Shown: positions 1 through 64,000 of the stretch, in pieces
Layout of the letters: each line of letters starts with the position of its first letter
Numbering within the stretch: the stretch's first letter is position 1
Origin: Leclercia adecarboxylata
Lineage (GTDB): Bacteria > Pseudomonadota > Gammaproteobacteria > Enterobacterales > Enterobacteriaceae
Assembly (NCBI RefSeq): GCF_006171285.1
Contig: NZ_CP040889.1
Coordinates: forward strand, 930,001-994,000
Direction of reading: 5' to 3'
Length of the DNA stretch: 64,000 nucleotides
Position numbers and translations under genes: made by a program
Notes under the pieces: model-generated
Seen by the model: only the letters and a program-made list of their open reading frames with translations
The model's database searches: none
Told to the model about the DNA's origin: nothing

Positions 1-1
1 G

Positions 2-3000
2 GCAGATATTGCCCGCTCCGGCCGCGCCGGTTCGTCCCGTTCTTCCGGCATCGGTCATACCCACAGCCAGCTTATCGGCAAGGTGAGCGCCCTGAGCTTC
101 AGCCTGTGGCTGGCGATGGGGGCGGTGCAGACGGCGCAGGCCAACATCGTGGCCGACGCCGGTGCGCCCAAAAACCAGCAGCCGACGGTGATTAACAGCG
201 CCAACGGCACGCCGCAGGTCAATATCCAGACCCCGTCCAGCGCCGGGGTATCGCGCAACAACTACACCCAGTTCGACGTGGATCAGAAAGGGGCGATCCT
301 CAACAACTCGCATAAAAACGTGCAGACCAACCTCGGCGGCATGGTGGCGGGCAACCCGTGGCTGGCGAAAGGCGAAGCCAAAGTGATCCTCAACGAGGTG
401 AGCTCCCGCGATCCGAGCAAGCTGAACGGCATGATCGAAGTGGCGGGTAAAAAAGCCCAGGTGGTGATCGCCAACCCGTCGGGCATCACCTGTAGCGGCT
501 GCGGCTTTATTAACGCCAACCGCGCCACCCTCACCACCGGCCAGCCGCAGATGAAAGACGGCGCGCTGACCGGGTTCAACGTCGAGCGCGGCGAAGTGGT
601 GGTCGACGGCGCGGGGATGGATACCTCCGGCGCGGATTACACCGACATCATCGCCCGCTCGGTAAAGGTGAATGCCGGACTGTGGGCCAACGACCTGAAG
701 GTAACTACCGGGCGCAACAAGGTAGATGCCGCCCACGAGGTCATCGAAAAAGGCAGCGACGATCCGGCCACCCGCCCGCAGCTGGCGGTGGACGTGGCCA
801 GCCTCGGCGGCATGTATGCGGGCAAGATCCGCATGGTGGGCACCGAGCGCGGCGTCGGGGTGCGTAACGCCGGAGCCATCGGCGCCCAGGCAGGCAGCGT
901 GACGATCTCCGCCGACGGACGCATCGAAAACAGCGGCACCGTGCGGGCGGCAGAGAGCGCCAGCCTGCAAACCGCAGGCGAACTCAACAACAGCGGCGTA
1001 ATCACCGCCGCCAGTAACGTCCGGGCGAACGCGGCCAGCCTCACCGGCAGCCAGCAGAGCGTGCTCGCCGCCGGGGTGAAGAGCGACGGCACCTTCGCCG
1101 ATGCGGGCGATCTGGAGCTGAGCACCAGCGGCCAGCTGAGCGCGCACGGGCAAACCCTGGCGGGAGGCAATCTCAGCGCCAGCGGTCAGGGAGTGGACGT
1201 CAGCGGCGGCCAGACCCAGGCCAAACGCCTGCTGCTGGACGGCGGCGCGGGGGATGTGAACACCGCCAGCGCGAAGGTGAACGCCAGCGAACTGACTATC
1301 CGCAGCGAGAAGTTGCTCAACAACAGCGGCGGCAGCCTGAGCGCGGAGACAATTAACGTCAGCGCTCACGACCTCAACAACCAGAAGGGCAAAATCGTCC
1401 AGCGCGGCAGCGACGCCCTGCGGGTGGATCTGCCGGGCAATCTCGATAACCAGCAGGGGCAGATTGGCGCGGCAAACGGCGTGCAGCTGAAGGCGGCGAC
1501 GCTCGACAACACCGCCGGGCAGATCGTGGCGGTGGCGGGCACTACCCGTCTCAACGCCGACACGGTGAACAACCAGCAGGGGCTGATCTCCGCCGCGGCG
1601 GGTGACGGTGAAATTACCAGCCAGCAGGCCGTCAACAACGCCAAAGGCCGCATCGAGGCGGCGAAAACCCAGCGCATCAGCGCCGGGAGCCTGAACAACC
1701 AGCAGGGGGTGATTGTCGCCGACGGCGCAACCCTGGCCCTCAACGGCGGCGAGTTTGATAACCGTTCCGGCTACCTGCTCTCTCAGGGCGGGCTGAGCGT
1801 GGAGAGCGGTGCCCTGAATAACCAGAGCGGCTTCCTGGCGAGCGACGGCGACTTTAGCCTGCGCGCCGGGAACATCGACAACACCGACGGTCAGATTGGC
1901 GCTAACCAGAGCTTAAGCGCCAGCTTCGACGCCCTGAGCAACGACGGCGGCGCGCTGAAATCGGTCGGGGCCATGACCCTGTCCGGCGGCCTGCTGGACA
2001 ACCGCCACGGCACCACCTTCTCCGGCGACAGCCTCAGTTTCAACGGCGGCACGCTGAACAACGCCGCCGGGCAGCTGGCGGCGACAGACAGCGTCTCCCT
2101 GGGCACCTCGCAGCTTATCAACGCGCGCGGCGTGCTGCAGGGCGATGGGATCAACGTCACCACCGGCTCGCTGGATAATGCCTCGGGCACCCTTAACAGC
2201 CTGGGGGCGCTGAACCTCTCGGCGGACAGGCTCGATAACCAGGCGGGCACCCTGGCGGCGAGCGGCGCGGCGGACATCGCGGCCACGGAACTCGATAACC
2301 GCAACGGCGGGCGCATCATTGGCGAGGCCGATACCGCCCTGCACACCACCGACCTGCAAAACGGCGGCGGGCAGATCCAGTCGGTGGGCGATCTGCTCCT
2401 CGACAGCGCCCGGGGAACCGTGGATAACGTCTCCGGGCTTATCCGCAGCGGCAAAAGCGTGACCCTGAATGCCCTGAACTTTGTTAACCACACCACCCTC
2501 GGTAGCAATCAGGGGCTGGAAGGGCAGAGCCTGACCCTCAACACCGACACGCTGGATAACCAGAGCGGCAGCATCCTGGCTAATCACGCGCTGAACATTG
2601 ATACCCGCGGCGTGCTGAACAACAGCGCCGGAGCGCTGGCATCGGGCGAAACCCTGAGCCTGAGCGGTGACGGGCTGAAGCTGATCAACGCCGGGGGTAC
2701 CCTCAAGGCGGGTGAGAACCTGAGCGTGGAGGCGGCGTCGCTGGACGCCAGCGGCCAGCTGCTGTCGCTGGGGGATATGACCCTTCACAGCATCAGCGGG
2801 GTGAACAACAGCGGCACCACCCTTGCCAACGGCAACCTGAGCTTCTCCACCGACGGCGATCTCACCAACAGCGGCCAGCTGATGGCGGGCAGCGCCCTTA
2901 ACGTGCAGAGCGCGAACCTGAATAACCTCGCCAGCGGCGAAATTAACGCCGGAAGCACCACCCTGAACACCGCAGGCACCCTGGTTAACCGGGGCCTGAT

Positions 3001-6000
3001 CGACGGGATCGCCACCCGCATCAACGCCAACACCCTGACCAACACCGGCACCGGGCGGATCTACGGCGATGCGGTGGGGATCAATGTGGATACCTTTAAC
3101 AACCTCGCCGAAAACGGCACCGCGGCAACGCTGGCCGGACGCGAGCACGTGAGCCTGGGCGTGCAGACCCTGAACAACGCCGACCACGCCCTGATCTACA
3201 GCGCGGGCAGCATGAGCATCGGCGGCGCGCTGGACGACAACGGCGCCGTCACCGGCCGCGCGGGCACGATCAATAACCACAGCTCGACCATCGAGTCTGC
3301 CGGGGATATGGCGATTGCCGCCGGGCAGATCAACAACATCAACGATCGCTTCTCCACCGAGGTGGTGCGGGTCTCCGAGGAGGAGCTGACGGATTATCAG
3401 CACTCCGGGTCAACCAACCGCTGGAGCTCGACGGAGAACGGCGTCTGGGTGGATGACAACTCGTCTGACGGCCTGAAAAACCTCAACACCCCGGAGCGCT
3501 CCGGCCACGGCAACGACAATTTCAACCAGTACGACTACACCCGCACGATTGACGAAACGCGCATCAAAGAGAGCGACCCGGCGAAGATCCTCGCCGGGGG
3601 CAACCTGCTCCTGACCGGCGACAAGCTGTTTAACGACAAGAGCCAGGTGATCGCCGGCGGCACCCTGGCGATTGACCAGTTGGGCAGCGTGCAGAACGAC
3701 GACGTAACCGGCCAGCGCTTTACCACCGACGAGGGCACCGTCACCCACTACTACCGCATTCGTCACAAAGGCGACGATGAGCAGGGGCGCGATCGCACCG
3801 CCTATACCCCGCCGACCACCATCCAGAGCATCTCCCTGAAGCCGGGCCAGCTGGTCAGCAACGGCAGCGTCGAGGGCAGCAACCTCAGCATCACCCCGCT
3901 GGTACTGCCGGGTACGGACGTGGCGATTGGTCAGGCCGCGGGCGTTACCCCTGCGCCGCAGCAGACCGTCTCGCCGGGCGAGCCGGTGACGCCGCCTGCC
4001 GGTCAGCAGTTTGAAGTGACCCCGGCCGACGGCGCGATCCGCATTATCGGCCCGAATACCACCCTGCCGGACAACAGCCTGTTTAAGGTGAACCCGTCGG
4101 CGGAGGTGCCGTATCTGGTGGAGACCGATCCGCGCTTCACCAACGAGCGCCAGTGGCTCGGCAGCGACTATATGCAGGACGCCTTTACCACCGATGGCGA
4201 CATGACCCAGAAACGGCTGGGGGATGGCTACTACGAGCAGCGCCTGATCCGCGAGCAGGTAATCGGCATCACCGGCCAGCGCTATCTGGACGGCTACAAC
4301 AATGACGAAGAGCAGTACAAAGCCCTGATGGATCGCGGCATCACCTTCGGCAAGCAGTATGACCTGAAGATCGGCGTGGCGCTGACGCCAGCGCAGATGG
4401 CGCTGCTGACCGGGGATATCGTCTGGCTGGTGAACACCCGGGTGAAAATGCCGGACGGTTCGATGGAGAACGTGCTGGTGCCGCAGGTCTACGCCAAAGT
4501 GAAAGCGGGCGATATTGACGGCTCCGGGGCGCTGATTGCCGGGAACAACGTCTCGATCAAGCTCAACGGCGACCTCTTTAACCGTGGGACCATTGCCGGG
4601 CGCAAAGTGCTGCAGATCGACGCCGACAACATCACCAACCAGACCGGCACCATTCAGGGGGCGGACGTTAACCTCAACGCCCGCACCGATATCAACAACC
4701 TCGGCGGCGCGATGGTGGGCGACAGCAGCCTGCTGGCCAGCGCCGGGCGCGACATCAACCTCTCCACCACCACCACCAGCGCGTCCAGCGTCAACGGTGA
4801 GAACAGCTTCGCCCGCACCACCATCGACAGCGTGTCGGGCATTTATGTCCAGGGTGACGACGGCAAACTGGCGCTGCAGTCCGGGCGGGATATTAACCTG
4901 ACCGGCGCGCAGGTGATCGCCAGCGGCGAGAACGGTAACGCCCAGCTGGTGGCCGGGCGCGACATGAACCTCAGCACGGTGCAGACCGCCAGCCGCGATA
5001 ACCTGGTGTGGGATGCCGACAACAGCCTGAAGCAGGGGCAGACCCAAACCGTCGGCAGCGAAGTGACCGGCAAAGGCGACGTGACCCTGGCGGCGGGCAA
5101 CGACCTCAACGCCCGCGCCGCTGCCCTCTCCGCCGGCGAGGCGCTGAACGTCAGCGCCGGGAATAACCTGACCCTGACGGCGGGTGAAAACACCCAGGAT
5201 CTGGACGAACGGCACAAAGTGGTGGGCGGTAACGGCTTCCTGTCGAAAACCACCACCACCACCCGCGACCAGATCGCGCGTCAGACGGTGCAGAGCAGCG
5301 AGCTGAACGGCAACACGGTAAACCTCACCGCCGGAAACGATCTCACCGTGCGCGGCAGCAACGTGGCGGGTACCGGCGATGTCGCCCTGCTGGCAGGCAA
5401 CAACCTGAGCGTAGAGACCCAGGCCGAACGCAATAACGAGCTGCATCAGAAGCAGGAGAAAAAATCGGGGCTGCTGAGCTCGGGCGGGATCGGCTTTAGC
5501 GTCGGCACCCAGAGCATCAAAACCACCGACACCGGGGCGGACGCGACCCAGGCGGGCAGCACCGTAGGCAGCGTCAACGGCGATCTGACCCTGCGGGCGG
5601 GGGATCGCCTGACGGTGAGCGGCTCGGATCTGGTGGCCGGTCAGGATATGACCCTCAGCGGCAAAAACGTCGATATCACGGCGGTGAATAACCGCAGCCA
5701 GCAAACCCACGAGGTGGAACAGAAAACCTCCGGCCTGACCCTGGCGCTCTCCGGCACCGTCGGCAGCGCGCTGAACAGCGCCGTCGAGGCCTCCCAGCAG
5801 GCGAAATCCTCCGGCAGCGGCCGCCTGCAGGCGTTGCAGGGCGTGAAGGCGGCGCTCTCCGGCGTGCAGGCCGCGCAGGCCGCGCGGATGGATCAGGCCC
5901 AGGGCGCGGACGCTGGCAACACCAACACCGTGGGTATCAGCCTCTCTTACGGCAGCCAGTCGTCGAAATCGACCCAGACAAGCGAGCAGAACACCGCGCA

Positions 6001-8551
6001 GGGCAGCACCCTGAACGCCGGGCGCGATCTCAGCGTGATCGCCACAGGCAGCGGCGAGCGCGGCGTGGACGGGGATCTGACCGTGGAAGGCAGCCAGCTG
6101 AAAGCGGGCAACGACCTGACTCTCGCCGCCAACCGCGATCTCTATCTGCGCTCGGCGCAAAACACCCAACTGCTGGACGGCAAAAACGAGAGCAAGGGCG
6201 GCAGCGTGGGCGTGGGCATCGGCGTGGGCTCCGGCGGCTTTGGCCTGAACATCTCCGCCAGCGTCAACCGTGGCAAAGGCAACGAGAGCGGCAACGGCAC
6301 CACCCACAGCGAAACCACCGTGGACGCGGGCCGCCAGGTGAATATCCTCACCGGACGCGACGCCACCCTGACCGGCGCCCAGGTGAGCGGCGAGACGGTG
6401 AAAGCGGACATTGGCCGTAACCTGACGCTCACCTCCGAGCAGGACAGCGATCGCTACGATTCAAAACAGCAGAACGCCAGCGCGGGGGGCAGCTTCAGCA
6501 TCGGCTCTATGACCGGCTCGGCCAGCGTCAACCTCAGCCGCGACAAGATGCACAGCAACTACGACTCTGTCGTGGAGCAGACCGGGATCTTCGCCGGGAA
6601 AGGCGGCTACGACGTGACCGTAGGCGAACATACCCAACTCAACGGGGCGGTGATTGGCTCCACGGCGACCGCCGATAAAAATCGTCTCGATACCGGCACC
6701 ATCGGCTTTAGCGATATCGAAAACCGCGCCGATTTCGAAGTGGAACACCAGAGCGTGGGCATGAGCACCGGGGGCAGCATCGGCAGCCAGTTTGCCGGGA
6801 ATATGGCTAACGGCCTGCTGGTGGGCGCGAACCGCGACGGGCACGACAGCAGCACCACCCACGCGGCGGTATCGGACGGCACCCTGATTATCCGCAATCA
6901 GGATCGTCAGGTTCAGGATGTGAATCAGCTCAGCCGCGACGTGGAGCACGCCAACCAGACGCTCTCCCCTATCTTCGATAAAGAGAAAGAGCAGGAGCGG
7001 CTGCAGCAGGCGCAGCTCATCGGTGAGATTGGCAATCAGGTGGCGGATATTGCCCGCACCGAGGGCAGCATCCGCGCCACCAACGCGGCGAAAGAGAAGC
7101 TGAAAAACGTCAACGCGCAGGATCTGCTGGAGGCAAAAGCGGCGTGGGAAAAAGCCAATCCGGGCAAAACCGCGACCCTGGAAGACATCAACGGCCAGAT
7201 CTATCAGAAAACCTATAACGACGCGCTCAGCGCCTCCGGCTTTGGCACCGGCGGGCAGTATCAGCAGGCGATCCAGGCAGCGACGGCAGCGGTTCAGGGG
7301 CTGGCCGGGAGCGATCTCAGTGCCGCCCTCGCGGGCGGTGCCGCGCCGTACGTGGCAGAAGTGATTGGTCACTACAGCGGCCTGAACGACGCGGGCAAAG
7401 TGGCGGCCCACGCGGTGGTCAACGCTGCGCTCGCCGCCGCCCAGGGCCAGGACGCGCTGGCGGGAGCCGCCGGAGCCGCCACGGGCGAACTGGTGGGGAT
7501 GATTGCCACTGATATGTACGGGAAACCGGCCGACGAGCTGGACGAAACCCAGAAGCAGACGGTCTCAGCGCTGGCGACGCTGGCGGCGGGATTGTCCGGT
7601 GGACTGGTGGGCGACAGCTCTGCCTCCGCTGTGTCGGGAGCGCAGGCGGGTAAAACGACGGTTGAGAATAACTATTTGAGTACGGCGGAAGCTCGCCAGT
7701 TGGATAAAGAGCTGCTGGAGTGTAAAGCCTCCGGCGGTGACTGCATGAAAGTGGTTGAGAAGTACCTGGCAATCAGTAATGAGAAAAGTAAAGAACTTGT
7801 GGACGCCTGTACTGGCGGAGGAGTGACCTGTGTCACCTGGCAGGAGCTAATCCAGGCCTCGACTAACGTGGCCAACGATCCGCAGCCGGGCCAGTTCCGC
7901 CTGGATGAAAAACTCAAAGATCCGACGGCGGCAGCACTGGTGAATTATCTTAACGGCGCGGACCTGAAATTCCTGCAGGACAATATCACCACGGGAGATC
8001 GCGTTCTGTCTGTGGTTATGGATCCTACCTCCTGGCCGGTGATCGTCATGGGCGGTCGGGCAATTCTGACCAACGCCGTAAACAACAGCAAAGAGCAGCT
8101 TATCGCTGTGGGCGTGGGTGTCGGTTTAGGCGCGGGTATTCAGTACAAGACAACGGGTGAAGTCAAACTTGCCGATCTCATTGGGTCCGGCATTATCGGG
8201 GCGATCACTGCGGGTAAAGGCTACAACCCAACCGTGACATGGAACGCAGCAGGTGGTTACTATCAGGCTAAAATCAATGGCGACGATCCTATGCTCGCGG
8301 CTTTACTGAGTAAAGCGGGTGCCTCTGCAGGTTTTGCTACAGGGAACTTGATCAAAGTGCCGTTTGATAAAATCTTCAATCCGGTATCAAAACAGTACGA
8401 GTGGGTTCCAACAGGCGTCTGGACAATCACCAAACCTGTACCACAACACCCGTTACCTTCAATACTGGGTAACGCAGGGGACTCTGCAATGTCGGGTATG
8501 GTTTCAGACAAGCTGAAAGAGAGCGATAGTAAGAATGAAAAACAGCACTAA
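2..8551 (+). CDS. cdiA: CdiA-type two-partner-secretion exoprotein (contact-dependent inhibition effector), 5' end outside the window
   Basis: A filamentous surface exoprotein that delivers a C-terminal toxin to neighbouring cells. The frame is open to the left edge, and a GTG at 83 is internal: the upstream codons look like the extended signal peptide of this family, so the start lies outside. Counting from 83, a secretion/haemagglutination domain follows the signal sequence (NPSGITC near residue 131, then GCGFINANRATLTTG). Next come hundreds of degenerate LxNxxG-type beta-helix repeats (about 270-1100), a Tyr/Asp-richer segment (about 1110-1500) and a second repeat block with G-R-D-(I/L/M) motifs. 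An Ala/Gly-rich pretoxin region ends at VENN (residue 2527). At 2,822 readable residues the size fits CdiA/FhaB proteins. The partner CdiB transporter is not in the window. The alternative is a plain FhaB-like adhesin, but VENN plus the downstream immunity gene favour CDI. Confidence 0.9.
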   Translation, partial: ADIARSGRAGSSRSSGIGHTHSQLIGKVSALSFSLWLAMGAVQTAQANIVADAGAPKNQQPTVINSANGTPQVNIQTPSSAGVSRNNYTQFDVDQKGAILNNSHKNVQTNLGGMVAGNPWLAKGEAKVILNEVSSRDPSKLNGMIEVAGKKAQVVIANPSGITCSGCGFINANRATLTTGQPQMKDGALTGFNVERGEVVVDGAGMDTSGADYTDIIARSVKVNAGLWANDLKVTTGRNKVDAAHEVIEKGSDDPATRPQLAVDVASLGGMYAGKIRMVGTERGVGVRNAGAIGAQAGSVTISADGRIENSGTVRAAESASLQTAGELNNSGVITAASNVRANAASLTGSQQSVLAAGVKSDGTFADAGDLELSTSGQLSAHGQTLAGGNLSASGQGVDVSGGQTQAKRLLLDGGAGDVNTASAKVNASELTIRSEKLLNNSGGSLSAETINVSAHDLNNQKGKIVQRGSDALRVDLPGNLDNQQGQIGAANGVQLKAATLDNTAGQIVAVAGTTRLNADTVNNQQGLISAAAGDGEITSQQAVNNAKGRIEAAKTQRISAGSLNNQQGVIVADGATLALNGGEFDNRSGYLLSQGGLSVESGALNNQSGFLASDGDFSLRAGNIDNTDGQIGANQSLSASFDALSNDGGALKSVGAMTLSGGLLDNRHGTTFSGDSLSFNGGTLNNAAGQLAATDSVSLGTSQLINARGVLQGDGINVTTGSLDNASGTLNSLGALNLSADRLDNQAGTLAASGAADIAATELDNRNGGRIIGEADTALHTTDLQNGGGQIQSVGDLLLDSARGTVDNVSGLIRSGKSVTLNALNFVNHTTLGSNQGLEGQSLTLNTDTLDNQSGSILANHALNIDTRGVLNNSAGALASGETLSLSGDGLKLINAGGTLKAGENLSVEAASLDASGQLLSLGDMTLHSISGVNNSGTTLANGNLSFSTDGDLTNSGQLMAGSALNVQSANLNNLASGEINAGSTTLNTAGTLVNRGLIDGIATRINANTLTNTGTGRIYGDAVGINVDTFNNLAENGTAATLAGREHVSLGVQTLNNADHALIYSAGSMSIGGALDDNGAVTGRAGTINNHSSTIESAGDMAIAAGQINNINDRFSTEVVRVSEEELTDYQHSGSTNRWSSTENGVWVDDNSSDGLKNLNTPERSGHGNDNFNQYDYTRTIDETRIKESDPAKILAGGNLLLTGDKLFNDKSQVIAGGTLAIDQLGSVQNDDVTGQRFTTDEGTVTHYYRIRHKGDDEQGRDRTAYTPPTTIQSISLKPGQLVSNGSVEGSNLSITPLVLPGTDVAIGQAAGVTPAPQQTVSPGEPVTPPAGQQFEVTPADGAIRIIGPNTTLPDNSLFKVNPSAEVPYLVETDPRFTNERQWLGSDYMQDAFTTDGDMTQKRLGDGYYEQRLIREQVIGITGQRYLDGYNNDEEQYKALMDRGITFGKQYDLKIGVALTPAQMALLTGDIVWLVNTRVKMPDGSMENVLVPQVYAKVKAGDIDGSGALIAGNNVSIKLNGDLFNRGTIAGRKVLQIDADNITNQTGTIQGADVNLNARTDINNLGGAMVGDSSLLASAGRDINLSTTTTSASSVNGENSFARTTIDSVSGIYVQGDDGKLALQSGRDINLTGAQVIASGENGNAQLVAGRDMNLSTVQTASRDNLVWDADNSLKQGQTQTVGSEVTGKGDVTLAAGNDLNARAAALSAGEALNVSAGNNLTLTAGENTQDLDERHKVVGGNGFLSKTTTTTRDQIARQTVQSSELNGNTVNLTAGNDLTVRGSNVAGTGDVALLAGNNLSVETQAERNNELHQKQEKKSGLLSSGGIGFSVGTQSIKTTDTGADATQAGSTVGSVNGDLTLRAGDRLTVSGSDLVAGQDMTLSGKNVDITAVNNRSQQTHEVEQKTSGLTLALSGTVGSALNSAVEASQQAKSSGSGRLQALQGVKAALSGVQAAQAARMDQAQGADAGNTNTVGISLSYGSQSSKSTQTSEQNTAQGSTLNAGRDLSVIATGSGERGVDGDLTVEGSQLKAGNDLTLAANRDLYLRSAQNTQLLDGKNESKGGSVGVGIGVGSGGFGLNISASVNRGKGNESGNGTTHSETTVDAGRQVNILTGRDATLTGAQVSGETVKADIGRNLTLTSEQDSDRYDSKQQNASAGGSFSIGSMTGSASVNLSRDKMHSNYDSVVEQTGIFAGKGGYDVTVGEHTQLNGAVIGSTATADKNRLDTGTIGFSDIENRADFEVEHQSVGMSTGGSIGSQFAGNMANGLLVGANRDGHDSSTTHAAVSDGTLIIRNQDRQVQDVNQLSRDVEHANQTLSPIFDKEKEQERLQQAQLIGEIGNQVADIARTEGSIRATNAAKEKLKNVNAQDLLEAKAAWEKANPGKTATLEDINGQIYQKTYNDALSASGFGTGGQYQQAIQAATAAVQGLAGSDLSAALAGGAAPYVAEVIGHYSGLNDAGKVAAHAVVNAALAAAQGQDALAGAAGAATGELVGMIATDMYGKPADELDETQKQTVSALATLAAGLSGGLVGDSSASAVSGAQAGKTTVENNYLSTAEARQLDKELLECKASGGDCMKVVEKYLAISNEKSKELVDACTGGGVTCVTWQELIQASTNVANDPQPGQFRLDEKLKDPTAAALVNYLNGADLKFLQDNITTGDRVLSVVMDPTSWPVIVMGGRAILTNAVNNSKEQLIAVGVGVGLGAGIQYKTTGEVKLADLIGSGIIGAITAGKGYNPTVTWNAAGGYYQAKINGDDPMLAALLSKAGASAGFATGNLIKVPFDKIFNPVSKQYEWVPTGVWTITKPVPQHPLPSILGNAGDSAMSGMVSDKLKESDSKNEKQH
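7661..8551 (+). other. CdiA-CT: VENN boundary, Cys-containing entry region and predicted membrane-active toxin
   Basis: This marks the variable C-terminal 296 residues of the exoprotein, starting at the VENN codons. The first ~130 residues contain four cysteines in two pairs (ECKASGGDC and DACTGGGVTC), typical of the cytoplasmic-entry region after VENN. The last ~165 residues are the likely toxin: Gly/Ala-rich, hydrophobic stretches (AVGVGVGLGAG, LIGSGIIGAITAG) and no nuclease-like catalytic motif that I recognise. The cognate immunity candidates are two-segment membrane proteins, so a pore-forming or ionophore toxin acting at the inner membrane is inferred. The last ~300 bases are visibly less GC-rich than the repeat region, consistent with module exchange. 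Confidence 0.6.
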
Positions 8552-8759
8552 ATCGTTTATTAACCTTGTTTACCTGTGCTGTGCGATAGGTCTGGCCGTG
8601 TTTATCCTGACGCTCTTTGGCCGTTTGGTTGGCGCAGCGTTAGCGTGGAATGTGAAGGAGGGTTTTCCCTTCTCTTTCCGGGACGTGCTGATATGTCTTG
8701 AGCTAACCTGGCTGGGACTGCCTGCGGGATTGGTTATCTGGTTTTTTTATCACCGGTAA
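8535..8759 (+). CDS. cdiI: Probable CDI immunity protein, small inner-membrane protein
   Basis: A 74-residue protein with two predicted membrane segments (about residues 9-33 and 51-71) and a short polar loop carrying FPFSFRDV. The ATG lies inside the last codons of the exoprotein gene in another frame (17-nt overlap), the usual arrangement for an immunity gene translationally coupled to its toxin. It resembles the 76-residue product at 8870: both share a PF motif, a W/FLG-(L/I)-P-x-G segment and a short aromatic C-terminus. The role, protecting the producer from its own membrane-active toxin, is inferred from position and topology. The Shine-Dalgarno sequence is weak, which fits coupling. 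Confidence 0.7.
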   Translation: MKNSTKSFINLVYLCCAIGLAVFILTLFGRLVGAALAWNVKEGFPFSFRDVLICLELTWLGLPAGLVIWFFYHR

Positions 8760-8883
8760 AAAGCTCAGGGAAGAGAGCATTGTCAATCACCCCGCCCCTT
8801 CCGGCGGGGATAGGTATATTTCAGGCGTCACCGGAGATGCGTTGCAGATAAAAGAATCAGGTTGTGAACATGCAGCTAAATAA
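8758..8883 (+). pseudogene. Remnant of an orphan CdiA-CT tail
   Basis: Between the two immunity genes, the frame ending in TAA at 8881-8883 encodes about 35 residues that align with the end of the intact toxin. The intact tail has HPLPS, GD, SG, D, L and KES in order. The remnant has HPAPS, GGD, SG, GD, L and KES in the same order, followed by a similar-length polar end. As at the intact locus, the next immunity ATG (8870) lies inside the last codons of this fragment. The upstream part of the toxin is gone and no start is visible, so it is a fossil. It probably marks a displaced toxin/immunity module left by CDI recombination. Confidence 0.65.
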
Positions 8884-9100
8884 ATCCAGAAAATCCATCT
8901 GGGTACTTATGGGCATATGCTTTTTAATGTGCATTGCTTTGATGATGATTGGAACGTTTTCTTATCTTCTGAAAGGCTGGTTGATTTGGGACTTTGAGAA
9001 GCCCCTTCCTTTCGGAAAAAAAGAAATTATGACTATCCTAAAAATCAGTTTCTTAGGTATACCAATGGGGATGGTGTTCTGGATTTTTGGCATTCGTTAA
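8870..9100 (+). CDS. Second (orphan) CDI immunity-like membrane protein
   Basis: A 76-residue protein with two predicted membrane segments. It is a paralogue of the product at 8535: both have a basic N-terminus, a first hydrophobic helix, W-x-(F/V)-x-(K/E)-x-x-(L/F)-P-F in the loop, FLGIPMG against WLGLPAG, and W-x-F near the C-terminus. An in-frame GTG at 8864 is possible, but the AGG at 8859-8861 is better spaced for the ATG at 8870. The base composition is AT-richer than the exoprotein gene. It probably confers immunity to a related toxin variant whose tail survives just upstream. Confidence 0.65.
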   Translation: MQLNKSRKSIWVLMGICFLMCIALMMIGTFSYLLKGWLIWDFEKPLPFGKKEIMTILKISFLGIPMGMVFWIFGIR

Positions 9101-9185
9101 GACCATGAGAAGCCGCGAAAGCGCCAACCGGGAAATGCAATTAACCACCTGATATATTTGAGCTTCTTATCATAAGGCGACGCAA

Positions 9186-9542
9186 ATGAAAACATTCCCA
9201 ATCTTGTTCTGTTTCATGCTCAGCGGCTGTGTTGTCGGCAATATGGACTCAACCGACTACCAATATGTTCGCTATGCGCAAACTTTTCAGAAGCCAGGTC
9301 CCGGCGGTTACACCGATAATGAACAGCGTAAAAAAGATCTCTACAGCTGTGGTGTACCCAAATACGCCAATCTCGATGATGGCAGCTGGAACAACGGCAG
9401 CGCTCGCCCGGAGCAAACGCTTCAGGATATCGTTGCCAGGAATGATAAAATCTCAGGCTGCATGAAAAGTAAAGGCTATAAGGTTTACGGTTACGATGCG
9501 TGCGGCCCACTTAAAGCGCCGACCGGACTTTGCCCTAATTAA
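9186..9542 (+). CDS. Small lipoprotein of unknown function
   Basis: A 118-residue protein with a short lipoprotein signal (hydrophobic h-region ending in L-S-G-C at residues 12-15), so it is probably lipidated and membrane-anchored in the periplasm. The mature part is hydrophilic, with several cysteines (for example SCGVPKY, SGCMKSKG, DACGP and the C-terminal LCPN) that could form disulfides in the periplasm. The start follows an AAGGCGACGCAA ribosome-binding stretch. It lies downstream of the immunity genes in the AT-richer accessory segment. I do not recognise the family. A role linked to the CDI locus is possible only from position. Confidence 0.75.
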   Translation: MKTFPILFCFMLSGCVVGNMDSTDYQYVRYAQTFQKPGPGGYTDNEQRKKDLYSCGVPKYANLDDGSWNNGSARPEQTLQDIVARNDKISGCMKSKGYKVYGYDACGPLKAPTGLCPN

Positions 9543-9621
9543 TATCACCAGCCAGGATAGACTTTTCCTGTGCTGATTAACAGCTAATATGTTCACACTA
9601 AATTAAATTAATGGAAAATAA

Positions 9622-9954
9622 ATGGAAGAATTAGACCATTTGCATAATAAAATAGCGCAAACATTAGTTGATGCCGGTCCTGCTGATGCGAAGAAAATCA
9701 TTGCACGCGCAAAATTAGCACTGGATGGAGAGTCATGTGAGTATGAATATGATTATGTTGATCAACAGGATAAGGAAAACTGGTTCATTCCGGATAAGTT
9801 AGTCAGTTACCACCTGAGACTCTTGTTAGTTACGATGCGGGATTATTATATGCAAAATAATATGACCAATGGCAATATACCATGGACCGGTTGCGAAATG
9901 ATCGTTGAAATACCCGCTGAGAAAACAATCATCAACCTTAAATATGATGAATAG
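9622..9954 (+). CDS. Possible orphan immunity protein (YezG/DUF600-like)
   Basis: A 110-residue acidic soluble protein without signal or membrane segment. The C-terminal half (LRDYYM-like segment, W-T-G-C-E-M-I-V, final NLKYDE) resembles, from memory, the end of YezG/DUF600 immunity proteins paired with polymorphic toxins. I could not confirm this by search. No toxin lies next to it, so it would be an orphan immunity gene as often found downstream of cdi loci. Codon use is AT-rich compared with the surrounding core genes, which suits horizontal acquisition. Confidence 0.55.
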   Translation: MEELDHLHNKIAQTLVDAGPADAKKIIARAKLALDGESCEYEYDYVDQQDKENWFIPDKLVSYHLRLLLVTMRDYYMQNNMTNGNIPWTGCEMIVEIPAEKTIINLKYDE

Positions 9955-10143
9955 TTGTGTTGCCCTACCAATATAGGGGAGGCAAATTCCAGGACTATTC
10001 CGGCCTTTAAGATTATTCCCTATTTCATCACCCGCTAAAAAATCCAACAATTTTATCGCTTTATTTGCAGTGGAATATCTTCGGTCTCACGAAAGAATAT
10101 ATCCAATAAAACACACAAAAAATGGCGACAAGGATTACGGAAA

Positions 10144-10704
10144 GTGAAAAAAATAACTCTGGCGGTACTGGTTGCGGCAAGTCTGGCAAGTGGCGCTGCG
10201 CTGGCAGATAATCACACGGTCTCGGTAGGTTATGCGCAGAGTAAAGTCGAAGACTTTAAAAATATCCGCGGCGTGAACGTGCAATATCGCTACGAGTGGG
10301 AATCCCCGCTCAGCCTGATGGGTTCATTTACCTATATGAGCGGGGATCAGGACGAGCATTATTATCTGTTCTCTGACTCCGTTAAAAACCACGTCGACGT
10401 GAAATATTACTCCCTGCTGGCAGGCCCGGCGTATCGCATTAATGATTTCGTTTCCCTGTACGCGCTGGGCGGTGTGGCTCGCGTGAAAGCCGACGGCCAT
10501 ACCACCTGGGTGAACGGCGGTGACAACTACACCCAGCGCGACGGCATCGATGAGAAATCTACCTCGTTTGCCTACGGTGCGGGCGTGCAGTTTAACCCGA
10601 CGCCTGAACTGGCAATCCACGTTGGTTACGAAGGCACAACGGCCGACCTGGGCGATGATTACGGGATCAACGGCTGGAACCTGGGCGTGGGTTACCGTTT
10701 TTAA
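10144..10704 (+). CDS. Ail/Lom/OmpX-family outer membrane beta-barrel protein
   Basis: A 186-residue outer membrane protein. It starts at a GTG (MKKITLAVLVAASL) with a clear Sec signal peptide cleaved after ALA (about residue 21). The mature protein shows alternating hydrophobic beta-strands (VSVGYAQS, GVNVQYRYEW, YSLLAGPAYRI, FAYGAGVQF, LAIHVGYEG) and ends NLGVGYRF, with the C-terminal Phe required for BAM-dependent assembly. The family forms eight-stranded barrels implicated in adhesion, serum resistance and envelope homeostasis. This copy is slightly longer than OmpX (171 residues). It is transcribed alone. An inverted repeat right after its stop is shared with the convergent LysR gene. 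Confidence 0.88.
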   Translation: MKKITLAVLVAASLASGAALADNHTVSVGYAQSKVEDFKNIRGVNVQYRYEWESPLSLMGSFTYMSGDQDEHYYLFSDSVKNHVDVKYYSLLAGPAYRINDFVSLYALGGVARVKADGHTTWVNGGDNYTQRDGIDEKSTSFAYGAGVQFNPTPELAIHVGYEGTTADLGDDYGINGWNLGVGYRF

Positions 10705-10740
10705 CCCTCACCCTAACCCTCTCCCTGGAAGGGAGAGGGG
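10705..10740. repeat. Dispersed palindromic repeat, copy 1
   Basis: A CCCTCACCCTAACCC lead is followed by a perfect 10-bp stem (CCCTCTCCCT / AGGGAGAGGG). It sits between two convergent genes and overlaps the last codons of the LysR gene. It may act as a bidirectional terminator, although there is no U tract. It is one of five related copies in this window. Confidence 0.8.
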
Positions 10741-11624
10741 ACAGTCTGTGCATGCTTCATGATGTGGGCGATAAATTGGGTCAACTTCGGCAACGGGCGT
10801 AAATCCTGACGCCACAAAAGATGCACCGGTCGGGGCTGTGGCGTGTAATTTTCTAAAACACGAATCAGCCGACCACTCGCCAGTTCGTCCGCCACCAGCA
10901 CCTCCGGTTGTAACAATAACCCAGCCCCGGCAATCGCCGCCATTCGCAGCCCGTATCCGTCGTTACAGCGCAAAATCACGTCGCGCTTCCAGCGCACCTC
11001 CCCTTCCATGCCCGGCAGTCGCCACTCATTGCGCGCGGTCCAGACGGTGTGGGACAGACAGAGATGATCCACCAGATCACTCGGCGTTTGCGGCGTGCCG
11101 TGGCGGGCTAAATAGTCCGGCGCGGCGCAGATCACCATCCGGTACGGACAGAGGTATTTCGCCACCAGATCGTCGTTATGGATGTCGCCAATGCGGATCG
11201 CCAGGTCTACCCCCTCCTCCACCAGATCCACCATCCGGTTGGTCAGATCCAGCTCGACGCGCACCTCCGGGAAGCGCTGTAAAAAAGTGGCGGTCAGCGG
11301 GGCGATCACGCAGCCGCCGAACGACGTGGGCGCGGTCACCCGCAGCGTGCCCGCAGGCGCCGTACGTAAGCGCTCCACCGCGCTTTCGGCGATGGCGACC
11401 TGCTCCAGCGCCCGCTTCGCCTCGTCAAAGTAGACCCGCCCGGCATCGGTCAGGCTCTGGCGGCGGGTGTTGCGCTCCAGCAGACGGGTACCGAGCTGGC
11501 TCTCCAGCTGGGCGATGGACTTGCCCACCATCACCGCCGAAACCGACAGCCGCGCAGCGGCACCGGTAAAGCTGCCGCTCTCCACTACCGCGATAAAGGT
11601 CTCCATGCCGCGAAACTTATCCAT
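10713..11624 (-). CDS. LysR-family transcriptional regulator
   Basis: A 303-residue regulator. The N-terminal winged helix-turn-helix (about residues 4-60: METFIAVVESGSFTGAAARL, then LGTRLLERNTRR) is typical of LysR proteins of the subgroup close to DhcR/YafC. A substrate-binding domain follows (about 90-295). The gene is divergent from the SDR gene at 11723 with a ~98-bp shared control region, so it probably regulates that gene. The last ~8 codons run into the dispersed palindrome at 10705, so the C-terminus (SPFQGEG) is encoded by repeat sequence and may be longer than in relatives. The inducer is unknown. Confidence 0.88.
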   Translation of the reverse strand: MDKFRGMETFIAVVESGSFTGAAARLSVSAVMVGKSIAQLESQLGTRLLERNTRRQSLTDAGRVYFDEAKRALEQVAIAESAVERLRTAPAGTLRVTAPTSFGGCVIAPLTATFLQRFPEVRVELDLTNRMVDLVEEGVDLAIRIGDIHNDDLVAKYLCPYRMVICAAPDYLARHGTPQTPSDLVDHLCLSHTVWTARNEWRLPGMEGEVRWKRDVILRCNDGYGLRMAAIAGAGLLLQPEVLVADELASGRLIRVLENYTPQPRPVHLLWRQDLRPLPKLTQFIAHIMKHAQTVPSPFQGEG

Positions 11625-11722
11625 ATTACAAACCTCTGGTTAGTGATGTTCTAACTTTAGCCCAGTTTATCCGGCTGCAGGTTTGTTAAACAATGAGGAC
11701 TCACAACATGAAGGAGTCGGCT

Positions 11723-12325
11723 ATGAAAATCGTCATTATTGGTGCCAGCGGTACGGTGGGTCGCGCAGTCACAGAGGAGTTGAGTCGTCGTCATGAAGTC
11801 ATTCGCGTGGGTCGCACTAAAGGCGACGAGCAGGTGGATATCACCTCCCAGGCCAGCGTCCAGGCGCTGTTCGAAAAGATCGGTCCGGTGGATGCCATTG
11901 TCTCCGCCAGCGGCGGGCTGCATTTTGGCCCACTCTCTACCATGACCGATGGCGAGTTTAACCAGGGGCTACAGGACAAGCTGCTGGGCCAGGTGCGGCT
12001 GGCGCTCACCGGCCAGCACTACCTGAACGAAGGCGGGTCGATCACCTTAATCAGCGGCATCGTTGCCCACGAGCCTATTGCCCAGGGGGTGAACGCCACC
12101 ACGGTGAACGCCGCGCTGGAAGGGTTTGTCCGCGCCGCCGCCTGCGAGCTGCCGCGCGGGATCCGCATCAACCTGATTAGCCCGACGGTGCTGACCGAAT
12201 CCGCTGAAGCCTATGATGGTTTCTTCCCGGGCTTCGAAAGCGTGCCCGCTGCTAGCGTGGCGCTCGCCTATCGCCGCAGCGTCGAAGGGGTGCAGAGCGG
12301 GCGGGTGTATAAGGTGGGGTATTGA
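11723..12325 (+). CDS. Short-chain dehydrogenase/reductase family protein
   Basis: A 200-residue cytoplasmic NAD(P)-dependent oxidoreductase-like protein. The start is set by an AAGGAG at 11711-11716, six bases before ATG 11723; an upstream in-frame ATG at 11693 lacks such a site. The N-terminus MKIVIIGASGTVGRAV is a Rossmann nucleotide-binding glycine motif. SASGG and a Ser in SGIV follow. The usual YxxxK is replaced by a NATTVNAALEGF segment, so this is an atypical SDR in which the catalytic Tyr appears to be missing. It is divergent from, and probably controlled by, the LysR gene. The substrate is unknown. Confidence 0.85.
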   Translation: MKIVIIGASGTVGRAVTEELSRRHEVIRVGRTKGDEQVDITSQASVQALFEKIGPVDAIVSASGGLHFGPLSTMTDGEFNQGLQDKLLGQVRLALTGQHYLNEGGSITLISGIVAHEPIAQGVNATTVNAALEGFVRAAACELPRGIRINLISPTVLTESAEAYDGFFPGFESVPAASVALAYRRSVEGVQSGRVYKVGY

Positions 12326-12338
12326 GTCGCTTGTGGTT

Positions 12339-12368
12339 GCCGGGGGCGCTTCGCTTGCCCGGCCTACA
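12339..12368. repeat. REP-like palindrome
   Basis: Contains GCCGGGGGCGCTTCGC and TTGCCCGGCCTACA, matching the enterobacterial REP pattern (GCCGGRTGGCG...CCCGGCCTACA). It lies 3' of the SDR gene. Confidence 0.8.
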
Positions 12369-12467
12369 AAGGCTGCCGCGATGACGTAATTAATGGAAAT
12401 TAATATGTTACAGCCACGCCCTGGTCCGGCTGTAAATCGCTGAGGCGTTTCCTGAAGGCCGGGACGA

Positions 12468-12615
12468 GGCGCATGGATGCGCCGAGAGGGCGTGACCTGC
12501 ATGGATGCAGGATCGCGCCCGACCCGAAGCCGGAAGGAATAAGCCGAAGGTATCGCGTAGCGACGATTTTCTTGCCGGGAGCCCGGGTTGCCAGGGCGGC
12601 GGCGATTGAGCCGCC
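12468..12615. repeat. Structured non-coding element with nested palindromes
   Basis: Three perfect short-loop stems are visible: GGCGCAT-gg-ATGCGCC, CCTGCAT-gg-ATGCAGG (itself enclosed by GGGCG...CGCCC) and GGCGGC-gattga-GCCGCC. It has no credible ORF. It may be a dispersed intergenic element; this cannot be tested from one copy. Confidence 0.5.
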
Positions 12616-12696
12616 ATGGCACGTTCACCGGTTCGGTCATTTCAGAGTAGCAAGGAAGGTAAAGTGAACGGAACCACCACAGGTGCCAGTATGTTC

Positions 12697-12732
12697 CCCC
12701 TCACCCTAACCCTCTCCCTCAAGGGAGAGGGG
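12697..12732. repeat. Dispersed palindromic repeat, copy 2
   Basis: Same lead (CCCCTCACCCTAACCC) and stem (CCTCTCCCT / AGGGAGAGG) as copy 1. It is located just 3' of the amidohydrolase gene, where it could end transcription. Confidence 0.8.
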
Positions 12733-12745
12733 ATCGTCCGAGTCC

Positions 12746-14134
12746 TCAACCCACCGTACCCCACACCAGATTCCCGTTATGGAAGGTTGCGGTGCGCGGG
12801 GAGATGCGCGCCACCGCTTCGGCGGAGCAGGAGGCATCCACCAGCACAAAGCTGGCGGCATCCTGCGCTTTCGGCCACACGCGCTCGCCGTTGTCGTTCA
12901 GCGGCAACACGTCGCCGGTGGCGATACCTAATGCGCGCGACAGCGTCTGCTCGTTCGGGCGGATGTAGAGCTGGGCGTAAAGGTTGGCTTTTTCCAGCAT
13001 GTCGCCGAGTCCATACGGCGACCAGTGGTCGATCACGCTGTCGGTGCCGGTCATGACAAATACGCCCTTATCGCGCAGCTGTTTGAGCGGCATATGCAGG
13101 GTGCCAATCGGCACCGTGGAGGCGATAGTCACCTGCTGCGCCGCCATGCGGGTGGCGATCTCATCCACCTGCTGCTCGTTCATCGTCGCCAGGGCAAAGG
13201 CGTGGCTGATGGTCAGCTTGCCCTTCAACGCCGGGGTTTTCTCCACGGTCTGCACCATGTAGTTCACCGCCGCCACGCCCGCCGGGCTGGTTTCGTGCAG
13301 ATGAATGTCCACCCCTTTGTCGTAATCCAGCGCAATCTGGAACATGGTGTCGAGGGATTTCTCCATCGCCCCGTCGACGCTGGTCGGATCCAGGCCGCCG
13401 ACGTAGTGCGCCCCGGCCTGCATTGCCTCGCGCATCAGCTTTTCAGAATTAGAGAGCAGTAAACCGTGCTGCGGGAAGGCCACGATCTCGCAGTCGAAAC
13501 CTGCGCGTCGCCGCGCCAGAACCGCCTGTAAATTTTCCAGATTTTTCAGCCCGGAGACCGGTTCGATATTGCAGTGGCTGCGGGCGATGGTGGAGCCCTT
13601 CGACTGGATGAGGTCGATCAGCTTTTCCGTCCGCTCCTGGGTGTGGGGCTGTAACTCCGGGAGCAGCTTTTGCTCCAGGCGGATCATGTCCTGAATGGTG
13701 GTCCCCGCCGGACGATTGAGCGAACGCCACGGGCCGCCGTAGAAGGTTTTATCCAGATGGATGTGCATGTCGCGCATCGCCGGAAGCAGCAGTTTGCCGC
13801 CGGCATCGTAGTGCGGCAGGGTGGCGTCGGTGTGGCTTTTATTGTCCAGCTGCGCGGCGATCTTTCCGTCCTTGATCTCCAGCGTTTTCAGCTCGGTACG
13901 GGTGCTGACGGCCACGTTGCCGTCGAAGTTAAACCCGGCCTCCAGCAGCACGTTGTCCAGATAGTAGTGAGTCGCGGTGATGTTCATCGGTTTGCCCGTC
14001 TCGCAGGTCGGTTTGGCTGTGTCAGCAGCATACGCGACGGAGCCGGTCGCGCCAAACAACGCGCAGGCGGTGGCAGCGGTGGCGATTTTGCCGCTCTGGC
14101 TGAGAAACTCCCGGCGGCTTTTATTCTCTGTCAT
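12746..14134 (-). CDS. yahJ: YahJ-like amidohydrolase/deaminase with Tat signal
   Basis: A 462-residue metal-dependent hydrolase of the amidohydrolase superfamily (cytosine-deaminase-like branch). The N-terminus has a twin-arginine signal (SRREFLSQSG, then a hydrophobic stretch ending AYA near residue 36), so the mature enzyme is probably periplasmic. Metal-site motifs appear in order: DMHIHLDKTF (HxH), a SHCNIEP segment, HLHET, the SHAFAL His and the TGTDSV Asp. The substrate is unknown; family members deaminate or open nitrogen heterocycles. It is the last gene of the minus-strand yah cluster, after carbamate kinase, and slightly longer than E. coli YahJ. Palindrome copy 2 lies just downstream. 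Confidence 0.85.
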   Translation of the reverse strand: MTENKSRREFLSQSGKIATAATACALFGATGSVAYAADTAKPTCETGKPMNITATHYYLDNVLLEAGFNFDGNVAVSTRTELKTLEIKDGKIAAQLDNKSHTDATLPHYDAGGKLLLPAMRDMHIHLDKTFYGGPWRSLNRPAGTTIQDMIRLEQKLLPELQPHTQERTEKLIDLIQSKGSTIARSHCNIEPVSGLKNLENLQAVLARRRAGFDCEIVAFPQHGLLLSNSEKLMREAMQAGAHYVGGLDPTSVDGAMEKSLDTMFQIALDYDKGVDIHLHETSPAGVAAVNYMVQTVEKTPALKGKLTISHAFALATMNEQQVDEIATRMAAQQVTIASTVPIGTLHMPLKQLRDKGVFVMTGTDSVIDHWSPYGLGDMLEKANLYAQLYIRPNEQTLSRALGIATGDVLPLNDNGERVWPKAQDAASFVLVDASCSAEAVARISPRTATFHNGNLVWGTVG

Positions 14135-14189
14135 TGTCTCTTCCTTTTACTCAAGTATTCGTACCCGACGGGCTGGAAGCCCGCCGGGG

Positions 14190-15137
14190 TTAGGCCACGA
14201 TGTGTGTCCCGGTTTCCCCGCGCAGCGCGGCGGGCAGGCAGTCCGGCGAGGTGATGATCACCCGCTTGCCGCCGTGGCGCAGGAATTCCAGGCTGGCATC
14301 AATTTTCGGCAGCATGCTGCCCGCCGGGAAGTGGCCCTCTTCCCTGTAGCGCGTCATCTGCGCCACGTTGACCGTCTCCAGCGCCTGCTGGTTCGGCGTG
14401 CCGAAGTTAATGCACACTTTCTCCACCCCGGTGGTGATCACCAGCACGTCGGCGCGGATCTCCCGGGCCAGCAGCGCGGTGGAGAGATCTTTGTCGATCA
14501 CCGCGTCCACGCTCTGGTAGTCGCCCCCGGCAGTGCGCACCACCGGAATGCCGCCGCCGCCCGCACCGATCACCACAAAGCCTTTTTGCGTCAGGGCCTT
14601 GATGGCATCGGCTTCGACGATGCGTACCGGCTGCGGCGAGGCCACCACCCGGCGGTATCCGCGCCCTGAATCCTCGACGAAGTGCCAGTCGGGATGGGCG
14701 AGCTGCAGTTCATCCCGCTGGGCTTCGCTGAAGAACGCCCCAATGGGTTTGGTGGGATGGGTAAAGCCGGGGTCGTTTTTATCCACCTCCACCTGTGTGA
14801 CCACCGTCACCGCCTTTTGCTCGCCGCGGGCGGCAAGACGGTTATTGAGCGCCTGCTGGATCAGGTAGCCGATGCCGCCCTGGGTATCGGCCACGCAGTT
14901 TGCCAGCGGGGTGAGCGGCAGCCCTTCCCGCTCGTGCGCAATCTCGGCCCGGCGCAGATCCAGCCCCACCTGGGGGCCGTTGCCGTGGGTGAGGACGATG
15001 TCATAGTCCGAGGCCAGCATCTCCAGCACCGACTCCGCGACCGCTTTCAGCGCCTGGGCCTGATGTTCAATCGACTGGCTGGCGTTATCTTTGATAATGC
15101 TGTTGCCGCCGATGGCAACGACCATGAGTTCTTTCAT
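14190..15137 (-). CDS. yahI: Carbamate kinase (YahI/ArcC family)
   Basis: A 315-residue cytoplasmic kinase that makes ATP from carbamoyl phosphate and ADP, giving carbamate (CO2 plus ammonia). The start at 15137 is fixed by AAGGAAA six bases upstream; the longer open frame to 15278 runs through repeat sequence. Family motifs include AIGGNS at the N-terminus, LTHGNGPQVG, GGIGYLIQQ, VIGAGGGGIP, AVIDKDL and a C-terminal MLPKIDA. The length matches carbamate kinases (about 310-316). In the yah context it would recover energy from carbamoyl phosphate released by the YahF/YahG-type transcarbamylase. Confidence 0.92.
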   Translation of the reverse strand: MKELMVVAIGGNSIIKDNASQSIEHQAQALKAVAESVLEMLASDYDIVLTHGNGPQVGLDLRRAEIAHEREGLPLTPLANCVADTQGGIGYLIQQALNNRLAARGEQKAVTVVTQVEVDKNDPGFTHPTKPIGAFFSEAQRDELQLAHPDWHFVEDSGRGYRRVVASPQPVRIVEADAIKALTQKGFVVIGAGGGGIPVVRTAGGDYQSVDAVIDKDLSTALLAREIRADVLVITTGVEKVCINFGTPNQQALETVNVAQMTRYREEGHFPAGSMLPKIDASLEFLRHGGKRVIITSPDCLPAALRGETGTHIVA

Positions 15138-15168
15138 GTGTTTTCCTTTGGGAAAAGTGCGGTCTGGG

Positions 15169-15204
15169 CCCCTCACCCCGGCCCTCTCCCCATAGGGGAG
15201 AGGG
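15169..15204. repeat. Dispersed palindromic repeat, copy 3
   Basis: CCCCTCACCCCGGCC is followed by the CCCTCTCCCC-ata-GGGGAGAGGG palindrome. It lies inside the yah operon between the permease and carbamate kinase genes, where it could tune mRNA stability between the two. Confidence 0.8.
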
Positions 15205-15222
15205 AGATGGTAAGGGGACAAA

Positions 15223-16767
15223 TCAGGCTTCAGAGATCGGCGTAGCGGCTCGCGCCTCTTCCCGGCTGTCCAGGACATGCTTCACCACAAACATGCCGCT
15301 CATCATCAGGTAGGCCAGCACGAAGGTCAGCGAACTGCCTTCCGCGAAGCCCACTACCGGGGCGTGGATCACCCCGAACAGCGCCAGCAGCGCGCCGACG
15401 GCGGCGGCAACGGCTCCGCGCAGCGGTTTGTTGACGATGGCGAAGATGGCGATACAGCCCCACAGCATGCTGGCGAGCGGCGCGCCGTTCCCCAGATGCA
15501 TCAGCCCTTCGTAGTAAATCCCTTTGCTGTGCAGGACGTCGGTGCCAATTTTCGCCGCACTGGTTCCCGCCGCCCCCATCACGCTGTTCATCATGGTCAG
15601 CGCCCAGTTGGCGATCCACGGGAACAGACAGATAAAGATGACGGGTACCTCCACTTTGGGCGTTTCCCTCACCACCTGGTTGGCGGTGACCACGCCGATA
15701 AAGACCAGAATCGGTACGATGGCGGTCATCGGGATGATGGCGAGCATAAAGGCCCCCAGCCCGAACAGCGGAACGATAAACATGGTGACGCCGGACGCCA
15801 GGGTGTAACCGATGCTTGCCCCCATCGCTTTCCAGCCCGCGTGGCCGACGTAGACCGTCACCGGGAACGGGTTGCCCATCAGGCAGCCGAGCATCGAGGA
15901 GAGACCGTTAGCCAGCATCACCTTGCGGGTCGGGTACTCGTCCCCCGCCGCGTGGGCGCTTTCGATGTTCTCGAGGTCAAAGATGTAGTTCGCCAGCCCC
16001 AGCGGAACGGCAGAGGCCAGGTACGGCAGCGCGTGCGGCAGACCCTGCATAAAGCTGTCGATATGCACTTCCGGCGGGTTAAAGCCGAAGGAGGACATCG
16101 AGGCCTTGATCGCTTCCGGGCTTTGCAGGCCGGAGATCCACGCCAGGGCGGTACCGGCGATCAGCAGCAGCAGGCCGGTAGGGATGCGGGCGAAGATCGG
16201 CTTTTTGCCAAACCAGTTGATGAAGATCAGCAGCAGCACGATGAAGGAGACCGTCGGCGCTTCGAACGCCTGCAGCATCGGGTTCATCGCCAGCAGCAGC
16301 AGGCCCAGACCGGACAGGCACGACAGCAGCACGGTACGCGGGATCATCTTGCGGATGGTTTCCCCTAAAAACGAACCGCCCGCGAGGATCATCGCCTCCA
16401 CGAAGCACCACACCAGGCCAATCTGGATGGCAAAGTCGGCGTCGCCGGTCTGCTGATAAACCGGCATCAGCACCAGAAAGGTAACGGTGAAAATCGACGG
16501 CGCGCTGGGCCCCGACGGTAGCGCGGTGACGTCGCTACGCCCGGTCTGGCGCGCCATTTGTAAACCGAACCACGCGTAGCAGATGCTCGCCACCAGTACC
16601 GCCAGCCCGAAGGCCGGCGCAATACGTCCATAAACAATCTCTTTCGGGATGCCGACGACAAAAATGAGCAGCCCCATCATGGTCAGCAGGTTCGTCAGGT
16701 TGTTGGTCATCAACCCGAAGTACGCCGCCCAGTCACCTCTTTTCCACTCCAGTTTCATGCTTTTCAT
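15223..16767 (-). CDS. NCS2/AzgA-like nucleobase-type permease of the yah cluster
   Basis: A 514-residue inner-membrane transporter with about 12-14 hydrophobic segments. Features resembling the nucleobase-cation symporter-2/AzgA group include the N-terminal TNNLTNLLTMMGLL, an ALPSGPSAPS motif after TM2-3, and a conserved acidic LENIESAHAAGDEYPTR segment mid-protein. It probably imports the substrate for the FdrA-type pathway (a purine-related or other heterocyclic nitrogen compound); this is inference. The start ATG at 16767 follows AAGGTAAGCATCC. From memory, the E. coli K-12 yah cluster has no permease here, so this is a difference in operon content. Confidence 0.85.
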   Translation of the reverse strand: MKSMKLEWKRGDWAAYFGLMTNNLTNLLTMMGLLIFVVGIPKEIVYGRIAPAFGLAVLVASICYAWFGLQMARQTGRSDVTALPSGPSAPSIFTVTFLVLMPVYQQTGDADFAIQIGLVWCFVEAMILAGGSFLGETIRKMIPRTVLLSCLSGLGLLLLAMNPMLQAFEAPTVSFIVLLLIFINWFGKKPIFARIPTGLLLLIAGTALAWISGLQSPEAIKASMSSFGFNPPEVHIDSFMQGLPHALPYLASAVPLGLANYIFDLENIESAHAAGDEYPTRKVMLANGLSSMLGCLMGNPFPVTVYVGHAGWKAMGASIGYTLASGVTMFIVPLFGLGAFMLAIIPMTAIVPILVFIGVVTANQVVRETPKVEVPVIFICLFPWIANWALTMMNSVMGAAGTSAAKIGTDVLHSKGIYYEGLMHLGNGAPLASMLWGCIAIFAIVNKPLRGAVAAAVGALLALFGVIHAPVVGFAEGSSLTFVLAYLMMSGMFVVKHVLDSREEARAATPISEA

Positions 16768-16778
16768 GGATGCTTACC

Positions 16779-18194
16779 TTATAAGAAGTAGCGATCGCGG
16801 AAGGTCAACAGCGCCTTTTCAAAACAGCTAAACGGCGGGTGAACGATGCCCGCCCCAATCATGCCGATGCCCGCATCTTTGTGGGCGATGGCGGTGTTGA
16901 TCACCGGCAGGATGCCGCTGCCCGCGACTCTGGTGATGTCGATGGCGGTCGGGATCCCCATAAACGAGAGCAGCGGAATGGTGACGTTCGGGTTTTCGCC
17001 CAGGGTTATCTCGCGCATCTGGCGGGAGAAGTCGATGGCTTCTTCCACCGTGCCGCCCACCAGGGCCACAATCGCCGGGGCCGTCGCCATGGCAAAGCCG
17101 CCGATGCCGTAGGTTTCGGTGATGGCGCTGTCGCCGATATCCAGGCCGGAGTCCTCCGGCTTGTAGCCCGCGAACATCGGGCCAATCACCTGCTGCGCCG
17201 GGCCGGTGAACCACTGCCCCGGCAGGCCGGAGACGCGCAGGCCAAACTCGTAGCCGTTACGCGCCATGGTGGTGACCACGGTGCTGTACTCGATGCCGTG
17301 GGCGGCATCCAGCGCGGCTTTACACATTGCCATCCACGTCGGGCCGGAGAAGTAGTCGCTGCTGGCGACAAACTCAAACACCTGGTGCTGCTGCTCCACC
17401 GGGTAGCCAGCCTGGATCAGCCCCGGCGTCAGGGCCTGGATCAGCAGCGTGGTGCCCGCGTTGTTGCGGTTGTGGCACTCGTCGCCCATGTGTAGAGCCT
17501 GGGCCAGCATCAGGCGCAGGTCGATTTCGCCGATGATTTTCATCGCATCGCGCAGCATCGGGCCGAGCACGTCGCGCATCCAGTTCAGACGGTCGATGAC
17601 GCTCTGGTCGTTGGCCCCCATGCGCAGAATCTTCGCCATCTGCTCGCTGAGGTTGGTGAAGGCGCGGTTGCCGTAGGTTTTGTTCTCGACGATATGCATA
17701 AACATCGACGCCGAAGTGACCCCCGCCATCGAGCCCACGCAGTCATGCTCGTGGCACGGCGAGAAGGTGATTTCCCCGGAGGCCGCCAGCCGCGCCGCGT
17801 CTTCCAGATCGGTTGCCAGCCCTTCAAACACCAGCGCCCCGGTCACCGCCCCTTTCATCGCCCCGCACATGTTCTCCCAGGCCACCGGCGGACCGGCGTG
17901 CAGGATGGTGGTGCGGGTCATGCCCGGCACAACGTTGATCGCCTGATCGAAGCCCACCAGCACCGGATGGGACTGAATAATGCGCTCCAGGGCGAGTTTG
18001 TTGGCGGCGGCAATTTTTTCCGCCAGCGGTTTATCCGCCAGCTGATCCAGCGCCTCCACCACCTGCATATTGCCCTGCCCCGGCGGGGTCCAGTCGAGAT
18101 GGGTAACCGGGACGTGCTGCTTCTTCAGATCGTCGCTGAACATCGCGATACCCACGTTAATGACGTTCAGCGGCTGGTTAAATAAGGTGGTCAT
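16779..18194 (-). CDS. yahG: YahG, DUF1116 family protein
   Basis: A 471-residue cytoplasmic protein of the DUF1116 family (E. coli YahG about 472). It is a paralogue of YlbE/AllG, a subunit of the FdrA-type oxamate carbamoyltransferase of allantoin catabolism. A similar transcarbamylase role, splitting a carbamoylated intermediate to carbamoyl phosphate, is inferred. Recognisable stretches include the N-terminal LNVINVGIAMF, the HLDWTPPGQG segment, FSPCHEHDCVGSMAG, HMGDECHNRNNAGTT and MGIPTAIDI. The start codon overlaps the yahF stop as TGATG, and AAGGAGAG upstream supports coupled translation. Confidence 0.9.
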   Translation of the reverse strand: MTTLFNQPLNVINVGIAMFSDDLKKQHVPVTHLDWTPPGQGNMQVVEALDQLADKPLAEKIAAANKLALERIIQSHPVLVGFDQAINVVPGMTRTTILHAGPPVAWENMCGAMKGAVTGALVFEGLATDLEDAARLAASGEITFSPCHEHDCVGSMAGVTSASMFMHIVENKTYGNRAFTNLSEQMAKILRMGANDQSVIDRLNWMRDVLGPMLRDAMKIIGEIDLRLMLAQALHMGDECHNRNNAGTTLLIQALTPGLIQAGYPVEQQHQVFEFVASSDYFSGPTWMAMCKAALDAAHGIEYSTVVTTMARNGYEFGLRVSGLPGQWFTGPAQQVIGPMFAGYKPEDSGLDIGDSAITETYGIGGFAMATAPAIVALVGGTVEEAIDFSRQMREITLGENPNVTIPLLSFMGIPTAIDITRVAGSGILPVINTAIAHKDAGIGMIGAGIVHPPFSCFEKALLTFRDRYFL

Positions 18195-19735
18195 CAGGCT
18201 TTCTCTCCTTTGAAGACAAATTCACGTGCCAGTAATCCGGTGTTGGTGCTGCTGCTGGCCCAGATCACGCCCGCGTCGGTCAGGAGCTGGCACTGCTGGC
18301 TCAGGGACGGGGTATCCTGGTCGGTGCCGAGCACGTAGCCGAGGATCTCCAGCGGGCGGTTATCGGCTTTGGCGATCGCCTGCGCCTCCTTGATCGCTTC
18401 GATCATCACGCCTACCGGATCCTCGTGGGATCCGAAGCCGAGGACGAAATCCATCACGATCACGCCCACTTCTGGATCGCGCGCCTCCTGCAGCAGGCGG
18501 CTGATGCGGTTGGTCGGGTCGATCATCGGGTGCGGCTTGCCGTTGGTGAAGTCGTCATCGCCAAAATCGAGGAAGGTGTGGGCCTGGCTGACGTTGATAT
18601 CCGCAAGCCGTCGGGTTGGGTCCGGCTGGATGTTGCTGTAGACGTCATCGTATTTTTCCAGCGCGGCGAACATCGCTTCGTCGCACAGGGTGCCGCCGCA
18701 GAACAGGCCGCGAATGTACTTCTGCTGCGGGGTCAGGCGGGCGCGCACCTCTTCGATCAGCGGCCAGTTGAGCGGATGCAGATCCAGCGACTCTTTTTTG
18801 ATCCCGGTGAGCAGAACCGCTTTCAGCGCCGCCTCTTTGGTGCCGCGGGCAAACTGCAGCCCCTCTTCATCGGCCGGGGGTTGGTTGCGGCCGAGGAAAC
18901 AAACAATGACCGGTTTGCGGCAGGCGCGGGCGCGGGCCAGCACTTTCTCGGCCACCGCAGGCGCAGGGGGTTTGGAGATGAGTGCGATGACCTGGGTGGC
19001 GTCGTCCGCCTCCAGCATCGCGATGGCGTCGAGCATCATCAGGCCGCCGATCTTTTCGCTGAGATCGCGACCGCCAGTGCCTATCAGCTGGGAGATGCCG
19101 CCGCCGAACTCGTGGATGCGTGCGCTCAGCTCCTGGCTACCGGTGCCGGAGGCACCCACAATCCCAATAGGGCCGCGGCGCACCGCGTTGGCGAAGCACA
19201 GCCCGGCACCGTTAATAATGGCGGTGCCGCAGTCCGGCCCCATCATCAGCAGCCCTTTCTCGTGAGCCAGTTGTTTCAGCGCCAGTTCGTCGTCGAGGGA
19301 GACGTTATCCGAGAACAGCATCACGTTAAGATCGTTCTCCAGCGCCTGACGCGCCTCGCGGGCGGCGAAGGTGCCGTTGACCGAGATCACCGCCAGATTA
19401 CTCTCCGGACGATGGGTTTTAGCGCTGGCGAGGGTGGCGTAGCGCGATTCGTGTGAGCCCGCGCTCTCTTTGCGGGTGAACAGCGCCTCGATAGCGGCAA
19501 GGGTTTCGTCGTTCGCGGCCTCGCCTTTAATGACGATCATCAGGTCGCCGTTTTTAGCGTCCTCTAACTCCGGCGTCAGCAGGCCGAGATTTTTTAAGAC
19601 GCCTTTATTCATTTCGGTGGCCATCGCCACGAAAGCCTGCTCGACGCCGGGCAGCTTATTGGCTTTGGTGGAAACCGACATCAGCGAAACAGAATCAAAA
19701 TATGTGTTCTTTTTTATGACGATTTTAGTGGGCAT
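18194..19735 (-). CDS. yahF: YahF, FdrA-family acyl-CoA synthetase-like protein
   Basis: A 513-residue protein of the FdrA family, built like a succinyl-CoA synthetase alpha-subunit fold. The start at 19735 follows a perfect AGGAGG five bases upstream; the open frame to 19786 is not used. Visible motifs include the N-terminal TKIVIKKNTYFDSVSLM, MGPDCGTAIING, GIVGASGTGSQE with ISQLIGTGGRDLS (phosphate/nucleotide-binding loops), a KPVIVCFLG strand and GLFCGGTLCDEA. FdrA paralogues work with DUF1116 proteins and carbamate kinase in the oxamate carbamoyltransferase pathway. The partner set here (YahF, YahG, YahI) argues for an analogous reaction on an unknown substrate. It is the second gene of the minus-strand operon. 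Confidence 0.9.
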   Translation of the reverse strand: MPTKIVIKKNTYFDSVSLMSVSTKANKLPGVEQAFVAMATEMNKGVLKNLGLLTPELEDAKNGDLMIVIKGEAANDETLAAIEALFTRKESAGSHESRYATLASAKTHRPESNLAVISVNGTFAAREARQALENDLNVMLFSDNVSLDDELALKQLAHEKGLLMMGPDCGTAIINGAGLCFANAVRRGPIGIVGASGTGSQELSARIHEFGGGISQLIGTGGRDLSEKIGGLMMLDAIAMLEADDATQVIALISKPPAPAVAEKVLARARACRKPVIVCFLGRNQPPADEEGLQFARGTKEAALKAVLLTGIKKESLDLHPLNWPLIEEVRARLTPQQKYIRGLFCGGTLCDEAMFAALEKYDDVYSNIQPDPTRRLADINVSQAHTFLDFGDDDFTNGKPHPMIDPTNRISRLLQEARDPEVGVIVMDFVLGFGSHEDPVGVMIEAIKEAQAIAKADNRPLEILGYVLGTDQDTPSLSQQCQLLTDAGVIWASSSTNTGLLAREFVFKGEKA

Positions 19736-19841
19736 TACGTCCTCCTGAATGCGGGCAAAAGGGGGCCATATCACGCCCGAAGGCATGATGGGGAAAGGCT
19801 ATTTTTATTTCAGGCCAGCGCGAAACGGCTGGCCACAGGGT

Positions 19842-20447
19842 TTACGCGCCGGCGGCGATCAGCAGGTCGGCAATGTCGCTGAAACCTTTTTCCCGCGCCA
19901 GTTCGAGGGGGGATTTGCCGTATTTATCGGTCATGTGCGGGTTGGCGCCGTGGTCGAGCAGCAGCTTAATAATCGCCTGCTGGCGAGGGCCGCCGTCGTT
20001 TAGCACTATGGCCTCCAGCAGCGGCGTCCAGCCAACAAAGTTGGTGTGGTTGACGTTGATGTCGGTGTGGGCCAGCAGCTCCTGCACCACCTCCAGATGG
20101 CCTTTCTCGCTGGCCGGGGTGATCCCCACGCCGCCAAAACGGGTCAGCCTGTCGAGGTCCGGTTTGGCCGGCAGCACCAGGCGCAGCAGGGTGATATCGT
20201 TGGTGAGGCAGCTAATCAGGAACGGGTTGAAACAGGTCTCATCCTGCTGGTCGATATTGGCGCCTGCGGCAATCAGCAGCTCCACGCAGGAATAGTGTTT
20301 ATTCAGGCTGGCGATAATAACGGCAGTTCTTTTCTGCCGGTTGGTGGCGTTAATATCCACCCCTTTCCCCAGACAGGCTTTTAACGCGTCGGCATTACCC
20401 TGTTCGGCAGCTAACAGAAATTCGGTAACGAGTTCATTGTTGGACAT
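19842..20447 (-). CDS. yahD: YahD, ankyrin-repeat protein
   Basis: A 201-residue soluble protein made of about five to six ankyrin repeats (units such as DALKACLGKGVDINATN, CVELLIAAGANIDQQD, IIKLLLDHGANPHMTD). The start at 20447 is chosen because AGGAGT lies eight bases upstream and the length then equals E. coli YahD. An open frame to 20540 has no such site. It is the first gene of the minus-strand yah cluster, ~106 bp upstream of yahF. The function is unknown; ankyrin proteins mediate protein contacts, so a scaffold or inhibitor role for the pathway enzymes is possible but unsupported. Confidence 0.9.
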   Translation of the reverse strand: MSNNELVTEFLLAAEQGNADALKACLGKGVDINATNRQKRTAVIIASLNKHYSCVELLIAAGANIDQQDETCFNPFLISCLTNDITLLRLVLPAKPDLDRLTRFGGVGITPASEKGHLEVVQELLAHTDINVNHTNFVGWTPLLEAIVLNDGGPRQQAIIKLLLDHGANPHMTDKYGKSPLELAREKGFSDIADLLIAAGA

Positions 20448-20766
20448 TTCCACACTCCTGGTTTTCCTTTCTGATGGACTGAGCATAGCAACGGCCTGGT
20501 CAGAAAAGAATCCGCTTAAAAATGATTCATCGACAGGCAATTCATTGTTGAGATAAATTTAACAGTCCGGTCAAAATGTGCGTCTGTGCAATCTTTTCCT
20601 TATGTTTTGCCGCTATTTAGCCTCGCAGGCTGCATTCTGCTTATGTTTACGCAGACCTTGTCCGACGCGGCTCTCAGCTATTTGGCAGAACTGTGATCGG
20701 CTTCAAATGCGTTGTAACCACTTTGTTAAAATATGTTCAAAACTGATGGGTGCCGGGAGCGATAAT
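20448..20766. promoter_or_regulatory. Divergent control region between yahD and yahB
   Basis: 319 bp without a convincing gene, between the LysR regulator (rightward) and the yahDFG-permease-IJ operon (leftward). LysR regulators usually bind such intervals. No operator could be fixed by eye. Confidence 0.55.
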
Positions 20767-21696
20767 ATGAATTCCATCTTTACCGAAGAGAACCTGCTGG
20801 CGTTCACCACTGCGGCACGTTTTGGTAGCTTCAGCAAGGCCGCCACCGAACTGGGGGTGACCACTTCGGCCATCAGCTACACCATCAAGCGCATGGAGAC
20901 CGGCCTCGACGTGGTGCTGTTTGTGCGCAACACCCGCAGCATCGAGCTCACCGAGTCGGGCTTCTACTTCTACCGTAAAGCGATCGATCTGCTGAACGAT
21001 TTCCATGCCATTAAACGTGGGATAGATACCATCTCTCAGGGGATCGAAACGCGGGTGCGGTTCTGCATCAACCAACTGCTCTACACCCCGCGCCACACCG
21101 CCCGCCTGCTGCAGGTGCTGAAGAAACAGTTTCCCACCTGCCAGATTACGGTGACCACCGAGGTGTATAACGGGGTCTGGGATTCGATCATCAATAACCA
21201 GGCGAATATCGCCATTGGCGCGCCTGATACCCTGCTGGATGGCGGCGGGATCGATTACACCGAGATTGGCGCTATTCGCTGGGTGTTCGCCATCGCCCCG
21301 GATCATCCCCTGGCGCTGGCCCCGGAGCCGCTGGCCGAGAGCCAGCTGCGTCTGTATCCCAACATCATGGTCGAGGACACGGCGCACACCATTAACAAGA
21401 AAGTGGGCTGGCTGCTGCACGGCCAGGAGGCGATCCTGGTCCCGGATTTTAATACCAAGTGCCAGTGCCAGATCCTGGGGGAAGGGATCGGTTTTTTACC
21501 GGAGCATATGGCCAGAGAGGCCGTAGACGCAGGGCTGCTGGTGACGCGGCGCATCAATAACCCGCGCCAGGACTCGCGCATGCTGCTCGCCACGCAGCAT
21601 GCGGCAACCGGCCTGGTCACCCGCTGGATCAAACAGCAGTTTGCGCCCCAGGGGGTGCTGACCGGGATCTACAGCGATTTGCTGTGGCGGGATTAG
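20767..21696 (+). CDS. yahB: YahB, LysR-family regulator of the yah cluster
   Basis: A 309-residue LysR regulator. I chose ATG 20767 (MNSIFTEENLLAFTTAARFG) because a GGGAG site lies eight bases upstream and the length matches E. coli YahB (about 310). The open frame extending to 20578 gives an unrelated Cys-rich N-terminus. The winged HTH covers about residues 4-62 (GSFSKAATELGVTTSAISYT), followed by an effector domain (90-300). It is divergent from yahD, so it is the probable activator of the yah operon. The 3' end overlaps the convergent yqaE stop by four bases. Confidence 0.9.
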   Translation: MNSIFTEENLLAFTTAARFGSFSKAATELGVTTSAISYTIKRMETGLDVVLFVRNTRSIELTESGFYFYRKAIDLLNDFHAIKRGIDTISQGIETRVRFCINQLLYTPRHTARLLQVLKKQFPTCQITVTTEVYNGVWDSIINNQANIAIGAPDTLLDGGGIDYTEIGAIRWVFAIAPDHPLALAPEPLAESQLRLYPNIMVEDTAHTINKKVGWLLHGQEAILVPDFNTKCQCQILGEGIGFLPEHMAREAVDAGLLVTRRINNPRQDSRMLLATQHAATGLVTRWIKQQFAPQGVLTGIYSDLLWRD

Positions 21697-21851
21697 CCGC
21701 GGCTCTGCACCCAAAACGCGTGGATAAGACCGGGGATGTAGCCCAGCAGCGTCAGGATGACGTTGAGGATAAACGCCCAGCCAAACCCTTTGCCCAGCAG
21801 GACGCCAAGCGGGGGAAGCAGGATAGTAATTACGATACGCCAGAAACCCAT
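21693..21851 (-). CDS. yqaE: YqaE, Pmp3/UPF0057-family small membrane protein
   Basis: A 52-residue protein with two membrane segments (MGFWRIVITILLPPLGVLLG, then FILNVILTLLGYIPGLIHAF), the hallmark of Pmp3/YqaE stress-induced inner-membrane proteins that affect membrane potential in yeast and plants. The ATG follows GGAGAATTT. In E. coli, yqaE is next to ygaV/ygaP/stpA, so this gene marks where conserved core order resumes after the yah cluster. Its stop overlaps the convergent yahB stop. Confidence 0.92.
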   Translation of the reverse strand: MGFWRIVITILLPPLGVLLGKGFGWAFILNVILTLLGYIPGLIHAFWVQSRG

Positions 21852-22072
21852 AAATTCTCCATACAAGCAATCAGGTCATTGTAAAAAAAGAGATTTTCTC
21901 TTTAAGAGTAGCGAGTCTACGCACGGCTGCCAGCGCTGGCGCGAAGTTTTACCCTCTTTTACCCTCTTTACACAGGTTTAGGCAGACGATTAAGGGGTAT
22001 TCCCCCTGCAACCCTGTACCGCGGCCTGCGCCTGGGCTAAGCTCGGAGCTCATCCATCATAAGGAGGTAACT

Positions 22073-22252
22073 ATGTTTTCTGTTGGCGATCTCGTTCAGC
22101 CGCGCATGGGCGGACCAAAACTTAAAGTGATCGAAGTGCATGAAGATCAGATTGTGGCGGTGCAGGCAAGCAACGAAGACGGGGATAAATACACCCTGAA
22201 GGCAGCGGATGTGACGCTGTATAAAGAAGATGGCGATTTTGGCGTCTGCTGA
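22073..22252 (+). CDS. YodC-like DUF2158 small protein
   Basis: A 59-residue soluble protein starting MFSVGDLVQPRMGGPKLKVI after a strong AAGGAGG. DUF2158/YodC proteins are short SH3-like domains beginning F-x-x-G-D-x-V-x-x-x-x-G-G-P. The function is unknown. In E. coli the ygaV-ygaP pair lies between yqaE and stpA; here this gene is at that position. It ends in a Cys residue and is followed by a perfect 9-bp hairpin. Confidence 0.85.
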   Translation: MFSVGDLVQPRMGGPKLKVIEVHEDQIVAVQASNEDGDKYTLKAADVTLYKEDGDFGVC

Positions 22253-22263
22253 GAGCAGCCGCT

Positions 22264-22288
22264 ACCGGGCGGAATAACGCCGCCCGGT
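22264..22288. terminator. Hairpin between convergent yodC-like gene and stpA
   Basis: A perfect stem ACCGGGCGG / CCGCCCGGT with a 7-nt loop lies in the 45-bp convergent gap. There is no strong U tract on either side. Confidence 0.6.
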
Positions 22289-22297
22289 CTGCACGGA

Positions 22298-22702
22298 TTA
22301 AATCAGGAAATCATCCAGCGTTTTTCCCTCTGCCAGTGCAGTGGCGATTGGCTTCGGCGTACGAACCTGGCCGGTCCAGGTTTTTTCGCTGCCGTCGGCA
22401 TCGGTATAGCGATATTTTGCGGCACGCGGTTTACGTTTTTTAGGCTGCGCGCTGGTGTTCAGCAGCTCAGAGCCCAACAGGTCTTCAGCAGAAATACCGT
22501 CGGCTTTCATCATCTCCAGCAGGGCGCTAATTTTCTGCTGCTGTTCGGCACGCTCCTGCTCCAGTTCAGACTGTTCATTACGTTTTTCTTCTGTGACGAT
22601 GCGCAGCTTTTCCAGCATATCTTCCAGTACGTCCAGTGAGAATTCACGCGCCATCGCACGGAGTGTACGAATATTATTAAGATTCTTTAATGTCGAAGTC
22701 AT
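22298..22702 (-). CDS. stpA: StpA, H-NS paralogue nucleoid protein
   Basis: A 134-residue nucleoid-associated protein. The N-terminal oligomerisation domain (LNNIRTLRAMAREF, then a charged coiled coil to about residue 80) is followed by a linker and a C-terminal DNA-binding domain with the H-NS signature TWTGQVRTPKPIA. The end ALAEGKTLDDFLI is identical in style to E. coli StpA. The start at 22702 gives the same length as E. coli StpA; an upstream ATG at 22723 would add seven residues. StpA binds AT-rich DNA, silences genes and acts as an RNA chaperone. The adjacent AT-rich interval (22703-23331) could be a target for autoregulation. Confidence 0.95.
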   Translation of the reverse strand: MTSTLKNLNNIRTLRAMAREFSLDVLEDMLEKLRIVTEEKRNEQSELEQERAEQQQKISALLEMMKADGISAEDLLGSELLNTSAQPKKRKPRAAKYRYTDADGSEKTWTGQVRTPKPIATALAEGKTLDDFLI

Positions 22703-23331
22703 ATAATATGAAAACCTTTTCAAAGTCGTTTAAATAATCAATTCCCGGCCATGGTAATTCATTTGTTTATGAACATCCAGACGAAACCGCACGAAAATAT
22801 AATACAGGTCAAAGGTGGGGGAATTAACAATATATAATGACGATTATTTTCACTTTGTATGATTTATTCAGAATAAGCGTTTAAGCATTATTTATTTTTA
22901 CTGTGATATAACCGCCGCCTGAGGCAGTTCCCCTCTCACTCCACAATGAATACCCATTCATATAACCTGCATAGAACACAACAACCCAATCCAGAGCATT
23001 ACGCTGGATAACATCCATTTAGCAACATAACCCGCAACAAAATCGCCGCATTCTGCTCACCGGAAGGCAGGTCATGCGGTGCGCGATAAAAATAAAACTT
23101 AACTAATTGTTTATTAACATAAAAAATGACAAACAAAAAGAAAATAACGCAATGCTGGTAAAACCGGTTCGTTTAGAGAATTTTACGGACAAAACGCCAG
23201 TAAATAAAAATTTATCGCTAATTGAGAGTTTTAATGTAGAGCGATACGCTATACACGAAAAAAAAAGCAAACTAAAGCACTATTCAGAAGCGCTTTAGCC
23301 TCTTCATCGTATCATTTTCAGGAGTCAGAAC
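22703..23331. other. 629-bp AT-rich gap between stpA and alaE
   Basis: This is strikingly AT-rich compared with its neighbours and carries the divergent promoters of stpA and alaE. It contains one short ORF (23107-23298, or 48 codons from the internal ATG at 23152) without a recognisable family. A hairpin CTAAAGC...GCTTTAG lies at 23272-23298. I see no clear gene; an unrecognised small RNA or peptide cannot be excluded. Confidence 0.5.
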
Positions 23332-23781
23332 ATGTTCTCACGGCAGTCTCGCCTGCGCCACGCTGTAGCGGACACATTTGCAATGGTGGTCTACTGTTCG
23401 GTGGTGAACATGCTGATTGAAATATTCCTCTCCGGAATGACCTTCGAGCAATCACTTTCCTCGCGCCTGGTGGCCGTCCCGGTGAACATTCTTATTGCAT
23501 GGCCGTACGGTTTCTATCGCGATGCGGTGATGCGTTTTGCCCGCCGCTACTCATCCACCGGCTGGATGAAAAATCTGGCCGACGTGGTGGCGTACGTCAC
23601 TTTTCAGTCACCGGTATATGTCGCGATTTTATTAACGGTGGGGGCAGACTGGCACCAGATCGCCGCTGCGGTAAGCTCAAATATTGTGGTGTCGATGATG
23701 ATGGGCGCGGTGTACGGCTATTTCCTCGATTACTGCCGACGTCTGTTTAAAGTGAGCCAGTACCATCAGGTCAAGGCGTAA
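23332..23781 (+). CDS. alaE: AlaE, L-alanine exporter
   Basis: A 149-residue inner-membrane protein (formerly YgaW) that exports L-alanine, driven by proton motive force. The N-terminus ([20 protein letters not shown]), four hydrophobic segments and the C-terminal [17 protein letters not shown] match E. coli AlaE almost residue for residue. The start is preceded by AGGAGTCAGAAC. It is a single gene, divergent from stpA and convergent with ygaC. Regulation by Lrp and alanine is known in E. coli; no site was identified here. Confidence 0.96.
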
Positions 23782-23813
23782 GGCACGGCGACTGGCGAAA
23801 GCCAGTCGCGTCG

Positions 23814-24158
23814 TTATTGCGAGTCGCCAAACAGGCCTTTAAGAAAGCGTTCCAGCGCCATGCGGGAACTGAATCCATGCGGAATACCATAATGTTCCTG
23901 ATTATTGCCCCCTAAATAGAGCGGGAACTGCTGGTAATGGTCGCTGGTTTTCATCTCTGAAGCAGGCTCCGCGAAGGAAAGACTTCTCTCTTTCAACGTC
24001 GGATGAATGATCAGCGCAGTGCGCCCCATGCGGGCTTCACGGTTCACATAAACATAATTATCGCCGCGACGATAACCGTATGCTTTTTGTGTTACCACAT
24101 CCACGGTAAATCCCGCTTTTTCCAGTTCGCGCGCAACCTCATCGGGTCGTAAATACAT
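23814..24158 (-). CDS. ygaC: YgaC, DUF2002 family protein
   Basis: A 114-residue soluble protein, the same length as E. coli YgaC. It starts [17 protein letters not shown] and has a central [16 protein letters not shown]. The function is unknown. In E. coli the gene is Fur-regulated and sits between alaE and ygaM, as here. Confidence 0.93.
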
Positions 24159-24319
24159 ATTCTTTCCTCGTTATCATTTCCTGCCGGGCAACCTTACCGT
24201 ATTCAGCATTAGCAGTGCTTTCAGAAAAATCCATAAACGGCCTGATAAGCCGTGACCGGCTTCAGATATTAAAAAGGTGGTCTAAACTGTTAATTACCGC
24301 AAATTCAAGGGAGAACTTT

Positions 24320-24646
24320 ATGTTTAGCCGATCAAACCGAAATGACGTTGATGACAATGTTCAGGATATCCAAGACGATGTGAGGAAATTAGCGGATTCG
24401 CTGGAAAGCGTTTTGAAATCCTGGGGATCGGATGCGAAGGGCGAAGCGGACGACGCCAGACGTAAGGCCAAATCGCTGCTGCGAGAAACCCGTGCGCGCC
24501 TCCAGGGCCGCTCTACCGGCAAGCAGGCCGCCTGCGATGCCATCGGCTGCGCTAACACCTTTATCCGTGAACGCCCGATGTGTGCAGTAGGTACCGTTGC
24601 GGCGGTCAGCATCTTCATCGGCGCGCTGCTCGCTCTGCGTAAGTAA
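24320..24646 (+). CDS. ygaM: YgaM, ElaB/YqjD/DUF883-family membrane-anchored protein
   Basis: A 108-residue protein with a helical, charged N-terminal two-thirds (VQDIQDDVRKLADSLESVL) and one C-terminal membrane segment (VGTVAAVSIFIGALLALRK). This is the plan of the ElaB/YqjD family, tail-anchored inner-membrane proteins that can bind ribosomes in stationary phase. The ATG at 24320 follows AAGGGAGAACTT; the open frame to 24215 is not used. E. coli YgaM is slightly longer. A rho-independent terminator follows. Confidence 0.93.
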   Translation: MFSRSNRNDVDDNVQDIQDDVRKLADSLESVLKSWGSDAKGEADDARRKAKSLLRETRARLQGRSTGKQAACDAIGCANTFIRERPMCAVGTVAAVSIFIGALLALRK

Positions 24647-24672
24647 CGCCCGTCTCTGACCTGTCCCCTGTG

Positions 24673-24703
24673 ACCCCAATGCCCTGCGGTGTTGGGGTTT
24701 TTC
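24673..24703 (+). terminator. Rho-independent terminator of ygaM
   Basis: The stem ACCCCAA / TTGGGGT is followed by TTTTTCTTTTTT. Confidence 0.85.
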
Positions 24704-24767
24704 TTTTTTAAGCCCATAGCAATCCCTCTCCCGTTGAGCTCATCACCGGCAGCAAACCTATCTGATT

Positions 24768-24814
24768 TTCCCATATCTTGTGTGGTTGAAACTTTAGATA
24801 ACTACATCTAGTAT
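24768..24814 (+). promoter_or_regulatory. Pair of NrdR boxes upstream of nrdHIEF
   Basis: Two 16-mers, at 24768-24783 (...CATATCTTGTGT) and 24799-24814 (TAACTACATCTAGTAT), resemble the NrdR box ACACWATATATWGTGT. Their starts are 31 bp apart, i.e. three helical turns, the spacing used by NrdR repressor pairs at ribonucleotide reductase promoters. Confidence 0.7.
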
Positions 24815-24888
24815 TCCTTTTAGCAAGACAGACTCCTGGTGACGCGTTGAATCGCGTCGGACACCTATTCTAAATGGAAATACGAATC

Positions 24889-25134
24889 ATGCGCATTATT
24901 ATTTACACTCGTAACGACTGTGTGCAGTGCCATGCCACCAAACGCGCCATGGAGAGCCGCGGTGTGAGCTTCGAAATGGTGAATGTAGACCTGGAGCCGG
25001 ACGCGGCAGAGACGCTGCGTAACCTGGGGTTCCGCCAGCTTCCCGTGGTGATCGCCGGGGAGACCAGCTGGTCGGGGTTTCGTCCGGACCTGATTAATCG
25101 TCTGCAACAGCCTGTGCAGGCCGTCCGGGCATGA
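24889..25134 (+). CDS. nrdH: NrdH, glutaredoxin-like hydrogen donor
   Basis: An 81-residue glutaredoxin-like protein with thioredoxin-like specificity that reduces the class Ib ribonucleotide reductase NrdEF. The redox motif CVQC is at residues 11-14, with LPVV and WSGFRPD near the C-terminus as in E. coli NrdH. The start at 24889 gives the E. coli length; an in-frame ATG lies 15 bases upstream. The stop overlaps the nrdI start as ATGA. It is probably repressed by NrdR through the paired boxes upstream, and in E. coli also by Fur. Confidence 0.96.
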
Positions 25135-25541
25135 GCCTGCTCGTCTACTTCTCCAGCAGCTCGGAAAACACGCACCGCTTTATCGGGCGCCTCGGGCTGC
25201 CCGCCGTGCGTATTCCGCTGAACGAGCGGGAGCGGATCCAGGTGGACGAGCCTTTTATTCTGGTGGTGCCGAGCTATGGCGGCGGCGGAACGGCCGGGGC
25301 GGTACCGCGCCAGGCGATCCGCTTTCTCAACGACCCGCATAACCGGGCGCTTATCCGCGGGGTGATCGCCGCCGGCAACCGTAATTTCGGCGATGCCTTC
25401 TGCCGCGCCGGGGATGTCATTTCACAAAAGTGCGGCGTGCCGTACCTCTATCGCTTTGAGCTGATGGGGACGGAGCAGGACGTCGACAACGTGCGTAAAG
25501 GAGTGAACGAATTTTGGCAACGACAACCGCAGAACGCGTGA
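25131..25541 (+). CDS. nrdI: NrdI, flavodoxin-like activator of NrdF
   Basis: A 136-residue flavodoxin-like protein that supplies the oxidant for assembling the manganese-tyrosyl radical cofactor in NrdF. The FMN phosphate loop [12 protein letters not shown] is at residues 6-17, and VPSYGGGG and [12 protein letters not shown] follow. The length equals E. coli NrdI. It is coupled to nrdH by a four-base overlap, and the nrdE TTG start lies 28 bases before its stop. Confidence 0.96.
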
Positions 25542-27157
25542 TGCAGGGCTCGCAGGATTTCCATGCCCTGAACGCCATGCTGAACCTGTATGATGCTGAC
25601 GGGAAGATCCAGTTCAGCAAAGACGGTGAGGCGGTGGACGCCTTTTTTAACGCCCACGTGCGCCCCAACAGCGTGACCTTCGCCAGCACGCAGGCGCGTC
25701 TTGACTACCTGGTCAGCGAGGGCTACTACGACCCCCGCGTGCTGGCGCGCTTCGACAGCAGCTTTGTGCTGGGTCTTTTTGACCACGCCCACGCCAGCGG
25801 TTTTCGTTTCCAGACCTTCCTCGGCGCGTGGAAGTTTTACACCAGCTATACGCTGAAAACCTTCGACGGGAAGCGCTATCTCGAGAGCTTCGAGGATCGG
25901 GTGGTGATGGTCGCCCTGACCCTGGCTCAGGGGGATGAAACCCTGGCCCGCCAGCTGACGGACGAGATCCTCGCCGGGCGTTTTCAGCCCGCCACGCCCA
26001 CCTTCCTCAACTGCGGCAAGGCGCAGCGCGGGGAGCTGGTCTCCTGCTTCCTGCTGCGCATTGAAGACAACATGGAGTCAATTGGCCGGGCGGTGAACTC
26101 CGCCCTGCAACTCTCCAAGCGCGGCGGCGGGGTGGCCTTTTTACTCTCGAACCTGCGGGAAGCGGGCGCGCCCATCAAGCGCATCGAGAACCAGTCCTCC
26201 GGGGTGATCCCGGTGATGAAGATGCTGGAAGATGCTTTCTCCTACGCCAACCAGCTCGGGGCGCGTCAGGGGGCGGGAGCGGTTTATCTCCATGCCCATC
26301 ACCCGGATATCCTGCGCTTCCTCGATACCAAACGCGAAAACGCCGACGAAAAAATCCGCATCAAAACCCTTTCTCTGGGGGTAGTGATCCCGGATATCAC
26401 CTTCCGGCTGGCAAAAGAGAACGCCGAGATGGCGCTGTTCTCGCCTTATGACGTGGAGCGCATCTACGGCAAGCCGTTTGGTGATGTGGCGGTGAGCGAA
26501 CTGTACGACGAGATGGTGGCGGATACGCGGATCCGTAAAAAATACCTGAATGCCCGCGACTTCTTCCAGCGGCTGGCCGAGATCCAGTTTGAGTCCGGCT
26601 ATCCCTACATCATGTATGAGGACACGGTGAATCGCGCCAACCCCATAGCCGGGCGCATCAACATGAGCAACCTGTGCTCGGAGATTTTGCAGGTCAACAG
26701 CCCCTCGACCTATGACGAGAACCTGGACTACGCCCGCACCGGGCATGATATCTCCTGTAATCTGGGCTCGCTGAATATCGCCCACACCATGGACTCGCCG
26801 GACTTTGGCCGCACCGTCGAAACCGCGGTACGCGGCCTGTCGGCGGTATCGGACATGAGCCACATTCGCAGCGTGCCGTCGGTGGAGGCCGGGAATGCCG
26901 CCTCGCACGCCATCGGCCTCGGGCAGATGAACCTGCACGGCTATCTGGCCCGGGAAGGCATTGCCTACGGCAGCCCGGAGGGGCTGGACTTCACCAACCT
27001 CTACTTCTACACCATCACCTGGCACGCCCTGAATACCTCGATGATGCTGGCGCGGGAAAAGGGGCAGCGGTTTGCGGGCTTTGAGCAGTCCCGCTATGCC
27101 AGCGGAGAGTACTTTACCCAGTACCTTCGCGACGACTGGCAGCCGAAAACGGAATCT

Positions 27158-27169
27158 ATGGTCACTCCC
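27158..27169. repeat. IS inverted repeat, transposase 3' side
   Basis: ATGGTCACTCCC, a perfect inverted copy of 28462-28473. Three bases lie between it and the IS edge. Confidence 0.9.
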
Positions 27170-27409
27170 GTTTTTGCAACACCGATTTTGACGACAAGTT
27201 GGCTTGCTTGAATCTATCCGGCGTCTGAATGGGATTTTATTCCCGCGCCTTGATGAGTTCCGCGCCTGATGAACCTCCAGAAAATATACGGCTTCAATGA
27301 GCCTTTCCGTTTTACAGGTTCCTCAACAGGCCGGTGGGCCGTTAGTATCATCAATATCAGTATTCGCAAAACCAGATCAGTAATTCTTTAAACCGGTGTA
27401 TTTCTGCCG
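27170..27409 (-). ncRNA. Putative seekRNA (bridge RNA) region of the IS
   Basis: 240 bp without a gene lie between the transposase stop and the inverted repeat. Read in transposase sense it carries AAAACGGAAA (complement of 27304-27313), identical to the reconstructed nrdE target across the insertion point (AAAACGGAA|A). It also holds CTCATT (complement of 27296-27301), complementary to the AATGAG in the 7-bp end extension, and ATAGATTC (complement of 27210-27217), matching the other IS end plus adjoining nrdE bases. Guide RNAs of IS110/IS1111 elements pair with target and donor through such short segments. Exact RNA ends and structure were not determined. Confidence 0.55.
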
Positions 27410-28413
27410 TTATGCTACATAAGTTTGCTGTCGTGCCGTTAGGGCCCAGGCTATTCTGGCCAGCTTATTTGCCAGAGCACAAGTGACGACAAAGTTGCTT
27501 TTCCGGCACAGTAAATCCCTGACCCAATCGGCCAATTTGCCAGACTGGTGTTCCAGTTTTTGTATGAATACCCTGGCACATTGAACCAACAAAGTTCGGA
27601 TCTTTTTATTACCTCGCTTACTAATTCCCAGCAATGTCGTCCTACCTCCCGTGCTGTACTGCCGAGGTACAAGCCCTGTTGCCGCCGCAAAGTCACGGCT
27701 GCTGGCGTACTGCTTCCCGTCGCCAATCTCAGTTGAAATAGTACTCGCTGTCAGTGTTCCGACGCAGGGAATGCTCAGCAAGCGCTGTCCAACCTCATCT
27801 TCGTCCAACTTTCGTTTCAACTGGGATTCCAAATCTTTAATCTGCTCAACAAGATAGTGATAATGCTGTTGTAATTTCAGCAATAACTGGCTGAGGTAAA
27901 GAGGCAAACTATTATCCTCAAGAATGGTACTCAGTCGGCTAATAACGGCAGCTCCTCGGGGAACGCTAATGCCAAATTCCAGCAGAAAAGCATGCATTTG
28001 ATTGGTTGTTTTACCTTATCCTGAACCAGGGATTCACGGACACGATGCAGAGCCCGCATTGCCTGCTGAGATTCCGTTCTGGGCTGCACAAAACGCATAG
28101 ACGGACGCGATGCAGCTTCACAAATAGCTTCGGCGTCGACAAAGTCGTTTTTATTGCTTTTAACGAACGGGCGGACAAATTGTGGTGATATCAGCTTTGG
28201 GGAATGCCCCAACTCTTCCAACTTGCGTGCCATAAAGTGAGAACCGCCACAGGCTTCCATTGCGATGGTTGTAGCGGGGCATGTCGCCAAAAATTCGATC
28301 AACTTTGGCCGGGTAAATTTTTTACGGTAAACAGCCTTCCCGCGACGATCCTGGCAATGAATATGGAAAGAGTTTTTACCCAGATCGATACCAATGAGCG
28401 CAATGTTTTCCAT
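27410..28413 (-). pseudogene. IS110-family transposase (DEDD recombinase), frameshifted
   Basis: Two overlapping frames (28413 down to about 28005, then about 28005 down to 27410) together make one ~334-residue transposase. The N-terminal part has the DEDD RuvC-like motifs ([35 protein letters not shown]). The C-terminal part has the Transposase_20 region with SIPCVGTLTASTI, RDFAAATGLVPRQYSTGG and GISKRGNKKIRTLLV, including the catalytic-serine area. The shift lies at GTAAAAC, where one extra A would restore K-T-T-N-Q-M-x-A-F-L-L-E-F-G. No typical slippery heptamer is seen, so this is a one-base deletion or a read error rather than programmed frameshifting. Confidence 0.88.
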
Positions 28414-28461
28414 GATAGTTCTCCGAATGAAAGCCTGTCCTCAGCATAGTACCGGGAAGGA

Positions 28462-28473
28462 GGGAGTGACCAT
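28462..28473. repeat. IS inverted repeat, transposase 5' side
   Basis: GGGAGTGACCAT, a perfect inverted copy of 27158-27169. Seven bases (CTCATTA) lie between it and the IS edge. Confidence 0.9.
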
Positions 28474-28984
28474 CTCATTAAAAGTGCGCGCGCTATTTGC
28501 CCGCGCCGGGGTCAGCTTGCCGACGCGGGCGATGTGGCAGCAGCTGCGCGACGACGTGATGCGCTACGGCATCTATAACCAGAATCTGCAGGCGGTGCCG
28601 CCGACCGGGTCGATCTCCTACATCAATCATGCCACCTCGAGCATTCACCCTATTGTGTCGAAAATTGAGATCCGCAAAGAGGGCAAAACCGGGCGCGTCT
28701 ACTACCCTGCCCCCTTTATGACCAACGAGAATCTGGCCCTGTATCAGGACGCCTATGACATCGGCCCGGAGAAGATTATCGATACCTACGCCGAGGCGAC
28801 AAAACATGTCGATCAGGGGCTGTCGCTGACGCTCTTCTTCCCGGATACCGCCACCACCCGCGACATCAACAAAGCGCAGATCTACGCCTGGAAGAAAGGG
28901 ATCAAGACTTTGTATTACATTCGCCTGCGCCAGCTTGCGCTGGAAGGCACCGAAACAGAAGGCTGCGTGTCCTGCGCGCTGTAA

Positions 28985-29953
<969 letters not shown>

Positions 29954-30295
29954 GCGAAATATAACGATCGTTAATTTACGATATATTACGTTATTGCCTG
30001 ACAAATATTTCTCTGTGTTCTACGCTGTAATTCTGCGGTCATATTCGCCTGAATCCTTGTGATCCAGGCGAAATTCCCCGGCCGCGTCATAAAAATCTCA
30101 AAAAAATTCATTTCCCGCTCAGCCCTTATCTCATGGGAAATTCAGCGATATTATCCGCATGCAAACCACGGCAAAATTCGTGCCACACGCGGCGCAAGGG
30201 TTGTCTCAGATTCTGAGTATGTTAGGGTATGGCCTGCTTATTATTTCACTGGTAATTCTATCGACTTAAATAAATAACGGGACATTCTCTATTGC
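29954..30295 (+). promoter_or_regulatory. proU control region
   Basis: 342 bp of AT-rich DNA between nrdF and proV. It contains the conserved osmoregulated promoter (-35 TTGTCT at 30201-30206, 16-bp spacer, -10 TAGGGT at 30223-30228), close to the E. coli proU P2 promoter (TCAGATTCT, AGTATGTTAGGGT). In E. coli, H-NS/StpA silencing relieved at high osmolarity acts here. A 72-codon ORF at 30059 is not credible. Confidence 0.8.
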
Positions 30296-31498
30296 ATGGC
30301 AATTAAATTAGAAGTGAAAAATCTCTACAAAGTATTTGGCGAGCACCCGCAGAGGGCTTTCAAATATATTGAAAAAGGTCTGTCAAAAGAACAAATTCTG
30401 GAAAAAACCGGGCTGTCGCTTGGCGTTAAAGACGCCAGTCTGGCCATTGAAGAAGGCGAGATTTTCGTCATCATGGGGTTATCCGGTTCGGGTAAATCCA
30501 CTATGGTTCGCCTTCTCAATCGCCTGATTGAACCCACCCGCGGACAGGTGCTGATTGACGGCGTGGATATCGCCAGAATATCGGACGCCGAGCTTCGCGA
30601 GGTGCGCAGAAAAAAGATCGCGATGGTGTTTCAGTCATTCGCTCTGATGCCGCATATGACGGTGCTAAATAACACCGCCTTCGGTATGGAATTAGCGGGT
30701 ACTCCTGCCAGTGAGCGCCAGGAAAAAGCCCTGGATGCGCTGCGTCAGGTAGGGCTGGAAAATTACGCTCATGCTTATCCGGATGAACTCTCCGGCGGCA
30801 TGCGTCAGCGTGTGGGATTAGCCCGCGCATTAGCGATCAATCCCGATATATTATTAATGGATGAAGCCTTCTCGGCGCTCGATCCATTAATTCGTACCGA
30901 GATGCAGGATGAGCTGGTAAAACTGCAGTCCCGGCATCAGCGTACCATTGTCTTTATTTCCCATGACCTCGATGAAGCCATGCGAATTGGCGATCGTATT
31001 GCCATTATGCAAAACGGCGAAGTGGTTCAGGTGGGCACCCCGGATGAAATTCTCAATAATCCGGCAAATGATTATGTGCGCACCTTCTTCCGCGGCGTGG
31101 ATATTAGCCAGGTGTTCAGCGCCAAAGATATTGCCCGCAGAACGCCTAACGGCATTATCCGGAAAACGCCAGGTTTCGGCCCACGCTCGGCGCTGAAGCT
31201 GCTACAGGACGAAGACCGTGAATACGGCTATCTGGTTGAACGCGGCAATAAATTTGTCGGCGTTGTCTCCATCGACTCCCTGAAAACCGCCCTCGGCGAA
31301 AATCTGGGAATCGATGCGGCGTTAATCGACGCACCGCTTGCCGTGGACGCCGAAACGCCGCTCAGCGAGTTGCTCTCACACGTAGGCCAGGCACCGTGCG
31401 CGGTACCGGTGGTCGGAGAGGAACAACAGTACGTCGGCATCATCTCAAAACGCATGTTGCTGCAGGCTTTAGATCGCGAGGGGGCAAACAATGGCTGA
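30296..31498 (+). CDS. proV: ProV, glycine betaine/proline ABC transporter ATPase
   Basis: A 400-residue ATP-binding subunit of the ProU osmoprotectant importer, the E. coli length. Walker [10 protein letters not shown] (about residues 61-69), signature [15 protein letters not shown], Walker [14 protein letters not shown] and switch His in VFISHDL are all present. The C-terminal third carries two CBS domains linked to ionic-strength sensing. proW starts eight bases before its stop. The first gene of an intact proVWX operon behind an osmoregulated promoter. Confidence 0.97.
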
Positions 31499-32555
31499 TC
31501 AATCTAACCCGTGGGGTACCACAGAAGCGGCGGACAGCGCGGCGCAATCCGCAGACGCGTGGGGTTCTTCTACACCCGCACCCACTGACGGCGGCGGGGC
31601 CGACTGGCTGACCAGCGCCCCTGCCCCCGCGCCGGAACATTTCAATATTATGGATCCGTTCCATAAGACCCTGATCCCGCTCGATAGCTGGGTGACCGAG
31701 GGGATCGACTGGGTGGTGACCCATTTCCGTCCGGTGTTCCAGGGCATTCGCGTCCCGGTGGATTACATCCTCAACGGCTTCCAGCAGCTGATGCTGGGGA
31801 TGCCTGCTCCAGTGGCTATCGTCCTCTTCTCGCTGATTGCCTGGCAGTTTGGCAGCGCGGGGATGGGCGTGGCGACATTAATCTCGTTGATCCTGATCGG
31901 CGCGATCGGGGCGTGGTCCCAGGCGATGATCACCCTGGCGCTGGTGCTGACTGCCCTGCTCTTCTGCGTGGTGATCGGCCTGCCGATGGGGATCTGGCTG
32001 GCGCGCAGTCCGCGGGCGGCGAAAATTATCCGCCCGCTGCTGGATGCGATGCAGACCACCCCGGCGTTTGTCTACCTGGTGCCTATCGTGATGCTGTTCG
32101 GCATCGGTAACGTGCCGGGCGTGGTGGTGACCATCATCTTCGCCCTGCCGCCGATTGTGCGTCTGACCATTCTTGGCATCAACCAGGTGCCGGCGGACCT
32201 TATCGAGGCCTCACGCTCGTTTGGCGCCAGCCCGCGCCAGATGCTGTTTAAAGTTCAGCTCCCGCTGGCGATGCCCACCATTATGGCGGGTGTGAACCAG
32301 ACCCTGATGCTGGCCCTGTCGATGGTGGTGATCGCCTCGATGATCGCCGTGGGCGGTCTCGGTCAGATGGTGCTGCGCGGCATTGGCCGTCTCGATATGG
32401 GGCTGGCAACCGTCGGCGGCGTCGGGATCGTGATCCTCGCCATTATTCTTGACCGCCTGACTCAGGCTGTCGGTCGTGATTCACGCAGTCGCGGCAACCG
32501 TCGCTGGTATACCACCGGCCCAGTCGGGTTAATCACCCGCCCATTCATAAAATAA
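31491..32555 (+). CDS. proW: ProW, glycine betaine/proline ABC transporter permease
   Basis: A 354-residue inner-membrane permease with the long, Pro/Ala-rich periplasmic N-terminal tail (about 100 residues) typical of ProW. Six to seven membrane segments follow, with the EAA loop [24 protein letters not shown] contacting ProV. The length equals E. coli ProW. It overlaps proV by eight bases and is followed by proX after nine. Confidence 0.97.
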
Positions 32556-32564
32556 GGAACAACG

Positions 32565-33560
32565 ATGCGACATAGCGTAATTTTTGCCACAGCGTTTGCC
32601 ACCCTTGCCTCCACCAGCGTGTTTGCTGCCGATCTGCCGGGCAAAGGTATTACCGTGCAACCGGTACAGAGCACCATCTCCGAAGAGTCGTTCCAGACCG
32701 GGCTGGTCAGCCGGGCGCTGGAGAAGCTGGGCTATACGGTCAATAAGCCAAGCGAAGTGGATTACAACGTGGGCTATACCTCGATTGCCTCTGGTGATGC
32801 CACCTTTACCGCCGTCAACTGGCAGCCGCTGCATGACGATATGTACAGCGCTGCGGGCGGCGACAAAAAGTTCTACCGCGAAGGGACCTTTGTCACCGGT
32901 GCGGCCCAGGGCTACCTGATCGACAAGAAAACCGCCGACCAGTACCACATCACCAATATTGAACAGCTGAAAGATCCGAAGATTGCCAAACTGTTCGATA
33001 CCAACGGGGATGGCAAAGCCGACATGATGGGCTGCTCCCCAGGCTGGGGCTGCGAAGCGGTGATTAATCACCAGAACAAAGCCTTCGACCTGGCGAAAAC
33101 GGTGGATGTGAGCCACGGCAACTACTCCGCGATGATGGCCGACACCATCGCCCGCTTCAAAGAGGGCAAACCGGTCATCTATTACACCTGGACACCGTAC
33201 TGGGTGAGCGACGTGCTGAAGCCGGGTAAAGATGTGGTCTGGCTGCAGGTGCCATTCTCCTCCCTGCCGGGCGAGCAGAAGGATATCGACACCAAACTGC
33301 CGAACGGCATGAACTACGGCTTCCCGGTGAACACCATGCACATCGTGGCCAACAAAGCCTGGGCTGAGAAAAACCCGGCGGCGGCGAAGCTGTTCTCGGT
33401 AATGAAATTGCCGCTGGCGGATATCAACGCGCAGAACGCGATGATGCATGCGGGCAAATCCTCTGAAGCCGATGTTCAGGGTCACGTCGACGGCTGGATC
33501 AAAGCCCACCAGCAGCAGTTTGATGCGTGGGTAAATGAGGCGCTGGCCGCGCAGAAGTAA
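32565..33560 (+). CDS. proX: ProX, periplasmic glycine betaine-binding protein
   Basis: A 331-residue substrate-binding protein of ProU. It has a Sec signal peptide ([21 protein letters not shown], cut before ADLPGKG). Aromatic residues for quaternary-ammonium binding are recognisable in [18 protein letters not shown] and [10 protein letters not shown]. The length is close to E. coli ProX (330). The last gene of the operon; a pair of palindromic repeats follows. Confidence 0.97.
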
Positions 33561-33572
33561 GTGCTCGCGTTT

Positions 33573-33689
33573 CCCCTCACCCCAGCCCTCTCCCCATAGG
33601 GGAGAGGGTGTAAAGCAGATCGAGCACAATCTAAAACCCCGCGCCGGACTGTTCCCTCTCCCCTATGGGGAGAGGGTTAGGGTGAGGGG
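33573..33689. repeat. Dispersed palindromic repeats, copies 4 and 5 in inverted orientation
   Basis: Copy 4 (33573-33608) reads CCCCTCACCCCAGCC then CCCTCTCCCC-ata-GGGGAGAGGG. Copy 5 (33653-33689) is the same element on the other strand. Together they form a large inverted pair 3' of proX, resembling a BIME-like arrangement that could stabilise the operon's 3' end. Confidence 0.8.
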
Positions 33690-33793
33690 CTCAAACCGCA
33701 CAATCCATCACTCAACAACTCCCCGCCTCCTTCATTCATCCGTTATTATGGTTTACGAAAAAATAATCACTTAACTAATGATTTCGAAACCAA

Positions 33794-34978
33794 ATGACAA
33801 AAACAACTCAAGGGCTTAGCCCCGCACTTATCCTGCTGATGTCAGTGGCAACCGGTCTGACTGTGGCCAGCAACTATTACGCTCAACCGCTTCTGGAAAC
33901 CATCGCCCGCAACTTCTCGCTCACCGCAAGCTCGGCTGGTTTTATCGTTACCGCCGCTCAGCTGGGGTATGCGGTTGGCCTGCTGTTCCTTGTGCCGCTG
34001 GGAGATATGTTCGAACGTCGGGCGATGATTGTCTCCATGACCCTGCTGGCCGCAGGCGGGATGCTGATCACCGCCTCCAGCCAGTCGCTGAGCATGATGA
34101 TCCTCGGTACGGCACTGACCGGGCTGTTCTCAGTTGTAGCGCAGATCCTGGTCCCGCTCGCCGCCACCCTCGCCTCGCCGGAAAAGCGCGGCAAAGTGGT
34201 TGGCACCATCATGAGCGGCCTGCTGCTGGGGATTTTACTGGCGCGTACGGTTGCCGGATTGCTGGCGGGCATCGGCGGCTGGCGCACCGTTTACTGGGTG
34301 GCCTCGGTGCTGATGGTGGTGATGGCGCTGGCGCTGTGGCGCGGCCTGCCGAAGGTGAAGTCAGAAACCCATCTCAACTATCCGCAGCTGCTGGGCTCCG
34401 TGTTCAGCCTCTTCATTAAGGACAAACTGCTGCGCACCCGGGCGCTGCTGGGCTGCTTCACCTTCGCGAACTTCAGCATTCTCTGGACCTCAATGGCCTT
34501 CCTGCTGGCCTCGCCGCCGTTTAACTATTCCGAAGGGATGATTGGCCTGTTTGGTCTGGCCGGTGCTGCGGGCGCGCTGGGCGCGCGTCCTGCGGGTGGT
34601 CTGGCGGATAAAGGCAAATCTCACCTGACCACCACCGTCGGGCTGGTGATGCTGCTGCTCTCCTGGGCGGCGATCTGGTACGGGCATGTTTCAGTGCTGG
34701 CGCTGATTGTCGGCATTCTGGTGCTCGACCTCACCGTCCAGGGGGTGCATATCACCAACCAGACCGTGATTTACCGCGTCAAGCCGGACGCCCGTAACCG
34801 CCTGACGGCCGGGTACATGACCAGCTACTTTATCGGTGGTGCCGCCGGGTCGCTCATCTCGGCCTCGGCGTGGCAGCATGGCGGCTGGGCGGGCGTGTGT
34901 GCGGTAGGGGCAGTGATGGCGGTGCTTAACCTGCTGGTGTGGTGGCGCGGCTACCACCTTCAGGAAGCCATTCAGTAA
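33794..34978 (+). CDS. ygaY: YgaY-like major facilitator superfamily transporter
   Basis: A 394-residue, 12-TM MFS protein of the drug/arabinose-exporter-like group. The loop motif GDMFERRAM between TM2 and TM3 is present, along with the N-terminal LTVASNYYAQPLLETIA. Position between proX and mprA corresponds to E. coli ygaY, which is a broken gene in K-12; this copy is intact. The substrate is unknown. No RBS stands out before the ATG. Confidence 0.85.
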   Translation: MTKTTQGLSPALILLMSVATGLTVASNYYAQPLLETIARNFSLTASSAGFIVTAAQLGYAVGLLFLVPLGDMFERRAMIVSMTLLAAGGMLITASSQSLSMMILGTALTGLFSVVAQILVPLAATLASPEKRGKVVGTIMSGLLLGILLARTVAGLLAGIGGWRTVYWVASVLMVVMALALWRGLPKVKSETHLNYPQLLGSVFSLFIKDKLLRTRALLGCFTFANFSILWTSMAFLLASPPFNYSEGMIGLFGLAGAAGALGARPAGGLADKGKSHLTTTVGLVMLLLSWAAIWYGHVSVLALIVGILVLDLTVQGVHITNQTVIYRVKPDARNRLTAGYMTSYFIGGAAGSLISASAWQHGGWAGVCAVGAVMAVLNLLVWWRGYHLQEAIQ

Positions 34979-35287
34979 CGTTTACATAAGTTGGGGCTTC
35001 TCAGGGTGTTAAGGAGCCCCTCAGTCTGTTAAGGTACGGAATCATTTATACCGGAAATTTTTGTGTGGGTAACATATTAGAATACCGCATGAATAGCGTA
35101 TGCCCGAAGACCCATCCCCGTTTTGCCAGTGCCATCCCCTCTTTTCTGTGCTTACCGGGTCACGGATCAACCCGGCTCTTGATGACGGTGAAATTTGTCT
35201 TGTGGATTTTAGCCGCACAAATAATTCATTTACATTATTTGTCACTGTCGTTACTATATCGGCTGTAATTAATGAGGTTATGCCCAA
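34979..35287 (+). promoter_or_regulatory. Gap upstream of mprA with its promoter
   Basis: 309 bp. It holds a hairpin after the MFS gene (GGGGCTTC / GGAGCCCC, 34993-35020), another stem (CCGGGT...ACCCGG, about 35156-35176) and a good sigma-70 promoter for mprA (TTTACA 35229-35234, 17-bp spacer, TACTAT 35252-35257). The ygaZH genes present here in E. coli are missing. Short ORFs in the gap are not supported. Confidence 0.65.
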
Positions 35288-35818
35288 ATGGATAGTTCGT
35301 TTACGCCCATTGAACAAATGCTTAAGTTTCGCGCCAGTCGCTATGCAGATTTCCCTTATCAGGAGATCCTGTTAACGCGTCTCTGCATGCACATGCAGGG
35401 TAAGCTGCTGGAAAATCGCAATAAAATGCTGAAAGCTCAAGGGATTAACGAGACGTTGTTTATGGCGTTGATTACGCTGGAGTCTCAGGAAAATCACAGC
35501 ATTCAGCCTTCAGAACTGAGCTGCGCGCTGGGTTCGTCCCGTACTAATGCCACCCGTATTGCCGATGAGCTGGAAAAACGTGGCTGGATTGAGCGCCGCG
35601 AAAGCGACAACGACCGCCGTTGCCTGCATCTGCAACTGACCGAGAAAGGTCACGAATTCCTGCGCGAGGTGCTTCCACCTCAGCACAACTGCCTGCATCA
35701 ACTCTGGTCGTCTTTAAGTAACGCCGAGAAAGATCAGCTCGAGCATATCACCCGCAAGCTGCTCACCCGTCTGGATCAGATGGATGAAGATGGCGCTGTT
35801 CTTGAGGCGCTGCGCTAA
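35288..35818 (+). CDS. mprA: MprA (EmrR), MarR-family repressor of emrAB
   Basis: A 176-residue winged-helix repressor, the E. coli length. It represses emrAB and its own gene and is released by uncouplers and other hydrophobic drugs. The recognition helix region ([24 protein letters not shown]) and wing ([20 protein letters not shown]) are canonical MarR. It is the first gene of the mprA-emrAB operon. A strong stem-loop lies between it and emrA. Confidence 0.97.
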
Positions 35819-35862
35819 CGCGACGACACGCTCCAAAAATCCAGATTAATAAGAAAACCGAC

Positions 35863-35888
35863 AGGCCAGCACGTCATACTGCTGGCCT
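35863..35888 (+). terminator. Stem-loop between mprA and emrA (possible attenuator)
   Basis: The perfect stem AGGCCAGCA / TGCTGGCCT with an 8-nt loop is followed by TTCTG. The short U-poor tail suggests partial termination, setting a lower level of emrAB than mprA. Confidence 0.6.
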
Positions 35889-35943
35889 TTCTGATAACAG
35901 GTCGGCTCAGCCGATGTGAAATAATAAGATCGTGGAGAAAAAC

Positions 35944-37116
35944 ATGAGCGCAAATGCGGAGAACACTACCCCGCAGCAACCGGTCAACAAGAAAGGCAAA
36001 CGCAAGCGCGCCCTTCTGCTGCTGACTTTGCTCTTTATTATCATTGCCGTGGCATATGGGATCTATTGGTTTTTAGTACTGCGTCATAGTGAAGAGACGG
36101 ATGACGCGTATGTGGCAGGGAACCAGGTTCAGATTATGGCGCAGGTGTCGGGCAGCGTGACGAAAGTCTGGGCTGATAATACCGACTTTGTGCAAAAAGG
36201 CGACGTGCTGGTGACGCTTGATCCGACCGATGCCCAGCAGGCGTTTGAAAAAGCGCAGACTGAGCTGGCGTCAAGCGTGCGTCAGACCCGTCAGCAAATG
36301 ATCAACAGCAAACAGCTGCAGGCCAGTATCGACGTGCAGAAAACCGCCCTGGCGCAGGCTCAGAGCGATCTTAATCGTCGTGTTCCCCTGGGCAGTGCTA
36401 ACCTGATTGGCCGCGAAGAGCTGCAACACGCCCGAGACGCGGTTGCCAGCGCCCAGGCCCAGCTGGATGTCGCTATTCAGCAATTCAACGCCAACCAGGC
36501 GATGGTGCTGAATACCACCCTCGATCAACAACCGGCGGTGAAACAGGCGGCGACCGAAGTGCGCAACGCCTGGCTGGCGCTGGAGCGAACCAAAATCGTC
36601 AGCCCGATGACCGGCTACGTTTCCCGTCGTTCCGTACAGCCTGGTGCACAGATCACCTCCTCTACCCCGCTGATGGCGGTGGTGCCGGCAACCAACCTGT
36701 GGGTGGATGCTAACTTCAAAGAGACGCAGCTGGCGCATATGCGTATCGGCCAGACCGCGACGGTCGTCAGTGATATCTACGGGGACGACGTGAAGTACAC
36801 CGGCAAAGTTGTCGGGCTGGATATGGGGACCGGCAGCGCCTTCTCCCTGCTGCCTGCACAGAACGCCACCGGGAACTGGATCAAAGTGGTTCAGCGTCTG
36901 CCGGTACGTATCGAGCTGGATGAGAAGCAGCTGGCGGACCATCCGCTGCGTATTGGCCTCTCCACGCTGGTCACGGTCGACACCTCGAACCGCGACGGCC
37001 AGATGCTGGCAAACCAGGCACGTTCGAACCCGGCCTACGAAAGTAATGCCCGCGAGATCAGCCTTGAGCCGGTGAATAAGCTGATCGATGAGATCGTGAA
37101 GGCGAACGCCGGTTAA
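35944..37116 (+). CDS. emrA: EmrA, membrane-fusion protein of the EmrAB-TolC drug pump
   Basis: A 390-residue periplasmic adaptor, the E. coli length from ATG 35944 (GGAGAAAAAC upstream). It has a basic cytoplasmic start (KKGKRKRA), one membrane anchor (about residues 24-46), ETDDAYVAGNQVQIMAQVSG lipoyl half-motif, a long alpha-helical hairpin (about 95-205), and the second lipoyl/beta-barrel part (KIVSPMTGYVSRRSVQPGAQ). It links EmrB to TolC for export of uncouplers and nalidixic acid. Regulated by MprA. Confidence 0.97.
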   Translation: MSANAENTTPQQPVNKKGKRKRALLLLTLLFIIIAVAYGIYWFLVLRHSEETDDAYVAGNQVQIMAQVSGSVTKVWADNTDFVQKGDVLVTLDPTDAQQAFEKAQTELASSVRQTRQQMINSKQLQASIDVQKTALAQAQSDLNRRVPLGSANLIGREELQHARDAVASAQAQLDVAIQQFNANQAMVLNTTLDQQPAVKQAATEVRNAWLALERTKIVSPMTGYVSRRSVQPGAQITSSTPLMAVVPATNLWVDANFKETQLAHMRIGQTATVVSDIYGDDVKYTGKVVGLDMGTGSAFSLLPAQNATGNWIKVVQRLPVRIELDEKQLADHPLRIGLSTLVTVDTSNRDGQMLANQARSNPAYESNAREISLEPVNKLIDEIVKANAG

Positions 37117-37132
37117 TCCGAAGGTGAGCGTT

Positions 37133-38680
37133 ATGCAACAGCAAAAACCGCAAAAACCGTTGGAAGGGGCGCAGCTGGTCATCATGACCATTGCGCTTTC
37201 GCTGGCGACATTCATGCAGGTGCTGGACTCCACCATCGCGAACGTGGCGATCCCGACTATCGCCGGAAACCTTGGCTCATCCCTGAGCCAGGGGACCTGG
37301 GTGATCACCTCGTTCGGGGTGGCGAACGCCATCTCCATTCCGATCACCGGCTGGCTGGCAAAGCGCGTCGGGGAAGTGAAACTATTCCTCTGGTCAACCA
37401 TCGCCTTCGTGCTGGCCTCCTGGGCATGTGGGATGTCCAGCAGTCTGACCATGCTGATTTTCTTCCGCGTGATCCAGGGGATTGTTGCCGGGCCGCTGAT
37501 CCCGCTGTCGCAGAGTCTGCTCCTCAACAACTACCCGCCCGCCAAGCGGTCTATCGCGCTGGCGCTGTGGTCGATGACGGTGATTGTCGCCCCGATCTGC
37601 GGCCCGATTCTGGGCGGCTACATCAGCGATAACTACCACTGGGGCTGGATCTTCTTTATCAACGTGCCGATTGGTGCGGTGGTGGTGCTGTTGACCCTGC
37701 AGTCGCTGCGCGGTCGCGAAACTCGTACCGAGCAACGGCGTATTGACGGCGTCGGGCTGGCGCTGCTGGTGCTGGGCATCGGCAGCCTGCAGATCATGCT
37801 CGATCGCGGGAAAGAGCTGGACTGGTTCGCCTCGCAGGAGATCATCGTTCTGACGGTCGTGGCGGTGGTGGCGCTCAGCTTCCTGATTGTGTGGGAGCTG
37901 ACGGACGATAACCCGATAGTCGATCTGTCGCTGTTTAAGTCGCGCAACTTCACCATAGGGTGTTTGTGTATCAGCCTTGCCTATATGCTCTACTTCGGCG
38001 CGATTGTTCTGCTGCCGCAGCTGTTGCAGGAGGTGTATGGCTATACCGCCACCTGGGCGGGGCTGGCGTCGGCACCGGTCGGGGTGATCCCGGTTCTGCT
38101 GTCGCCGATTATCGGCCGCTTTGCCCATAAACTCGATATGCGTCGGCTGGTGACCTTCAGCTTCATTATGTATGCGGTGTGCTTCTACTGGCGCGCCTAT
38201 ACCTTTGAGCCGGGTATGGACTTTGGCGCATCGGCGTGGCCGCAGTTCATTCAGGGCTTTGCCGTGGCCTGCTTCTTTATGCCACTGACCACCATCACCC
38301 TCTCCGGTCTGCCGCCGGAAAGGATGGCGGCGGCGTCGAGTCTGTCGAACTTTATGCGTACGCTGGCGGGCTCCATTGGGACCTCGATGACCACCACCAT
38401 GTGGACCAACCGGGAGTCGTTGCACCATGCGCAGCTGACCGAGTCGGTGAATGTGTTTAATCCCCAGGCGCAGGAGGTTTACAGCCAGCTGCAGGGAATG
38501 GGCATGACCGAGCAGCAGGCGTCCGGGTGGATAGCACAGCAGATCACCGCGCAGGGCTTGATTATCTCGGCCAACGAGATCTTCTGGTTATCGGCTGGGG
38601 TGTTCATTGTGCTGCTGGGGCTGATCTGGTTCGCCAAACCGCCATTCGGGGCGGGAGGCGGGGGCGGCGGCGCCCACTGA
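37133..38680 (+). CDS. emrB: EmrB, 14-TM MFS drug:proton antiporter
   Basis: A 515-residue DHA2-family transporter. ATG 37133 follows AAGGTGAGCGTT; a GTG at 37124 is in frame but less likely. The antiporter motif DSTIANVAIPTIAGNLG in TM1 and a Gly-rich C-terminal tail match E. coli EmrB; the start has one extra KPQ-type repeat (QQQKPQKPLEG). It pumps hydrophobic compounds to EmrA-TolC. A bidirectional terminator follows. Confidence 0.97.
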   Translation: MQQQKPQKPLEGAQLVIMTIALSLATFMQVLDSTIANVAIPTIAGNLGSSLSQGTWVITSFGVANAISIPITGWLAKRVGEVKLFLWSTIAFVLASWACGMSSSLTMLIFFRVIQGIVAGPLIPLSQSLLLNNYPPAKRSIALALWSMTVIVAPICGPILGGYISDNYHWGWIFFINVPIGAVVVLLTLQSLRGRETRTEQRRIDGVGLALLVLGIGSLQIMLDRGKELDWFASQEIIVLTVVAVVALSFLIVWELTDDNPIVDLSLFKSRNFTIGCLCISLAYMLYFGAIVLLPQLLQEVYGYTATWAGLASAPVGVIPVLLSPIIGRFAHKLDMRRLVTFSFIMYAVCFYWRAYTFEPGMDFGASAWPQFIQGFAVACFFMPLTTITLSGLPPERMAAASSLSNFMRTLAGSIGTSMTTTMWTNRESLHHAQLTESVNVFNPQAQEVYSQLQGMGMTEQQASGWIAQQITAQGLIISANEIFWLSAGVFIVLLGLIWFAKPPFGAGGGGGGAH

Positions 38681-38701
38681 GTGGCCTGTCTGAAAATAAA
38701 A

Positions 38702-38730
38702 ACGGATCTGCATGCAGATCCGTTTTTTTT
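38702..38730. terminator. Bidirectional rho-independent terminator
   Basis: The perfect stem ACGGATCTGC / GCAGATCCGT is followed by T8 on the plus strand and preceded by A-rich sequence. It serves emrB and the convergent FKBP-like gene. Confidence 0.9.
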
Positions 38731-38746
38731 ATGCCTGTCGTTAATG

Positions 38747-41178
38747 CTACTTCACGCCGACAATTTTAATGGTAATGATGGAGATAGTGCCAGGCGGCAC
38801 AAACCCAGGCACACCGGCTTCACCGTAGGCCTGCTTTGCCGGGATGTGGATTTTTGCCACCCCGCCCAGCCCCATCTTTTTGACAACCGTCTGGAACAGA
38901 GGAGGAAGATCTTTCACCCGGCTGGCGCGCAGCTCTTTACTGGAGATAACCTTCCCGGTACCGAGCACTTCATCCAGTTCGGTGATGAGCTCGTTATCGG
39001 CAAGGATCAACGGCGCTTCACCCTTCTGCACTATCCTGTAAACGGAACCATCCGCTACCTTGACCGCGCCAGGCTCTTTTGCCGCCTTTAACATGAGCGC
39101 TTTGCTCTGCTTTTCATTTTCACTTTGCGTCGCGGCAAACTGCTTTTTGTGCAGCTTATCAAGCCCGATCAGTTCGCTGGAGAGCTTATCCGGCGTCATC
39201 TGAGGCTTTTTATTAACCGAGTCGTTAAAACCCTGCATAAAGGCGGGAAGATCCAGCGTCTTACCGAGGCTTGTCATCTTCTCTTTTTCGCGCGTGGCGC
39301 TGTCGCCATACCATGTCCCGACGGCGTAGCTGGTACGCGTATCTTTTGCTGTCTTCGCATCTATTTTAATGACGTTAGCCGTGGCGACGGGTGGAGTTTC
39401 GGCGGGTTTAGCCTTAAGCGCAGCCACTTCTGCCTGCGACGCCTCAAGCTGTTTTTTTAGGCTGGCCAGGGCTTCGTCAGCGCTCTTAAGCTTACTTGCC
39501 GTCTGGCTGCTGCTCTCTTTATCTGCACCCGATTCTGCTTTCCGACTTGCCAGCTGCGCCTGCTGCGTGGCGATAACGGTTTTCGCATCTTCCAGCTGGC
39601 TGGTAAAGATTTCGTGCTTTTGCCGCTCGTTTTTGAGCGCCGTTTCCGCGTCCAGCTTCTGTTTCGTCAGCGTTGCTACCTGACTATCCAGCGCGCTCGA
39701 CGCCTTTTTCATCTCCGCTAACTGTTGGGTAAGTGCAGTGGACTGCGCCGTGGTTTCATTCAGCTTTTGCGTCAACTCAATGTTTTTTTGCTTATCGCCC
39801 GTGCTGTTGCTCTTCAGCGCAGTCAGCCGATCTTCAAGGCTCTTTTTCTGCCCCTGCAGTTCTGCAAGCTGTTTGCTCAACTCATCGCTGCGGGCGGTGG
39901 CTTTGCTCAGTTGCCCGTTCAGCTCAGCGCTTTTCTTCTGGCCGTCGCTGCTGCTGGTCATCAGGGATGCCAGCTGCTGCTCCTGCTCTTTCTTCTGCAG
40001 TTTGAGGTCGGTAAGTTCTTTCAGCAGCGTGGTGATCTGTGCGTTGGCTTTATTCAGCTGCTCAGCCATCTGCGTGCTTTTCGATTGATCGCCGGTGGCG
40101 CTGGTCTTGAGTGCGGCCAGCCGATCCTCAAGGCTCTTTTTCTGCCCCTGCAGCTCAGCAAGCTGTTTGCTCAACTCATCGCTGCGGGCGGTGGCTTTGC
40201 TCAGTTGCCCGTTCAGCTCAGCGCTTTTCTTCTGGCCGTCGCTGCTGCTGGTCATCAGGGATGCCAGCTGCTGCTCCTGCTCTTTCTTCTGCAGTTTGAG
40301 GTCGGCAAGCTCTTTCAGCAGCGCGCTGGTCTGTTCGTTCGCTTTATTGAGTTGCTCAGCCATCTGCACGCTTTTCGATTGATCGCCGGTGGCGCTGGTC
40401 TTGAGTGCGGCCAGCCGATCCTCGAGGCTCTTTTTCTGCCCCTGCAGTTCTGCAAGCTGTTTGCTCAACTCATCGCTGCGGGCGGTGGCTTTGCTCAGTT
40501 GTCCGTTCAGCTCAGCGCTTTTCTTCTGGCCGTCGCTGCTGCTGGTCATCAGGGATGCCAGCTGATCCTCAAGACTCTTTTTCTGACCCTGCAGGTCAGT
40601 AAGCTGTTTACTTAGCTCATCGCGATGGTCGATCGTTTTTTTTAGCAACACTTCACGCTGCGCTGAACGGGCTTTCTCACCCTCAGCGGCCAGGTTGAGC
40701 GTTGCGATAACGCTTTCCAGCGCCAGCGTCTGCGCACTGGCATTTGACAGTGGCCTGCCGGTGCCGGTCTTTCGCGTTGCGCGGTTGCCGCCTTTTCGAG
40801 GGCGGCTTTTTGCTGTTCAACAGCAGCCAGCTGCTGATTGAGGCTAGCGAGATGATCATTCGCTTTTTGTAAATCGGCGTTCAGGCGCGCGATTTTTTCC
40901 CGCGCCACAGCAGCATTTAGTGCATCCTTTGCCGCCAGCTGACGAGGTGTGGTATCAGCAACGCACACAGGCTTTACTTTTGGCAATGCCGGTGTCGCTT
41001 TCGAAGGGGCGTCTGGCCGGGATGGTGTCGCTTCAGGTGCACTAAAAGGATTAACGGAATCAGTACCGATAATTTTCTCCCGGCTCAGCTGTTCCAGTAA
41101 TTCTGTGCCTGAAGAATATGATTTTCCAGCCGCAAACAATAATCCGCAGCAAAGCGCTGCACTAAAGTATTTATTCAT
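38747..41178 (-). pseudogene. Periplasmic coiled-coil / FKBP-like protein, split by a frameshift
   Basis: Two frames make one ~809-residue protein. The first (41178 to about 40770) has a signal peptide (MNKYFSAALCCGLLFAAG), a Pro-rich stretch and the start of a coiled coil. The second (about 40770 to 38747) continues the coil through 49/98-residue repeats (SKQLAELQGQKKSLEDRLAAL) and ends with an FkpA/Mip-type N-terminal segment and an FKBP domain (IHIPAKQAYGEAGVPGFVPP). The usual FKBP active-site entry V-x-V-H-Y-x-G is absent, so isomerase activity is doubtful. The frames meet at CGCGAAAG; one more A would join them. It is an accessory gene, absent between emrB and luxS in E. coli. Function unknown, possibly an envelope chaperone or scaffold. 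It starts inside the stop of the lipoprotein gene (ATGA). Confidence 0.75.
39800..40640 (-). repeat. Tandem repeats within the coiled-coil gene (294-bp unit, 147-bp half-unit)
   Basis: Near-identical blocks with the landmark CTCTTTTTCTGCCCCTGCAG recur at 39840, 40134 and 40428 (294-bp period), and a half-period copy lies at 40575. The units encode 98 and 49 residues, i.e. 14 and 7 heptads, keeping coiled-coil register. Nucleotide identity is high enough for copy-number change by recombination. Confidence 0.9.
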
Positions 41179-41549
41179 AACTGATTCATTTCATTTGCGC
41201 GTTTCATCATATTGGAATAGACGGTATTGCGGATCCTGACGCAAACCAGAGAGAGTTTTTTGTTAATTTCGGTCAGCATGACTTCAGAGGCATTATTATC
41301 GACAAGAGATTTGTTAGCCTCATAAATTTTATAGTTTTTGTTAATGCTGTCGAACTGCTGGCGGTAAGATTCGTAGGCATTAGGGTCCAGTTTTTGCAGC
41401 GCGGAGAACTCCTGATAGCACTGTACCTCCTGCTTACGCTCTTCCGGGGCTTTTGCGATGGTAGGCGTTTTAGAGTTAGGGGCGGAACTGCATCCGCAAA
41501 GCAAAAAGACAGACAAAAGAACTGCGGAACCGGCAAAGTAAAATTTCAT
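41175..41549 (-). CDS. Small lipoprotein, partner of the coiled-coil/FKBP-like gene
   Basis: A 124-residue lipoprotein from ATG 41549 (AGAGGGATTT upstream; the open frame extends to 41573 without an RBS). The signal (MKFYFAGSAVLLSVFLLCGC) ends in a lipobox L-C-G-C, followed by SSAPNSK, with Ser at +2 suggesting outer-membrane sorting. The mature part is helical and charged. Its stop overlaps the next gene's ATG by four bases, so the two are translationally coupled and probably act together in the envelope. I do not recognise the family. Confidence 0.8.
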   Translation of the reverse strand: MKFYFAGSAVLLSVFLLCGCSSAPNSKTPTIAKAPEERKQEVQCYQEFSALQKLDPNAYESYRQQFDSINKNYKIYEANKSLVDNNASEVMLTEINKKLSLVCVRIRNTVYSNMMKRANEMNQL

Positions 41550-41751
41550 AAATCCCTCTGAATCATTATCCATTCCATGAATATAAGCACAGCTAAAATT
41601 ATTAGAACTTAATAATTGCCAGGCAATTATTCACAGGCATGATATATACAAATAACTACCCTGTTATGCTCGCAATAATAGACATATAGAAAAGGATTAA
41701 CAACGAGAGTTGGTTTTTTGGGAATTTATAAAGAAACTAATTACAATGGTA

Positions 41752-41790
41752 ATTATAAAACACCCGGCACGCCAAGATGACAGGCCGGGT
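41752..41790 (-). terminator. Terminator downstream of luxS
   Basis: On the minus strand the stem ACCCGGC / GCCGGGT with a 15-nt loop is followed by GTTTTATAATT. Confidence 0.7.
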
Positions 41791-41796
41791 AAATGA

Positions 41797-42312
41797 CTAG
41801 ATGTGCAGTTCCTGCAGCTTTTCTTTAGGCAGCGCCAGCTCGTCGTTGCTGTTCACGCGAACGTCACGCTCAAGAATGTGACGGGCAATATCCTGCGCTT
41901 CTTCCAGAGAGTGCATCTGGTAAGTGCCGCACTGGTAAACGTTCAGCTCAGGGATTTGATTCTGCTCTTTCACCTTCAGCACGTCTTCCATCGCTGCTTT
42001 CCACGCATCTGCGACGCGTTTCTCTTCTGGTACACCAATCAGGCTCATATAGAAGCCGGTACGACAGCCCATTGGAGAGATATCGATGATCTCAACGCCG
42101 TTGCCGTTCAGGTGATCGCGCATGAAACCAGCGAACAGGTGCTCCAGGGTATGAATGCCTTTTTCCGGCATCACTTCTTTATTCGGTACGCAGAAACGCA
42201 GGTCGAATACAGTGATCGTGTCGCCGTGCGGGGTATGCATGGTCTTCGCAACGCGTACAGCAGGTGCTTCCATACGGGTATGGTCGACAGTAAAGCTATC
42301 TAATAACGGCAT
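41797..42312 (-). CDS. luxS: LuxS, S-ribosylhomocysteine lyase (AI-2 synthase)
   Basis: A 171-residue metalloenzyme of the activated methyl cycle that cleaves S-ribosylhomocysteine to homocysteine and DPD, the AI-2 precursor. Metal ligands are the HTLEH pair and the Cys in [10 protein letters not shown]; catalytic Cys is in [10 protein letters not shown]. The length equals E. coli LuxS. The divergent sRNA gene micA starts just upstream on the other strand, as in E. coli, and its transcription can overlap the luxS leader region. Confidence 0.98.
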
Positions 42313-42347
42313 ACGTCACCTCCGATAGTGATTTTTTATAAAAAAAA

Positions 42348-42375
42348 TGAACTCTTCTGTTCAACGCGAGTCTGA
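42348..42375 (+). promoter_or_regulatory. Sigma-E promoter of micA
   Basis: -35 TGAACTC (42348-42354), a 15-bp spacer and -10 GTCTGA (42370-42375), close to the sigma-E consensus GGAACTT-N15-GTCTAA. The start is expected at 42382. Confidence 0.85.
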
Positions 42376-42381
42376 GTATAT

Positions 42382-42455
42382 GAAAGACGCGCATTTGTTA
42401 TCATCATCCCTGTTCTTCAGAGATGTTATTTTGGCCACAGCGATGTGGCCTTTTT
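42382..42455 (+). ncRNA. micA: MicA small RNA
   Basis: A ~74-nt Hfq-dependent sRNA that represses ompA and other envelope mRNAs during sigma-E stress. The 5' seed GAAAGACGCGCATTTGTTAT is as in E. coli MicA. The internal hairpin loop differs slightly, and the 3' end is a terminator GGCCAC-agcgat-GTGGCC-TTTTT. The position between luxS and gshA is conserved. Confidence 0.95.
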
Positions 42456-42463
42456 CTTTTCTG

Positions 42464-44008
42464 TCAGGCCTGTTTAGCCAGGTACTCAGCAAACGACTCG
42501 GTATCCGCCGCCTCAATTTCACTCTGACGCACCAGTGACGCTTCGCGTTCCGCAGCAAAATCCGCTTCGCTTAACACTTCCAGCGGCTCCTGGCGCAGCA
42601 TATCGCGATACTCCGCCGCCAGCGCGCGACCGGTGCCACCGATGCCCTGATCAATCATAGAACGCAGAATGCGTGCCGAGAATGTCAGGTCAGGATTATC
42701 GAAACTTTCCACCAGCTGCTCGCAAACTTTTTGATACTCATCGCCACCATAAACGCTGTCGAGCGTGTGGGCGACGCGTTTGAGATCGCGGAACAGATCT
42801 TTACCTACCTGCTGCAGCGGGAACTGTGCCGTCTGGCAACCCATGCCCAGCGTCAGGCCAGGCTTGCGCCCTTCGAGGATCACCCGGTTCCAGTTCATGC
42901 GGGTGCAAAGCAGTTCGTCAGAACTCATTTCCGGCGCATCCGCCAGCACGCACCAGACCATAAACAGATCGAGGAAGCGCACCTGCTGCTCATCCACGCC
43001 AATCGGCGAGAACGGGTTGATATCCAGGGAGCGTACTTCGATGTACTCAATCCCGCCGCGCTGTAACGCATCCGACGGCGTTTCACCGCTGCGCGTGACG
43101 CGTTTCGGACGGATAGGCGCGTACAGTTCGTTCTCAATCTGTAGAACGTTACTGTTGATTTGCAGACGCTTACCGTCTTTCTCAAGACCGATCTCTTCGT
43201 AGGCTTCCGATGGCGTTTTGATCGCCCGCTTCAATCCTGCCACATACTCGTGCAGATCGTTAAACGTAATTCCGAGATTGCTTTGCGACTTATTGGTATA
43301 ACCCAGGTCGCTGAGGCGCAATGAGGTAGCGTACGGCAGGTAGTACATGCCGCATTCGGTTTTCTCAAACGGCAGCGTAGTCGGTTTGCCCTGCAGGAAA
43401 GAGGAGCAAATCGCCGGGGATGCACCGAACAGATACGGGATGACCCAGCCGAAGCGATAGTAGTTACGAATCAGGCGGAAATAGCCTGCGGAAATTGCTT
43501 CTTTATCCGTTTCACCGCACTTCGCCTGCCAGAATGCCATCGGCAAGGAGAAGTTGTAGTGCACGCCAGAAATCGTCTGCATCAGCGCGCCGTAGCGGTT
43601 TTTTAACCCTTCGCGATAGAGCGTTTTCAGACGGCCGATATTAGACGTGCCGTACTGCGCCAGTTCAATATCCTGCCCCTGCTCGATATAGCAAGGCATG
43701 CTCAGCGGCCACATCCGCTCATCACCCAGATTGCGGGCGCTGTAGCGGTGAATGTCACGCATGATTTTCAGCATGTGGTCAATATCGCCGTCTACCGGCG
43801 TAATGAACTCAAGCAGCGCTTCGGCGAAATCAGTAGTGATCCATTTATGGGTCAGCGCCGAACCTAACGCCTGCGGATGGCCCGTCGTTGCAAGACTGCC
43901 ATCTGCATTAACGCGCAGCGTTTCGCGCTCAAGACCGCGCTGAATACCCTTCAGAGCCTGAGGGTGGTTTTCCAGCCAGGCCAGTGCCTGTGATACGTCC
44001 GGGATCAA
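42464..44008 (-). CDS. gshA: GshA, glutamate-cysteine ligase
   Basis: A 514-residue cytoplasmic enzyme for the first, ATP-dependent step of glutathione synthesis. It starts at TTG (44008; I-P-D-V-S-Q-A-L-A follow), the same rare start as E. coli gshA, behind GGGAGGTCGAA. Sequence is nearly collinear with the E. coli protein ([43 protein letters not shown] region). It is four residues shorter, the gap lying near [12 protein letters not shown]. The MicA terminator is only nine bases from its stop on the other strand. Confidence 0.97.
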
Positions 44009-44079
44009 TTCGACCTCCCGCCTGTCAAAATCATTTTATTTAGCATAATTGTAATGGTTTCTGGTCACAAACAGTCCAA

Positions 44080-44508
44080 TTAGTGCCACCACGTCATACC
44101 CTGCAAAGTTGCAACCGCTACAAGAATGTAGCGCAACGCCTTGCCGAGGCATAAAAAAAAGAGCACGGGCCCCCAGGAGATGCGCATCCATCCCGCCAGC
44201 AGGCACAGTAAATCACCGATTACCGGCATCCAGCTTAGTAAAAGCGTGGCAGCGCCATAGCGTTTTAGCCAGCCGACTGCCTTTTCCTGCCAGCGCGACG
44301 TTTTGCGTAGCGGAAAGAATCGCCCAAGAATAACGTTAGTCAGCCCTCCAAGGCTATTACCCATTGTTGCTATTAACACGAGCAACCAGGGCTGACTGAC
44401 GCCGGACAAGAGCATCGCCACCAGCACCACTTCCGAGTTTCCGGGCAGGATCGTGGCACTTAAAAAACTGCTGGCGAATAAGGAAGCAAGTGACAGCGCG
44501 TCACTCAC
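44080..44508 (-). CDS. yqaA: YqaA, DedA/SNARE-associated-family inner membrane protein
   Basis: A 142-residue membrane protein with about four hydrophobic segments (SLFASSFLSATILPGNSEVV, LVLIATMGNSLGGLTNVILG), a small VTT/DedA-type domain. The length equals E. coli YqaA. The function is unknown; relatives affect lipid flipping and membrane homeostasis. Its start overlaps the yqaB stop by four bases, so the two are one transcription unit. Confidence 0.94.
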   Translation of the reverse strand: MSDALSLASLFASSFLSATILPGNSEVVLVAMLLSGVSQPWLLVLIATMGNSLGGLTNVILGRFFPLRKTSRWQEKAVGWLKRYGAATLLLSWMPVIGDLLCLLAGWMRISWGPVLFFLCLGKALRYILVAVATLQGMTWWH

Positions 44509-45071
44509 AGTAAGCGAACATCCACCGCGGCCATACCGGCATCCCGTGCCGCCTGAATACCGAAATCGGCATCTTCAAACACGACGCATTTTGCAGCTGA
44601 CACACCCATCAGCTCTGCGCAAAGCAGGAAGGTGTCTGGGGCAGGCTTGTGGTTTTTAACATGATCGGCCGCGACCACGGCAGAAAAATAGTGGCGCAGA
44701 CCAAGGTGATTGAGCAGAGCCTCAGCGATAGCGCTTTCGCTGCCCGTGCCGACGGACATAGGACGACGTCCGTGCCACTCCTTCACCACTTCAATTAAAG
44801 GCAAAGGACGTACGGTGTCCAGCAGCATGGCTTTAACCGCATCGGTTTTTTCACGCGCGAGCAGGTGTGGGTCGAGATCGGCCTGATTCAATTCAATCAC
44901 GGCCTGCGCAATACGCCAGGTTGGAGATCCGTTGAGGGCAATCATCGCCTGTAAGTCGAAACGCATACCGTATCGGCCCAGGACTTCTGTCCAGGCTTTG
45001 CGATGCGTTGGCTCGGTGTCCAGGATGGTGCCATCCATATCGAAAATCAAACCGTCATACTGTGCGTACAT
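44505..45071 (-). CDS. yqaB: YqaB, HAD-family sugar phosphatase
   Basis: A 188-residue HAD phosphatase; E. coli YqaB hydrolyses fructose-1-phosphate and 6-phosphogluconate. Motif I FDMDGTILDTEP, motif II VGTGSES, and motif III/IV KPAPDTFL and FEDADFGIQAARDAGM are intact. The length equals E. coli YqaB. It lies downstream of the tRNA array on the same strand. Confidence 0.95.
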   Translation of the reverse strand: MYAQYDGLIFDMDGTILDTEPTHRKAWTEVLGRYGMRFDLQAMIALNGSPTWRIAQAVIELNQADLDPHLLAREKTDAVKAMLLDTVRPLPLIEVVKEWHGRRPMSVGTGSESAIAEALLNHLGLRHYFSAVVAADHVKNHKPAPDTFLLCAELMGVSAAKCVVFEDADFGIQAARDAGMAAVDVRLL

Positions 45072-45195
45072 CGTGCTCTCGCGAAAGGATTACAAAGCGT
45101 TACTTTAACGTAAACAAGGCGTTTTGTCGCTGCTTCTGGCGGGCTTTAGATTGGGAGTGCTGAAGAAATAAACTACAAAGGGAATATCGAAAGGA

Positions 45196-45327
45196 TGGTG
45201 CATCCGGGAGGATTACTCGGCTGTGCCTTGCCCTGCGGGCCGTTGCTAAAGCAACGTTATCCTCCCTGGTGCTTGCGATTAGCTTGCAGACCATGAAACA
45301 ACAGTATGGCTGTTATCTCGGAGAATA
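45196..45327 (-). repeat. tRNA-derived spacer repeat, copy A (132 bp)
   Basis: Starts with the 19-nt tRNA-Arg 3' end (TGGTGCATCCGGGAGGATT) and continues with GC-rich hairpin-forming sequence (CCCTGCGGG, GTTGCTAAAGCAAC) up to the CCA end of the next tRNA gene. It is nearly identical to copy B at 45469. Confidence 0.85.
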
Positions 45328-45404
45328 TGGTGCATCCGGGAGGATTCGAACCTCCGACCGCTCGGTTCGTAGCCGAGTACTCTATCCAGCTGAGCTACGG
45401 ATGC
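45328..45404 (-). tRNA. argQ: tRNA-Arg (ACG), last in the array
   Basis: 77 nt with encoded CCA. Seven-base acceptor stem GCATCCG/CGGATGC, anticodon loop CTACGAA (ACG) and T-loop GGTTCGAATCC. One of five identical copies corresponding to E. coli argVYZQ; the symbol is by position. Confidence 0.97.
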
Positions 45405-45468
45405 ATCGGGATTTACTATTGTACTGCTCGATATTCATATCACTTCTAAAGCAATATGAAGTAATAGA

Positions 45469-45600
45469 TGGTGCATCCGGGAGGATTACTCGGCTGCGCC
45501 TCGCCCTTCGGGCCGTTGCTAAAGCAACGTTATCCTCCCTGGTGCTTGCGATTATCTCGCAGACCTTGAAACAACAATATAGCTGTTATCTCGGAGAAGA
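45469..45600 (-). repeat. tRNA-derived spacer repeat, copy B (132 bp)
   Basis: The same length and layout as copy A, with about ten substitutions (for example CCCTTCGGG for CCCTGCGGG). Compensating or neutral changes in the hairpins suggest the structure is retained. Confidence 0.85.
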
Positions 45601-45677
45601 TGGTGCATCCGGGAGGATTCGAACCTCCGACCGCTCGGTTCGTAGCCGAGTACTCTATCCAGCTGAGCTACGGATGC
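45601..45677 (-). tRNA. tRNA-Arg (ACG)
   Basis: A 77-nt gene identical to the other four copies, with CCA encoded. Followed (in transcript sense) by spacer repeat B. Confidence 0.97.
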
Positions 45678-45706
45678 ATCAGGATACTGCTTTCAGGAAT
45701 AGTAAA

Positions 45707-45783
45707 TGGTGCATCCGGGAGGATTCGAACCTCCGACCGCTCGGTTCGTAGCCGAGTACTCTATCCAGCTGAGCTACGGATGC
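45707..45783 (-). tRNA. tRNA-Arg (ACG)
   Basis: A 77-nt gene identical to the others. Its downstream spacer (45678-45706, 29 bp) is unlike the 64-bp spacers of the other copies. Confidence 0.97.
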
Positions 45784-45847
45784 ATCGGGATTTACTATTG
45801 TACTGCTCGATATTCATATCACTTCTAAAGCAATATGAAGTAATAGA

Positions 45848-45924
45848 TGGTGCATCCGGGAGGATTCGAACCTCCGACCGCTCGGTTCGTAGCCGAGTAC
45901 TCTATCCAGCTGAGCTACGGATGC
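45848..45924 (-). tRNA. tRNA-Arg (ACG)
   Basis: A 77-nt identical copy. Together with its 64-bp spacer it forms a 141-bp tandem unit repeated in the array (spacers 45405-45468, 45784-45847, 45925-45988 appear identical). Confidence 0.97.
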
Positions 45925-45988
45925 ATCGGGATTTACTATTGTACTGCTCGATATTCATATCACTTCTAAAGCAATATGAAGTAATAGA

Positions 45989-46065
45989 TGGTGCATCCGG
46001 GAGGATTCGAACCTCCGACCGCTCGGTTCGTAGCCGAGTACTCTATCCAGCTGAGCTACGGATGC
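45989..46065 (-). tRNA. argV: tRNA-Arg (ACG), first Arg copy after tRNA-Ser
   Basis: A 77-nt identical copy, four bases downstream of tRNA-Ser in transcript sense, matching E. coli serV-argV. Confidence 0.97.
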
Positions 46066-46069
46066 AAAA

Positions 46070-46162
46070 TGGCGGTGAGGCGGGGATTCGAACCCCGGAT
46101 GCAGCTTTTGACCGCATACTCCCTTAGCAGGGGAGCGCCTTCAGCCTCTCGGCCACCTCACC
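46070..46162 (-). tRNA. serV: tRNA-Ser (GCT)
   Basis: A 93-nt class II tRNA with long variable arm, anticodon loop CTGCTAA (GCT), acceptor GGTGAGG/CCTCACC and encoded GCCA end. First gene of the ser-arg tRNA operon, as in E. coli. Confidence 0.97.
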
Positions 46163-46227
46163 ACACAACGCCTCTTTCGAGTGCTTCGAGTAACTCGTTA
46201 AGAGCTTCTCGTCGCTGCGTGGCGCAT

Positions 46228-46255
46228 ATATTACTTTCTGGGACTTATAAGTCAA
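46228..46255 (-). promoter_or_regulatory. Promoter of the serV-argVYZQ tRNA operon
   Basis: On the minus strand, -35 TTGACT (46255-46250), a 16-bp spacer and -10 TAATAT (46233-46228) are followed by a GC-rich ATGCGCCACGC discriminator, the mark of stringently controlled stable-RNA promoters. Confidence 0.85.
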
Positions 46256-46473
46256 ACAATTTTCCACAAGCTTTTATCGTTTGCACAAATCACAGGCAAT
46301 TCGCATGTAAAACCCGCAAAGAGGGTGTTTTATAAACGGATTTTGCGCTTCTTTCTGCACTCTTCTACATGAAGAAAGATGGATTTTGCCGAAGTAAAAG
46401 CGTTGGGAGTGGTTAAAAACAGAGCGAACGAAACAAAACGGTAACTTTAAGAAGGGAGAATGACAGGAGGGTT

Positions 46474-46497
46474 GCGTCTCGCCAGACAGCGAGACGC
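46474..46497 (-). terminator. Hairpin downstream of csrA
   Basis: The perfect stem GCGTCTCG / CGAGACGC with an 8-nt loop lies seven bases past the csrA stop. No U tract, so the role as a terminator is uncertain. Confidence 0.55.
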
Positions 46498-46504
46498 GAT
46501 AATA

Positions 46505-46690
46505 TCAGTAACTGGACTGCTGGGATTTTTCAGCCTGGATACGCTGGTAGATCTCTTCACGATGAACAGAGACTTCCTTAGGGGCGTTCACACCAATACG
46601 TACCTGGTTGCCCTTCACCCCTAAAACTGTCACGGTGACCTCATCCCCAATCATGAGGGTCTCACCAACTCGACGAGTCAGAATCAGCAT
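46505..46690 (-). CDS. csrA: CsrA, carbon storage regulator
   Basis: A 61-residue homodimeric RNA-binding protein that binds GGA-containing leaders to repress or stabilise mRNAs for glycogen, biofilm and motility. The N-terminal strand [18 protein letters not shown] and RNA-contact segment [11 protein letters not shown] are as in E. coli (same length). The ATG is preceded by AAGGAGCAAAGA. It lies between alaS and serV, as in E. coli; the 241-bp upstream gap should carry its several promoters. Confidence 0.98.
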
Positions 46691-46885
46691 TCTTTGCTCC
46701 TTGAAAGATTAAAAGAGTCGGGTCTCTTGTATCCCGGCATTATCCATCATATAACGCCAAAAAGTAAGCGATGACAAACACGTAATGTGTAGGTAGTCAC
46801 GGCATCACAATCTGTTAAACGTAAGTTTAGCCGATATACACAAACTCAACCTGACTTTATCATTATCGATAGCGTAGAGCGCAGT

Positions 46886-46911
46886 ACGCCATAACGTCGT
46901 CGTTATGGCGT
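46886..46911 (-). terminator. Hairpin downstream of alaS
   Basis: The perfect 11-bp stem ACGCCATAACG / CGTTATGGCGT with a 4-nt loop lies in the alaS-csrA gap; no U tract follows on the minus strand. Confidence 0.55.
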
Positions 46912-46931
46912 CTGAGTACGCTTTGTAGTTA

Positions 46932-49559
<2,628 letters not shown>

Positions 49560-49690
49560 AATTATCCTGAAATCAAGCTAACGAAATGTCACAGCGGGCC
49601 ACTACACAACCTTTGTTGGACGGACCAGCTACTGGAAAAAGTGGGAATAAGATAAGTTTTCTTTAGAGGGAAGTAAAATCCCGCATGCGT

Positions 49691-50191
49691 TCAATCAGTA
49701 AAATTACGCCAGATCTCCTGAATATCTTCCATAAGATACCCGCGGTAGAGCAAAAAGCGCTGGATTTTAACTTTTTCTGAAAACTCACGCGGCAGCGGAT
49801 CGCCGTACTTCCGCACCGCCTGTTCCCGCGCCAGTTCACACCAGTCAATTTCGCATTCACGCATCGCCTTTTCGCTGGTTTCGCGCGCGATACCTTTTTG
49901 ATTTAGCTCCTGGCGGATACGTGCCGGGCCATAGCCCTTGCGGCTACGGCTGGCAATAAAGCGTGAGACGAAGCGGATATCGTCCAGATAGCCATGTTCA
50001 TAGCACCAGGCGATCACCTTGTCGTAATCTTCTTCCGTCGCATCGATGGCTTCGGGTCCGTTTTTGCTCATAACGGGCTCGGAGAGTTTGCGACGAAGTT
50101 CCTGTTCGCTGTGGTCACGGACGGCAAGAATGCGTACCGCCCGATCCAGCAGGCGGTTATAGGCAGGACGACGTGCCGGGGATTCATTCAT
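49691..50191 (-). CDS. recX: RecX, regulator of RecA
   Basis: A 166-residue protein from ATG 50191 (E. coli length); the open frame to 50230 runs into the terminator. It caps and destabilises RecA filaments. Made of three helical repeat modules; [20 protein letters not shown] and [22 protein letters not shown] match the family. It is transcribed after recA through an intervening leaky terminator, which keeps its level low. Confidence 0.96.
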
Positions 50192-50216
50192 AGATAAACC
50201 TGCTGCAGTCAAAAAG

Positions 50217-50247
50217 CAAAAAGGCCGCATTAAGCGACCTTTTTATT
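50217..50247 (-). terminator. Terminator/attenuator between recA and recX
   Basis: On the minus strand, AAAGGTCGC-ttaat-GCGGCCTTTTTG forms a stem with one G-U pair and a U tract. In E. coli a few percent of transcripts read through into recX. Confidence 0.8.
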
Positions 50248-50258
50248 ACACTCGATTA

Positions 50259-51326
<1,068 letters not shown>

Positions 51327-51380
51327 TCATGCCGGGTGAAACAACTGCGCTTCACCGTGGATTTCTGTTCTGTTGGGGCA

Positions 51381-51408
51381 ATTATACTGTATGCTCATAC
51401 AGTATCAA
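51381..51408 (-). promoter_or_regulatory. recA promoter with LexA (SOS) box
   Basis: The SOS box TACTGTATGCTCATACAGTA (51385-51404) is a perfect-ended palindrome lying between -35 TTGATA (51408-51403) and -10 TATAAT (51386-51381), spacer 16, on the minus strand. The -35 overlaps the pncC stop codon. Confidence 0.95.
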
Positions 51409-51902
51409 GTGTTTTGTAGAAATTGTTGCCAGAGCGTTTTTAACGCATATTCTGTTGCCTGACGGCGCACGCTTTCCCGGTCGCCGCTGAAGCACTCCCG
51501 GCGGGTAATCCCCTCGCCCTGCGCGGTCGCAAAGCCAAACCAGACCGTCCCGACAGGCTTTTCCGCGCTGCCGCCGTCCGGCCCGGCGATACCACTAACA
51601 GAGATAGCATAATCCGCCCGGGCAGCACGTAACGCGCCAATCGCCATCTCGATAACCACTGGTTCACTGACCGCGCCATGCTCGATAAGCGTGGGCTCAC
51701 GTACCCCAATCATTTGCGCTTTCGCTTCATTACTGTAGGTGACAAATCCGCGTTCAAACCAGGCGGAGCTGCCCGCAATATCGGTGATGACTTTCGCCAC
51801 CCAGCCGCCGGTACAGGACTCAGCCGTCGTTACCGTTGCCCCGCGCTGTTTCAGCGCCTGCCCTACCCGCTCACTGAGCTGCATCAATTCATGGTCAGTC
51901 AT
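51405..51902 (-). CDS. pncC: PncC, nicotinamide-nucleotide amidase (formerly YgaD)
   Basis: A 165-residue enzyme (E. coli length) that deamidates NMN to nicotinate mononucleotide in the pyridine nucleotide cycle. The CinA-C signature TTAESCTGGWVAKVITDI is present, then SVSGIAGPDGGS. ATG 51902 follows AGGAGCC; the open frame to 51935 is not needed. Its TGA lies within the recA promoter. Confidence 0.96.
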   Translation of the reverse strand: MTDHELMQLSERVGQALKQRGATVTTAESCTGGWVAKVITDIAGSSAWFERGFVTYSNEAKAQMIGVREPTLIEHGAVSEPVVIEMAIGALRAARADYAISVSGIAGPDGGSAEKPVGTVWFGFATAQGEGITRRECFSGDRESVRRQATEYALKTLWQQFLQNT

Positions 51903-52028
51903 GTCGTTTTGGCTCCTGAAAAACATGCAGCACAAGATAGCACTTTAGTCTGTAGATATGAGGATGAGGTGGAGGTTTTACGAGGGGGCTTCAGAAAAAA
52001 TAACCTGCCAATGTGCTGAAGTTTAAAA

Positions 52029-52056
52029 GTGAGTGGCATGAGCCACTCACTTTTTT
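52029..52056. terminator. Terminator between mltB and pncC
   Basis: The perfect stem GTGAGTGGC / GCCACTCAC with a 4-nt loop has A-rich and T-rich flanks on both sides (TTTTTT on plus), so it can act in either direction. Confidence 0.85.
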
Positions 52057-52061
52057 ATCCC

Positions 52062-53153
52062 TTAACTGAACGGGGATGACGCCCGCGCCTGGGATACCGC
52101 GAGCCCCAGCTGCCAGACCGCCATCGCATAGTGCGTACTGTGGTTGTAGCGGGTGATGGTGTAGAAGTTTGGCAGACCGTACCAGTACTGATACCCGGTA
52201 CCAATATCCAGACGCAGCAGGCTGACCTTTTGATTGCCATTCAGCGGCTGCTGTGGCGTTAACCCGGCAGCGGTAAGCTGTGCCGCGCTATAGCTGGTTT
52301 TAAAGCCGTTCTCCAGACCCGGCGCCTGGCCGTTTGCGAGGATGGCTACCGGCTCGCCCTGCGTCCAGCCATGGCCTTTGAAGTAGTTGGCAACGCTGCC
52401 AATCGCATCTTCAGGATCCCACAGGTTGATGTGACCGTCCCCGTTGAAATCAACCGCGTACTGCTTATAAGAGGACGGCATAAACTGGCCGTAGCCCATC
52501 GCACCGGCAAAGGAGCCTTTCAGATCCAGCGGATCGTCCTGCTCGTCGCGCGCCATCAGCAGGAAGGTCTCCAGCTCGGAGGAGAAGTACTCCGCGCGAC
52601 GCGGGTAGTTAAAGGAGAGGGTCGCCAGCGCATCGAGAATGCGGGTTTTGCCCATCACCCGGCCCCAGCGGGTCTCCACGCCGATAATCCCGACGATGAT
52701 CTCCGGCGGCACGCCGTAAACCTGTTGGGCGCGGGTCAGCGCATCCTGATATTGGTTCCAGAACGCCACGCCGTTTTGCACGTTGTCCGGAGTAATAAAC
52801 TGGTTACGATAGCGCAGCCACGCGCCGTTCGGCCCGGCTGGAGGCTGGGTGGTCGGCGCCTGACGATCCATCAGTCGCAGCACATAGTCCAGGCGTTTCG
52901 CCTGGGAGAGGATCTCCTGCAGCTGGGCTTTATTAAACCCGTGCTTGCTCACCATTTTGTCGATGAACTGCTCCGCTGCAGGGTTGCTGGCAAAGTCGCC
53001 CCCCATCTGCATCACGTTATGCTGGGGTTCCAGCAGGAAGCCGCCGGAAGGCGCTCCCGCCGTTTGCTGAACCTCTTCGGACTTCGGTTTACTACTGCAG
53101 GCAGAGAGCAGGATAAGCGCAGGGAGTAGCGCTGCGTAACGACGCTTAAACAT
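52062..53153 (-). CDS. mltB: MltB, membrane-bound lytic murein transglycosylase B
   Basis: A 363-residue outer-membrane lipoprotein that cleaves peptidoglycan glycan strands to 1,6-anhydromuropeptides. The start MFKRRYAALLPALILLSACSS (ATG 53153) gives a lipobox L-S-A-C at residues 16-19; the open frame to 53228 is upstream sequence. The catalytic Glu lies in GVETRWGRVMGK; AGAMGYGQFMPSSYKQYAVD and DGHINLWDPEDAIGS are family signatures. Two residues longer than E. coli MltB (361). Confidence 0.97.
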   Translation of the reverse strand: MFKRRYAALLPALILLSACSSKPKSEEVQQTAGAPSGGFLLEPQHNVMQMGGDFASNPAAEQFIDKMVSKHGFNKAQLQEILSQAKRLDYVLRLMDRQAPTTQPPAGPNGAWLRYRNQFITPDNVQNGVAFWNQYQDALTRAQQVYGVPPEIIVGIIGVETRWGRVMGKTRILDALATLSFNYPRRAEYFSSELETFLLMARDEQDDPLDLKGSFAGAMGYGQFMPSSYKQYAVDFNGDGHINLWDPEDAIGSVANYFKGHGWTQGEPVAILANGQAPGLENGFKTSYSAAQLTAAGLTPQQPLNGNQKVSLLRLDIGTGYQYWYGLPNFYTITRYNHSTHYAMAVWQLGLAVSQARASSPFS

Positions 53154-54940
<1,787 letters not shown>

Positions 54941-54952
54941 GAGGTTTATGTG

Positions 54953-55315
54953 ATGAGCGTGATATACCAGACCACCATTACCCGTATCGGCCAGAGCGCC
55001 CCGGATGCGCTCTGCGACCAGATGCTGATTACCTTCCGTGAAGGGGCCCCGGCAGATATCGAAGAGTTTTGCTTTATCCATTGCCACGGCGAGATGAACG
55101 GCGAGCTCAAGGCCGGTAGCCATCTGGAGCTGGGTGAGACGCGCTATGCCGTGACCGCCGTCGGCGACGTGGCCGGACAGAACCTGCGCGAGCTGGGCCA
55201 CATCACCCTGCGTTTTGACGGCCAGCCGCAGGCGGAATATCCCGGCACGGTTCACGTGGATGGCCCGGTTCCGCAGGCTGTTACCCCAGGCTGCACATTA
55301 AAGTTTGTTGCGTAA
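54953..55315 (+). CDS. srlB: SrlB, glucitol/sorbitol PTS EIIA component
   Basis: A 120-residue cytoplasmic phosphocarrier. I use ATG 54953 (GAGG eight bases upstream); a GTG directly before it is also possible. EIIA-Gut motif MLITFREGAPADIEEFCFIH precedes HCHGE, which holds the phospho-His area. Slightly shorter at the C-terminus than E. coli SrlB (123). Confidence 0.96.
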   Translation: MSVIYQTTITRIGQSAPDALCDQMLITFREGAPADIEEFCFIHCHGEMNGELKAGSHLELGETRYAVTAVGDVAGQNLRELGHITLRFDGQPQAEYPGTVHVDGPVPQAVTPGCTLKFVA

Positions 55316-55329
55316 TTAAGGAGAGAAAT

Positions 55330-56109
55330 ATGAGTCAGGTTGCCGTTGTCATTGGTGGAGGACAAACCTTAGGCGAGTTCCTCTGCCGTGGGCTTGCCGC
55401 AGAAGGTTACCGCGTGGCGGTTGTCGATATTCAGAGTGAAAAAGCCGCCCGCGTGGCGGACGCCATCAACACCGAGTTCGGTCAGGGGATGGCCTGGGGC
55501 TTTGGCGCAGACGCCACCAGCGAGCAGAGCGTGCTGGCCCTCGCCCGCGGCGTGGACGAGATTTTTGGTCGCACCGACCTGCTGGTCTACAGCGCCGGGA
55601 TCGCCAAAGCGGCGTTTATCAGCGACGTGGAGCTGGGGGATTTCGACCGCTCGTTGCAGGTGAACCTGGTGGGCTATTTCCTCTGCGCCAGGGAGTTCTC
55701 GCGCCTGATGATCCGCGACGGCATTGCCGGGCGCATCATTCAGATCAACTCCAAATCCGGCAAAGTGGGCAGCAAGCACAACTCCGGCTACAGCGCGGCT
55801 AAGTTCGGCGGTGTGGGGCTGACGCAGTCCCTGGCGCTGGATCTGGCGGAGTACGGCATCACCGTGCATTCGCTGATGCTCGGCAACCTGCTGAAATCGC
55901 CGATGTTCCAGTCCCTGCTGCCGCAGTACGCGACCAAACTGGGCATTCATGAGGATCAGGTGGAGCAGTATTACATCGATAAAGTGCCACTGAAGCGCGG
56001 GTGCGACTACCAGGACGTGTTGAATATGCTGCTGTTTTACGCCAGCCCGAAAGCATCTTATTGCACCGGGCAGTCGATAAATGTCACCGGCGGGCAGGTG
56101 ATGTTCTGA
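55330..56109 (+). CDS. srlD: SrlD, sorbitol-6-phosphate 2-dehydrogenase
   Basis: A 259-residue SDR enzyme that oxidises sorbitol-6-phosphate to fructose-6-phosphate with NAD+. Rossmann start VAVVIGGGQTLGEFL, catalytic Tyr-Lys in YSAAKFG, and the C-terminal TGQSINVTGGQVMF are as in E. coli (same length). AAGGAGAGAAAT precedes the ATG. A REP pair follows, probably marking an mRNA stability boundary before gutM. Confidence 0.98.
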   Translation: MSQVAVVIGGGQTLGEFLCRGLAAEGYRVAVVDIQSEKAARVADAINTEFGQGMAWGFGADATSEQSVLALARGVDEIFGRTDLLVYSAGIAKAAFISDVELGDFDRSLQVNLVGYFLCAREFSRLMIRDGIAGRIIQINSKSGKVGSKHNSGYSAAKFGGVGLTQSLALDLAEYGITVHSLMLGNLLKSPMFQSLLPQYATKLGIHEDQVEQYYIDKVPLKRGCDYQDVLNMLLFYASPKASYCTGQSINVTGGQVMF

Positions 56110-56121
56110 TTGTGCATAAAC

Positions 56122-56194
56122 GCCCGGTGGCGCTTCGCTTACCGGGCCTGGAGAAGCCAACCGTAGGCCGGGTAAGGCGCAGCCGCCACCCGGC
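56122..56194. repeat. BIME-like pair of REP palindromes
   Basis: Two inverted REP units, GCCCGGTGGCG...TTACCGGGC (56122-56147) and TAGGCCGGGTAAGGCG...CGCCACCCGGCA (56164-56194), lie between srlD and gutM. Confidence 0.85.
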
Positions 56195-56213
56195 AATTCC
56201 ACAGGAGCTACAT

Positions 56214-56573
56214 ATGGTCACTACTCTGATTACCGTCGCCGTTATCGCCTGGCTCGGCCAGCTGGCGCTGGGCGGCTGGCAAATCCACCGCTTTAACCGC
56301 GCGTTTGACGCGCTGTGCCAGCGTGGTCGCGTGGGCGTCGGGCGTTCCGGCGGACGCTTCAAACCCCGGGTGATCGTCGCCATCGCGCTGGATGAAAACA
56401 ACAACGTCTGCGACTCCCTGATCATGCGCGGGATGACGGTCTTTGCCCGTCCGACTAAAATCCAGGCAATCAACGGCATGTCGTGGCAGGAATTAGAGCC
56501 CGATGTGATCTTTCCCAATGATTCACTCTGCCAGGATGCACTATCATTAGCGCTTAAATTGAAACATGGATAA
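56214..56573 (+). CDS. gutM: GutM, glucitol operon activator
   Basis: A 119-residue protein (E. coli length) known as the DNA-binding activator of the gut/srl operon, with a hydrophobic N-terminus (MVTTLITVAVIAWLGQLALG) and a RVGVGRSGGRFKPRVIVAIAL core. ATG 56214 follows AGGAGCTACAT; the open frame upstream passes through REP DNA and is not used. Acts together with the repressor SrlR. Confidence 0.95.
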   Translation: MVTTLITVAVIAWLGQLALGGWQIHRFNRAFDALCQRGRVGVGRSGGRFKPRVIVAIALDENNNVCDSLIMRGMTVFARPTKIQAINGMSWQELEPDVIFPNDSLCQDALSLALKLKHG

Positions 56574-56636
56574 TTTCGTTGTGAACGTTATAAGCTTGCG
56601 AAATTATCATTTCGCAACCTGAGGAATTCAACGCCT

Positions 56637-57410
56637 ATGAAACCCCGCCAGCGGCAGGCGGCCATACTCGACCATCTGCAAAAACAGGGAAAGTGCTCGG
56701 TTGAGGATCTGGCCCACTACTTTGACACCACCGGCACCACGATCCGCAAGGACCTGGTGATTCTGGAAAATTCCGGGGCGGTGATCCGTACCTATGGCGG
56801 CGTGGTGCTGAATAAAGACGAGGCCGACCCGCCTATCGATCACAAGACGCTGATCAACACCCATCAGAAAGCGTTGATCGCCGACGCCGCGGTAAAATTT
56901 ATCCACGACGGCGACTCGATTATCCTCGATGCAGGCAGTACGGTCCTGCAGATGGTGCCGATGCTGAGCCGCTTTAATAACATCACGGTAATGACCAACA
57001 GCCTGCATATCGTCAACGCCCTGTCCGAATTCGATAACGAACAGACCATCCTGATGCCCGGCGGCACCTTCCGTAAAAAATCCGCCTCGTTTCACGGTCA
57101 GCTGGCTGAAAACGCCTTCGATCATTTCAGCTTCGACCGGCTGTTTATGGGCACCGACGGCATCGATCTCAATGCGGGCGTGACGACCTTCAACGAAGTG
57201 TTCAGCGTCAGTAAAGCGATGTGCAACGCCGCCCGGGAGGTGATCCTGATGGCGGACTCGTCGAAGTTTGGCCGTAAAAGCCCGAATATTGTCTGTAGCC
57301 TGGAGAGCGTCGATAAGCTGATCACCGACGCGGGTATCGATCCGGCGTTCAAAAAAGCGCTGGAAGAGAAAGGAATCGACGTGATTGTAACCGGAGAGAG
57401 AGATGAGTGA
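56637..57410 (+). CDS. srlR: SrlR (GutR), DeoR-family repressor of the srl operon
   Basis: A 257-residue repressor (E. coli length). N-terminal DeoR HTH ([32 protein letters not shown]) and a C-terminal sugar-phosphate-sensing domain ([39 protein letters not shown]). gutQ begins inside its last codons (eight-base overlap). Confidence 0.97.
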
Positions 57411-58368
57411 TTTTCTGTTAAACGCGGGACGCCAGACCTTACTGCTGGAACTGCAGGAAGCCAGCCGCCTGCCGGACCGTCTGGGCGAGGAGTTCGTGCG
57501 CGCGGCCAACACCATTATTCAGTGCGAAGGGAAAGTGATTGTCTCGGGCATCGGTAAATCCGGGCATATCGGCAAGAAGATTGCCGCCACGCTGGCGAGC
57601 ACCGGCACGCCGTCCTTTTTTGTTCATCCCGCTGAAGCGCTGCACGGCGATCTGGGGATGATCGAAAGCCGCGACGTGCTGCTGTTTATCTCCTACTCCG
57701 GCTCGGCAAAAGAGCTGGATCTGATCCTCCCCCGTCTGCAGGAAAAATCGGTGGCGCTGCTGGCGATGACCGGCAAGTCCCGCTCGCCGCTGGCGCTGGC
57801 CGCCAAAGCCACGCTGGATATTTCGGTTGAGCGCGAAGCCTGCCCGATGCACCTCGCCCCGACCTCCAGCACCGTCAACACACTTATGATGGGCGATGCG
57901 CTGGCGATGGCGGTCATGCAGGCGCGCGGCTTTAATGAAGAAGATTTTGCCCGCTCTCACCCGGCGGGGGCCCTTGGGGCGCGTTTGCTGAATAAGGTGC
58001 ATCACCTGATGCGTACCGACGAGGCCATCCCGCAGGTGAAACTCAACACCAGCGTGATGGATGCGATGCTGGAGCTGAGCCGTACCGGGCTGGGGCTGGT
58101 GGCGGTCTGCGATGACGACCAGCAGGTCAAAGGGGTCTTCACCGACGGCGACCTGCGCCGCTGGCTGGTGGGCGGCGGCAAGCTGGAGATTGCGGTCAGC
58201 AGCGCCATGACCACCGGCGGCCTGACCCTGAACGCCGAAAGCCGCGCCATTGAAGCCAAAGAGCAGCTGATGAAGCGCAAGATCACCGCCGCGCCGGTAG
58301 TGGACGGCAATGGCCGCCTGTGCGGTGCCATTAACCTGCAGGATTTCTACCAGGCAGGCATTCTCTAG
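57403..58368 (+). CDS. gutQ: GutQ, D-arabinose 5-phosphate isomerase
   Basis: A 321-residue enzyme (E. coli length) interconverting ribulose-5-phosphate and arabinose-5-phosphate, a paralogue of KdsD. SIS domain ([40 protein letters not shown]) then two CBS domains (from about residue 205). Last gene of the srl operon; its TAG shares the CTAG tetranucleotide with the convergent norR stop. Confidence 0.97.
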
Positions 58369-59879
58369 CCCTTCAGACCCAGACGTTTAGCCAGCCGGTG
58401 CAGGTTGGCGACGTCTGTCTCCAGCGCCCGGGCGCTCGCCGCCCAGCTGCGGCTGTTCTGATCCAGCGTCCGGGCGATCATCTGACGCTGAAATTCCTCC
58501 GTCGCTTCGCGCAGGTTCTGGTTCGCAATCACCGGCGTTTCAGTCATCGTCACGGGCGTGCTCTCATCATGCAGGGCAAAATGCCGGGCGTGGATCACCA
58601 CTTCATCCCCTGCCCGCGCCGCCCGGGCCAGCACTACCGCCCGGTGAATGGCATGTTCCAGCTCGCGCACGTTTCCCGGCCAGCCGTAGCTCAGCAGATG
58701 CGCCCGGGCACCCGGGCTCAGCACCACCCGGGATAATCCCATCCGCAGCCGGCACTGCTCGCAGAAATAGCCCGCCAGCAGGACCACATCTTCACCACGC
58801 TCGCGCAGCGGCGGCACCGAAAGCGGAAACACGCTCAGACGGTGGTACAGGTCGGCGCGGAAGTTCCCGGCCAGCACCTCTTCGCGCAGATCGCGGTTGG
58901 TGGCTGCCAGCACCCGCACGTCAACCCGCAGGCTTCGGTCATCCCCCACCCGCTGGATATCGCCATACTGCAGCACGCGCAGCAGCTTGGCCTGCAATGC
59001 CAGGGACAGCTCGCCAATCTCATCAAGAAACAGCGTGCCGTTATCGGCCATTTCAAACTTGCCGCTGCGGTTGCTGATGGCGCCGGTAAAGGCCCCTTTG
59101 ACGTGGCCGAACAGCTCGCTCTCCGCCACGCTTTCCGGCAGCGCGGCGCAGTTGAGATAGACCAGCGGATTCACCGCCCGGGGAGAAGCCTCGTGGATGG
59201 CTTTTGCCACCAGCTCTTTACCGGTGCCGGTTTCGCCCTCGATCAGCACGTTGAGGTCAGAGGCGGCAACGATCTCAATCTCTTTTTTCAGGCTCATCAT
59301 GCCCGGCGACAGGCCGATCATCTCGGTGCTTTTCACCGGTTCAAATCCCGCCGGGCGGGTGGAGAGGCTGTTCTGGCTCTCCAGCTGTTCAATCAGCAGG
59401 GCATTATTCAGCGCCCCGGCGGCCAAAGCGGCAATCAGACGGAGCTCTTCATCGCTGAAGGTATCGAACTGGTCCGGCGACATGCCGTCGAGGGTCAGGG
59501 CACCAATCAGGTTCTGCCCGGCAAACAGCGGCAGGCCGATACAGGCGTGCACTTTCAGGCTCTCCTGGCCGGGGATCAGGCCATCGTAAGGATCGGGCAG
59601 GTCGCTGTCGGCCGGGAAACGCACCACGTCCCCGGCGCGGGCGATGGTCTCCAGCCGGGGATGGCCCTCAAGGGTAAAGCGCCGCCCCAGTACGTCCTGC
59701 GCCAGCCCGTCGATGGCCAGCGGAATAAACTGCCGCCCTTCATAGCGCAGCAGCGCCGAGGCATCGCAATCCAGCACGTGGCGCAGGGTGGAGATCAGCC
59801 GCTGAAAGCGATCCTGATGACCGATCCCGCTCTGTAATTCAATGGCGATTTTCGCCAGTACCTCTACAGAAAAACTCAT
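58365..59879 (-). CDS. norR: NorR, NO-responsive sigma-54 activator
   Basis: A 504-residue bacterial enhancer-binding protein (E. coli length from ATG 59879; the open frame to 59909 is upstream). N-terminal GAF domain with a non-haem iron that senses NO (about 1-170), AAA+ domain with Walker A GETGTGKE and sigma-54-contact loop GAFTGA, and a Fis-type HTH at the C-terminus ([20 protein letters not shown]). Activates norVW from the three upstream sites. Confidence 0.97.
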
Positions 59880-59891
59880 TCTCGCCTCACT

Positions 59892-59947
59892 GTCATTTTG
59901 ACAATGCATAATGTCATATTGACTGTATCAGAGAGAGTCAAATTGAC
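59892..59947 (+). promoter_or_regulatory. Three NorR enhancer sites
   Basis: GTCATTTTGAC (59892-59902), GTCATATTGAC (59913-59923) and GTCAAATTGAC (59937-59947) are inverted GTCA-N3-TGAC sites, the three-site arrangement needed for NorR activation in E. coli. Confidence 0.93.
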
Positions 59948-60002
59948 TACCCTTAAAGCGGTGTTATTTTTAAAAGCGTTATGAATTAATGAGTTAAAAA
60001 AC

Positions 60003-60018
60003 TGGCACGCAACCTGCA
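60003..60018 (+). promoter_or_regulatory. Sigma-54 promoter of norVW
   Basis: TGGCACGCAACCTGCA matches the -24/-12 consensus TGGCACG-N4-TTGCW with one mismatch. It lies ~50 bp before norV and downstream of the NorR sites. Confidence 0.92.
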
Positions 60019-60068
60019 ATTACCCTTACATCTTTCGTTTAATTTCGCTGTATTAAGTTGAGGTTGCT

Positions 60069-61505
60069 ATGTCTATTCTGGTTAAAAATAATATTCATTG
60101 GGTTGGCCAACGTGACTGGGAAGTTCGTGATTTTCACGGAACGGAATACAAAACGCTGCGCGGCAGCAGCTACAACAGCTATCTCATCCGGGAAGAAAAA
60201 AACGTCCTGATCGATACCGTCGATCATAAATTCAGCCGTGAGTTCGTGCAGAACCTGCGCAGCGAAATCGACCTGGCCGATATCGACTACATCATCATTA
60301 ACCATGCGGAAGAAGACCACGCCGGGGCGCTGACCGAACTGATGTCCTGCATCCCGGACACCCCAATCTACTGCACCGCTAACGCCATCGACTCCATCAC
60401 CGGTCATCATCATCACCCGGAGTGGAATTTCAACGTGGTGAAAACCGGTGACTCACTGGATATCGGCAACGGCAAACAGCTGATCTTCGTTGAAACCCCG
60501 ATGCTGCACTGGCCGGACAGCATGATGACCTACATGACCGGCGACGCGGTGCTGTTCAGTAACGACGCCTTCGGCCAGCACTACTGCGACGAACGTCTGT
60601 TCAATGACGAAGTGGATCAGGCCGAACTGTTCGAGCAGTGCCAGCGCTACTACGCCAATATCCTGACCCCGTTCAGCCGTCTGGTCACGCCAAAAATTAC
60701 CGAAATCCTCGGCTTTAACCTGCCGGTGGATATGATTGCTACCTCCCACGGGGTGGTATGGCGCGACAACCCAACCCAGATCGTCGAGCTGTACCTGAAA
60801 TGGGCGGCGGACTATCAGGAAGATCGCATCACCATTTTCTACGACACCATGTCGAACAACACCCGCATGATGGCCGACGCCATTGCCCAGGGCATCAACG
60901 AAGTTGACCCGAACGTGGCGGTGAAGATCTTCAACGTGGCCCGCAGCGACAAGAACGACATTCTGACCAACGTCTTCCGCTCCAAAGGCGTGCTGGTGGG
61001 GACGTCCACTATGAACAACGTGATGATGCCGAAAATTGCCGGCCTGGTTGAAGAGATGACCGGCCTGCGCTTTCGTAACAAACGCGCCAGCGCGTTCGGC
61101 TCCCACGGCTGGAGCGGTGGCGCGGTAGACCGTCTCTCCACCCGTCTGCAGGACGCCGGTTTTGAGATGTCCATGAGCCTGAAGGCGAAGTGGCGTCCGG
61201 ATCTGGATGCGCTGGAAGTCTGCCGCCAGCATGGCCGCGACATTGCACGTCAGTGGGCGCTCGCTCCGCTGCCTGAAGCGACCCGCCAGGCTACACCAGC
61301 TCAGAGCGCCTGTGCCGCGGCTGCGGACCTTGGCCCGCGCATGCAGTGCAGCGTCTGCCAGTGGATCTACGATCCGGCAACAGGTGAGCCAATGCAGGAT
61401 GTCCAGCCAGGCACGCCGTGGAGCGAGGTACCGGATAACTTCCTGTGCCCGGAATGTTCCCTCGGTAAAGACGTCTTTGACGAACTGGCAACGGAGGCAA
61501 AATGA
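60069..61505 (+). CDS. norV: NorV, flavorubredoxin nitric oxide reductase
   Basis: A 478-residue cytoplasmic enzyme that reduces NO to N2O anaerobically (E. coli 479). Metallo-beta-lactamase-like domain with di-iron ligands (NHAEEDHAG and later His/Asp), a flavodoxin FMN domain from about residue 255 ([15 protein letters not shown]), and a C-terminal rubredoxin with two Cys pairs ([10 protein letters not shown] and CPECSLGK). Receives electrons from NorW, whose start overlaps its stop. Confidence 0.98.
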
Positions 61506-62635
61506 GCCACGGGATCGTGATTATCGGCTCGGGCTTCGCCGCCCGCCAGCTGGTGAAAAATATCCGTAAACAGGATGCGAACGTTCCACTGACGCTGATC
61601 GCCGCGGACAGTATGGATGAGTACAACAAGCCAGACTTAAGCCACGTTATCAGCCAGCGCCAGCATGCCGACGACCTCACCCGCCAGACGGCGGGGGAGT
61701 TTGCCGAACAGTTCAATCTGCGCATGTTCCCGTATACCTGGGTCACCGACATCGATGCCGCAGCGCACGTGGTGAAAGGCAAAGATAACCAGTGGTCCTA
61801 TGACAAACTGGTTCTGGCCACCGGGGCTTCGGCCTTTGTGCCGCCCGTTCCCGGTCGCGAGCTGATGCTGACCCTGAACAGCCAGATGGAGTACCGGGCC
61901 TGTGAAACCACCCTGCGTGACGCACAGCGCGTGATGATTGTCGGCGCGGGGCTTATCGGCAGCGAACTGGCGATGGATTTTTGCCGGGCCGGGAAAGCGG
62001 TCACCCTGGTTGACCATTCCGCCAGCATTCTGTCGGCGCTGATGCCAGCCGAAGTGAGCAGTCGCTTACAACATCGGCTGACCGATATGGGCGTGCATCT
62101 GCAGTTAAAATCGCAGCTGCAAAGCCTGACCCAAACCGATAACGGAATCTGCGCCCTGCTGGACCGCGACCGCTGCATTGAGGTGGATGTGGTGATTGCC
62201 GCCACCGGCCTGCGTCCGGAAACGGCGCTGGCCCAGCGCGCGGGGGCCGAAACAAATCGTGGCGTGAAGGTCGACAGCTATCTGCAAACCACCCAGCCGG
62301 ACATCTATGCCCTGGGCGACTGCGCCGAAATTAACGGTCAGGTGCTGCCATTCCTGCAGCCGATCCAGTTAAGCGCCATGTATCTGGCGAAGAACCTGCT
62401 CGGGGCCAACACCCCGCTGAAACTGCCCGCCATGCTGGTGAAGGTCAAAACGCCGGAACTCCCGCTGCATCTGGCGGGCGAAACCCAGCGTCAGGATTTG
62501 AACTGGCAGCTAGCCATCGAAGCGCAGGGAATGGTGGCGAAAGGCGCCGACAGCGAGGGCAATTTACGCGCCTTCGTGGTCAGTGAAGATCGCATGAAGG
62601 AGGCCTTCGCCCTGCTGAAAGCATTACCGGTTTAA
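61502..62635 (+). CDS. norW: NorW, NADH:flavorubredoxin reductase
   Basis: A 377-residue FAD/NAD(P) oxidoreductase (E. coli length) that passes electrons from NADH to the NorV rubredoxin domain. FAD-binding [19 protein letters not shown] at the N-terminus, NADH-binding [17 protein letters not shown] mid-protein, and [16 protein letters not shown]. Overlaps norV by four bases (ATGA). A terminator follows. Confidence 0.97.
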
Positions 62636-62689
62636 CCCTCAAACTCTTGCTCTTTCTCGTTGTATGCTTGTCAGTCTTTGCAATTTGCA

Positions 62690-62712
62690 GCCCCGGTGCC
62701 CGGGGCTTTTTT
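62690..62712 (+). terminator. Rho-independent terminator of norVW
   Basis: The stem GCCCCGG / CCGGGGC with a 3-nt loop is followed by TTTTTT. Confidence 0.92.
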
Positions 62713-62801
62713 AATGCGGAACAGCTGTAAAACCGCGTCCTGTTTTAATCCTGTTTTCGGGCCTACGCTGTAGCGGTATTCCTTAGCCGGAGACCACACA
62801 A

Positions 62802-62954
62802 ATGGCCAACTTCACCAAAGAAATTAACTATCTCGCTGCCTGGTTCAGGCAGGTAAAGCAACATGAACATATTCTGTTTCGCTGGCTGTATCTCAGCCCG
62901 GAAGCGCGCGTTGAGCGCCTGCGCGAGCTTATGATGCCGGTCAGCAAGCGTTGA
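62802..62954 (+). CDS. Small protein of unknown function
   Basis: A 50-residue basic, amphipathic ORF (MANFTKEINYLAAWFRQVKQ at the start, helical, aromatic-rich middle with FRWLYLS, charged C-terminus). ATG preceded by GGAG about ten bases upstream, a distance at the long end of normal. It lies after the norVW terminator and before a REP element, on the same strand as the following regulator. No family recognised. Codon use looks ordinary for the genome, which modestly supports translation. Confidence 0.5.
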   Translation: MANFTKEINYLAAWFRQVKQHEHILFRWLYLSPEARVERLRELMMPVSKR

Positions 62955-62979
62955 TTGCCTTGCATGAACCAAAGGTTTT

Positions 62980-63012
62980 GTAGGCCGGGTAAGGCGTAGC
63001 CGCCACCCGGCA
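62980..63012. repeat. REP palindrome
   Basis: GTAGGCCGGGTAAGGCG followed by CGCCACCCGGCA, the same unit as at 56164-56194. Confidence 0.85.
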
Positions 63013-63085
63013 AAACAAACCGCACTGTTTATTATCCCGCAAAACCCCCTACACTCTTCGCAACGCCATTGTCAGGGATGCCGCC

Positions 63086-64000
63086 ATGCGCCAGCTCCAG
63101 AAGATCCGTCAGTATCAACGGCTGTATCAGCACTACGGCGCAGAGCCTGAGCTCACCACTCTCGCCGAAGTGGCCGAGGTGGCGCTGTGCAGCGAACGCC
63201 ACGCCCGCACGCTGCTGCGCCAGCTGGCCGAAAGCGGCTGGCTAAGCTGGCGCGCCCAGGCGGGGCGCGGGCATCGCGCCACCCTGCACTGTCTGGTCAC
63301 CACCAGCGAACTCAGCGCCCCGCTGATGCATGCCTGCCTGGAGAAAGGAGATTATCAGAGCGCGCTACAGCTGGCGGACGGCGACCCGGCCAGCCTGCAC
63401 CACATCATCACCCCGTTTCTCGGCGGCAAATGGCTCAAGCACCAGCCGACGCTGCGCATTCCCTGGTACCGCCCGCTCACCTCGCTGCATCCGGCGCTCC
63501 ACCGACGGCGCGCCGAGCAACATATCATCTGCGCGGTCCACGCCGGATTAACCCGCTATGAACCAGGCCAGGCGCAGCCGGTTGCCGACCTGGCGCACCA
63601 CTGGGCCTGCTCTGACGACGGCCTGCGCTGGCATTTTTACCTGCGCAGCGGCGCGCACTGGCATAACGGCCAGCCGGTCAGCGATGACGACATCCTGAGC
63701 GCGGTCCAGCAGCTTTTGGGCGATCCGGCCCGCAGCAGCGGATTACTGCATATCGACGCGGTCACTCTTGCCGCCCCCTGGTGTCTGGCGGTGTACCTGC
63801 ATGCGCCGGATGCCCTGCTGGCCCATCGCCTGGCGCATCCTGTCTGCCGTCTGCCGCATCCCCGACAGCCTGAGGTGGGTGCAGGGCCGTTCGCCATTGC
63901 CCGCCACCACTCGCATTTTCTGCGCCTCGAGCGCCAGCCCTGGTACTTTGCCGGCCACCCGCTGCTGCACGCCATTGAGTTCTGGCGTACCGGCATGGCG
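63086..64000 (+). CDS. SgrR/YbaE-family transcriptional regulator, 3' end outside the window
   Basis: 305 codons open to the right edge. The N-terminal winged HTH (QYQRLYQHYG, then CSERHARTLLRQLAESGWL with QAGRGHRATL) is the SgrR_N type, followed by the start of a solute-binding-protein-like domain (LRIPWYRPLTSLHPALHRRR; DLAHHWACSDDGLRWHFYLR; AHWHNGQPVSDDD). This is the architecture of SgrR and YbaE (about 550-570 residues), so roughly 250 residues are missing. True SgrR is divergent from the sRNA SgrS; no such arrangement is seen here, so it is probably a different paralogue. Ligand and targets unknown. In E. coli, hypF follows norW, so the region differs here. Confidence 0.85.
   Translation, partial: MRQLQKIRQYQRLYQHYGAEPELTTLAEVAEVALCSERHARTLLRQLAESGWLSWRAQAGRGHRATLHCLVTTSELSAPLMHACLEKGDYQSALQLADGDPASLHHIITPFLGGKWLKHQPTLRIPWYRPLTSLHPALHRRRAEQHIICAVHAGLTRYEPGQAQPVADLAHHWACSDDGLRWHFYLRSGAHWHNGQPVSDDDILSAVQQLLGDPARSSGLLHIDAVTLAAPWCLAVYLHAPDALLAHRLAHPVCRLPHPRQPEVGAGPFAIARHHSHFLRLERQPWYFAGHPLLHAIEFWRTGMA

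Follow-up and report, generated by a model that had tools for sequence, protein, structure and literature searches.

A candidate guide RNA in the non-coding tail of IS4321 and an off-target insertion in nrdE of Leclercia adecarboxylata

Introduction

In the 64,000-nt stretch of the Leclercia adecarboxylata genome analysed here (the window), the gene nrdE (25514-28984), which encodes a subunit of class Ib ribonucleotide reductase, is split between 27154 and 28481 by an element of 1326 bp that lies on the minus strand. Why did the element insert at this site? The initial annotation proposed that a 10-nt segment of the element's own non-coding tail, at 27304-27313, is the target-binding guide of an RNA of the kind used by IS110 and IS1111 elements. 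Here, we compare this tail with those of relatives, and argue that the tail (27170-27409) very probably encodes a seekRNA, or bridge RNA, that guides IS4321, and that this guidance explains the insertion in nrdE as an off-target event.

The element and its copies

The 5' part of nrdE (25514-27154, plus strand) belongs to an ORF (25514-27211) that continues into the element, and the 3' part (28481-28984, plus strand) is 84% identical to annotated E. coli nrdE. The gene order of the window is presumably nrdHIEF followed by proVW, with names taken from ORF translations and nrdE alone named by comparison. Downstream of nrdE lies nrdF (28994-29953), on which the insertion may have a polar effect.

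The element (27155-28480, minus strand) was delimited from its boundaries, from database copies and from the empty nrdE sites of other species. It is 99.6-99.9% identical to database copies that, among the best matches listed, are mostly labelled IS4321, and is the well-known IS4321/IS5075 of the IS1111 family. All of its parts lie on the minus strand: a left-end extension TAATGAG of 7 bp (28474-28480), a left sub-terminal inverted repeat ATGGTCACTCCC (28462-28473), a DEDD transposase gene (27410-28413), the 240-nt non-coding tail delimited from the ORF list and the sequence (27170-27409), a right sub-terminal inverted repeat GGGAGTGACCAT (27158-27169) and a right-end extension AGA of 3 bp (27155-27157). 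The perfect 12-bp repeats (11-13 bp in IS1111 elements), the 7-bp and 3-bp extensions, and the non-coding region 3' of the transposase gene are all features of the IS1111 group. A published circle junction, AGATAATGAG, agrees with these two extensions (PMC5001619).

The window copy differs from another copy, L002, in a single column, a base deleted in the transposase gene; its transposase is therefore broken, with ORFs of 160 and 195 aa. The intact L002 product matches PF01548 (1.3e-20) and PF02371 (4.4e-20) in Pfam, which identifies it as an IS110/IS1111-type DEDD transposase. The same genome holds nine near-full-length IS4321 copies and two fragments, and one copy and one fragment at the ends of contig C7 probably make up one copy together. 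At least five of the own-genome transposase matches listed are intact, and the window copy would rely on the transposase of another copy, or its gene was broken after insertion, or the deletion is a sequencing error.

Precise insertion

Deletion of 27155-28480 yields CCGAAAACGGAA/AAAGTG (the slash marks the insertion point), the restored target that the initial annotation had described. Matches to nrdE were found in 11 of the 19 other genomes searched, and in these 11, all of the same genus, the intact gene aligns to the joined site without gaps (55-60 of 74 bases), so that no duplication or loss is seen. The exact string AAAACGGAA/A occurs in none of these 11 genes, all from other species and 86-92% identical over the nrdE stretch searched; a same-species nrdE without the element would be expected to contain AAAACGGAAAAAGTG.

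Other empty sites give the same picture. The site of L095 is empty in three viral contigs, two of which agree with its flanks at all 600 bases and one at 91.8%, without gaps; L097, a copy at the same site, compares with these three contigs at 92.5-97.5%, again without gaps; and the site of L102 is empty in one viral contig (99.5% over 383 bases, ungapped). In E. coli, the fliK site carries the element in G4/9 and lacks it in strain SK1144, with no duplication. Insertion without target duplication, as expected of an IS1111 element, is thus seen at the nrdE, viral and fliK sites. The IS4321-like copies L095, L097, L102 and L104 lie in contigs of a viral collection, and a pattern scan of viral contigs found no empty counterpart of L104. 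Several junctions are one base off the consensus, with one T fewer, one T more or one C fewer (L007/L011 on contig C7 of the same genome, L019, L065, L003, L087 and L104); these are either target variants or products of slightly imprecise recombination.

Target guides

Read in the transposase sense, the tail contains the three segments pointed out by the initial annotation, namely AAAACGGAAA (complement of 27304-27313), CTCATT (27296-27301) and ATAGATTC (27210-27217). The first, which we call T (27304-27313, minus strand), complements the top strand of the target from -1 to +9. A second segment, B (ATATTTTC, 27280-27287, minus strand), had been overlooked, and complements the bottom strand from -5 to +3. 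The element therefore carries two segments that match both strands of its own target, as seekRNAs and bridge RNAs do; in nrdE the T match is full (10/10) and the B match partial (6/8). Sequence comparison strongly supports the role proposed for 27304-27313, that of a target-binding guide in an IS1111 bridge RNA or seekRNA, with B as the second such guide.

How much weight can a 10-nt match bear? A junction-spanning match of at least 10 nt arose in 26 of 2000 dinucleotide-shuffled tails, and any such match within 15 nt of the junction in 38 of 2000. The match is thus above chance, as had been claimed, but modestly so, and these figures are the one point in favour of a coincidence in A/T-rich sequence, with IS4321 finding its site by protein recognition alone. 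The case for a guide is carried by comparative tests and not by the 10-mer.

Relatives were gathered by DNA or transposase similarity together with the left-end sequence, and their ends were set by the inverted repeats. We left out 42 of 150 transposase-match loci (inverted repeat not found, or match shorter than 250 residues), among them the window copy (L001, L012), whose gene is split and which L002 represents. From the remaining 108 we removed mis-called ends (L031, L144, L129), short flanks (L176, L139, L152), all copies of 97% identity or more apart from L002, and repeated tails, which left 56 elements. Comparison of each tail with the target and the ends of its own element shows four recurring segments in a constant order: T, B, and two that match the element ends, D1 and D2. 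Across relatives B is identical to the target top strand, and D2 repeats the right-end extension together with the base that follows it. Among the better-matching elements the spacing is 24-34 nt from T to B (mostly 26), 26-28 from B to D1 and 40-51 from D1 to D2.

In fixed windows across the 56 elements, each guide fits its own target or end better than swapped ones: the own and swapped means are 7.79 and 5.97 of 10 for T, 6.39 and 4.97 of 8 for B, 5.68 and 4.93 of 7 for D1, and 5.91 and 4.85 of 6 for D2, and none of 10000 permutations reached the own mean for any guide, in related elements that are non-independent (14 distinct sequences for D1, nine for D2) and with guide windows and lengths picked after the matches on the same elements had been viewed. 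The own feature ranks in the top 5% in 41 (T), 40 (B), 40 (D1) and 53 (D2) of the 56, which leaves the own target outside the T top 5% in 15. Strong matches are found in 35/56 for T (at least 8/10), 28/56 for B (at least 7/8), 36/56 for D1 (at least 6/7) and 51/56 for D2 (6/6). A whole-tail scan with 5000 permutations left the result unchanged, for D1 by a narrow margin. The comparison of each relative's guide with its own flanks, called for in the initial annotation, thus came out as a guide predicts. Two E. coli plasmid copies with 89-90% identity, L205 and L206, share a one-base change in T (GAAACGGAAA); L205 lies in a terminal repeat whose +9 position has the matching C, and L206 in a repeat with T at +9. 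In L078 both T and the repeat have diverged, and the ungapped T match is 7/10 only.

A chance match was rejected on these own-versus-swapped tests, which largely contradict the reading in which the 10-mer is a coincidence and protein alone finds the site. Recognition by protein alone also sits badly with the footprint of 19 off-target sites, which stops where the guides stop (see below). We consider this alternative extremely unlikely.

Donor guides

The initial annotation also noted that parts of the tail match the two end extensions. For the right end this fits a donor guide: D2 (ATAGAT, 27212-27217, minus strand) is the same as the right-end extension plus the first left-end base. For the left end the segment chosen, CTCATT at 27296-27301, falls in an apical hairpin between T and B (GGCTCATTGAAGCC, 27290-27303, minus strand) that is probably not a donor guide; CTCATT is retained in only two of 11 rows with the end TAATGAG (IS4321 and its 96% relative L053), and we rejected it in that role. 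Because this hairpin is poorly conserved, D1 was assigned instead to CTCAT at 27253-27257 (minus strand), which complements the left-end extension and is present at that position in each of the 11 rows of alignment A1 whose left end is TAATGAG. This is the most likely position of D1, a probable donor guide. D1 is the weakest of the four (whole-tail scan: own 6.82, swapped 6.49, permutation maximum 6.79), and elements ending in TAATTAG or TAATGTG nonetheless have ACTCATC at the D1 position. Segments that match the element's own ends are therefore present, clearly for D2 and moderately for D1, as judged by their top-5% ranks.

RNA structure

An alignment of 18 tails yields a consensus of two hairpins. 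T and B are opposed in an internal loop of the first, the target-binding hairpin (27265-27330, minus strand; from fold, alignment and sequence), while D1 and D2 border the apical stem of the second, whose apical hairpin in the donor-binding part lies at 27220-27249 (minus strand; from fold and alignment). Of the 21 base pairs, 12 vary on both sides, against a mean of 6.3 in 500 shuffles, none of which reached this number. Paired cells amount to 93.5%, against 29-43% with the partner slid, a control biased in favour of the structure, which was built from the same sequences. A conserved fold with the guides in internal loops is what seekRNAs and bridge RNAs possess.

At a threshold of E<0.001, a covariance model built from the 18 tails (R1) recovered 41 of 47 held-out loci, which are related to the training set, some of them closely (L113 to L111, by similar transposase scores); the misses were L142, L149, L116, L122, L136 and L057. 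The window tail matches at 27191-27341 (minus strand) with 147.7 bits, the identical tail of L002 being among the training sequences. Single-sequence folds are weak, with z-scores of -2.4 and -1.5, and the minimum-energy fold pairs T partly with B, where the consensus leaves both open. Such pairing is expected, because T and B recognise one and the same core, each on a different strand. The initial annotation had asked whether 27304-27313 might lie in a conserved stem: the consensus puts it in an internal loop, and only the single-sequence fold partly pairs it.

No curated Rfam family was found in 27100-28550. The sole match up to E=1, SNORD96, scored 20.8 bits against a cut-off of 43, and a known Rfam family was rejected on this score. 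The RNA model also matched upstream of some fetched elements (L126 at 547-701; L127 at 323-478 and 690-844), and one genome of L126/L127, G552, has three transposase matches within a stretch of 6 kb, a spacing that suggests clusters of IS1111 elements.

Could the guide segments instead work as DNA, for example as single strands extruded from the tail that anneal to the target? Sequence evidence by itself does not distinguish RNA from single-stranded DNA. Several consensus pairs, however, vary via G-U, and in the published relatives the RNA co-purifies with the transposase, and the loss of the ISEc11 tail is complemented by tail RNA provided from a plasmid (PMC11187229). We judge a DNA guide very unlikely, and continue with an RNA guide below.

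Target sites and the off-target footprint

In the transposase sense the nrdE site reads GCGCACTTT/TTCCGTTTTCGG, and the site of an own-genome copy in a Tn21-type terminal repeat reads GCTTTATT/TTCCGTTTTCTGAG; further own-genome sites are CAATATT/TTCGTTTTCC, CTATATT/TTCCTTTTTT and GCATCCT/TTCCGTTTTCC. Since the published target of IS4321/IS5075 is the terminal repeat of Tn21-family transposons (Partridge and Hall 2003, cited in PMC11187229, PMC8269217 and PMC5001619), nrdE is an off-target that resembles such a repeat, and not the usual target.

We reduced 108 copies, with some loci fetched repeatedly and copies without either end or flank left out, to 44 distinct flank pairs, of which 18 are transposon-end-like on both sides, six on one side and 20 on neither. 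The six one-sided pairs speak for a route by which the nrdE element might have arrived without transposition, namely homologous recombination with a transposon end. In the window, however, both flanks are nrdE and the junction fits the intact gene of 11 relatives without gaps; recombination predicts terminal-repeat sequence beyond the insertion point, and none is seen. This route is so improbable as to be negligible, and we retain transposition.

The 20 non-transposon pairs represent 19 distinct sites, nrdE among them (L096 and L200 mark one site, fetched at a shorter length in L096), a convenience sample from public records in which L013 is possibly a degenerate transposon end missed by the classifier. 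All 19 were hit by copies with an identical T segment. From -5 to +9 each position matches the guides in 14-19 of the 19 sites and holds 0.94-2.0 bits, against 0.02-0.36 bits at -14 to -6 and +10 to +15. The conserved span is that of B plus T, with the left limit of B at -5 taken from the commonest match; the RNA letters could carry it as far as -7, a position that matches in 10 of 19 sites, and -6 matches in 5 of 19. The same guide at unrelated sites had been named as an observation that would count against a guide. Such sites do occur, but all 19 share 10-14 of the 14 footprint bases, and for this reason they support the guide instead. A strict requirement for A at -5, present in 19 of 19 sites, was rejected, as the main Tn21-type repeat has T there.

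How do the two target guides share the work? The T match is full and the B match partial (6/8) at nrdE, fliK and L009, and a 16-mer across the insertion point, AAAACGGAAAAAGTGC, is common to E. coli fliK (L199, L304) and the window nrdE, both hit by IS4321. The B match is full and T weak at L102 (T 6/10) and L104 (T 7/10), and the empty counterpart of L102 has the same mismatches prior to insertion. Over the 19 sites the T-only and B-only matches correlate at -0.56 (2 of 10000 permutations as low), and the overlapping scores over the first 15 sites at -0.83. This negative correlation fits additive recognition, and any threshold on total match would yield the same. Perhaps T and B are partly interchangeable halves of one additive recognition, a reading to which we give an even chance.

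Do the guides explain why nrdE was chosen? Saturation of good sites was considered and rejected: the genome has no unoccupied site with zero or one mismatch to the 14-nt footprint, and by our estimate only about two would be expected by chance. There are 62 two-mismatch sites (six of them the element's own right junction), against 51 in a reversed control, and exact TTTCCGTTTT occurs 21 times (nine are the guides themselves and 12 are unoccupied), against 38. Because the unoccupied sites, 56 matching 12/14 and 12 exact for T, are at about the level of the reversed controls, the guides alone do not explain the choice of nrdE.

Proposed mechanism

Boundaries, precise insertion, guides, consensus structure and footprint are established at the level of sequence, and the active steps that we propose follow published relatives. 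By this analogy, the IS4321 tail would be transcribed into a bridge RNA or seekRNA of two hairpins. In the first hairpin, positions -1 to +9 of the target top strand would be paired by T, on the 5' arm of the internal loop, and positions -5 to +3 of the bottom strand by B, on the 3' arm; the sequence that the two read jointly is ATATT/TTCCGTTTT. The joined element ends (ATAGA/TAATGAG) would be paired by D1 and D2 of the second hairpin. Bound to this RNA, the DEDD recombinase would then join target and donor by strand exchange and insert the element precisely, without duplication. The preferred target would be the Tn21-family terminal repeat, and nrdE an off-target accepted with T at 10/10 and B at 6/8.

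Relation to known systems

The mechanism itself is published for IS110 and IS1111 elements (PMC11187229, PMC11208160, PMC11208158). In the IS1111 group, a seekRNA co-purifies with the transposases of four members and is essential for transposition (PMC11187229). These four, ISEc11, ISKpn4, ISPst6 and ISPa11, resemble IS4321 in that the RNA lies 3' of the transposase gene, the top-strand match precedes the bottom-strand match (5' of it) and both overlap in the target, the end extensions are 7 bp and 3 bp, and there is no target duplication (PMC11187229). In the available parts of that paper, however, IS4321 is represented only by its target logo, of nearly 900 insertions, and there is no description of donor guides. 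The bridge RNA of IS621 and the predicted IS110/IS1111 bridge RNAs likewise have target and donor parts with a guide for each strand, but the IS621 RNA lies at the opposite end of its element, and in each of its parts the left guide precedes the right one, the reverse of the order in IS4321 (PMC11208160, PMC11208158). IS4321 is absent from the six elements drawn in the available part of PMC11208160.

A further parallel is IS5075 in ureC of K. pneumoniae, where the same element group occupies a chromosomal gene with similarity to the Tn21 terminal repeat. In the portions available, that 2021 paper invokes target similarity and proposes a 13-bp consensus target (PMC8269217); nrdE is not in its main text. 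A search of journal literature, mainly open-access, for the seekRNA or bridge RNA of IS4321 led only to the three papers on the mechanism (PMC11187229, PMC11208160 and PMC11208158), and the parts of them covered here contain no assignment of its guides. What appears to be new here is the guide set of IS4321 and nrdE as one more off-target, with no new mechanism.

Significance

IS4321/IS5075 is widespread: at least 5000 plasmid records match it, and 1482 of 5426 complete E. coli genomes contain at least a partial match. The element resides on Tn21-type transposons that bear resistance genes (PMC8269217). Among chromosomal genes it has broken nrdE in the window, fliK and a yfeC-like gene, and ureC is likewise disrupted in print (PMC8269217). 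With both target guides known, the insertions in nrdE, fliK, the yfeC-like gene and ureC come under a single rule. They also show, in naturally occurring data, how mismatches are tolerated by a class of recombinase that is relevant to genome engineering. If the additive reading is true, natural insertions would chart these mismatches in a form that could be used to predict off-target sites in genomes for recombinases of this type.
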